A stretch of 35,903 bases of DNA from a gamma proteobacterium symbiont of Ctena orbiculata (lineage in GTDB: Bacteria > Pseudomonadota > Gammaproteobacteria > Chromatiales > Chromatiaceae), in contig QBVD01000067.1 in assembly GCA_003058525.1 (NCBI GenBank), forward strand, positions 1 to 35,903, read 5' to 3'. Numbering within the stretch: the stretch's first letter is position 1; each line of letters begins with the position of its first letter. Position numbers and translations under genes: made by a program. Positions 1-35,903 of this stretch are shown here, one piece after another. Under the pieces are notes generated by a model that was not told where the DNA came from, searched no databases, and was given only the letters and a program-made list of their open reading frames with translations.

Positions 1-66
1 GCCGCACCCTACATTTGTCCAAATACAGATCCAATGCGTGAACTTGCTGACGATGTTACACGCTCG

Positions 67-147
67 TTCCCACGCTCCGCGTGGGAATGCATAGATCCAG
101 GAACACAATAGAACGCGGTATGAGTTCCCACGCTGGAGCGTGGGAAC
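67..147. repeat. Two hairpins sharing a TTCCCACGC core
   Basis: Positions 67-87 form a perfect 9-3-9 inverted repeat (TTCCCACGC, loop TCC, GCGTGGGAA). Positions 124-147 form an 11-2-11 inverted repeat with the same core (GTTCCCACGCT, loop GG, then its complement). They are two members of one palindrome family about 37 bases apart. No T-run follows either one, so they are not typical terminators. Confidence 0.8.
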
Positions 148-179
148 TAGTTAAACGCAAATCTTATTTTTACGTGTAG

Positions 180-257
180 GGTGCGGCTTGCCGCACCGTA
201 AACCTAAGTACACTCGCACCATGTCTATGCTAGCGTTTTGGTGCGGCAAGCAGCACC
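180..257. repeat. Two GGTGCGGC palindromes
   Basis: Positions 180-197 are a perfect 8-2-8 palindrome (GGTGCGGC, TT, GCCGCACC). Positions 240-257 are a second copy with loop AA and one mismatch. They lie 42 bases apart, and the second abuts the second copy of the 51-base repeat. This is a different palindrome family from the TTCCCACGC hairpins next to it. Confidence 0.75.
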
Positions 258-311
258 CTACATTTATCCAAATACAGATCCAATGCGTGAACTTGCTGAC
301 AATGTTTAACG

Positions 312-327
312 GTGTCACATGTGACAC
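312..327. promoter_or_regulatory. Perfect 16-bp palindrome upstream of the TonB receptor
   Basis: GTGTCACATGTGACAC is fully self-complementary. It lies 128 bases before the start codon of the TonB-dependent receptor, in the only space between the repeats and the gene. It has the size and symmetry of a dimeric repressor or activator site. I cannot name the regulator: it does not match the Fur, CRP or FNR consensus well. Confidence 0.45.
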
Positions 328-352
328 TGCTCAAATTTGTTCAAAATTGGTA

Positions 353-367
353 CGGGAAAATTTCCCG
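353..367. promoter_or_regulatory. 7-1-7 inverted repeat CGGGAAA-A-TTTCCCG
   Basis: This is a second perfect short dyad, 25 bases downstream of the 16-bp palindrome and 88 bases before the receptor start. It may be an operator or a leader hairpin. No T-run follows. The regulator is unknown. Confidence 0.35.
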
Positions 368-455
368 AAATCCCGAGAAAAGCTCCTCTTCAACTCAAGG
401 CCTGAAAGGCATATAAATTCTCTCAAAGCAGTCAACAAAAAGTGAGAAAACGACC

Positions 456-2780
456 ATGTACGCAGTTCCGCTTCGACAGATAAACCACAAGAGGTTGCTG
501 TTCACCGCCTCCCTCGTCCTGACGGGCTCCGGGACAGGGTGGGCGGACGAACGCTTACCGTCGATCGATGTCATCAGCACAACCCCGCTGCACGGGGTCG
601 AGATCGAACGCACCCGTCTGCCGATGCATACCGAGATCGCCACCGATGAAGAGATAGAACGGCAGCAGAGTCTCGATCTCTCGGAGTTTCTCAACCAGCG
701 GTTCGGCAGTGTCTTTCTCAACGAGGCGCAGAACAATCCCCTGCAGCCGGACCTGCTTTATCGGGGTTTCGTCGCCTCTCCCCTGATCGGACTGCCCCAG
801 GGCATGTCGGTCTATATGGACGGGGTGCGCATCAATGAGCCTTTCGGTGATACCGTCAACTGGTCGGTGATTCCTGAATCGGCCATCGCCGGGATCAATC
901 TGATGGCGGGCTCCAACCCTCTGTTCGGACTCAACACCCTTGGCGGTGCCCTTTCGGTGCAGACCAAGAACGGCTTCACCCACCCAGGCGCCGAGGTTGA
1001 GGTATCGGGCGGTTCCTTCGACCGCTACACGGCCCAGGCCAGCATCGGCGGCAGCCGGGACAACCTGGGTTACTTCTTCACCGGCAACTACTTCGACGAG
1101 GATGGCTGGCGCGACTACTCCCCATCGGAGTCGAAACAGCTGTTCGGCAGCCTGACCTGGCAGGGTGAAACAGGCTCTCTCGACCTAAGCCTGAGCCTCA
1201 GTGACAGCGAACTGATCGGTAACGGAGCCTTACCTGAGGATCTGTTGGAGGAGGATCGGGAAGCGATCTTCACCCGCCCAGACATCACGGAACAGGAGGC
1301 GACACTCCTGCGCCTTGGCGGTCAGCGTGAGCTGGGTGACGAGATCGTCCTGGAGGGTGCGATCTATTTCCGCAACAGTCAGATCGACACCCTCAACGGC
1401 GATGACTCCGACTTTGAAGAATGCGAAGAGGAGGAGAACGAAGGCTTTATCTGCGAAGAAGAGGAAGGGGGAGAGGAAGAAGAGGAAGAGGAAGAAGTTG
1501 TCTTAGACCAGAATGGCAATCCCATCGTTGCGGATGACGATGTGGAGGGTGGTACCGTGAACCGCTCGAAGAGCGATCAGGATACCTTTGGCCTGAGCTT
1601 GCAGACAGCCTTTTTGCAACCCCTCGGTGGTAGCGACAACCAACTCATCATTGGCGTGGCGGCGGATCGCAGCGAGGTGGATTTCTCCTCCGATACCGAG
1701 CTCGCCAGCCTAGATGAGAGCCGTCAGGCAATCGGTAGCGGTATCTTCGTCGAGGAGAGTTTCACCGAGGTGGAGACCGAGACCAAGAATCTCTCCTTCT
1801 ATTTCACCGACACCTGGTCTGTCAGTGAACAGCTGGCACTGACCCTCTCCGGTCGCTGGAATAAGACAGAGATCGAGCTGCGTGACCAGTTGGGCACGGC
1901 ACTCAACGGCGACCACAGCTTCACCCGTTTCAACCCGGCCCTGGGCCTGGCCTACGACATCAACCAGGGAGTCAATTTCTACGCCGGCTACAGCGAATCG
2001 AATCGTGCCCCCACCGCCATGGAACTGACCTGCGCCGATCCTGAGGATCCCTGCCGGTTGCCCAACGCCTTCCTCTCCGATCCACCCCTGGAGCAGGTGG
2101 TGGCGAAGACATGGGAGGCTGGTCTGAGGGGGTCGATGCCCGGGTTGAGTTGGCACGTGGGTCTGTTCCAGACCACCAACGACGATGACATACTTTTCAT
2201 CAGCGCCGGCGCCCTGACCAACGAGGGCTTCTTCGACAACGTGGGTGAAACCCGACGCCAGGGCCTTGAACTAACGCTCAACGGCAGCCTGGCCGACAAT
2301 CGCCTCGACTGGTTTCTCAGTTACACCCGGCTCAAGGCCAGCTTCGAGGAGAATCTGCGCATCGCCAGTCCCAACAATCCCTTCGCGGTCGATGGCGAAA
2401 TCGCAGTGAGCTCCGGGGACCGCCTTCCCGGGCTGCCAGAGAACCTGCTCAAGGCGGGAGCGACCTACCGGGTGACTTCGAACTTCTCCCTTGGCGCCGA
2501 TCTCCAATACAGTTCCGATATCGTGTTACGTGGCGATGAGGCCAACCTCGATGATGAGATCGACGGCTACACCCTGGTCAACCTGCGGGGTGAATACCAG
2601 GCCACTGACAACCTCAAGCTGTTCGCCAAGGTGGACAACCTGTTCGACAAGGAATACGAAACCTTCGGCCTCTATGGCGAGGCCGACGAGGTACTGGGTG
2701 ACGATTATGAAGATCCTCGTTTCCTCTCACCCGGCTCGCCACGGGCATTCTGGGCGGGGCTCAGTTACAGGTTCTACTGA
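456..2780 (+). CDS. TonB-dependent outer-membrane receptor with a Glu-rich extracellular loop
   Basis: This 774-residue protein should be an outer-membrane beta-barrel that imports a scarce ligand using energy passed from TonB. Residues 1-30 look like a signal peptide ending WADE. A TonB-box-like stretch (SIDVISTT) lies near residues 36-43. The plug follows at about 50-175, with the typical NPLFGLNTLGGALSV motif at 154-168. A barrel fills the rest and ends in aromatic residues (SYRFY). Residues about 316-350 are an exceptional acidic insert with long Glu runs and two cysteines, placed where an extracellular loop between two barrel strands should be. The gene is followed by exbB-exbD-tonB, so it probably has a dedicated energiser. 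The substrate cannot be told from sequence; iron or another metal chelate is a guess. The start is the first ATG that leaves a plausible signal peptide, and the ribosome site is weak. Confidence 0.9.
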   Translation: MYAVPLRQINHKRLLFTASLVLTGSGTGWADERLPSIDVISTTPLHGVEIERTRLPMHTEIATDEEIERQQSLDLSEFLNQRFGSVFLNEAQNNPLQPDLLYRGFVASPLIGLPQGMSVYMDGVRINEPFGDTVNWSVIPESAIAGINLMAGSNPLFGLNTLGGALSVQTKNGFTHPGAEVEVSGGSFDRYTAQASIGGSRDNLGYFFTGNYFDEDGWRDYSPSESKQLFGSLTWQGETGSLDLSLSLSDSELIGNGALPEDLLEEDREAIFTRPDITEQEATLLRLGGQRELGDEIVLEGAIYFRNSQIDTLNGDDSDFEECEEEENEGFICEEEEGGEEEEEEEEVVLDQNGNPIVADDDVEGGTVNRSKSDQDTFGLSLQTAFLQPLGGSDNQLIIGVAADRSEVDFSSDTELASLDESRQAIGSGIFVEESFTEVETETKNLSFYFTDTWSVSEQLALTLSGRWNKTEIELRDQLGTALNGDHSFTRFNPALGLAYDINQGVNFYAGYSESNRAPTAMELTCADPEDPCRLPNAFLSDPPLEQVVAKTWEAGLRGSMPGLSWHVGLFQTTNDDDILFISAGALTNEGFFDNVGETRRQGLELTLNGSLADNRLDWFLSYTRLKASFEENLRIASPNNPFAVDGEIAVSSGDRLPGLPENLLKAGATYRVTSNFSLGADLQYSSDIVLRGDEANLDDEIDGYTLVNLRGEYQATDNLKLFAKVDNLFDKEYETFGLYGEADEVLGDDYEDPRFLSPGSPRAFWAGLSYRFY

Positions 2781-2797
2781 GTGAAAGCAGTTAGGGT

Positions 2798-2823
2798 CGA
2801 TTGGATGAGTGTTAACAGGCCCT
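2798..2823 (+). repeat. 26-bp dispersed repeat end, inverted copy at 35658-35683
   Basis: This stretch matches the reverse complement of 35658-35683 at 25 of 26 positions (core GTTAACAGGCCCT). Only this terminal segment is present here. The longer hairpin-rich element next to the other copy is missing. The rest of the 289-base gap between the receptor and exbB holds no gene that I can support. Confidence 0.65.
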
Positions 2824-3069
2824 GTTTCGAACACCTATGGAGGTGCCGGGAGTTATAAAGAATATTTCAGTTAGATTGAGTTTCTTGGAGTTCATAACCT
2901 GCCCCTACCTTGGCAAGGGAACGGATCGTAACTCAGGAAAAAAGGGTTTATATCCTCGGTATGGGCCGACTGATCGGTTTGGGTGAGTGGACCTCAGGGT
3001 CTACAATCAGGCATCATCCAAATATGATCTCGGCCCTTGTTTTTTTCCGGGATTGCAGTCGGAGGCTTT

Positions 3070-3495
3070 GTGGAGTTTGTAAAACAATATCTCGATATCT
3101 TTATCTTTGGGCTGCTCGGCCTGATGAGCTTCGTCATGGTCTGGTTCGTCATCGAACGCTACCTCTTCTTCGCCCGAATCAGTCTCGCTGACTATGACCA
3201 CCCAGACACCCTCAATATCGCGCTTACCGCGCACCTGACGACCATTGCCTCCATCGGCGCCAATGCACCTTACATCGGCCTGCTCGGCACGGTACTGGGG
3301 ATATTGATCACCTTCTACGACCTGGGTCAGGGCGGTGATATCGAACCGGCGACGATCATGCTCGGACTGGCCCTGGCATTGAAGGCGACCGCCATGGGAC
3401 TGGTGGTGGCGATTCCGGCGATCCTCTTCTACAATGCCCTGCTGCGTAAGGTCGACGTCATCACTGAACGTTGGAAGCGGTTACGACGATCATGA
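3070..3495 (+). CDS. exbB: TonB-system energiser ExbB (short, group 2 type)
   Basis: This 141-residue inner-membrane proton-channel protein of the MotA/TolQ/ExbB family powers TonB together with ExbD. An N-terminal membrane segment (about 9-33) is followed by a short cytoplasmic stretch and two more membrane segments. The family-typical region GANAPYIGLLGTVLGIL and the following LALALKATAMGLVVAIPA are clear. At about 140 residues it matches the short ExbB subgroup rather than the roughly 240-residue E. coli form. I chose the GTG at 3070 because GGAGG lies at 3061-3065 with good spacing. An upstream in-frame start at 3037 would add 11 unlikely residues. Its stop overlaps the exbD start (ATGA). 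Confidence 0.88.
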   Translation: MEFVKQYLDIFIFGLLGLMSFVMVWFVIERYLFFARISLADYDHPDTLNIALTAHLTTIASIGANAPYIGLLGTVLGILITFYDLGQGGDIEPATIMLGLALALKATAMGLVVAIPAILFYNALLRKVDVITERWKRLRRS

Positions 3496-3869
3496 AACGC
3501 ATCGACACTGTCAACGTCATCCCTTTCATCGACATCATGCTGGTGTTGCTGGCGATTGTGTTGACCACCGCGACCTTCATCTATCAAGGTAAGATCACCC
3601 TCGATCTGCCCGAGGCTGAACACGCTGAAACGCTCAGCGATATAGAGGGCGTGGAGATTACCATCGATGCCAATGAGCAGATCTTCTTCAATCAGATTGC
3701 GCTAGACAAGGATGCGCTTGGGGAACAGCTGAGCACACTCTATGAACAAACTCCGGTAGTTCTCTACGTGGACAAGTCGGTACGCTTCGAACGTTTCGTG
3801 ACAGTCGTTGATCTTCTCAAAGCGAATAATCTGGAGACGCTCTCTATCGTTGCTCGCGGCAGTCGATGA
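3492..3869 (+). CDS. exbD: TonB-system transport protein ExbD
   Basis: This is a 125-residue protein with a short cytoplasmic N-terminus, one membrane helix (about 9-32) and a periplasmic domain, the standard ExbD/TolR layout. The motif NVIPFIDIMLVLLAI contains the membrane-embedded aspartate (D14) that ExbD proteins use for proton passage. The start ATG overlaps the exbB stop in an ATGA, and its own stop overlaps the tonB start in the same way, so the three genes should be translationally coupled. It acts in a complex with ExbB and TonB in the inner membrane. Confidence 0.9.
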   Translation: MKRIDTVNVIPFIDIMLVLLAIVLTTATFIYQGKITLDLPEAEHAETLSDIEGVEITIDANEQIFFNQIALDKDALGEQLSTLYEQTPVVLYVDKSVRFERFVTVVDLLKANNLETLSIVARGSR

Positions 3870-4570
3870 GCACCCATACACCGGCATTCCTCATCTCCGC
3901 CCTGATCCATTTAGGGCTGCTGGCACTGGTATTGACCGGCGTCGCCCAGCTACCCAGCGATAGCGCCGCGGAAACCCGGCTGGCAGTGCGCCTTGAGATG
4001 TTTCAGCCACCCCCTCCTCCACCCGAACCCGAACCGGAACCTGAACCGGAGCCTATCCAGGAACCAGAACCTGTTGTGGAGCCAGAACCGGAGCCGGAAG
4101 TAGTCGAGCCGCCACCGCCCAAGCCCAAGCCAAAACCGGCCCCCAAACCAGTACCGAAACCCAAGCCCAGGCCTGAACCGAAGCCCAGGCCCAAACCACC
4201 GCCAGTGGAACAACCCATTAAACCGTTAAAGCAGACACCGCTACCGGTTGCACCTGCCATCGATATGGGCCTGATCCGGCGCCTCGAGGAGGAGTACAAG
4301 GCCGCACTGCGCAAGGCGATCGAAAACAACAAAGGTTATCCCCGCCGGGCCGTGCGCCTGCGCCAGGAGGGTGAGGTGTTGGTGGGTTTTACCGTCAGCC
4401 GGGACGGTGTCATCGGGGCCTTGCGAATCGTCGAGAGTTCAGGCAGCAAATTGCTAGATACGGCCGCTCGTCGAGCGGTTGAGAAGATCAGCGGCAGATT
4501 GCCCTTTCCCGAGGAGTTTAAACGTGATCAATGGGAGTTCACCATTCCCATCAACTATGGACTTCGCTGA
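3866..4570 (+). CDS. tonB: Energy transducer TonB
   Basis: This 234-residue protein has an N-terminal membrane anchor (about 7-27). A long Pro-rich spacer follows, changing from Pro-Glu repeats (about 50-90) to Pro-Lys repeats (about 91-120). The C-terminal TonB domain spans about 150-234. The GEVLVGFTVSRDGVI segment, the alternating small and charged residues after it, and the ending WEFTIPINYGLR are typical. The spacer should span the periplasm so that the C-terminal domain can reach the TonB box of an outer-membrane receptor, most simply the one encoded at 456-2780. The ATG overlaps the exbD stop by four bases. Confidence 0.9.
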   Translation: MSTHTPAFLISALIHLGLLALVLTGVAQLPSDSAAETRLAVRLEMFQPPPPPPEPEPEPEPEPIQEPEPVVEPEPEPEVVEPPPPKPKPKPAPKPVPKPKPRPEPKPRPKPPPVEQPIKPLKQTPLPVAPAIDMGLIRRLEEEYKAALRKAIENNKGYPRRAVRLRQEGEVLVGFTVSRDGVIGALRIVESSGSKLLDTAARRAVEKISGRLPFPEEFKRDQWEFTIPINYGLR

Positions 4571-5041
4571 ACTGCCGCCAAGCATATCTCGATCCCGGGT
4601 AGCTGCAGAAATGATGTTTGAAGTTAACGTTTCTTTCATTGTGAATTTGTACCCGCACCAGCAGGAGAACAACGTACACTCGAGGATTAATGAACATTCG
4701 GAGATCAATCACTGGACTTGGGTAAACAGGGCATTTATCCTTCCTGAGGTCAGGATCTGCCCATACCCTTCCAAGAATAGGATGAAGAGATGGATCCTGA
4801 TTGGAGCTGACGGGCTGCGGTTTTATAATCCCCGTGTCCTACACCACACCTCCACGTCTGGGGTGCCGGGTTAACCCAAACTGAATGTAATATTTAAATA
4901 CGGCTTCTACTCAAGGACAGAACAGGCATGCGCCACTCCCCCGACGGCTACCAACCGCGCATTCTGCACAAGTGTTGCATGCGCCCGTGGTTGGTATTAG
5001 AAAATGATGTAATTATCCGATCATAGGATTGTGAGAAAAGT
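4571..5041. other. Intergenic stretch with a long hairpin at 4949-4996
   Basis: No credible gene: the open frame running out of tonB in another phase has no ribosome site and low-complexity content. Close to the next gene, TACCAACC (4949-4956) pairs with GGTTGGTA (4989-4996), and the adjoining GCGCAT pairs with ATGCGC across a CCGT bulge. This gives about 14 paired bases, 45 bases before the 5042 start codon. No T-run follows. It could be a 5' leader structure. Confidence 0.5.
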
Positions 5042-6367
5042 ATGGGCAACAGTATCATGCTGGTGGATAGCTCCAGTGCCGCTCGCGAAGTACTAACCCG
5101 GCGGCTGCAGACAGCCATGCCTGAGATCATTATCACCAGCTGTGCCAGCGCCACCAAGGCTCTGGAGCTCATTGAACAAGACCGCTATTCATTGATAACC
5201 ACCGCCTTACTGCTTCCTGACATGGACGGCTTGGATTTCTGTCGCAGCATCCGTTCCAGTAAGCGTAATCGCTATACTCCCGTCATCGTGGTCTCCTCTG
5301 ATGCCGATCAGCGTCTGCTGCACGAAGGCTTTAATGCAGGCGTCACCGATTATTTTGACAAGGCTCTCGGCTTCAAGGCCTTCGGACAGTTCATCAAATC
5401 ATTCATGGAACGGAACCCCGATCTCTGTGGCCGCATCCTATACATCGAGGACAGCATGACTGCCGCCACCGTTACCCGACAGATAATGGAACAGCACGGC
5501 ATGGAGGTCCTGCACGTCACCTCGGTGGAAGAGGCTCAATCCCTGCTCGAAAGCGCCCGTACTCAAGGTGCAAAAGGTTTTGACCTGGTAATCACCGACT
5601 TCCATCTGAAGGGTGAAATGACCGGTGGCGATCTGCTCTATTTCCTGCGGGTACGCATGCACTACTCTCAGCAGGAACTGCCGGTACTGGTAACCACCGG
5701 CAACGATGAAACGCATACCCAGGTGGAGGTCTTCAATGCCGGCGCCAACGACTTCGTCATCAAACCCCTGGTGGAAGAGGTTGTCATGGCGCGGATACGC
5801 GCATTGTTGCTAGTCAAATATCAGTATGACGCCCTGCTTCGTCAAACGGTGGACATGGAGAGGATTGCCACCACAGACGCCCTCACAGGCACGCGCAATC
5901 GACTCTATCTGGTGGACGAAGGCCAGCGATTTCTCTCCAGTATCGAAAACGGCTGGGTAATGATTATCGATCTGGACCACTTCAAGCGCATCAACGATAC
6001 CAATGGCCACCTGATGGGCGACAAGGTGCTGATGGCTCTGGGCAGACTGCTGAACCGCCGCTTCAATGACGGTTTACCCGCCCGTTTTGGCGGCGAGGAA
6101 TTTGTCGTCATCTCCCATGGTCCCGAAATACCGGCCCGCGCCGAAGATCTGCGTATGGCAGTGGAGAAGCTCAACCCTGTCGGCATCGGGGTCACAGTGA
6201 GCATCGGCCTTGCTTGTGTGGACGATCACCCCGGCGACGACCTCAACACCCTTCTCAGCCATGCCGACAAGGCCCTTTACGCGGCCAAGAACGCCGGGCG
6301 CAACCAGGCCTTTGTCAATAGCCGCGGTGATAGCGTTAAAACGGCTGTGCAAGAGATTCGATTTTAA
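5042..6367 (+). CDS. REC-REC-GGDEF response regulator, PleD-like diguanylate cyclase
   Basis: This 441-residue soluble protein should make cyclic di-GMP from two GTP molecules under two-component control. REC1 covers about 3-120, REC2 about 130-255 and GGDEF about 272-425, with the active-site signature GGEEF at 350-354. REC2 keeps the phospho-acceptor (D186 in VITDFHLK). In REC1 the equivalent position is alanine (A55 in ITTALLLPDMDG), so REC1 is probably a non-phosphorylated partner domain. The product-inhibition RxxD site is not in register: the residues aligned with R and D are F341 and G344, although RFND lies one place off. No histidine kinase is encoded nearby. The start ATG follows GTGAGAAAAGT, a modest ribosome site. 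Confidence 0.9.
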   Translation: MGNSIMLVDSSSAAREVLTRRLQTAMPEIIITSCASATKALELIEQDRYSLITTALLLPDMDGLDFCRSIRSSKRNRYTPVIVVSSDADQRLLHEGFNAGVTDYFDKALGFKAFGQFIKSFMERNPDLCGRILYIEDSMTAATVTRQIMEQHGMEVLHVTSVEEAQSLLESARTQGAKGFDLVITDFHLKGEMTGGDLLYFLRVRMHYSQQELPVLVTTGNDETHTQVEVFNAGANDFVIKPLVEEVVMARIRALLLVKYQYDALLRQTVDMERIATTDALTGTRNRLYLVDEGQRFLSSIENGWVMIIDLDHFKRINDTNGHLMGDKVLMALGRLLNRRFNDGLPARFGGEEFVVISHGPEIPARAEDLRMAVEKLNPVGIGVTVSIGLACVDDHPGDDLNTLLSHADKALYAAKNAGRNQAFVNSRGDSVKTAVQEIRF

Positions 6368-6437
6368 AGTCTAGGATCAGGGCAGGTTATACTGTTCATA
6401 TGCATTGCCGCTTCGCCCATCCGCCAGGGACAGAACG

Positions 6438-7154
6438 ATGAACGTCGTCGGCATCGACGGCTGTCGCCGAGGCTGGTTTTTCGCTCAACTCATGGACTCG
6501 GCACGATTCAGGCTTGGCGTGGTCGAGCACCTGCAGGCACTACGCAACACCATCACTGCTTCGGATCTCACCTTGATCGATATACCGATTGGCCTGAAAT
6601 CGTTTGATGAGGAAGAACGAAAGTGTGATCGTGAAGCAAGAAGGTTACTGGGTCCAAGGGCATCGAGTGTCTTCCCCGTCCCCTGTCGTCAGGTGCTCGA
6701 TTGTATGAGCTACCAGGAAGGGAGCGCCGTCAACCATTCGGTGACCGGTAGAAAGCTATCGCGACAGAGTTGGGGGATCGTAGCAAAGATCGCTGAGGCG
6801 GACCGGCTGATCCGTGAACTGCCCGAACCCGGAAAATTGAGAGAGATGCACCCGGAAGTCTGTTTTTGCACCCTCAATAACGGCCGGCCAATGGCCCACA
6901 ATAAGAAGAGGCCACAGGGTCAGTCGGAACGGTTTGCACTTCTCAAACGCCATCTTCCCCACATCCAAACGATCGTAGGCGAAGCACGTCATGGCTGGAG
7001 GAAAAGGGATCTTGCAGATGATGACATCCTGGACGCACTGGTCGGTGCGGTAAGCGCATCATATGCAGAAAGACTTGTCTCCTTACCCACTATGACGGAA
7101 AAGGACGAGCTCGGATTGATCATGGAGATCGTGTTTGTATACTGCAAAATATGA
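6438..7154 (+). CDS. DUF429 family protein (predicted RNase H-fold nuclease)
   Basis: This is a 238-residue soluble protein. It starts NVVGIDGCRRGWFFA, the family's typical glycine and aspartate strand-turn, followed by LTLIDIPIGL with a second conserved acidic residue. Later REMHPEVCF and DDDILDALVGAVSA match the remaining family blocks. DUF429 proteins are predicted nucleases or phosphotransferases of the RNase H/actin-like type, and the biochemical role is not established. I chose ATG 6438, after CAGGGAC, over the TTG at 6405. The stop overlaps the start of dinB (ATGA), so the two are co-translated, which hints at a link to DNA damage or nucleic-acid processing. Confidence 0.75.
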   Translation: MNVVGIDGCRRGWFFAQLMDSARFRLGVVEHLQALRNTITASDLTLIDIPIGLKSFDEEERKCDREARRLLGPRASSVFPVPCRQVLDCMSYQEGSAVNHSVTGRKLSRQSWGIVAKIAEADRLIRELPEPGKLREMHPEVCFCTLNNGRPMAHNKKRPQGQSERFALLKRHLPHIQTIVGEARHGWRKRDLADDDILDALVGAVSASYAERLVSLPTMTEKDELGLIMEIVFVYCKI

Positions 7155-8347
7155 CCCAACGACTGATAATGCATATCGACCTGGATGCATTCTTTGCATC
7201 CATCGAGCAGCGAGACCACCCTGAGTATCAGGGACGCCCGCTGGTCGTGGGTGCGAAACCGGGCAAACGCGGCGTGGTCGCCACCTGTTCCTATGAGGCC
7301 CGGCGCTATGGCGTACGCTCGGCCATGCCGATCAGCGAGGCTGTCCGTCGGTTGCCGCCGGAGACGGTCTATCTGCGTCCCAGCATGACCCGTTATGGCG
7401 AGGTTTCGCGACAGATCATGCAGGCCCTGGAGGGTATCTCCCCGGCAGTGGAGAAGGTCTCCGTGGACGAGGCCTTCCTGGATATCTCCGGTATGCAGCG
7501 CCTGATCGGCCCCCCTGAGGTCATCGGACGCCGCGCCAAGTCGGTTATCCTGGAGGGTGTGGGATTGACCGCATCGGTTGGTATCGGACCCAATCGTCTG
7601 ATCGCCAAGCTTGCCTCCGACTACCAGAAACCCGATGGCCTCACCATCGTACTGGCGGACCAGGTACAAGCCTTCCTCGATCCCCAACCCCTGACCGTTC
7701 TGCGTGGACTGGGTGCGAAGAGCGCCCCGGTCCTTCAACGAATCGGCCTGCGAACAGTGGCCGACGTGCGTCGCCTTTCCCTGCTGGAATTGAGGCGTCA
7801 CCTGGGCGGTCTGGCCGGCACTAAAATCCATGAGCAGGCTCATGGCATCGCCTCGGACAGAGTTCACCTCGATAGCGAGCGCAAATCAATCTCCAAAGAG
7901 ACCACCTTCAACGAAGACATCACCGATCCGGAAATTGTGCGTGATACCCTGCACTGGGCAGCGCAGGAGGTGGGCTACATCGCCCGTCAGGAGGGCCGCA
8001 GGGGGAGTATTGTGACCATCAAAATCCGCTTTCAGGGATTCGAGACCCATACCCGAAGTCGGACCCTGGCGACACCGACATCGACGGACCAGGAGATCTT
8101 CCAACAGGCATGGGAGCTCTATCAGTCCGAACAATGGGCCGGACGACCGGTGCGACTGGTAGGTCTGGGTATCAGCGGCTGGGATGACGGCGCCACCAAA
8201 GCTGCGGAGCAGGCTGACCTGTTTGATGAGATAACGACTGACCACGCCCCCAAACAGGAGCGTCTGTACCAAACCATGGATGCGGTTAGCGATAAGTTCG
8301 GCAGGAAATCGGTACGGTTTGGGGTTCGGCGTCGCAAGGAGAAATAG
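7151..8347 (+). CDS. dinB: DNA polymerase IV (Y-family translesion polymerase)
   Basis: This 398-residue Y-family polymerase copies past damaged template bases without proofreading. The catalytic motifs are present: HIDLDAFFASIE at 7-18 and VSVDEAFLDISG at about 103-114, giving the metal-binding D, D and E. The nucleotide-gripping CSYEARRYGVRSAMP follows the first motif. Helix-hairpin-helix and little-finger regions follow. QADLF at 354-358 is a good match to the beta-clamp binding pentapeptide. The gene overlaps the DUF429 gene by four bases. No LexA box was recognised upstream, although the operon start would be before 6438. Confidence 0.93.
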   Translation: MTQRLIMHIDLDAFFASIEQRDHPEYQGRPLVVGAKPGKRGVVATCSYEARRYGVRSAMPISEAVRRLPPETVYLRPSMTRYGEVSRQIMQALEGISPAVEKVSVDEAFLDISGMQRLIGPPEVIGRRAKSVILEGVGLTASVGIGPNRLIAKLASDYQKPDGLTIVLADQVQAFLDPQPLTVLRGLGAKSAPVLQRIGLRTVADVRRLSLLELRRHLGGLAGTKIHEQAHGIASDRVHLDSERKSISKETTFNEDITDPEIVRDTLHWAAQEVGYIARQEGRRGSIVTIKIRFQGFETHTRSRTLATPTSTDQEIFQQAWELYQSEQWAGRPVRLVGLGISGWDDGATKAAEQADLFDEITTDHAPKQERLYQTMDAVSDKFGRKSVRFGVRRRKEK

Positions 8348-8707
8348 GCAGAACGATGATATCATTGCCGATCTTGCTCATTCTTTCTCGCCAAGCCGTG
8401 CCTTCTCCCTGAATACCGGGTCTACTGCTTATCTGTTGCAATGGTAAAGCCCCCGACCAAATTTACATGTCCGCTACTTTTCTCATCGCGATAAGCGATT
8501 GTGACAATTAATTTTGGTGTGAACGGCCACTCCCATATTCTCAATCAGCAACCGATCATCCGACACCCGCCATTGTCAGACTTGTGACAATCCACTTCTG
8601 CATTCAGAGAAACAATAAAAAATCAGACAATTCGCTAGAAACACAGAAATCCTCTGCGCTGACAGATTCGCTTGTTGGCAAATCTGTCAGGGAGGATTGA
8701 TTGATTG
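8348..8707. other. Intergenic stretch with hairpin 8659-8690
   Basis: About 360 bases without a supported gene. CTGACAGATT (8659-8668) pairs perfectly with AATCTGTCAG (8681-8690) over a 12-base loop. It lies between the convergent ends of dinB and the minus-strand gene at 8708. Neither strand has a clear T-run after it, so it may be a processing or RNA-stabilising hairpin, or a weak terminator. Confidence 0.5.
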
Positions 8708-9187
8708 TTAAATCGAGTTGTTATCGCAGTTAGTGGTATAGATAGCGATAACCCTGTCTTTGGTTATACGCAGATTCTCCACCGCCAACGGCAGGCTTTC
8801 AGGGATGGCGGTCTCGACGCGCTGCGCTGGATAGGGATTATTGTTCTTACCCATTAAATAGACAGTGTCGCTCAACACCGCTTGCAGAGACCAGAAGGTT
8901 CCCTTGGTATCGACGCCCTTGGCATTCATGTCATGGATCGCCTGATCGATATTATCCAAGCGATACACTCGTCCATCCTCCTCGTTATAGAGGATATGCT
9001 CATTACCCCCAGCATCTACGCCCACGATCTTGTTCACAATGACCAGTGTTTCATCCAAACTCTCCGAAGAGATTTCAGTCATTCCGTTGATTGATGTGGC
9101 CGCATCATCCGCTAATATGGGTAAAGGTAGATATATTAGGGATAGCGCCATAACGGAAGACGCAAAAAACCGCACAATTGTATTCAT
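8708..9187 (-). CDS. Exported protein of unknown function
   Basis: I do not recognise this 159-residue protein. Residues 1-26 form a clear signal peptide (hydrophobic core SSVMALSLIYLPLPI, cleavage after ILA). The mature part has no cysteine pair or repeat. It contains two phrases that look like a small beta-rich domain, VDAGGNEHILYNEEDGRVYRL and DTKGTFWSLQAVLSDTVYLM. It probably sits in the periplasm or outside the cell. The ATG at 9187 is preceded by CTGGAGG at proper spacing. The longer frame back to 9376 has no such site and would bury the signal peptide. It is divergent from the lipoprotein gene at 9755. Confidence 0.7.
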   Translation of the reverse strand: MNTIVRFFASSVMALSLIYLPLPILADDAATSINGMTEISSESLDETLVIVNKIVGVDAGGNEHILYNEEDGRVYRLDNIDQAIHDMNAKGVDTKGTFWSLQAVLSDTVYLMGKNNNPYPAQRVETAIPESLPLAVENLRITKDRVIAIYTTNCDNNSI

Positions 9188-9754
9188 CTCAAACCTCCAG
9201 AGTTCTAAAAACTCATCAACGACTTGCAACAATTCAAGTCTTAACAAACCATAAAAGGGCCGGGAACCATCCTGACCGATGAAAAACCCTAAACAACTCG
9301 GGCATTTACTTGTCCATTTGTACCAGCAATCACACCTCTTGCCAGAGTTTGCCCCCTGAGTGCTATTTAGTGACAAAGCGCATCTCCTGGGGCAGTCGTT
9401 ATCTTTAAAGTTAAAACTAGTACCCCATTCTTAATTAAAACTTAAACACCTATGATCAATGACCAAAATTGTGATCCAGTAGTTATTACTTAATTAAACG
9501 TTAAGAAGTATCGCAACGCTTATACGTTTTCAGCGCCGCAAGGATGCGCCATCACCTTTTCGCGTTGCAAACGATCTCATATACACAACACCGGGTACGT
9601 TATTTTTCTGTCACAGTAGTCTGAAAATACCGGAGATGGCATGAATCAGGACTTCATAAAGAATTAACGAACCATCTGATGGACGTGTCATTTTTCTTGG
9701 CTTGATTTATAGTGCCTGCAGGCCAGAACAAAATCCTGTTAAAGAGGACACAAA
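9188..9754. other. AT-rich divergent intergenic region with a 16-bp direct repeat
   Basis: About 570 bases lie between two divergent envelope genes, with no gene that I can support. CTTAATTAAAACTTAA (9430-9445) recurs at 9489-9504 with two mismatches, 59 bases apart. Each copy contains the palindromic TTAATTAA. The arrangement suggests paired binding sites or an AT-rich bent region controlling one or both flanking genes. CCTGCAGG at about 9716 is a further short palindrome. Confidence 0.45.
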
Positions 9755-10402
9755 ATGGGGAATCATCTATTACCGGGGATAAAAGATGCGATCTGCATCA
9801 CAGCCTGCCTGCCTTTGCTCCAGGCTTGTACGGGTATAGGCGGAGTTTCCGGTGACATGCCGCTTAATGTTGATACTGAACCCAGTGGAGCCACCGTCTA
9901 CGTGATGGGAAAAGCGATCGGTGAAACACCAATCTCAATCCCGCAACAGCAGATCTACCCTGCTGGTTACGATGCCAATAAAGAACCGATGTACGGTACA
10001 CTGTTGATCAGAAAGACGGGGTGTCAGGATCTTAGAAGACGCATCCGCTACCAGGAATTCAACAGCGGGTTGTCGATCGAACTCAACTGTAGCGGAACCC
10101 GGTCAAGCGCCAGCAAACAGGCCTCCCAACCAGCCAAGGCAATGGCTCCTTCAGTTATTTCACAACAAGGCAGGCCACCAACAGCCAAAAACATGGAGGT
10201 GGAGCAAAAGCTTCATTCCGTTACTCAACAGAGTCCCACTCCACGGCATACACCAAAGACTGAAAAAATCGAAGCCGGCAAGCAACCGGCGAATAATACG
10301 GTTAGACAACGCCTGATCCGCATTGATGATCTCAGGCGGGAGGGCTTGATTACGGAAGAGGAGTATCAACAAGCCCGGAAAAATATTCTCGACACATTAT
10401 AA
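9755..10402 (+). CDS. Lipoprotein with PEGA-like domain and C-terminal SHOCT-like motif
   Basis: A 215-residue protein. The N-terminus ends in LLQAC, a lipobox with acylated C25, so it should be anchored to a membrane facing the periplasm or surface. Residues about 36-65 (LNVDTEPSGATVYVMGKAIGETP) resemble a PEGA domain, a small surface beta-domain. A low-complexity Ser/Pro/Gln-rich linker (about 115-180) follows. The last 30 residues, with IDDLRREGLITEEEYQQARKNIL, match the SHOCT pattern of short C-terminal helices found on many otherwise unrelated proteins. A ribosome site AAAGAGGA lies at 9741-9748. The specific function is unknown. Confidence 0.75.
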   Translation: MGNHLLPGIKDAICITACLPLLQACTGIGGVSGDMPLNVDTEPSGATVYVMGKAIGETPISIPQQQIYPAGYDANKEPMYGTLLIRKTGCQDLRRRIRYQEFNSGLSIELNCSGTRSSASKQASQPAKAMAPSVISQQGRPPTAKNMEVEQKLHSVTQQSPTPRHTPKTEKIEAGKQPANNTVRQRLIRIDDLRREGLITEEEYQQARKNILDTL

Positions 10403-10407
10403 GCGGT

Positions 10408-10437
10408 AAAAAAAAGCCGCTGCCTTTTGGCAGCGGC
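10408..10437 (-). terminator. Intrinsic terminator of the cytochrome operon
   Basis: GCCGCTGCC (10416-10424) and GGCAGCGGC (10429-10437) form a perfect 9-bp stem with a TTTT loop. On the minus strand the stem is followed directly by eight T residues (A-run at 10408-10415). It therefore terminates transcription coming from the cytochrome genes at 10464-12462. The plus strand has no T-run, so it is not a good terminator for the lipoprotein gene. Confidence 0.88.
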
Positions 10438-10463
10438 CCTACCCAATTCATTCTATTCGTTAT

Positions 10464-11126
10464 CTAGTAGGTTGATAACAAACGCAGATAACTGACCACT
10501 CCTTCAATTTCCGCTTTTGTGAGCATATCCTTCCAGCCGGGCATCAGCGATTTGCCCGGTGTTCCATGGGTCACGACCTCAACCATGTGGGAGTTGGGGT
10601 GCTTGTTCATTTCAGCACTGTCGGTATGGTCCTTCGGTTGCAGATTCAACACAGCTGCCAGCGGCCCGTCCCCTCTGCCCGAGCGACCGTGACAGGCGGC
10701 GCAGTTGTTGACATAAACCTTCTTCCCCACATCGGGATCCCCTATCAGGGAGTGCTTGGACCTCTGCAGAAAACGGATGTAGGCGACCAGGGAATTGATC
10801 TGATTACCCGGCATGGCCAATCCCCACTGTGGCATGGCACTGGTCCCCGAACCGTGTTTGATAGTGCCCTGTATCATACCAAACAGCTCTCGGTCTGATC
10901 TTTCCGCCGCGCCGTTATCTCCATCGGTCAAGTCGGCAGGCGCCACATCGAGTTTTTTTGCCAAAGGTCCAGTGCCCTTGCCATCTGCTCCATGACAGAG
11001 AAAACAAGACTGATTATAAAGAGTATAGCCCTGATAGGTATCACCCGCGTAAGCAGGGAGTGAAATCAATCCGAATGCGCTAACCAACGCTGCGAATCCA
11101 GCCATTCTAGTAACAATTCTGTTCAT
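10464..11126 (-). CDS. Periplasmic di-haem cytochrome c
   Basis: A 220-residue protein with a signal peptide (1-27, cleavage after AYA) and two c-type haem domains: CFLCH at 41-45 and CAACH at 142-146. Methionines suitable as sixth ligands occur in SAMPQWG (M98) and SLMPGW (M195). The two halves look like a duplicated class I, cytochrome-c4/c553-like unit. It lies 94 bases downstream of the Cyc2-like gene on the same strand and ahead of a strong terminator, so the two are almost certainly one operon. It would then accept electrons in the periplasm from the outer-membrane cytochrome. GAGGA precedes the ATG. Confidence 0.9.
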   Translation of the reverse strand: MNRIVTRMAGFAALVSAFGLISLPAYAGDTYQGYTLYNQSCFLCHGADGKGTGPLAKKLDVAPADLTDGDNGAAERSDRELFGMIQGTIKHGSGTSAMPQWGLAMPGNQINSLVAYIRFLQRSKHSLIGDPDVGKKVYVNNCAACHGRSGRGDGPLAAVLNLQPKDHTDSAEMNKHPNSHMVEVVTHGTPGKSLMPGWKDMLTKAEIEGVVSYLRLLSTY

Positions 11127-11220
11127 GAGTTAATCCTCACTTGGTTCTGTACTGCAATCCACATGCAGAAGAGGCGACTGAGAAGTCGATTCGTTTTTCG
11201 ATTTGTGTGCATGCTGTCCA

Positions 11221-12462
11221 TTAATAGCCGGCAAAGAGTTGGAACAACCATTTGCTGTCACGTTCATTGTCGCGCGCATCAACACCATCACCACTCTCTT
11301 TCACATAGAAAAGTTCAAAACGGATATTTTGAGAGAACAGATAGTTTAAGCCGACTGTGGTGGAATTGAATTCAGAATCCTCTTCCGAACCGTCGTCGAG
11401 AGCACGATAGGCAGCGAAGACATTGGCTTTGTTGGGCAGGATACCCAGTTGAGCAAGAATACCGAACGCCTCGCCATCATCGGTGTTTGTGCAGCCTTCC
11501 AGGAAATGGGACTCATCGGCGGAGCAACTGCCGTAACTGGCATAGATGCCCAACGGCATACTACCCACACTGCCCTGCATCTGGCCATCCACGACCCAGC
11601 CGTCGGTTGCAATCAGGGTCTCGCCACCTGCGCCATCGGCGACTTCCGCATCTCCCGACCAGAGCTGGAATCCGAACCCGGTATCCCAGGATCCGATGAA
11701 CGGGGTGTAGGCAGCGCGCAGGTAGTGAGCCAGCCCGGACGGCTTGACCTCCACGTTATTCTCTTCCCAACCCGGCACCCATGGAGTGTAGTTGATGAAA
11801 AAGTTATGACTCGAGGCAACAAGCGCGATACCGGTAGCCTCGCCACTGCCCAAACCCAGCGCCTGGGCGGCACTGAATCCTGTACGATCCTCAATCGGCC
11901 GTTGTGAGCGCTGGGCGCCGGTATTCAATAACTCAAATCCGTATGCCGATCCCAGGCCATCGGTGGAGAAAGGTATGACACTGAATTGGGTGCCTCCCGC
12001 CTTACCCACGTTGAAATGGACTTTGGTTGAGAGGAAAGAGTTGGCATCGGTCAATCCCAGCTCCATGAGAAAACCGGCATCCTTGGCCAGCTTGCCCCCC
12101 ACCAGGAGAGCCGCTTCGTCCGGCCACTCGATAACACCATAGTCGCTGCCGGCATTGGTGTTGCCGTTGCTCTTTACATAACGCAGCTTGGTTATCACCG
12201 ATGCGTTCAACATCAACGGCAGGGAGATATCATCGCCCTCGATCATGCCCTGACCACCGGTCAGTGTGTAGCCACCTGCCCTGAATGATCTGCCGAACGA
12301 ATTGAGTGTTGGAAAGTGTTGAAAATGACAGGCCGTACAGGGCATGCTTGTCTGGCGTGCGAAAGCGGGCACAGCATCCGCCGGTTGCGGCAGCGCCAGG
12401 CTCCCAATCAGTATCAAGATCCCCATTGCATAGCCATGCAACATCGTGAGTCTATTAGTCAT
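11221..12462 (-). CDS. cyc2: Cyc2-like outer-membrane cytochrome-porin fusion
   Basis: A 413-residue protein with a signal peptide (about 1-30, cleavage near ADA). Right at the mature N-terminus is one haem site, CTACH at 42-46, inside FARQTSMPCTACHFQHFP. About 350 residues follow of alternating, aromatic-edged beta-strand sequence that ends in a barrel-like FQLFAGY. This layout (single N-terminal c-type haem plus a roughly 16-strand porin in one chain) and the wording around the haem are characteristic of Cyc2, the outer-membrane Fe(II) oxidase of iron-oxidising bacteria. Non-iron-oxidisers carry related Cyc2 clusters, so the substrate is inferred. GGAG precedes the ATG. The downstream di-haem cytochrome is the likely partner. 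Confidence 0.75.
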   Translation of the reverse strand: MTNRLTMLHGYAMGILILIGSLALPQPADAVPAFARQTSMPCTACHFQHFPTLNSFGRSFRAGGYTLTGGQGMIEGDDISLPLMLNASVITKLRYVKSNGNTNAGSDYGVIEWPDEAALLVGGKLAKDAGFLMELGLTDANSFLSTKVHFNVGKAGGTQFSVIPFSTDGLGSAYGFELLNTGAQRSQRPIEDRTGFSAAQALGLGSGEATGIALVASSHNFFINYTPWVPGWEENNVEVKPSGLAHYLRAAYTPFIGSWDTGFGFQLWSGDAEVADGAGGETLIATDGWVVDGQMQGSVGSMPLGIYASYGSCSADESHFLEGCTNTDDGEAFGILAQLGILPNKANVFAAYRALDDGSEEDSEFNSTTVGLNYLFSQNIRFELFYVKESGDGVDARDNERDSKWLFQLFAGY

Positions 12463-13291
12463 ACGCTTCTCCAGAATGTGAAAGCTTAATTTAACTCAGT
12501 CGTTTGTTACTGCTTTGCGGTCATTCCGAACACGACAGCGTCCAGCGCCGCCGATTTTCCCATAACCAGTCAACGACCCCATTTAGTTGGATGCCACGCA
12601 ATAAACCAAATTACGCAATATCGCATCCGAGTGGTGATGGTGAAGGGTGGTGAAATATTTGACTTAACCGGAAGGTGGTGACTGAGTACGGCCGGCAGAC
12701 TGCCTACGAAGCCGGCCAGTACATAGCACCATGTCTACACGATTGGCGTTGTTGTTATATCCAGCGTGGCGTACAAACCTGCCAATGAACCGGTTTCACT
12801 TGAGATATCGGAGTCAAGCCCCATCCAGCTTGAAGAGCGAGCACACCAAAATCCAAAAAGAACCCCTTAAAAACCCGATTCATTAGCAGAAGAGCCTGCA
12901 CACCTACCGGTCACCCCATCCATTCTCCAATTTTTATATTACTGAGAGCTAAGATTCGTGAAGCAGCCTCAGTAGAGCTCAAAAATTTCTTGGTTTTTCT
13001 CGAGTTATGTTAATTCTTAAGAAACCCTTCGCACAAACATTACCCTATGGTAATCATGTTTATTATGGGTAATTACCCTACTTTCTCATATTAGTAATTA
13101 CCCACATTGAGGTGGTGGAACGGCTGGGGTGACCACCCGCATGATCGGACAAAGTCATAATATTTCACACTCTGAACTGGACTGGCACCTGCTCTTCGGA
13201 GACCATTGCAAGTAGAGATCGATACGGTTTGCATCGCAAACTTGTTGCTGGAGCGCCGTTTTCGCAGGACAGGCTGAGAATCCGAAATCAG
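12463..13291. other. Large intergenic region with a GGTAATTACC-type operator cluster
   Basis: About 830 bases without a supported gene, between the divergent Cyc2-like gene and a small membrane-protein gene. At 13040-13103 a motif family is repeated. TTACC-CTAT-GGTAA lies at 13040-13053, the perfect palindrome GGGTAATTACCC at 13067-13078 and another GTAATTACCC at 13094-13103. They are spaced by about 27 bases from start to start. Elsewhere, GGCCGGC (12690-12696) pairs with GCCGGCC (12711-12717). The rest shows no coding signal. Confidence 0.5.
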
Positions 13292-13525
13292 ATGACTCAA
13301 ATACCCATTATCGCAGCCCTGTTGAAATATGCCGACCGACTGAAGTTCCGTCAGCTGTTTCTGGTGACCGCTTCGCTGTTTGTCATCGATCTGTTGATAC
13401 CCGATCTGATCCCTTTCGCGGACGAGCTGTTGTTGGGGCTATTGACACTACTGTTCGGTTCCTGGCGAAAACCCGAGCCGCAAGAACCAACACCGATTGA
13501 ACATACGGAACAGGGTCCGCAGTGA
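13292..13525 (+). CDS. Small membrane protein, DUF6116-like
   Basis: A 77-residue protein with a short amphipathic start, then one long or two short hydrophobic segments (about 22-60, FRQLFLVTASLFVIDLLIPD and ELLLGLLTLLFGSW). A Pro- and Glu-rich polar tail follows. The phrase DLLIPDLIPFADELLLGLLTLLF resembles the small family I know as DUF6116, which has no known function. I chose ATG 13292 rather than the upstream frame start at 13229 because the latter would add 21 unrelated residues. Its stop abuts or overlaps the next gene's possible starts, so the two are probably co-expressed. Confidence 0.6.
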   Translation: MTQIPIIAALLKYADRLKFRQLFLVTASLFVIDLLIPDLIPFADELLLGLLTLLFGSWRKPEPQEPTPIEHTEQGPQ

Positions 13526-13545
13526 TGAACGAAGGAAGAAACAGA

Positions 13546-14079
13546 ATGATTCAGAGACGCCACCGGTATCCCGGAATAGAAGCCCATGCATTTGCCAGGC
13601 TGACCGCCTGCACTGTCCTGTTACTTCTTCTCCAGATCCTTTCCGGTTGCGCCTCCTTGCAATCCCAGGAGGAGAGAATCAGGGTAACCATTGCCGACTT
13701 GAAGCCGCTTGAGTCGACCCTCATGGAGCAGCGCTATATGGTCAAAATCCGCCTGCAAAACCGCTCCAAAGAGGAGTTGAATATCGACGGCATGAGTTTC
13801 GACCTGGACCTGAACGGCAAGCGGTTCGCCTCGGGCGTCAGTAATCAGGAAACCACCGTTCAGGGTTTCAGCGAATCCATACTCGAAGTTAGGTTAAGCA
13901 GTACGGTGTTCGGTCTGATCAAACAGTTTGGCGCGCTTCAGGAACGCCAGAACGGGACCTTCGATTATCAGATAAGCGGCAGCCTGAGCACACCGGACAG
14001 CATGCTGTCCCTTCCCTTTAACGAGAAAGGCGAGATCAACCTGCTGCCGACCTCCGCCGGGCCTTCGAAAAAAAAGTAA
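13546..14079 (+). CDS. Lipoprotein with LEA14/WHy-type domain
   Basis: This protein has 177 residues from this start. A positively charged N-terminus and hydrophobic core lead to ILSGC, a lipobox. The mature part, from IRVTIADLKPLESTLMEQRYMVKIRLQNRSKEELNIDGMSFDLDLNGKRFASGVS onward (about 50-105), reads as the seven-stranded WHy fold of the LEA type 2 family. This fold is known from desiccation and stress proteins and some bacterial envelope lipoproteins. I chose the ATG at 13546 because GAAGGAAG lies just upstream. An ATG at 13525 overlapping the preceding stop (TGATG) would add seven residues and is a real alternative. The precise role is unknown. Confidence 0.7.
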   Translation: MIQRRHRYPGIEAHAFARLTACTVLLLLLQILSGCASLQSQEERIRVTIADLKPLESTLMEQRYMVKIRLQNRSKEELNIDGMSFDLDLNGKRFASGVSNQETTVQGFSESILEVRLSSTVFGLIKQFGALQERQNGTFDYQISGSLSTPDSMLSLPFNEKGEINLLPTSAGPSKKK

Positions 14080-14301
14080 TTTCTACCCCCAGAGCTTTGT
14101 CATACTCACTCACCACTATTGCCCGCTTACCTGATAGATAAATTGCGCGGCACACTTTCGAAGGTTGGCTTGTTGTCAGTCAACTCATCTCCCCCATGGC
14201 CGGTTATACTTCTAGAAGGGAGAGGTGAGCCGCTTTGTATCTGGTTGGTTAACTTGCGGCGCCTGCACTCTCTGAGTTGATCATTCTGGCTTCAAGGAGT
14301 G

Positions 14302-15042
14302 ATGAAAGACTTGTTCCCACCGAACCCAGCAACGCAACAGACGATCACCCTGCGGGGCCGGTCTCTTACCAAGACCTACCACACCGGAGCGGTGGACGTA
14401 CACGCCTTGCGTGGGGTGGATATATCCCTGTTTGAGGGGGAACTGGTGGTATTGCTGGGCCCCTCCGGCAGCGGCAAATCGACCCTGCTGAATATTCTGG
14501 GCGGTCTCGATACCCCGAGCAGCGGAGAGGTAAGCTTTCGCGATCTGGATGTCACTTCAGGGGATGAGTCACTGCTTACCCGTTACCGGCGTGATCACGT
14601 GGGCTTCGTGTTTCAGTTCTACAATCTCATACCAAGCCTTACGGCACGTGAGAATGTGGCCCTGGTGACCGAGATTGCCGTCGACCCCATGGTGCCTGCG
14701 GATGCGCTTTCACTGGTCGGACTGGGTGAAAGGCTTGATCACTTCCCGGCGCAGCTCTCCGGCGGCGAACAGCAACGGGTGGCCATCGCCCGGGCCATCG
14801 CCAAGCGCCCCGATATCCTGTTGTGCGATGAACCCACCGGCGCCCTGGACAGCCATACCGGAATCCTTGTGCTCGAGGCCATTGAGCGAGTCAACAGGGA
14901 ATTGGGCACGACCACGGCGGTGATTACCCATAATACCGTGATCGGCAACATGGCCGATCGGGTACTTCACTTCGGTGACGGCCAGGTCATCGACAGTGTC
15001 AGCAATCCCAGCCGCCAGCCGGCAAGGGAGCTGAGTTGGTGA
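14302..15042 (+). CDS. ABC exporter ATPase (MacB/LolD type)
   Basis: A 246-residue ATP-binding subunit. Walker A is GPSGSGKST (about 54-62), the ABC signature is LSGGEQQR (about 152-159), Walker B is [12 protein letters not shown], and a later ITHN carries the switch histidine. The wording ([33 protein letters not shown]) is that of the MacB/LolD group, which works with FtsX-type permeases for mechanotransmission rather than classic substrate import. AAGGAG overlaps the first codons, and a GTG at 14299 is an alternative start. The permease gene begins five bases after the stop. Confidence 0.88.
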
Positions 15043-15046
15043 CATC

Positions 15047-17410
15047 ATGCGCGCATTGAATCTGAAACTGCTGCGTAACCTGTGGAAACTGCGCGGTCAG
15101 GTACTGGCCATTGCTGTGGTAATCGCCTCTGGCGTGGCGGTACTGGTGATGTCTCTCTCCGCCCAGCAGGCCCTGCAGGACACCGCAGACGCCTATTACG
15201 AGCGACAACGCTTTGCAGAAGTCTTCAGCAACGTGAAACGCGCTCCACTCAGACTGGTCGAACGCATCAGTACCATCCCCGGTGTGCGCTCGGTTGAAGC
15301 ACGAATCAAGCAGTTCGCCACACTCTCCATCGAGGGATTTGAAGAGCCGGTGATCGGTCAACTGGTCTCCATCCCCGAACAGGGTGAGCCCCGCCTGAAT
15401 CGACTGGTACTGCGCAGCGGGCGCCTGGTCACCGCGGGTCACCCCGACGAAGCTGTGCTTAGCGAACCCTTCGCCGAGGCGCATGACCTGCAACCGGGGG
15501 ACCGACTGCAGGCGTTGATGAACGGCAATCAACGCACTCTCACGGTGGTCGGTATCGCCCTTTCCCCGGAATTCATCTACGCCATCGGGCCAGGGGCCCT
15601 GACTCCCGACGATAAGCGCTACGGCATTATCTGGCTCGGTCAGGAGGCGATGGCTGCCGCCTACGACCTCGACGGCGCCTTCAACGACTTGAGTCTCGGT
15701 CTGCTTCACGACACCAATCCTGAGCAGGTAATCGAACGACTCGACCGTCTGCTCGAGCGCTACGGCAGCCAAGGTGCGATTGCACGCAAGGATCAGATCT
15801 CGAACTGGTTTCTGATGAACGAAATCAAACAGTTGAAAAACATGTCGACGATCCTGCCGATCATCTTCCTCGCCGTGGCCGCCTTTCTCAGCAATATGGT
15901 ATTGAGCCGGCTCATCGCCACCGACCGCAGCGAGATCGGTTTGATGAAGGCCTTTGGTTACAGCAACTGGCAGGTGGGCTGGCACTACACCAAGCTGGCT
16001 ATGGCGATGGCTAGTGTCGGGATCCTGCTGGGTTGGCTCCTCGGCGCCTGGCTGGGGCGGGTCAACACTGAGCTCTACGCAGAGTTTTTCCGCTTTCCGT
16101 TGCTCATATTCCGCCCGCATGCAGGTGTTTTCGCCATTGGTGCCATCGTCAGCCTGATCGCTGCCCTGGCAGGCAGTCTGGGTTCGGTGCGCTACGCCGC
16201 GATCCTGCCTCCGGCCGAGGCGATGCTGCCGCCCGCACCCCCGATGTTCCGCAAGACCGCACTTTCCAAAAGCCGTACCGGACACATGTTGGACCAGCCG
16301 ACCCGGATCATTCTGAGACAGATTTTCCGATCACCGATCCGGGCCTTGCTCACCAGCTTGGGTATCGCCCTGTCGGTGGCGGTGATGATAATGGCGCTGC
16401 AGTGGATCGATTCCATCGAAAAGATCGTCCAGGTCTACTTTCACGATGCCCAGCGACAGAGCATGACAGTAGGTCTGGTGGAGACCCAATCGGACACCGT
16501 CCTGGACGAGTTCCGACGCATGCCCGGGGTGTTGGCTGCCGAACCGATGCGTGCAGTAAGCGCCGACTTCCTGGTTGGCAATCGCAGCCATCGGGGCGCC
16601 ATAGAGGGTGTATTGCCGAACCCCCATCTGCAGCGTGTTTACGATGCCGGCGGGGAGGTACTCCAAGTGCCGCCGGACGGCCTGATCTTTTCAACCAGAC
16701 TGGCGTCGAAACTGGAGGTGGGGATAGGCGACACTGTCCGGGTCGAGGTTCTGCAGGATCGTCGCCCCAAGCGGGAAATCCCAGTAGTGGACCTGTTTGA
16801 AACCTACATGGGTACTCCCGCCTATATGCATATTCAAGCCCTGAACCGTTTGATGGATCAACGGCCCAGCCTGGAAGCGGTCAACCTGCTGGTGGACAAG
16901 CATCAGCTCTCTTCCCTCTACCAACGCCTGAAATCGCTCCCCAAGGTCTCGGCAGTGGTGCTGAAGGATGCGGCAGTGAAAGAGTTCAACGACACCATGG
17001 CCGAAACCATCATGATCTATATCACCTTCTTCGCCGCCTTTGCCTGTGCGCTGGGATTCGGTGTGGTCTACAACAGTACCCGCATCGCCCTGTCCGAACG
17101 CGGGCGTGAACTGGCCACGCTGAGAGTGCTGGGATTCCATCGCGGCGAGATCTCCTACATCCTTTTGGGTGAGGCGGCATTGCTGATTCTTGTCGGACTT
17201 CCCTTGGGCTGTTTCGTGGGGCACGGCCTGGGTTGGGTGATGACCAGCGCCATGGACTCCGAACTCTACCGCATTCCCCTTGTCATCAAGGCCGCCACCG
17301 ACGCAACAGCGGTCCTGGTCACCCTCGGCGCCACCGCCTTTTCGGCAGCAGTGGTCAGACGCAGGCTCGACCATCTCGATCTGATTGCAGTACTTAAGAC
17401 ACGTGAGTGA
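15047..17410 (+). CDS. ABC exporter permease with two FtsX domains
   Basis: A 787-residue inner-membrane protein with an apparent 4+4 membrane-helix plan: helices near 17-38, 265-290, 318-342, 360-385, 430-452, 662-685, 708-735 and 752-775. Two large periplasmic domains lie after helices 1 and 5. Both halves end in the FtsX-like three-helix block (for example ALGFGVVYNSTRIALSERGRELATLRVLGF). It pairs with the ATPase just upstream and the adaptor just downstream, and overlaps the latter's possible GTG start (GTGA). The transported substrate is unknown. Export of a lipid, peptide or small molecule, or lipoprotein handling, are all possible. Confidence 0.85.
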   Translation: MRALNLKLLRNLWKLRGQVLAIAVVIASGVAVLVMSLSAQQALQDTADAYYERQRFAEVFSNVKRAPLRLVERISTIPGVRSVEARIKQFATLSIEGFEEPVIGQLVSIPEQGEPRLNRLVLRSGRLVTAGHPDEAVLSEPFAEAHDLQPGDRLQALMNGNQRTLTVVGIALSPEFIYAIGPGALTPDDKRYGIIWLGQEAMAAAYDLDGAFNDLSLGLLHDTNPEQVIERLDRLLERYGSQGAIARKDQISNWFLMNEIKQLKNMSTILPIIFLAVAAFLSNMVLSRLIATDRSEIGLMKAFGYSNWQVGWHYTKLAMAMASVGILLGWLLGAWLGRVNTELYAEFFRFPLLIFRPHAGVFAIGAIVSLIAALAGSLGSVRYAAILPPAEAMLPPAPPMFRKTALSKSRTGHMLDQPTRIILRQIFRSPIRALLTSLGIALSVAVMIMALQWIDSIEKIVQVYFHDAQRQSMTVGLVETQSDTVLDEFRRMPGVLAAEPMRAVSADFLVGNRSHRGAIEGVLPNPHLQRVYDAGGEVLQVPPDGLIFSTRLASKLEVGIGDTVRVEVLQDRRPKREIPVVDLFETYMGTPAYMHIQALNRLMDQRPSLEAVNLLVDKHQLSSLYQRLKSLPKVSAVVLKDAAVKEFNDTMAETIMIYITFFAAFACALGFGVVYNSTRIALSERGRELATLRVLGFHRGEISYILLGEAALLILVGLPLGCFVGHGLGWVMTSAMDSELYRIPLVIKAATDATAVLVTLGATAFSAAVVRRRLDHLDLIAVLKTRE

Positions 17411-17415
17411 GAGAC

Positions 17416-18624
17416 ATGAACGCATATTGGAAACGCATACTGTTATGGAGTCTGCTGAGCCTGATCCTGATAGGTACACTGGTATGGGCCTTCATCCCCA
17501 AACCGATCCCGGTGGATCTGCTCACCCTGAGCCCCGGCGAACTGGTGGTGACCGTGGATGAAGAGGGTGAGACCCGGGTAGAGGACGTGTTCGTGTTGTC
17601 GGCCCCGATCAGCGGCAGGGCAATGCGTATCGATGCGGAAGTAGGCGATGAAGTCGTCGCGTCAGAGACCCTGATAGCGGAGATCGAGCCCATCGACCCG
17701 ACCCTGCTCGATCCTCGTAGCGAAGCCCAGGCCAGGGCCGATATCCGCGCGGCCGAAGCGAACCTGATACTTGCCGAAGCGACAGTGAAGGAAGCCAGGG
17801 TTGAACTCGCGTTCGCCCTCAGTGAACTGAAACGGGCACGCAGCCTGCGCCAGGAGGCCGTGATCTCGGAACGGGAGCTGGAGGTGGCGGAGCGCACCCA
17901 CCAGACCCGCCAGGCGGCATTGGAAACCGCCATCGCCACCCGCCAGGCACGCCAGGCGGAACTGGAAAGGGCACGGGCACAACTGATCTCCCCCGTTGAG
18001 ACACGGAACAACTCTGAGGCTTGCCAATGTGTACCGATCAAGGCACCCGTGAATGGCCGAATCCTGAAGATCCTGCACAAGAGCGAGGGGGTGGTTAACG
18101 CCGGTGAACCACTGGTGGAGATAGGTGACCCAACCGAACTGGAGATCGTCGCTGATCTGCTCTCTTCAGATGCGGTCAAGGTTCAACCCGGACAGCAGGT
18201 GATCATAGAAAACTGGGGGGGTGAAACCGATCTGGCGGGTAAAGTACGCCGGGTGGAACCCTTCGGTTTCACCAAGGTCTCGGCCCTGGGCATCGAAGAG
18301 CAGCGGGTGAATGTGATCATCGATTTCACCTCTGCGAAGGAAGCGTGGTCGCGCATCGCCCACGGCTATCAGGTTGATGTGCGCATTGTCCTGTGGCGCG
18401 GCAGCGGTGTGCTCAAACTACCCTTGACCGCCTTGTTCAGAAATGGCGATGAGTGGGCGGTATTCGTGGCGCATGAAGGCAAAGCAAGACAACGCCGGGT
18501 CACACTGGGGAAACGTACCGGCTTGGAGGCTGAAGTCCTTTCAGGACTATCAACCGGTGAACGCGTGGTTGTGCACCCTGGCGACAAGATTGCGGAGGGA
18601 ATCGAAATCGAGGCCAGGAACTAA
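17416..18624 (+). CDS. HlyD/MacA-type periplasmic adaptor of the ABC exporter
   Basis: A 402-residue protein with one N-terminal membrane anchor (about 7-27). A lipoyl/barrel-sandwich half follows (about 55-90, LSAPISGRAMRIDAEVGDEVV), then a long coiled-coil hairpin (about 97-200, Ala/Glu/Arg-rich) and the second lipoyl half (CVPIKAPVNGRILKILHKSEGVVNAGEPLVEIGD). Beta-barrel regions complete it. This is the standard plan of membrane-fusion proteins that link an inner-membrane ABC permease to an outer-membrane channel. No TolC-type channel gene is present in the window. A GTG at 17407 overlapping the permease stop is an alternative start, and ATG 17416 follows GTGAGAGAC. Confidence 0.85.
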   Translation: MNAYWKRILLWSLLSLILIGTLVWAFIPKPIPVDLLTLSPGELVVTVDEEGETRVEDVFVLSAPISGRAMRIDAEVGDEVVASETLIAEIEPIDPTLLDPRSEAQARADIRAAEANLILAEATVKEARVELAFALSELKRARSLRQEAVISERELEVAERTHQTRQAALETAIATRQARQAELERARAQLISPVETRNNSEACQCVPIKAPVNGRILKILHKSEGVVNAGEPLVEIGDPTELEIVADLLSSDAVKVQPGQQVIIENWGGETDLAGKVRRVEPFGFTKVSALGIEEQRVNVIIDFTSAKEAWSRIAHGYQVDVRIVLWRGSGVLKLPLTALFRNGDEWAVFVAHEGKARQRRVTLGKRTGLEAEVLSGLSTGERVVVHPGDKIAEGIEIEARN

Positions 18625-18762
18625 AGGCCGTTAGCGTCAACGGCAACAGGGTTCATCCCGACCACTGACACAAGCAGATCGATTCATAGACAGGCAACCC
18701 AGCGTCATTAGAAACGGGGGAGGTGTAAATTGAAGACAAACGAATCTGCCTTGGACAGACAA

Positions 18763-19956
18763 TTAAAAACCAGCGGACTGCTCCAGGGCCGTCACCCACT
18801 CCGTCGAATGCCCACCGACCCCAACGCAGCGTGCCCTGCCGTTGGATTTAGCGGTATACATGCGATGGTCCGCCAATTCGACCTGGGATTTCCAGTCTCT
18901 TAATCTGTCCTGCTGAACTTCGGCTACACCGATACTGGCGGTAACGGGTGAGCCATCCGGTCGATTACCGAGGCCGGCCAGCATGATCCGTGTAATGACA
19001 TCGTTTGCCTCTTTATGGTCAGCAGTGGGGAGTACGACAATGAACTCTTCACCGCCCCAGCGAATGACACTATCCCCTTTTCTCACCGTATCACGTATCT
19101 GCCGGGAGGCGACTCTCAATACGGTATCACCCGTATCATGGCCGTACGTGTCGTTGATTGCCTTGAAATTATCCAGATCTAAATAGAGGATGGACAGGGG
19201 TTTTTCACTCATCAGCGCCAGACGAAACTGCAATTCAAGCATCTCGATGCCGGCACGACGGGAGAGCATGCCTGTCAGGATATCGTAACTGGCATGACTG
19301 ACCTGCGACAGCATGTAGCGAAGTTGAGTCATTGAGGCAAACAGGCCGACACCCAGCAACAGTATCAGCAGCCAGAGCGTTGAGACGGCTTCGGCAATCT
19401 CAGCCGGGTTCTCTGGATAGACGGAGTAAACCACCACCAGGAAGATCGGCACGGCATAGCTGAGAAACTCAGATACAGCCAATGGAAACAGTGTCAGACC
19501 AGCCACCATGACAAAGGGTAGCAGGGCATAGACTTCCGCCATTATCATGGCCGTTCCGCCGAGTTGTTGATCTGCAATGATCTGATCCGAGAGGAGGTAG
19601 AAGAGTGGCGTTATCGCCAACATGGCGGCAAGCAGCATGCGGGCCAGCATGAGATCGGGTTCTCTGCGGGTTTGCCAGGCAATGATTGCGAAGCTGGCGG
19701 CAGCCAGTAAACGGATCAGCAATAATTCGCTCCACAGCGCTTGGGGCAGATAGAGGATATCGATTACCGACCAGGCGGGCACCAATACCGCAAAAATCAC
19801 ACTGAAGAAAAAAACGCGACTCTGCATGACCGCGGCACGATGACGGGAGATGGGCATTCCGTGTTGTTTGGTGCTGATCAGTTCATAGAGCTGATCCGTG
19901 GTGTGAATTCCTAATGACTCGACCAGTGATATATACATCTTTATTAAGTACTTCAT
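18763..19956 (-). CDS. Membrane-bound GGDEF diguanylate cyclase
   Basis: A 397-residue protein with a short cytoplasmic N-terminus, about six membrane helices (roughly 47-65, 75-95, 105-122, 135-160, 165-180, 192-210) and a C-terminal GGDEF domain (about 222-385). The active-site signature is GGEEF at 301-305, preceded at the canonical distance by RKGD (292-295), a good inhibitory I-site. It should therefore make c-di-GMP with product feedback. The membrane part resembles integral sensor modules without a large periplasmic domain; the ligand is unknown. The gene is divergent from the acyltransferase gene at 20352. Confidence 0.88.
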   Translation of the reverse strand: MKYLIKMYISLVESLGIHTTDQLYELISTKQHGMPISRHRAAVMQSRVFFFSVIFAVLVPAWSVIDILYLPQALWSELLLIRLLAAASFAIIAWQTRREPDLMLARMLLAAMLAITPLFYLLSDQIIADQQLGGTAMIMAEVYALLPFVMVAGLTLFPLAVSEFLSYAVPIFLVVVYSVYPENPAEIAEAVSTLWLLILLLGVGLFASMTQLRYMLSQVSHASYDILTGMLSRRAGIEMLELQFRLALMSEKPLSILYLDLDNFKAINDTYGHDTGDTVLRVASRQIRDTVRKGDSVIRWGGEEFIVVLPTADHKEANDVITRIMLAGLGNRPDGSPVTASIGVAEVQQDRLRDWKSQVELADHRMYTAKSNGRARCVGVGGHSTEWVTALEQSAGF

Positions 19957-20351
19957 GTCTACTGCATCCCTACCACATCCCTATATCTTCCGACACCAAT
20001 GTGGACGTAAATATAGCGCTCAATGTAACATTTAATTAACAATCAAAAGAGCAAACCGTGATCCAGGTCAATTACCGCACACGGCACCATTCTCAAACCT
20101 GTCCACAGCCTGAGGAAAGGGTATGGATCCGGGACAATGCAATTCTTTGCTGCTGTTCGAGTTTCCATTGCAATCTGAAACATTTGTCTCTTCTCCGGGG
20201 ACTGACTATGTTTATAAGACTACTGCCTGTCTCACATGGCAACTGCAGCGGATCAATTACACTATTTCGATAGTCGGTTGAGACTGAGCGCCATCAGGAA
20301 ATCATGCCATAACCATATATCCGGCATTAGTACTATATCAGGGAGATAGGA
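19957..20351. other. Divergent intergenic region between cyclase and acyltransferase genes
   Basis: About 395 bases without a gene that I can support. TGTAACATTT at 20024-20033 shares its ten bases with the dyad at 21982 beyond the next two genes, and is followed by AATTAACA, a degenerate second arm. It may belong to a shared operator family. No terminator or clear promoter boxes were identified. Confidence 0.4.
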
Positions 20352-21122
20352 ATGGATAACCTGGCAAGGAATTTTTCGATCTACTTTTATCCCCGTTACG
20401 CAGCAACACACCACCAAAGGCGATTCAGCTATAGCATTCGCTATCAGGTCTATGCCGAGGAACTGGGCTGGGAACCGTTGAATGAGAGTCGTCTCGAGCG
20501 TGATGAATGTGACAACTACGCACATCACTGCCTATTGGAGCACAAACGCACGGGGGATATCGCCGGTTGCGTACGCCTGGTAGTACCACCGGCCGGCAAC
20601 AGGCAGGCCCGCCTGCCCTGTCAGCTCCACGACATCGATATCACCGGGAGTGATAATCTGAGTCGCCTTACCCAGAGCAAAGTTGGGGAGATATCCCGCC
20701 TGGCGGTACCGAGCTGTTTTCGCCGGCGGGCCAATGAGGCCGGTAAACCTTTTATTCTCGGCAGTCATAATCCTACACTCTTTACCAAGGATGAACGGCG
20801 CAATTTCCCCAACATTTCCATCGGTCTCTATCTTTCGGCCATCGCCATGGTGGATATCTGCAAGCTCGATTTCGCCCTGGTGGTGATGGAACCGAGATTG
20901 CAACGCCATCTGAAACGTTATGGATTACTGTTCAGGCAGATCAGCTCCACCTTTGAGCTGAAAGGCGAGCGAGCGCTGTATGAGTTGCCACGCAGTGATC
21001 TGACATGTCACATGAACCCCCAAATCTTAACGCTATACGATTTAATTCGTAGTGAATTGGATAGCCAGTCATGGCAGGGAAAATCACAAATGGACGATCG
21101 GCAGTACAATGATCCAGTTTGA
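20352..21122 (+). CDS. PEP-CTERM/exosortase-associated acyltransferase (FeeM/LuxI-like fold)
   Basis: A 256-residue soluble enzyme. The N-terminal FSYSIRYQVYAEELGWEP and the central VGEISRLAVPSCFRRR are the marks of the autoinducer-synthase-like N-acyltransferases that accompany exosortase/PEP-CTERM systems. They belong to the same superfamily as N-acyl amino acid synthase FeeM and GNAT enzymes. Such enzymes join an acyl chain from a carrier protein or CoA to an amine; the acceptor here is unknown. No exosortase or PEP-CTERM substrate gene lies in the window. The start follows AGATAGGA. The end overlaps the ThiF-type gene by 14 bases, so the two are coupled. Confidence 0.8.
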   Translation: MDNLARNFSIYFYPRYAATHHQRRFSYSIRYQVYAEELGWEPLNESRLERDECDNYAHHCLLEHKRTGDIAGCVRLVVPPAGNRQARLPCQLHDIDITGSDNLSRLTQSKVGEISRLAVPSCFRRRANEAGKPFILGSHNPTLFTKDERRNFPNISIGLYLSAIAMVDICKLDFALVVMEPRLQRHLKRYGLLFRQISSTFELKGERALYELPRSDLTCHMNPQILTLYDLIRSELDSQSWQGKSQMDDRQYNDPV

Positions 21123-21966
21123 TTTCCATAAGGCATTTTCACGTACCACCGGCTGGGTAACGGAGTCGGAGCTGCAGCGACTGCGCAACTCCCGAGTCGC
21201 CATTGCCGGATTGGGAGGGGTGGGGGGCAGCCATCTTTTGACCCTGACCCGGCTTGGCGTGGGGGGCTTCAATCTGGCTGACTTCGATACCTTTGCAATC
21301 GAGAATTTCAATCGCCAGGCGGGCGCCAACCTGACAACGATTGGCCAACCCAAGCTCGATGTACTGCTGGAAATGGCCCTGTCGATCAATCCCGAACTCG
21401 ATATCAATCAGTTCCAGCGGGGAGTGGAACCTGCCCGGGCAGAGCACTTTCTCAGTGATTGTGATCTCTATCTGGATGGACTTGATTTCTTTGCCCTCGA
21501 AGCGAGACGGGCTCTTTTTTCCGCCTGTGATCGGATGAAGATCCCTGCAGTCACCGCTGCGCCTCTGGGGATGGGATCGGCATTGCTCAATTTTTTGCCT
21601 GGTGGAATGAACTTTGAAGCGTACTTTCAGCTGGAAGGAAAAGGCGAGTATCAGCAATATCTGCACTTTCTTGTCGGCCTGGCGCCAGCCGCACTTCACG
21701 CCACCTCTCTGGTATTACCCGAACGGATTGACCTGGTGGCCAAAAAGGGGCCTTCCACACCAATGGGATGCGAATTGTGCGCGGGCCTTGCCGCAACCCA
21801 GGTATTGAAAATCCTACTCGGTAGAGGGAAGGTCCTGGCCGCACCATGGGGTCTCCAGTTCGATGCTTACCAAAACCGATTACGCCGTACCTGGCGACCC
21901 GGCGGGAATCGCCATCCTCTGCAACGCCTTGCCATCTGGTTGGGTGAAAGGCGATTACTGGGATGA
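21109..21966 (+). CDS. ThiF/MoeB-type E1-like adenylyltransferase
   Basis: A 285-residue protein of the E1/ThiF/HesA family, whose members adenylate the C-terminus of a ubiquitin-like or sulfur-carrier protein, or a carboxylate of a peptide. The Rossmann nucleotide loop GLGGVGG (34-40), the acidic strand end DFD (58-60) and ENFNRQ (65-70) with the conserved Arg are all present. There is one CxxC (C221, C224) in MGCELCAGLA, and I find no second CxxC to complete the usual zinc site. I found no ubiquitin-like partner with a C-terminal GG nearby. The gene overlaps the acyltransferase gene. An in-frame upstream start at 21052 would add 19 residues inside that gene. Confidence 0.8.
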   Translation: MIQFDFHKAFSRTTGWVTESELQRLRNSRVAIAGLGGVGGSHLLTLTRLGVGGFNLADFDTFAIENFNRQAGANLTTIGQPKLDVLLEMALSINPELDINQFQRGVEPARAEHFLSDCDLYLDGLDFFALEARRALFSACDRMKIPAVTAAPLGMGSALLNFLPGGMNFEAYFQLEGKGEYQQYLHFLVGLAPAALHATSLVLPERIDLVAKKGPSTPMGCELCAGLAATQVLKILLGRGKVLAAPWGLQFDAYQNRLRRTWRPGGNRHPLQRLAIWLGERRLLG

Positions 21967-21981
21967 TGTCATCAAGGGGGG

Positions 21982-22003
21982 TGTAACATTTTAACCTGTT
22001 ACA
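21982..22003. promoter_or_regulatory. TGTAACA-N8-TGTTACA dyad
   Basis: This is a perfect 7-8-7 inverted repeat 15 bases after the ThiF-type stop. Further TGTTACA heptamers occur at 22099-22105 and 22682-22688, and TGTAACATTT lies at 20024. It sits roughly 220 bases upstream of the predicted start point of the sigma-54-like promoter at 22183, a distance seen for enhancer-binding activators. No T-run follows, so it is not a standard terminator. Confidence 0.45.
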
Positions 22004-22182
22004 TGCCGTACAGTATGACGAATAAGGCATTATAACCTTCTGATCTACAAGACCTATAGCAATATAGACCTGACGACAGCAGGGAAGTGTATTCATCTTG
22101 TTACACCTATCATTTGCCTCCCCTGTTTCTATAAATCATCCTATCTATCTGATTTTCTACCGTTAATCACAAATCCATTTGG

Positions 22183-22199
22183 TTGGCACTATTCATGCG
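22183..22199 (+). promoter_or_regulatory. Candidate sigma-54 (-24/-12) promoter
   Basis: TTGGCAC with GG at 22185-22186 is followed, after exactly ten bases, by GC at 22197-22198 (ATGCG). This gives the invariant GG-N10-GC geometry with a strong -24 box and a weaker -12 box. Transcription would start near 22210, about 42 bases before the small lysine-rich gene. Confidence 0.45.
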
Positions 22200-22251
22200 T
22201 GTGAGTAATGTAGATAGCATTCAAATCCCTATGTGGAGGCAAAGGAAATCA

Positions 22252-22476
22252 ATGAAACATCAAGAGTTGGTTAAAGAAATTAACTTCCTTCTAGACACCG
22301 TTGAGAAAAAGCGGGAAAAACAACGGAAAAAACTGAAGTGCTATCTCAGCCAAGTCAAAGCTGAGAAACAAAAACTGCGAAAGAAACTGACCAGGGAGAG
22401 TTCAACAATGAATCGTAAAAAGCTGAAGAAGGAGCTGGATGCTGCAAATAAAGTCTACAGCATGCTCAACGCATAG
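22252..22476 (+). CDS. Small lysine-rich coiled-coil protein
   Basis: A 74-residue protein of unknown function. It is strongly basic and almost entirely helical in appearance, with heptad-like spacing in EKKREKQRKKLKCYLSQVKA and EKQKLRKKL, and a single cysteine (C33). There is no signal peptide. It might bind nucleic acid or act as a small scaffold, but nothing in the sequence decides this. I chose ATG 22252 because AAAGGAA lies just upstream; the longer frame from 22183 would start inside the promoter candidate. It stands alone after the acyltransferase/ThiF pair and 68 bases before a second mini-gene. Confidence 0.65.
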   Translation: MKHQELVKEINFLLDTVEKKREKQRKKLKCYLSQVKAEKQKLRKKLTRESSTMNRKKLKKELDAANKVYSMLNA

Positions 22477-22544
22477 CGTACTTACACTCACCCCGTCAGC
22501 CATAGCATGCCATATACAATGACACTATTTTAAAGGAGCGAAAT

Positions 22545-22658
22545 ATGCAGTCTAGAAACAATGCCGGAATGGTCAAACCTTCATTCAGTTTCTTTTTAAT
22601 GCCAATGCTGTTTATCATCGGCATTTTTTCCATCGTTGCGATACTGAGCCTGATCTAG
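22545..22658 (+). CDS. 37-residue single-pass membrane mini-protein
   Basis: A short reading frame preceded by a near-perfect ribosome site (AAAGGAGCG at 22532-22540, four bases before the ATG). The product starts MQSRNNAGMVKPS and then has one uninterrupted hydrophobic segment, residues 14-37 (FSFFLMPMLFIIGIFSIVAI), ending LSLI. The polar, positively charged start and hydrophobic end predict an inner-membrane protein with its N-terminus in the cytoplasm. It is probably co-transcribed with the coiled-coil gene upstream. I know no named family that it belongs to. Ordinary length cut-offs would miss it. Confidence 0.6.
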   Translation: MQSRNNAGMVKPSFSFFLMPMLFIIGIFSIVAILSLI

Positions 22659-22726
22659 GCGGCCAATATCTAAAAACGGGCTGTTACAGGACTCAAAATT
22701 AATCAGGGAGAATCGACAGGTTACTC

Positions 22727-22743
22727 CGGAATGCCGCATTCCG
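22727..22743. repeat. 7-3-7 hairpin CGGAATG-CCG-CATTCCG
   Basis: A perfect short hairpin 68 bases after the mini-protein stop, between it and the convergent PAS gene. No T-run follows on either strand. It could mark the 3' end of the small operon's RNA or be a simple intergenic palindrome. Confidence 0.45.
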
Positions 22744-22834
22744 AATCGAACAAAGAAATCACCCGGATTCAGGAATGTGAACAACAATGACTGTCAATAG
22801 CATGGCGAATCAGTTTCAATAGTTTGACTGAATA

Positions 22835-23359
22835 TCAATGACCCAAGGTATGAATGAACTCTTCATAGGTCGTATTCTTGCTCTTCAGCACATCCACCAG
22901 CCATTGCAACGATGCATTGGGGGCATCGCGCGCACCGGCCTGCTGCTCGATCCTCAACATCTCCTTGTAGACTGGAATCATGGCTTCGATTCCTTCCCTG
23001 CTGGGTTTGCGGCGAACCGAAAAATAGCCGATGGGATTGTTTTTATCGTCGTAATCGACCGTGACATTCGCATAAACCCAATAGAAGTCACCGCTCTTCG
23101 CCATATTCTTGACATAGGCAAAGCACTCATTCCCTGACTCGATCACATTCCACAACAGACGAAAGACCCCTCTCGGCATGTCGGGATGACGAATAATATT
23201 GTGCTGTACACCAAGCAGTTCCCCTTCATTGTAACCGGCAATCTTCATGAAGATACGGTTGGCGTAGATTATGCGTCCCTTCAAATCCGTCTTGGAGACG
23301 ATGAAATCGTTCTCATCCATAAGGATTTCCCGATCGGTCGGCGTGATAGCTCGCTTCAT
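22835..23359 (-). CDS. PAS-domain sensor protein, Aer-like
   Basis: A 174-residue soluble protein made of one PAS domain (about 15-125) and a short helical tail. The core phrases RIIYANRIFMKIAGYNEGELLG, HNIIRHPDMPRGVF and GDFYWVYANVTVDYD are those of the aerotaxis-receptor PAS group, which commonly binds FAD or another redox cofactor. It has no output domain of its own. It lies 13 bases downstream of the chemoreceptor gene, so it may supply redox or oxygen sensing to that receptor as a separate polypeptide. A related but decayed copy lies on the other side of the same chemoreceptor gene (24845-25114). Confidence 0.85.
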   Translation of the reverse strand: MKRAITPTDREILMDENDFIVSKTDLKGRIIYANRIFMKIAGYNEGELLGVQHNIIRHPDMPRGVFRLLWNVIESGNECFAYVKNMAKSGDFYWVYANVTVDYDDKNNPIGYFSVRRKPSREGIEAMIPVYKEMLRIEQQAGARDAPNASLQWLVDVLKSKNTTYEEFIHTLGH

Positions 23360-23372
23360 GGCCCCACCCCTG

Positions 23373-24824
23373 CTAGTTGTGTTTCTCAGAAATCATGGCA
23401 TCGATACGATCCATCACCTGGTCACTTGCGTGTTCCATCTCCGTGTAAGTGCTTATAATCTTTTTCTGCAGTTGCTGATCCTTTTGCCAATCCTCCGACA
23501 GATAGTTGAGTGCTGCATGACCGTGGCTGTGTACTGCCGTGTGCGGCGTCTCGAGTTGCTTGAAGGTTGGCAGGTGACCGAAGCTCTCCTTGCCAATACC
23601 TTCATAATACCACTTGCCAAGCCGGCAATTATGGTGATCCACCAGCACGGCCTGAGCATCGGGATTATCGGTTCCCGCATAAAACGACTTGTAGGCCTTC
23701 TGCTTGTAGATCATATGATCCACTTTGATCAGTGAGGCATAGCAGATGTCATGTGCAAAATTGACGGAGACATCGGTCTTTTGCGCCCTGTCTGCGAAGT
23801 GATTGAAACTGGTGTTCATCTCCTCCACAGCCTTCTGCACACTGTTCGCCATTTCCAGCATTTCATCGGAGTGGGACTGCATCACTGTAGTTTCACCCTG
23901 AAAGGTGGTCACCACACCACGAATTTCATCGGTCGCTGTCTTGGTGCTCTCGGCCAGCTTTTTCACCTCGTCCGCCACCACCGCGAAACCACGGCCGTGC
24001 TCACCGGCTCGTGCCGCCTCAATGGAGGCGTTCAGGGCCAATAGATTGGTCTTGTCGGCAATCTCACCGATCATGCCCAGGATGCCGGTTATCTCATCGC
24101 TCATGGTATTGAGTTTACCCATGGTCTGGTGACTCTGCTCTATCAGGCCAAGGGTTCTGGTCTGGGAATCGACGACATGTGACACCGCCTCTTGATTCTC
24201 TTCGGCCTTTTGCATGTTGTCAGTGGCTATGGAAGAGACTTTCTGCATTTCATCGGTGATACGTATAAGATCATTCTGGCTCAGCAACAGATTGCTCATG
24301 ATCTGACTGGTATTCAGTTCCTGCAGCTCAGCCGCCATTTCATTGCGTTTGATATAATTTGCATTTTCTGACATTGCATCCAGTGATTCATTGATACGCG
24401 CCAGAGTCTTTTCCAATTCACCATGCAATCCAGTAGGCAAGGTGCGGCGATAATAGCGGCCGTTGGAAACCAGCTCAAAACTGGTCTTGACCTCTCTGAA
24501 GAATGTCTCTAACTGATCCAGCGATTCATTCAGGTTCCATGCGATATGCCCGGCTTCCCCCATCCAGGGCACCCTGGTAATACGGGAAGTGAACTGCCCC
24601 TGAAGCATCTCCTGCAATGCCCTTTCGATCTCCTGCATGACATAGAACGGCATCTTCATCCGATGTCCGACCAGCACGGCAGTTGAGATGGAAAGCAAAG
24701 GAAATATCCAGAGCCAGTGTTGGTAACCGCCCGACAACAGGACCGATAGAATGGTCAGTAGGTTCAGGATAACGAAAACCGCTACAAGGACCTTCAGCCT
24801 GGTGGCTAAGTACAGACGTTTCAT
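23373..24824 (-). CDS. Methyl-accepting chemotaxis protein with C-terminal CZB domain
   Basis: A 483-residue chemoreceptor. Two membrane helices (about 9-31 and 35-54) are separated by only a few residues, so there is no periplasmic ligand domain. HAMP-like and coiled-coil regions follow. The signalling tip has [22 protein letters not shown] (about 265-285). The C-terminal CZB zinc-binding domain (about 355-460) shows the pattern [19 protein letters not shown] and [10 protein letters not shown], supplying the His/Cys/His/His zinc ligands. CZB domains sense zinc or reactive chlorine or oxygen in known receptors. I chose ATG 24824 over a GTG at 24845. It is flanked by the PAS relic upstream and the intact PAS gene downstream. 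Confidence 0.9.
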
Positions 24825-24844
24825 AACTCTTAAACCCTTCCACA

Positions 24845-25114
24845 CTAATAACTTGACCCACTAATGTGGTTCGCGAAACACGCTACGCCAATAGCAATGA
24901 TCTCCCAAAGCCTTTTGACAACACCACGCGGGTTATCCGGGTGGCGGATGATATTGTGCGGCTTACCCAGCAGTCCACTTTTACAGAGACCGCTGCTATG
25001 CATGAAATCCCGGTTTACCTACCTGATTCTCCCTTTAGTACCCGATGTTGATACGATAATGTTAATGTTTTCCAGAACCACTTCATTACCTGAGGGCGGA
25101 ATATTGCCTTCCAT
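24845..25114 (-). pseudogene. Relic of a second PAS-domain gene with an in-frame TAG
   Basis: Translating the minus strand from ATG 25114 gives a protein that aligns without gaps to the first 89 residues of the intact PAS protein at 22835-23359. About 38 positions are identical by my count, including KGRI and the full HNIIRHPD-x-PRG motif. Codon 32 is TAG (25019-25021), where the intact copy has tyrosine. After the motif the similarity runs to ACFANH, and then a second TAG (24845-24847) ends the frame about 85 residues short. The relic ends 20 bases before the chemoreceptor start, a normal operon distance. The ancestral order was probably PAS-MCP-PAS. Confidence 0.8.
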
Positions 25115-25410
25115 TTCAACCCGCGGAATTTCAACTGTTTCCTGCAAGCTGCAGTAATCTATATCGCCTGACTGGACAATAACTTTAAGTCCGCCGGGAG
25201 GATAAGAATCCGATCTTCCCTGGAAGCCCGTGGATCCGCTCCACCTACCCATTAATGGATACAAATTAGCAGTTGTACATAATTATCAGACAATTACTAT
25301 AGGATTATACCGACAGGTCTGAACCCGGACAGTGTATGAGCGGGTAGCAGCGACTGATACCAGCCGACCCATTGCAGATGGGCATAACCAAAACGATGAC
25401 AGGAGGTTGC

Positions 25411-26130
25411 ATGTCCAGATCGAGCATACAGAAACTACCCGCATCTCTCCTCGTCTGTCTCAGCCTGATAGCGCCGCAATCCCCACTACAGGCTGAGGGA
25501 CAGACCCACCACTACGATCATGTGAAACTACACAGCAGTGCTTCGGCTGAAGTTGAGAACGACACCCTGATCGCGGTCCTCTATGCACAGAAGGAGGGGA
25601 GTGACCCTGGATCGCTGACTGATAGCGTCAACCGCCTGATCGCTCAGGCCGTTAGTGAAGCAACAGGCAGAGAAGGCATCAAGGTACAGACCCTCGGCTA
25701 TCAGACTTCGCCAATCTACCAGCAGCAGAGGCTGACTGGCTGGCGTGTACGCCAATCGATCCGCCTGCAGAGCACCCACAGCGACAGGCTGAGTAAACTG
25801 CTGAACCAGCTGCAGTCAACCTTGGCTCTGGACTCAATCAGCTATGCAATCTCGCCGGCGCAAAGGGAAAAGGTGGAGGAGTCGCTGACGCTGCAGGCGA
25901 TCGACGCCTTCCGCAAACGTGCTGACCTGGTGACGAAACAGTTTGGACGAAACGCATATCGCCTGGTGGAAATATCAATACAGGCATCGGACCGGCCGGT
26001 TCAGCCCTTCCGAATGCGCGCCAACATGATGGCCCTGGAGGGGGCATCTGCTGCCCCTACACTCGCTGCGGGAAGTCAGTCACTGCGCATCGAGGCCACC
26101 GGCACCATTGAGTTGCAGTTAGACCGGTAA
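25411..26130 (+). CDS. SIMPL-domain (DUF541) exported protein
   Basis: A 239-residue protein with a signal peptide (about 1-28, cleavage after LQA). Most of the remainder is a SIMPL/DUF541 domain. It shows a start of the form VKLHSSASAEVENDTLIAVL, the central VRQSIRLQSTHSDRLSKLLNQLQ, a block ALDSISYAISPAQREKVEESLTLQAIDAFRKRADLVTKQFG, and a final strand LRIEATGTIELQL. These are periplasmic or outer-membrane-associated proteins, such as E. coli YggE, linked loosely to oxidative stress. AGGAGGT at 25401-25407 fixes the start at ATG 25411. It stands alone between two chemoreceptor regions. Confidence 0.82.
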   Translation: MSRSSIQKLPASLLVCLSLIAPQSPLQAEGQTHHYDHVKLHSSASAEVENDTLIAVLYAQKEGSDPGSLTDSVNRLIAQAVSEATGREGIKVQTLGYQTSPIYQQQRLTGWRVRQSIRLQSTHSDRLSKLLNQLQSTLALDSISYAISPAQREKVEESLTLQAIDAFRKRADLVTKQFGRNAYRLVEISIQASDRPVQPFRMRANMMALEGASAAPTLAAGSQSLRIEATGTIELQLDR

Positions 26131-26366
26131 CATAGATCACTCCGGATTTAATCCAAAGCCTTATAACCAAGCAAGACCCCAGGTTATAAAACCTATGGCC
26201 AGGACAGCGCCGACAGCAATACCTTTTGTAAAAATGTCTATGTTTTCTCACAGTATTTTACATTTTCGTAACCTTTTAACCTTTATTTTTGCGATTATCG
26301 GCCGCTATAGGCATATCTAAGTCAGTAAAACTCGTAGTCGTTAACTTTCTTCATCCGAGAATTCTT

Positions 26367-27497
26367 ATGTTTGGCATATCTAATAAGAAACAGATCTCTC
26401 AGTTACAACAGCAGTTGGAAGAGAAGAGCGGTCAGGTCGAATTGCAGGCCGCACAGATCTCCACACTCCAGGAAGAGAATGCACAATTGCGTCAACGGAT
26501 TGAAGAGGAATCAAAAGAACTGCATCTGCAACAACAGTTACTGGGAAATTTTTCCACACTGAGTGACTCTTTCAGTGAGCTTCAGCACTCTTTGATGCAT
26601 ACAGCCACTAACATGAAAGATGAAAAGGTGAATGCAATCCGCGGTTCTGAGATTTCAACCCAGGCAATCGCCAGTGTCGAGGTCATGCACAGTGAAATCG
26701 ACAGTGTCACCCAGATCTCCCAACAGAGTTCCGAAAGCGTTGATAAACTGGGTACGATTGCCGATAACATCAGTAATTTCGTCAGTATCATTCAGGGCAT
26801 ATCGGAACAGACCAACCTGCTGGCATTGAATGCGGCAATCGAGGCTGCGCGTGCCGGCGAGATGGGAAGGGGATTTGCCGTGGTCGCCGATGAAGTTCGC
26901 AGTCTGGCCGGGCGTACACGGGAGGCTACAACGGAAATCGCCGCATTGGTTGACACCATCACGCAAGAGACAAAGAAATCGATGGATACCATGTCATCGA
27001 TGATGGATGTAACCCACAATTTTCAGAATCAGGTCTCAGATTCCATCGCAACCATCAAACAGCAATTCGAGCTTTCGAAATCGATGGAGGAGACCATCTC
27101 CTCAACCTCACTGCGGACCTTCGTGGAGCTGGCGAAGTTCGATCATCTGGTTTTCAAGTTCAGCATCTACAAGGCCTTTCTCGGTCTGGCCGAGCTCCCC
27201 GCCGACGCGCTCTCTGATCACAGGAGTTGCCGCCTGGGCCAGTGGTATTATAACGGCGAAGGGGTTTCTTGCTTCTCCAACCTTCCCGGTTATCGTGAAA
27301 TCGAAGCACCCCATCAGGACGTTCACAAATACGGCAAACAGGCCCTGATCCATCTTGAAAGCGGGGACAGACAGGCCAGTATCAACAATATCGGCATGAT
27401 GGAAGAGGCCAGTATGCAGGTCATATCGAACCTTGAGGGATTGGCACAGTCTGGCGAGTCTAATGCGCATATCCTGTGCACGGATGATGCACAATGA
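26367..27497 (+). CDS. Soluble chemoreceptor with N-terminal coiled coil and C-terminal CZB domain
   Basis: A 376-residue cytoplasmic chemoreceptor without membrane helices. Residues about 8-70 are a Gln/Glu-rich coiled coil. The signalling region with [35 protein letters not shown] lies at about 140-180. A CZB zinc-binding domain (about 250-350) has [19 protein letters not shown] and [10 protein letters not shown]. The layout is that of TlpD-type cytoplasmic receptors, which respond to internal oxidants or zinc status. I chose ATG 26367; the frame back to 26289 runs into AT-rich non-coding sequence. It converges on the sufE gene. Confidence 0.88.
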
Positions 27498-27538
27498 AAG
27501 AGACGGCCATGGCAGACGCCTTTGAAGGCCGTTACAGA

Positions 27539-27991
27539 TTACGACAAAATGGTTGGCTCGAGCTTTGATGTCTCGACTTTCGAGAGGGCCTCGGCCCTCT
27601 CGATCATTTTTTCCACAATGGCATAGATGCCGACATGCCTGCTCGGACTCAGATGCTCCTGCAGCTTAAGTCGCGTGAAAAGAGCATCCACGTCCAACTC
27701 ATGAATTTCACTCAAGGTACGATGGGATAGCAGGTCTATCAAAAGCGCCAGCACACCTTTGATGATCGCGGTATCACAATCGCCTTTGAAAAAGATCAGC
27801 GCCGGATTGTCTTCATCCCGATGTGCTGAGACGTGAACGGTACTCATACAGGGCTTGACCCAGTTCTCTTCCACCTTCAAAACATCCGGCATGGCGGGCA
27901 ACGCCTCTCCCAGTTCAATGAGGTATTGATAACGCCCGTCCCAATCGTCGAAAAACTCGAAGTTTTCCACGATCTCGTCGATTTCGCTCAT
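27539..27991 (-). CDS. sufE: SufE sulfur-acceptor protein
   Basis: A 150-residue protein of the SufE/CsdE family, which takes the persulfide sulfur from a SufS-type cysteine desulfurase and passes it to SufBCD. The family's N-terminal FFDDWDGRYQYLIELG (about 12-28) and the acceptor cysteine in WVKPCMSTVHV (C48) are present, as are DCDTAIIKGVLALLI and HLSPSRHVGI. The ATG at 27991 follows CTGGAGAACGGG; the longer frame to 28111 overlaps the sufA end and is unlikely. It is the last gene of the SUF cluster. The sulfur donor enzyme is not encoded in the window. Confidence 0.9.
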   Translation of the reverse strand: MSEIDEIVENFEFFDDWDGRYQYLIELGEALPAMPDVLKVEENWVKPCMSTVHVSAHRDEDNPALIFFKGDCDTAIIKGVLALLIDLLSHRTLSEIHELDVDALFTRLKLQEHLSPSRHVGIYAIVEKMIERAEALSKVETSKLEPTILS

Positions 27992-28019
27992 CCCGTTCTC
28001 CAGACCTTGAGGCGGCTGT

Positions 28020-28346
28020 TTATACACTGAAAGACTCACCGCAACCACACTGTTCCTTGATATTCGGATTGATGAAATCGAAACCCTCATTGAGCATATT
28101 CGCCTTGACATAATCCACTGTCATACCGTCGAGCATCGGCAGGCTCTTACTATCGACAACGATTTTTACACCATGGGATTCGAACAATCGATCATCCTCT
28201 CCGACCCGTACTGCATAGTCGACCACATAAGCGAAACCGGTACAGCCGCTCTTTCTGGCACCCAGACGCAATCCAATTGCTCCATCTCTATGAGACAGCA
28301 TCGATTTGACATGCCCGGCGGCGCTCTCCGTCAGTTGAATTGCCAT
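28020..28346 (-). CDS. sufA: A-type Fe-S carrier (SufA/IscA family)
   Basis: A 108-residue HesB-like protein with the three conserved cysteines of the family: C35 in KSGCTGFAY, and C100 and C102 in the C-terminal QCGCGESF. A-type carriers hold a cluster or iron and deliver it to apo-proteins. It stops 28 bases before sufE starts and so probably shares its transcript. A 317-base gap separates it from sufT upstream, so sufA-sufE may also have a promoter of their own. Confidence 0.9.
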   Translation of the reverse strand: MAIQLTESAAGHVKSMLSHRDGAIGLRLGARKSGCTGFAYVVDYAVRVGEDDRLFESHGVKIVVDSKSLPMLDGMTVDYVKANMLNEGFDFINPNIKEQCGCGESFSV

Positions 28347-28663
28347 AACACACCTCTAATTAAGGCAAACAAAGTATTGAAACGGACCCTGGTTGCCCAC
28401 TTTAATCAGCCATTTGGCAAGCGACTTTCTACAATTTTGAGTTTATAGCTCTTTGTTTTGAGTGAATGGCTTCGCTTTGCTCACGACTCCTTTTGACTCT
28501 CTCATTCAAAATATCCTGCGCAGGAAGTTGTGACGAGAGACCAAGGAAAGACAAGCGGGACCCTGTCAACTCAAAACTCAACATTCAAAACCTTTCAGCA
28601 GCTTTCATGATTCTCACGATCTCTTGCCGATAACCAGCCCTGCCGCATAATCAGCAAGGATTT
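28347..28663. other. Unusual gap inside the SUF cluster
   Basis: A 317-base non-coding gap in an otherwise tight gene row. I translated it by eye on the minus strand and found no piece of a SufS aminotransferase fold (no Lys-PLP or Cys-loop motif). TTTTGAGT- and ACTCAAAA-like words recur. It may hold a promoter for sufA-sufE, or mark a past deletion. Confidence 0.45.
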
Positions 28664-29005
28664 TTAAAGTAGTCCCAGCTGAAATTTTGCTTCATCACTC
28701 ATCCTCTCCTGGCTCCAGGGAGGCTGCCACACCAACCTTATGGTGGCATCGGTGACGCCCGGCACTGCATCGATCACTCTGCCGACCTCGTATGGCAGCG
28801 TACCCGCCACCGGACAGGCGGGTGCCGTGAGGGTCATATCAACTTCAACCTTGCCCTCGGCATCCACTTCCAGGCGATAGATCAATCCCAGATCATAGAT
28901 ATTGACCGGTATCTCAGGATCGAAAACAGTGCACAGGGCCTCAATCAACGCATCCCGTGTGGGTAGCGTTCTGCTGCCGGTTTCGTTGATTTGCAGTCCA
29001 CTCAT
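28664..29005 (-). CDS. sufT: SufT family (MIP18/DUF59) Fe-S maturation protein
   Basis: A 113-residue single-domain protein. The family start DALIEALCTVFDPEIPVNIYDLGLIY, the conserved cysteine in TLTAPACPVAG (C64) and the ending LVWQPPWSQERMS all fit SufT/MIP18. These proteins help deliver clusters to target proteins, or help build the cluster when demand is high. The gene lies 47 bases downstream of sufD. Confidence 0.9.
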   Translation of the reverse strand: MSGLQINETGSRTLPTRDALIEALCTVFDPEIPVNIYDLGLIYRLEVDAEGKVEVDMTLTAPACPVAGTLPYEVGRVIDAVPGVTDATIRLVWQPPWSQERMSDEAKFQLGLL

Positions 29006-29052
29006 CGGCCAATACCGTCAATTGTCGTTTCAGTGCGATAAACCCATGAAAA

Positions 29053-30354
29053 TCAAAACCGCATCCGCTTTTCCAGATCATTCCTGATCTCTACTCGCAG
29101 GGAATCTGTGACAAACCTGTCGATAATTTCTTCGGCAAAGCCGAGACACAACAGACGCCGTGCCTGATGCGCATCTATTCCCCGCGAGCGAAGATAGAAG
29201 AGTGCCTGTTCATCCAGCCGGCCCACACTTGTACCATGGCTGCACTGCACATCATCCGCAAGGATAACCAACTGGGGTTTAGTGTCGACTTCAGCCTTGG
29301 TTGAGAGCATCAGATTGGCGTTGTGCAGATGCGCCTGGCTCTTCTGCGAATCGATCCCGACCCGGATCAAACCGTCAAATACCGCTCTTCCCGCCCCATG
29401 CAGAATACCTTTGAAATTCTCCCGACTTCGGCAACGGGGCACGCTGTGATCCACATCGAGATGGAAATCCGTCAATTGACCATCACCCGCCACATAGAGG
29501 CCGTCGATTTCACATTCCGCACCTTCCCCGGAGAACCGATGATGGAACTCAGTACGTGACCATGCACCGCCCAGTGCCGCATTCACACCCAGATAGCGGG
29601 CATCCCGGCCCAAACTGACATAGAGGCCGCACAGATGATAGGCATGATTGCTCTCCTGCTGCACACGCTGGTGTCTCAGGGTTGCTCCCTCCGCCAGATC
29701 GATCTCGCATACGATATTATTGAAGTAGTCGTGGTCATCATCCGCCGACAGATAACGCTCTATGAGGCTAACCGAAGCATCCGCATCCAACTCGACCAGG
29801 TGGCGTATCTGTTGTGCATGCCCGCCTCTCTTACGGGTTGTTACATGCAACAACTCAATGGGCTGCTCGATCACAACACCTTTCGACAGTTGAATTACGG
29901 CGCCATCCTGTTGGGTCGCCATATTCATGGCGGCGAAGGCATGATCTCCCACCCCGGACAAATTACCCACCGAGCTGAGCACCGACTGATCACCTGTGGC
30001 CATGGCTGCACGCAGATTTCCGATCCTGAACCCTGTCTGCTCAATGTCCATCGACAGCCCGGGGTGGTAGCTACCGTCCACGAACACCAGACGCCCCGCA
30101 ACAGGACCCTCGAGCATAAGATCGATGGCGATATCCCGGGATGAATCCAATACTGAAGGGGTCGATATAAACCCCTTTTGCAACAAACCCTCCACACCCG
30201 TATAACGCCAGGCCTCCTGGCGGGCATGGGGAAAGCCGAGTTCAGTCATGCGCTCCATCGCAGCACGTCGCTGTTCGATGAGCCAATCTCCATTGTCATG
30301 GGCCAGGCTGTCAATGGTACGTTGCGCCGTCTCTCGGTAGCCGTGCATATTCAT
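29053..30354 (-). CDS. sufD: SufD scaffold subunit
   Basis: A 433-residue right-handed beta-helix protein of the SufBCD scaffold complex. The C-terminal region with LVILADDVQCSHGTSVGRLDEQALFYLRSRGI contains the histidine in CSHG that corresponds to the essential SufD His at the SufB-SufD interface. The ending helps form the family's helical C-terminal domain. The start overlaps the sufC stop by four bases (ATGA), so translation is coupled. Sequence length and order match the classic sufBCD arrangement. Confidence 0.93.
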   Translation of the reverse strand: MNMHGYRETAQRTIDSLAHDNGDWLIEQRRAAMERMTELGFPHARQEAWRYTGVEGLLQKGFISTPSVLDSSRDIAIDLMLEGPVAGRLVFVDGSYHPGLSMDIEQTGFRIGNLRAAMATGDQSVLSSVGNLSGVGDHAFAAMNMATQQDGAVIQLSKGVVIEQPIELLHVTTRKRGGHAQQIRHLVELDADASVSLIERYLSADDDHDYFNNIVCEIDLAEGATLRHQRVQQESNHAYHLCGLYVSLGRDARYLGVNAALGGAWSRTEFHHRFSGEGAECEIDGLYVAGDGQLTDFHLDVDHSVPRCRSRENFKGILHGAGRAVFDGLIRVGIDSQKSQAHLHNANLMLSTKAEVDTKPQLVILADDVQCSHGTSVGRLDEQALFYLRSRGIDAHQARRLLCLGFAEEIIDRFVTDSLRVEIRNDLEKRMRF

Positions 30355-31103
30355 GCCGCATCCTCATCAAGCAGCCAGCCATACCCCTTCTCCTCCAACT
30401 CCAACGCCAACTCCTTGCCTCCGGAACGAATAATGCGGCCCGCCACCAGCACATGGACGAAATCCGGCTGAATATAGTCAAGCAAACGCTGATAATGGGT
30501 TACCACCAGCAAGGCTCTCTCTTCTGAACGCAGCATATTCACGCCATCCGCTACTGTTCGCAGGGCATCTATGTCGAGACCGGAATCCGTCTCATCCAAA
30601 ATAGCCAGCCGCGGTTCCAGCATAGCCATCTGAAAAATCTCGTTGCGCTTTTTTTCACCCCCCGAGAAACCCGTATTCACCGAACGCTTGAGCAGCTTTT
30701 CATCCAGCTTCACCTGTTTTGCTTTGGCGCGTACAAGCTTCATGAAACTGACCGCATCGATCTCCTCTTCACCGTTAGCCTTGCGTATCGCATTCATCGA
30801 TTCCCGCAAGAAGGTCATGTTGTTCACTCCAGGTAGCTCAACCGGATATTGCAATGCGAGAAAAAGCCCTCTGTGCGCCCGTTCTTCAACCTCCAGGTCG
30901 AGCAGATTCTCACCCATATAACTCACATTGCCGTCAGTCACATGATAACCATCCCTTCCTGAAAGGACATGCGCCAAAGTGCTCTTTCCCGACCCGTTAG
31001 GTCCCATGATGGCATGCACTTCGCCTGCATTGATCTGCAGATCGACCCCTTTCAGGATCGTTTTGTCTTCCACGCTGGCCCGTAAATTCTTTATCGTCAA
31101 CAT
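30351..31103 (-). CDS. sufC: SufC ATPase
   Basis: A 250-residue ABC-type ATPase of the SUF scaffold, soluble rather than membrane-linked. Walker A is GPNGSGKST, the signature FSGGEKKR, and Walker B LAILDETDSGLDID with the SufC-typical ETDSGLD. ATP binding drives the SufB-SufD rearrangement that opens the cluster-assembly site. I chose ATG 31103 with AGAGG upstream rather than the frame start at 31130, which would overlap the end of sufB. It lies 19 bases after sufB. Confidence 0.94.
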   Translation of the reverse strand: MLTIKNLRASVEDKTILKGVDLQINAGEVHAIMGPNGSGKSTLAHVLSGRDGYHVTDGNVSYMGENLLDLEVEERAHRGLFLALQYPVELPGVNNMTFLRESMNAIRKANGEEEIDAVSFMKLVRAKAKQVKLDEKLLKRSVNTGFSGGEKKRNEIFQMAMLEPRLAILDETDSGLDIDALRTVADGVNMLRSEERALLVVTHYQRLLDYIQPDFVHVLVAGRIIRSGGKELALELEEKGYGWLLDEDAA

Positions 31104-31122
31104 CGGAAACCTCTCTTCCATC

Positions 31123-32568
31123 TCAACCAACCGCCCCTTCCAGACTCACAGCAAGCAGCTTCTGAGCCTCAACGGCAAACTCCATCGGCAGCTCGTTGAA
31201 GACCTCTTTGCAGAAGCCGTTAATGATCATCGACACCGCATCCTCATCCGAGAGGCCACGCTGACGACAGTAGAACAGTTGATCCTCACTCACCTTCGAG
31301 GTTGTGGCTTCATGCTCCACCTGGGCGGTGGGATTCTTCACTTCGATATAGGGAAAGGTATGGGCGCCACAACGATCACCGATCAGGAGGGAATCGCACT
31401 GGGTGTGGTTTCTCGCATTTTCCGCCTTCGCCGCAATGCGTACCAGACCCCGATAGGCATTGCTGCCCTGCATCGCCGATATACCCTTGGATACTATGGT
31501 GCTGCGGCTGTTCCTGCCCATATGGATCATCTTGGTGCCGGTATCCGCCTGTTGCCTGCCCTTGGTCACAGCCACGGAATAGAACTCACCCACACTGTCA
31601 TCCCCACGCAGGATACAACTGGGATACTTCCAGGTAACCGCAGACCCTGTCTCAACCTGGGTCCACGAGATGTGTGAACGGTCACCCCGGCAATCCCCCC
31701 GTTTGGTCACGAAGTTATATATTCCGCCACGGCCCTCACTGTCGCCCGGATACCAGTTTTGCACCGTTGAATATTTAATCTTTGCATCTGTCATGGCCAC
31801 CAACTCCACGACTGCCGCATGGAGTTGATTCTCATCCCGCATCGGAGCGGTACAGCCTTCAAGGTAGCTTACCTGACTACCCTCTTCGGCGACGATCAGG
31901 GTGCGTTCAAACTGCCCTGTCTGCGCCTCATTGATACGAAAATAGGTGGACAACTCCATCGGACACATCACACCCCTGGGTATATAGACAAAGGTTCCGT
32001 CACTGAACACCGCGCTGTTCAAAGCGGCAAAATAGTTATCCTTATAGGGGACCACCGATCCCATGTAGCGCTGCACCAGTTGCGGATATTCGCGTATCGC
32101 CTCCGACATGGAGCAGAAGATCACACCCGCTTCAGCCAGTGTCTCCCGGAATGTTGTCGCCACCGAAACACTGTCAAAGACTGCATCCACCGCCACGCCG
32201 GCCAGTGCCTTCTGCTCGTCAAGGGGAATCCCCAACTTTTCGTAGGTGGCCAGCAACTCCGGGTCCACATCGTCAAGGCTGTCAAGTTGCGGTTTTTTCT
32301 TCGGTGAGGAGTAGTAGGAGATTGCCTGGAAATCGATAGCGGGATAACGGATGGCAGCCCAGTCCGGTTGCGGCATATTCAGCCAATGGCGATACGCCTG
32401 GAGGCGCTTTTCAAGCATCCATTCCGGTTCCTCTTTGCGTGACGATATGGCACGGATAACCGACTCATCCAAACCTGGCGGCAGTGTATCCGATTCAATC
32501 CGAGTGACGAATCCCTCTGCATATCCGGTGCTTATGAGATTCTCCACACTACTATCGGTCATACCCAT
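31123..32568 (-). CDS. sufB: SufB scaffold subunit
   Basis: A 481-residue core scaffold on which the nascent Fe-S cluster is assembled. The segment [21 protein letters not shown] carries the conserved cysteine that accepts sulfur and ligates the cluster. [24 protein letters not shown] (here [10 protein letters not shown]) and the C-terminal [13 protein letters not shown] are also family standard. GGGGAGATGAGAC precedes the ATG. It is the first gene of the cluster, with a candidate IscR-regulated promoter 124-152 bases upstream. No iscR/sufR regulator gene is adjacent. Confidence 0.94.
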
Positions 32569-32691
32569 GTCTCATCTCCCCTGCGGTTTGCAATTGCGGC
32601 TGTTACAGCAAAAGAAATGGGGTAGACAGATTGCGGGAATAGATTCATTTTTTACTGCCCCTGGCCAATGCTGGCCGACTGCTGAAACTTA

Positions 32692-32720
32692 ATAACACAG
32701 TAATATAGTCAGGTATTATA
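32692..32720 (-). promoter_or_regulatory. Candidate sufB promoter with IscR type 1-like site
   Basis: On the minus strand TATAAT (32720-32715) is a perfect -10 box. It slightly overlaps a 25-base sequence (32716-32692) whose left half ATACCTGACTA fits the E. coli type 1 IscR consensus at every position. The right half (CTGTGTTAT) is degenerate. The -35 box is poor, which would suit an activated or repressed promoter. The assignment rests on my memory of the consensus. Confidence 0.4.
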
Positions 32721-32802
32721 ATTTGCAAGGGCTATACCCTAGAGAAATACTAAGGTAATCACTGGCGTGAAATCGGATGGGCTGAAAATAACTATCAAAT
32801 AC

Positions 32803-32829
32803 AATAAGTAACAGCAATCATTACTTATT
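32803..32829. repeat. 9-9-9 AT-rich inverted repeat
   Basis: AATAAGTAA (32803-32811) and TTACTTATT (32821-32829) are perfect complements over a nine-base loop. The repeat lies 49 bases downstream of the minus-strand gene at 32878 and upstream of the sufB promoter. It could end that gene's transcript or bind a regulator. There is no strong GC stem or T-run. Confidence 0.45.
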
Positions 32830-32877
32830 CGCAGGGACACCATACCCCAGTGGCACAAGGGTTTCCCGCTACACAGA

Positions 32878-33570
32878 TCAAGCTTCGATGACGCTTCTCA
32901 CACCTTCTGAAATGAGTTTTTCATAGAGGAATTTCTGTTTACCGTCGACCTCGATCCCCATACCGCTGAGCATAATAAAAAGATCGTCGATAATGATTTC
33001 CGATATGTGCTGTTGGTTGTGCAGCGAGGCCTCGAGATCGTTGTTCATGGCCAGCATACAGGCAAGTGCTCCGATCACCTGCAGCGTTACTTCATCCTTG
33101 ACAACAATAGGCTTGGATTGAGGTTCTGAATCCGGACGCTGTATACCGTAAGTATCACAGACACGATTCAAATCGTCGTGGTTGAAATGCATGTCGGCAG
33201 GATAGTTGAACTCATTATCCATTTCGCCCTTCCCGTCGCCAATGAGCAGCTCTTCGTCGAATACCAGAAACTTCTGAAACAGGTCATCACGAACAACACC
33301 ATTAATTGTGATGTTGTGATCGATAATGGCACTGCTGTAGGTGACCGGCAGATTCTTTTTCAGCTCGTTGACATCAGTGGCGTAGAGCTTGAGATAGCCG
33401 TCCACATAAACCCTGTCAAAGGTTCCGCTCTCCACCTCGACAGAAGCGAACCCGTTGAAGTGGAAATAGAACTCTTCAAGTTCATGCAGAAAACGACTGT
33501 CACCGACGTAGTCACAGGCCTGTTCCCAGCTGTAAAAGACGCCTTGTTCATTCATATTGGTTTCTATCAT
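32878..33570 (-). CDS. Unknown acidic soluble protein
   Basis: I do not recognise this 230-residue protein. It is acidic, with no signal peptide and no clear membrane segment. The first half looks alpha/beta (ASVEVESGTFDRVYVDGYLKLYATDVNELKKNLP), and the second half is helical (VTLQVIGALACMLAMNNDLEASLHNQQHISEIIIDDLFIML). Two cysteines appear in isolated positions, so a metal site is not evident. It lies 48 bases downstream of the serine dehydratase gene on the same strand, so it may be co-transcribed. ATG 33570 follows AAAGG very closely; an ATG five codons later is an alternative. Confidence 0.6.
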   Translation of the reverse strand: MIETNMNEQGVFYSWEQACDYVGDSRFLHELEEFYFHFNGFASVEVESGTFDRVYVDGYLKLYATDVNELKKNLPVTYSSAIIDHNITINGVVRDDLFQKFLVFDEELLIGDGKGEMDNEFNYPADMHFNHDDLNRVCDTYGIQRPDSEPQSKPIVVKDEVTLQVIGALACMLAMNNDLEASLHNQQHISEIIIDDLFIMLSGMGIEVDGKQKFLYEKLISEGVRSVIEA

Positions 33571-33618
33571 CCTTTATCGGTCAGATTCAGCTAATCCTTC
33601 CCCTTTTTTAGATCAATT

Positions 33619-34995
33619 TCAACACTCGACAAGATTGACTGCCAGCCCTCCCCTCGATGTCTCTTTATATTTTGTCTTCATATCCGCGCCGGTCTCTCGC
33701 ATGGTTTTTATGACTTTATCCAGTGAAACAAAGTGTGACCCGTCTCCCCGTAAGGCCATGCGCGCGGCATTTATGGCTTTTACCGCACCCATGGCATTAC
33801 GCTCGATACACGGCACCTGCACCAGGCCACCTACCGGATCGCAGGTCAAGCCCAGATTGTGCTCCATTCCTATCTCCGCGGCATTTTCAACCTGGCGCGG
33901 CGTGCCGCCCAATACCTCGGCCAATGCACCCGCAGCCATGGAACAGGCAGCACCGACCTCACCCTGACAACCCACCTCGGCACCGGAAATCGAGGCATTC
34001 TCTTTGTACAGGATACCGATCGCACCGGCACAGAGTAGGAATCGGATCACACCATCCTCCGTTGCTCCCGGTGAAAAACGCCAATAGTAGTGGAGTACCG
34101 CGGGAACAATTCCGGCAGCCCCATTAGTGGGAGCGGTCACCACCCGGCCTCCGGCGGCATTCTCCTCGTTGACCGCCAGAGCAAACAGATTGACCCAGTC
34201 CATGGTGCCAAGCGGCACCTGATTGAGTTCCGCATCGTTACTGAGCTGCCTGTAGAGACGTGGAGCGCGTCGTATAACCTTTAATCCACCCGGCAGCACC
34301 CCTTCAGTCGTGCAACCCTGTTCCACACATTGCTGCATGACATGCCATATCTGCAGCAAACTGTCGCGAATCGTCTGTTCACTACGCCACGACTTTTCAT
34401 TCTCCAACATCAGCCGGCTGATGGAGAGCCCCTGCTCGTCACAGACCCGCAATAACTCTTCGCCACTATGAAAAGGATACTTGAGTAGGGTTTTATCCTC
34501 GCTGATAACAACCTCGCCTTGCGCATTTTCCTCAATTACAAAACCACCTCCAACTGAATAAAAATGGTTTTGTGAAATCTCCTTCCCCTTATCGTCGAAG
34601 GCCGTGAACCGCATACCGTTGGCATGCAGTTTGAGCTGTTTTTTCCGATGAAACTGAAGATCACCCTCCATATCGAAGCAGAGCCGCAGTCCACTGCCCA
34701 GCACCACTGATTTCCGCTCACGGATAGCATCGATCCGCTGCGGTATGGCCTGGACATCCACCGTTGAGGGCGACTCTCCCATGAGTCCGAGCAATAGTGC
34801 CTTATCCGTCCCATGCCCCTTGCCGGTCGCTCCCAATGACCCGAACAGCTCTATCTGAATTCTGTGTGTAACCTTCAGCAGGCGCTCATCCGACAGTTTT
34901 TCCACAAATCGCTTGGCTGCCAGCATCGGCCCGACGGTGTGGGAACTGGAAGGGCCTATGCCGATTTTGAAGAGATCGAAAACACTCACCGCCAT
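33619..34995 (-). CDS. sdaA: Iron-sulfur L-serine dehydratase (single chain)
   Basis: A 458-residue enzyme that converts L-serine to pyruvate and ammonia with a [4Fe-4S] cluster. The beta-domain start [22 protein letters not shown] is typical. The alpha part holds the substrate loop [12 protein letters not shown] and the cluster cysteines within [15 protein letters not shown] and [18 protein letters not shown]. The length matches the fused type found in E. coli SdaA/SdaB. I chose ATG 34995 (GGGAG upstream) over a TTG at 35004. An Fe-S enzyme close to the SUF genes fits the iron theme, but it has its own direction and gap. Confidence 0.93.
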
Positions 34996-35208
34996 GCCAG
35001 CCAACTCCCGACTGATTCAATGCATTGTTCTTTATCACCGACCGCTTTAAGCATCATTCAGTCCATGCTGATTGTTAGGCTCTGTCATTGACCGCGTACA
35101 CAGCCAGCCTGAGCTGCGGACGGTATCGCCGCATATACTGCTGTATTGTCATGGTAGGCTTTTGAAGATGTAAGGTACAGGCCAACAGCCTCTGTCCCTG
35201 CATGGTCT

Positions 35209-35622
35209 TTATCGACTGTTCATGTAACGGGCTATATCCATATCGCTGTCTATGACATGGTCGATAAGCCAATACTTGAGTGATGTCAGGGTTTCTATAT
35301 CGAGCCTGCGTTTCCCCTCTTCTATCTCTCTTATCAAATCACTCAACTCAGCCTGAAGCAGTGCATGTTCCCGATGATGACTGCTGACCTGAGGATATTC
35401 ATGATTACGCATAAAGGCCTCCTCATCCCTGAAATGCTGCCTGGTCTCCTCTTGAAGTTGCAGCACCAGCCGCATCGCAGCTCCGTCATCATTCGATTCT
35501 GAATTTTGCCTCATGACCGAGTCTGCCACCTGATTGACCAGCTCCACCAGATGCAGATGTTGCTGATCGATTTCATCGATCCCCAGATACCAGTCATCCC
35601 GCCAAGTAAGAAATCTCTTCAT
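35209..35622 (-). CDS. Bacteriohaemerythrin
   Basis: A 137-residue four-helix protein that binds O2 at a non-haem di-iron site. The ligand pattern is complete: H22 in DQQHLHLVELVN, H63 and E67 in RQHFRDEEAFM, H82 and H86 in SHHREHALL, and H122 and D127 in WLIDHVIDSDMD. Stand-alone bacterial forms carry or sense oxygen, or protect against it. It is a monocistronic gene on the minus strand, 205 bases upstream of the serine dehydratase gene, and its start ATG is 36 bases from the repeat element at the window end. Confidence 0.92.
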   Translation of the reverse strand: MKRFLTWRDDWYLGIDEIDQQHLHLVELVNQVADSVMRQNSESNDDGAAMRLVLQLQEETRQHFRDEEAFMRNHEYPQVSSHHREHALLQAELSDLIREIEEGKRRLDIETLTSLKYWLIDHVIDSDMDIARYMNSR

Positions 35623-35657
35623 TGGTCCGCCACTGATCTATTGCACTGCCCCGTACT

Positions 35658-35893
35658 AGGGCCTGTTAACACTAATCCAATCGGCTCTGTTGTGTCTGAA
35701 AATGCGCCAATCAAGGCGCGAGGAGTGAGGTTTGGTGATTCCAAATGAGTGACGAGCAACGCCGAGTGGCGCATTTTCAGGCACAACCCGAAGGGCTGGG
35801 GCTGTTTTTCCACCCAGCGGCGTTATCATTCGCTCATTTAGCACGGCTAAACCTCGCTCATTCTGCCTTGCTGGGTAAAAAAACAGCTCCAGC
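35658..35893. mobile_element. Nested-hairpin repeat element (MITE-like), possibly continuing past the window
   Basis: This element has four stacked symmetries. TTGTGTCTGAAAATGCGCCA (35690-35709) pairs with 35767-35786 with one mismatch. A 24-base arm (35795-35818) pairs with 35870-35893 with three mismatches. TTTAGC-ACG-GCTAAA forms a small central palindrome near 35838-35852. The left terminal 26 bases (35658-35683) recur inverted at 2798-2823. No transposase frame is present. It is best read as a non-autonomous or relic mobile unit, or a large intergenic repeat; the exact borders are unknown. Confidence 0.5.
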
Positions 35894-35903
35894 AGAGTCG
35901 ATT

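Follow-up and report, generated by a model that had tools for sequence, protein, structure and literature searches.

The window, that is, the whole stretch of 35,903 nucleotides analysed here, belongs to the genus Ca. Thiodiazotropha, sulfur-oxidising symbionts of lucinid clams. Two co-directional genes on its minus strand, separated by 94 bases (11127-11220), had been read in a preliminary description, made from the sequence alone, as a Cyc2-like fused cytochrome-porin and its di-haem partner; both open reading frames were found as described and the family call is right, relatives sharing the Cyc2 plan. The best named match of the window Cyc2 is that of Ca. Thiodiazotropha endolucinida (L033), at 98% protein identity. 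Both genes are presumably co-transcribed and end at the strong terminator noted before, a hairpin with a T run, the whole lying 23 bases beyond the di-haem stop codon (Table 1). The terminator scan returned 3 terminator-like sites versus 2.1 (s.d. 1.8) in shuffled sequences, so that it is the length of the stem, not the site count, that stands out. Upstream of cyc2, the scan listed no sigma-70-like site in 12463-12800. An ABC gene accompanies the unit in 9 of 10 genus loci compared (78-97%, best segment) and is absent near the unit of L037, suggesting a mostly settled chromosomal place.

Table 1 Features of the cyc2/di-haem locus and its surroundings (positions in the window)
Feature	Position	Strand	Basis or remark
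cyc2, fused monohaem cytochrome-porin, 413 residues	11221..12462	-	ORF, Cyc2 motifs, barrel model, homologues
Probable signal peptide, residues 1-30, cleavage likely after ADA	12373..12462	-	Sequence; model helix 2-23
AVPAFARQT, Cyc2 motif AXPXFAR[Q/K][T/Y]	12349..12375	-	Sequence compared with the motif of PMC8406198
CTACH haem attachment site, residues 42-46	12325..12339	-	Sequence; alignment A3
PTL, PXL motif, 4 residues past CXXCH	12304..12312	-	Sequence; alignment A3
Predicted 16-strand beta-barrel, residues 86-413	11224..12207	-	AlphaFold2; strands counted from DSSP list
Di-haem cytochrome c, 220 residues, two class I domains, probable periplasmic electron carrier	10464..11126	-	Pfam, model
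First haem site CFLCH, residues 41-45	10992..11006	-	Alignment A4; nearly invariant M98 is the probable ligand
Second haem site CAACH, residues 142-146	10689..10703	-	Alignment A4; invariant M195 is the probable ligand
Intrinsic terminator 3' of the di-haem gene	10413..10440	-	12-pair stem, loop of 4, T run
PEGA-like lipoprotein gene, facing the pair	9755-10402		Name read from sequence alone
ABC transporter set, other side of the pair	14299-18624		Name read from sequence alone

Motifs and predicted folds of the two proteins

The larger protein carries the Cyc2 signature, which places AXPXFAR[Q/K][T/Y] just before CXXCH (PMC8406198). AVPAFARQT precedes CTACH by 3 residues, and CTACH is followed by FQHF and PTL as the PXL element. 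The signal peptide and aromatic C-terminus described earlier were recovered as a hydrophobic stretch ending ADA/VPAF and the terminal residues KWLFQLFAGY, and CTACH is the only CXXCH in a protein whose 413 residues compare with the at least 365 of Cyc2. The strict motif occurs in 51 of the 77 tree relatives (hand count). C42, C45, H46, P51, and L53 are invariant across the 43 rows of alignment A3, which holds the window protein and 42 of 80 loci chosen for length and spread (L073 left out), and haem and motif residues are likewise invariant in 12 Cyc2 sequences of the genus. A plain porin with a chance CXXCH was considered and ruled out by the invariance of C42, C45, and H46. Beyond H46, no Met or His is invariant or nearly so in A3; neither residue therefore serves as a conserved distal haem ligand among these sequences.

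The AlphaFold2 model of Cyc2 (mean pLDDT 77.9, pTM 0.78) predicts a 16-strand barrel of the OprO/OprP type, and OprP and OprO are its best PDB fold matches. Structure prediction had been proposed as a check on the Cyc2 call, and neither outcome named beforehand as refuting that call (no beta-barrel, or best matches to a non-Cyc2 family lacking the haem plug) was seen; the plug region, computed without haem and with pLDDT below 50 at residues 24-32 and 41-48, is too poorly modelled to judge. No match came from searching PDB sequences with either the protein or its profile, and among Pfam and NCBIfam models no Cyc2 model matched, Pfam returning only a sub-threshold Porin_4 and NCBIfam one unrelated weak match.

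CFLCH and CAACH bear out the di-haem nature of the smaller protein, which matches PF13442 (6.1e-25) and PF00034 (1.6e-22) over two stretches each and is modelled at pLDDT 85.1. Conservation of M98 and M195 in alignment A4 (17 rows, the window and 16 of 29 di-haem neighbours) suggests two His/Met haems. Among PDB sequences it matches CcoP-type subunits best (2e-17) and cytochrome c4 less well (6.6e-5), and its best fold match is the Kuenenia cytochrome 6h5l_B.

Distribution, selection and family placement

A Cyc2 homologue was found in 18 of 21 genus genomes, the window's own included, and in all 18 a di-haem gene (at least 59% identity) adjoins cyc2. The three remaining genomes (G005, G014, G017) gave no di-haem match at 1e-20, and cyc2 had no match in 14 genomes from elsewhere in the family (G021-G034), making the unit patchy. 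Pairs with dS between 0.01 and 2 yielded a median dN/dS of 0.065 for cyc2 (31 of 120 pairs usable, 16 chosen symbiont sequences) and 0.15 for the di-haem gene (26 of 66 pairs, 12 chosen sequences), indicating that both genes are maintained under purifying selection. Given these ratios and the 18 genus homologues, cyc2 is no chance reading frame. Two lucinid-symbiont copies of cyc2 are broken beside open di-haem genes, L036 (678-1943) by an internal stop and L045 (4974-6238) by a change of frame; as both come from draft assemblies, the breaks may be errors.

Beyond the genus, scanning GTDB species genomes with two peptide patterns confirmed 401 loci. The 80 most similar to the window Cyc2 were retained, and counts over these 80 consequently lean to near kin. 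A di-haem homologue lies directly downstream in 29 of the best 80 of 401 loci, from lucinid symbionts, tubeworm symbionts (Lamellibrachia, Escarpia), Thiorhodococcus mannitoliphagus, and uncultured gammaproteobacteria; weak matches to other cytochromes at L093 and L094 (E 9e-6 and 2e-9) were not counted. No di-haem homologue was found in three Gallionella and three Mariprofundaceae loci, L090 spanning only 1.4 kb downstream. In the purple sulfur bacterium T. mannitoliphagus DSM 18266 (L053) the unit is present at 51% and 40% identity, and the Cyc2 motif ends RQV, not RQT.

The Cyc2 tree comprises 78 rows, without L036 (internal stop), L045 (two frames), and L088 (fragment). Branches with 100/100 support separate 58 rows, including the window, from 20 other Cyc2-like rows. 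The larger side also holds Gallionella, three Mariprofundaceae rows, one other Zetaproteobacteria row, other Gammaproteobacteria, Nitrospirota, Lambdaproteobacteria, Sulfurovum, and 'Deltaproteobacteria', the smaller one Bacteroidota, Gemmatimonadota, Thiogranum, Nitrosomonas, and others, a taxon mix resembling the Cyc2 tree described in PMC12442345. The window Cyc2 probably belongs to Cluster 1, an assignment kept at that strength since the tree, which is midpoint-rooted, holds neither named cluster 2 or 3 references nor a Chlorobi row and since the program warns of long branches meeting, L092 included. Of the 28 usable partner-bearing rows, 27 (the window among them) form one clade (99/96) free of any other row, and the 28th, L055, falls just outside it beside L061 and L063, loci where no partner was found. 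Partner-bearing rows thus make up nearly a single clade and none belongs to Gallionella or Mariprofundaceae loci, which suggests that the partner marks a Cyc2 subclade.

Relatives of the di-haem protein also accompany another type of cytochrome in the genus. An 11-haem cytochrome gene (haems counted in two genomes) is present at no less than 78% identity in 11 of 21 genus genomes, and in all 11 a second di-haem gene (38-42% identity) lies within about 1.2 kb of it. In G006 and G017 the 11-haem protein has no relatives closer than 42-44%, and no di-haem match lies beside these; in the window's genome the 11-haem protein has no match at 1e-20. The Uet-like cluster was read from loci L113, L114, and L117 (G009, G015). 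In G015 the row runs NHL, 4-haem, 3-haem, 3-haem, a 677-residue ORF without Pfam match, NHL, 11-haem, di-haem; in G009, represented by the second half only, a mono-haem ORF on the other strand precedes the di-haem gene. Two Uet-side di-haem copies nest among Cyc2-side ones in a di-haem tree with several long branches. One carrier family for two unlike outer-membrane conduits would fit a periplasmic adaptor. The Uet-side proteins (L113 4338-5534, L114 4342-5499) have about 170 extra C-terminal residues; the L113 extension resembles a histidine phosphatase by our own reading, and in the L114 copy Pfam matched cytochromes only.

Proposed function and alternatives

We consider it rather probable that the unit consists of an iron-oxidising porin of the outer membrane and a di-haem periplasmic carrier of its electrons. 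Cyc2 would form a 16-strand outer-membrane porin, plugged at its periplasmic end by its own N-terminal c-haem domain; dissolved Fe2+, or another small reduced donor, would reduce this haem after entering the pore from outside. The co-encoded cytochrome c, with two probably His/Met-ligated haems, would meet Cyc2 physically, accept the electron in the periplasm and pass it to an inner-membrane acceptor of the respiratory chain, downhill to an oxidase or uphill to bc1. Such a unit would be of use chiefly at interfaces of Fe(II) and oxygen, for example in sediment or around plant roots, and less inside the clam. The minimal two-protein wire proposed in the preliminary description overstates the case, as one haem cannot span the outer membrane. 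Support for the unit comes from the Cyc2 motifs, single CXXCH and length, from the window's place on the Gallionella and Mariprofundaceae side of the tree, from the constant adjacency of the di-haem gene in the genus, from the low dN/dS, from the OprP/OprO fold matches, the same templates as published for the Cyc2 of Mariprofundus ferrooxydans PV-1, and from the di-haem paralogue near the 11-haem gene in 11 of 11 genomes, which fits a carrier for outer-membrane conduits. Counted against it are the low pLDDT of the plug region, the long branches, the two broken genus copies, and the exceptions G006 and G017.

The donor is where the nearest alternative departs: with the same protein and fold, electrons could have a different origin outside the cell (reduced sulfur species, reduced organics or minerals, or another cell), or flow outward as a respiratory relief valve. 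We rate this as unlikely. The host group is known for sulfur oxidation, further Cyc2 functions are allowed by Keffer et al., in Ca. Tenderia electrophaga cyc2 responds to the potential of the electrode (PMC5371394), and the direction of Mtr/Mto systems has been discussed as reversible (PMC10734462); yet the three biochemically tested Cyc2 proteins, one per cluster, all oxidise Fe(II) (Keffer et al.), and the iron-oxidiser lineages Gallionella and Mariprofundaceae lie on the window's side of the tree. That Fe(II) is oxidised for detoxification or surface iron handling, not energy, appears improbable: the di-haem gene that adjoins cyc2 in all 18 genus genomes holding it suggests that the electrons are put to use, against a suggestion of this kind for vent-shrimp epibionts (cited in PMC5566968) and a genome with one Cyc2 and no MtrB/PioB match. 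The search for that porin (PF11854) was negative in the window's genome at E 0.001, leaving no MtoAB/PioAB system recognised; its control set of 14 genomes held no strong positive and gave one match (Caulobacter), below the cut-off. One Paired_CXXCH match was found in the same genome.

A relic or neutral symbiont gene, kept by recent descent only, is highly improbable. It could draw on the internal stop in one and the split frame in another of the 18 genus homologues, and on the absence of the unit from 3 of 21 genomes, but the median dN/dS of 0.065 across the 16 symbiont copies and the residues invariant in 12 genus sequences speak against it.

We tentatively put forward a wider reading: lucinid and tubeworm symbionts, known for sulfur oxidation, may be facultative Fe(II)-oxidising or electron-drawing bacteria when free-living, via a Cyc2 subclade that has a di-haem carrier of its own. 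This carrier may be an interchangeable periplasmic adaptor, coupled in the same genus also to a second, Uet-like multihaem conduit. Cyc2 is a leading marker of neutrophilic iron oxidation, its function outside known iron oxidisers is unproved, and most of its sequences come from uncultured organisms (Keffer et al.). A compact conserved pair in symbionts and in the named strain DSM 18266 offers a direct test of outside-electron uptake by sulfur-oxidising symbionts, and identifies a likely acceptor in the periplasm, where the Cyc2 pathway is poorly known.

Comparison with known systems

The suggestion that Cyc2 extends the metabolism of a sulfur oxidiser holds as potential and fails as novelty. 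Tamre and Fournier (2025) reported Cyc2 orthologues in lucinid endosymbionts, used them as a clock calibration, and stated that iron oxidation is not demonstrated in these bacteria (PMC12442345), and He et al. (2017) had described Cyc2-like genes in Riftia, Tevnia, and Ridgeia symbionts (PMC5566968). The window cyc2 is very probably the gene of Tamre and Fournier, because its genome contains one Cyc2-like match (profile A2, E up to 10); that the published gene is another paralogue was considered in the light of this single match. Host group and family agree, whereas the accessible text of PMC12442345 describes no di-haem partner or gene order. In the open-access papers searched, we found neither the di-haem partnership nor a Uet-like cluster in Thiodiazotropha. 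The presence of cyc2 in lucinid symbionts is therefore already known; what is new is the pairing of the two genes as one unit, together with the proposed sharing of the adaptor.

Two further points speak against the iron reading. In mangrove sediment with prominent Thiodiazotropha rbcL, abundance and expression of cyc2 were low, its role was judged minor, and its transcripts came from Gammaproteobacteria only (PMC12400630). Many Cyc2 carriers are not known as iron oxidisers (Keffer et al.). At the roots of Spartina, Ca. Thiodiazotropha is also active and has microaerophilic oxidases (PMC11059160). Fe(II) could come into contact with oxygen in such a setting, a connection with Cyc2 that is drawn by us. 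Among highly expressed genes of Ca. T. endolucinida are a 'Cytochrome c-like domain superfamily' and a 'Gram-negative outer membrane porin' gene (PMC13137333); with gene numbers as widely separated as 3703 and 223, these two are unlikely to be the cyc2/di-haem neighbours.

The congener row ending in the di-haem paralogue resembles parts of the Uet pathway of Ca. Tenderia electrophaga (PMC10734462), although no peptidylprolyl isomerase was recognised in the row by reading, without a dedicated search; the pathway differs from the window in its conduit, which is not Cyc2, and in the 11-haem protein, for which the window's genome gave no match. In the rus operon of Acidithiobacillus ferrooxidans (cyc2-cyc1-cup-cox-rus), cyc2 is likewise followed by a periplasmic cytochrome, cyc1, of the c4 type (PMC10654088), whereas the window's partner is nearer to CcoP-type subunits than to cytochrome c4, and no cox, cupredoxin, or rusticyanin genes were recognised by eye among the window ORFs. 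Also close are the Cluster 1 Cyc2 proteins of neutrophilic iron oxidisers, those of M. ferrooxydans PV-1, for which Fe(II) oxidation in vitro has been reported, and of Gallionellaceae, alike in signature motifs, single haem, and OprP/OprO-like barrel. Gallionella rows show full-length homology to the window Cyc2; best-segment identity is 37% for the Gallionella locus nearest to it and 27-28% for those of Mariprofundaceae. The window's cyc2 differs in having a di-haem neighbour, no homologue of which was found in the Gallionella and Mariprofundaceae loci, and a host known for the oxidation of sulfur, not iron.
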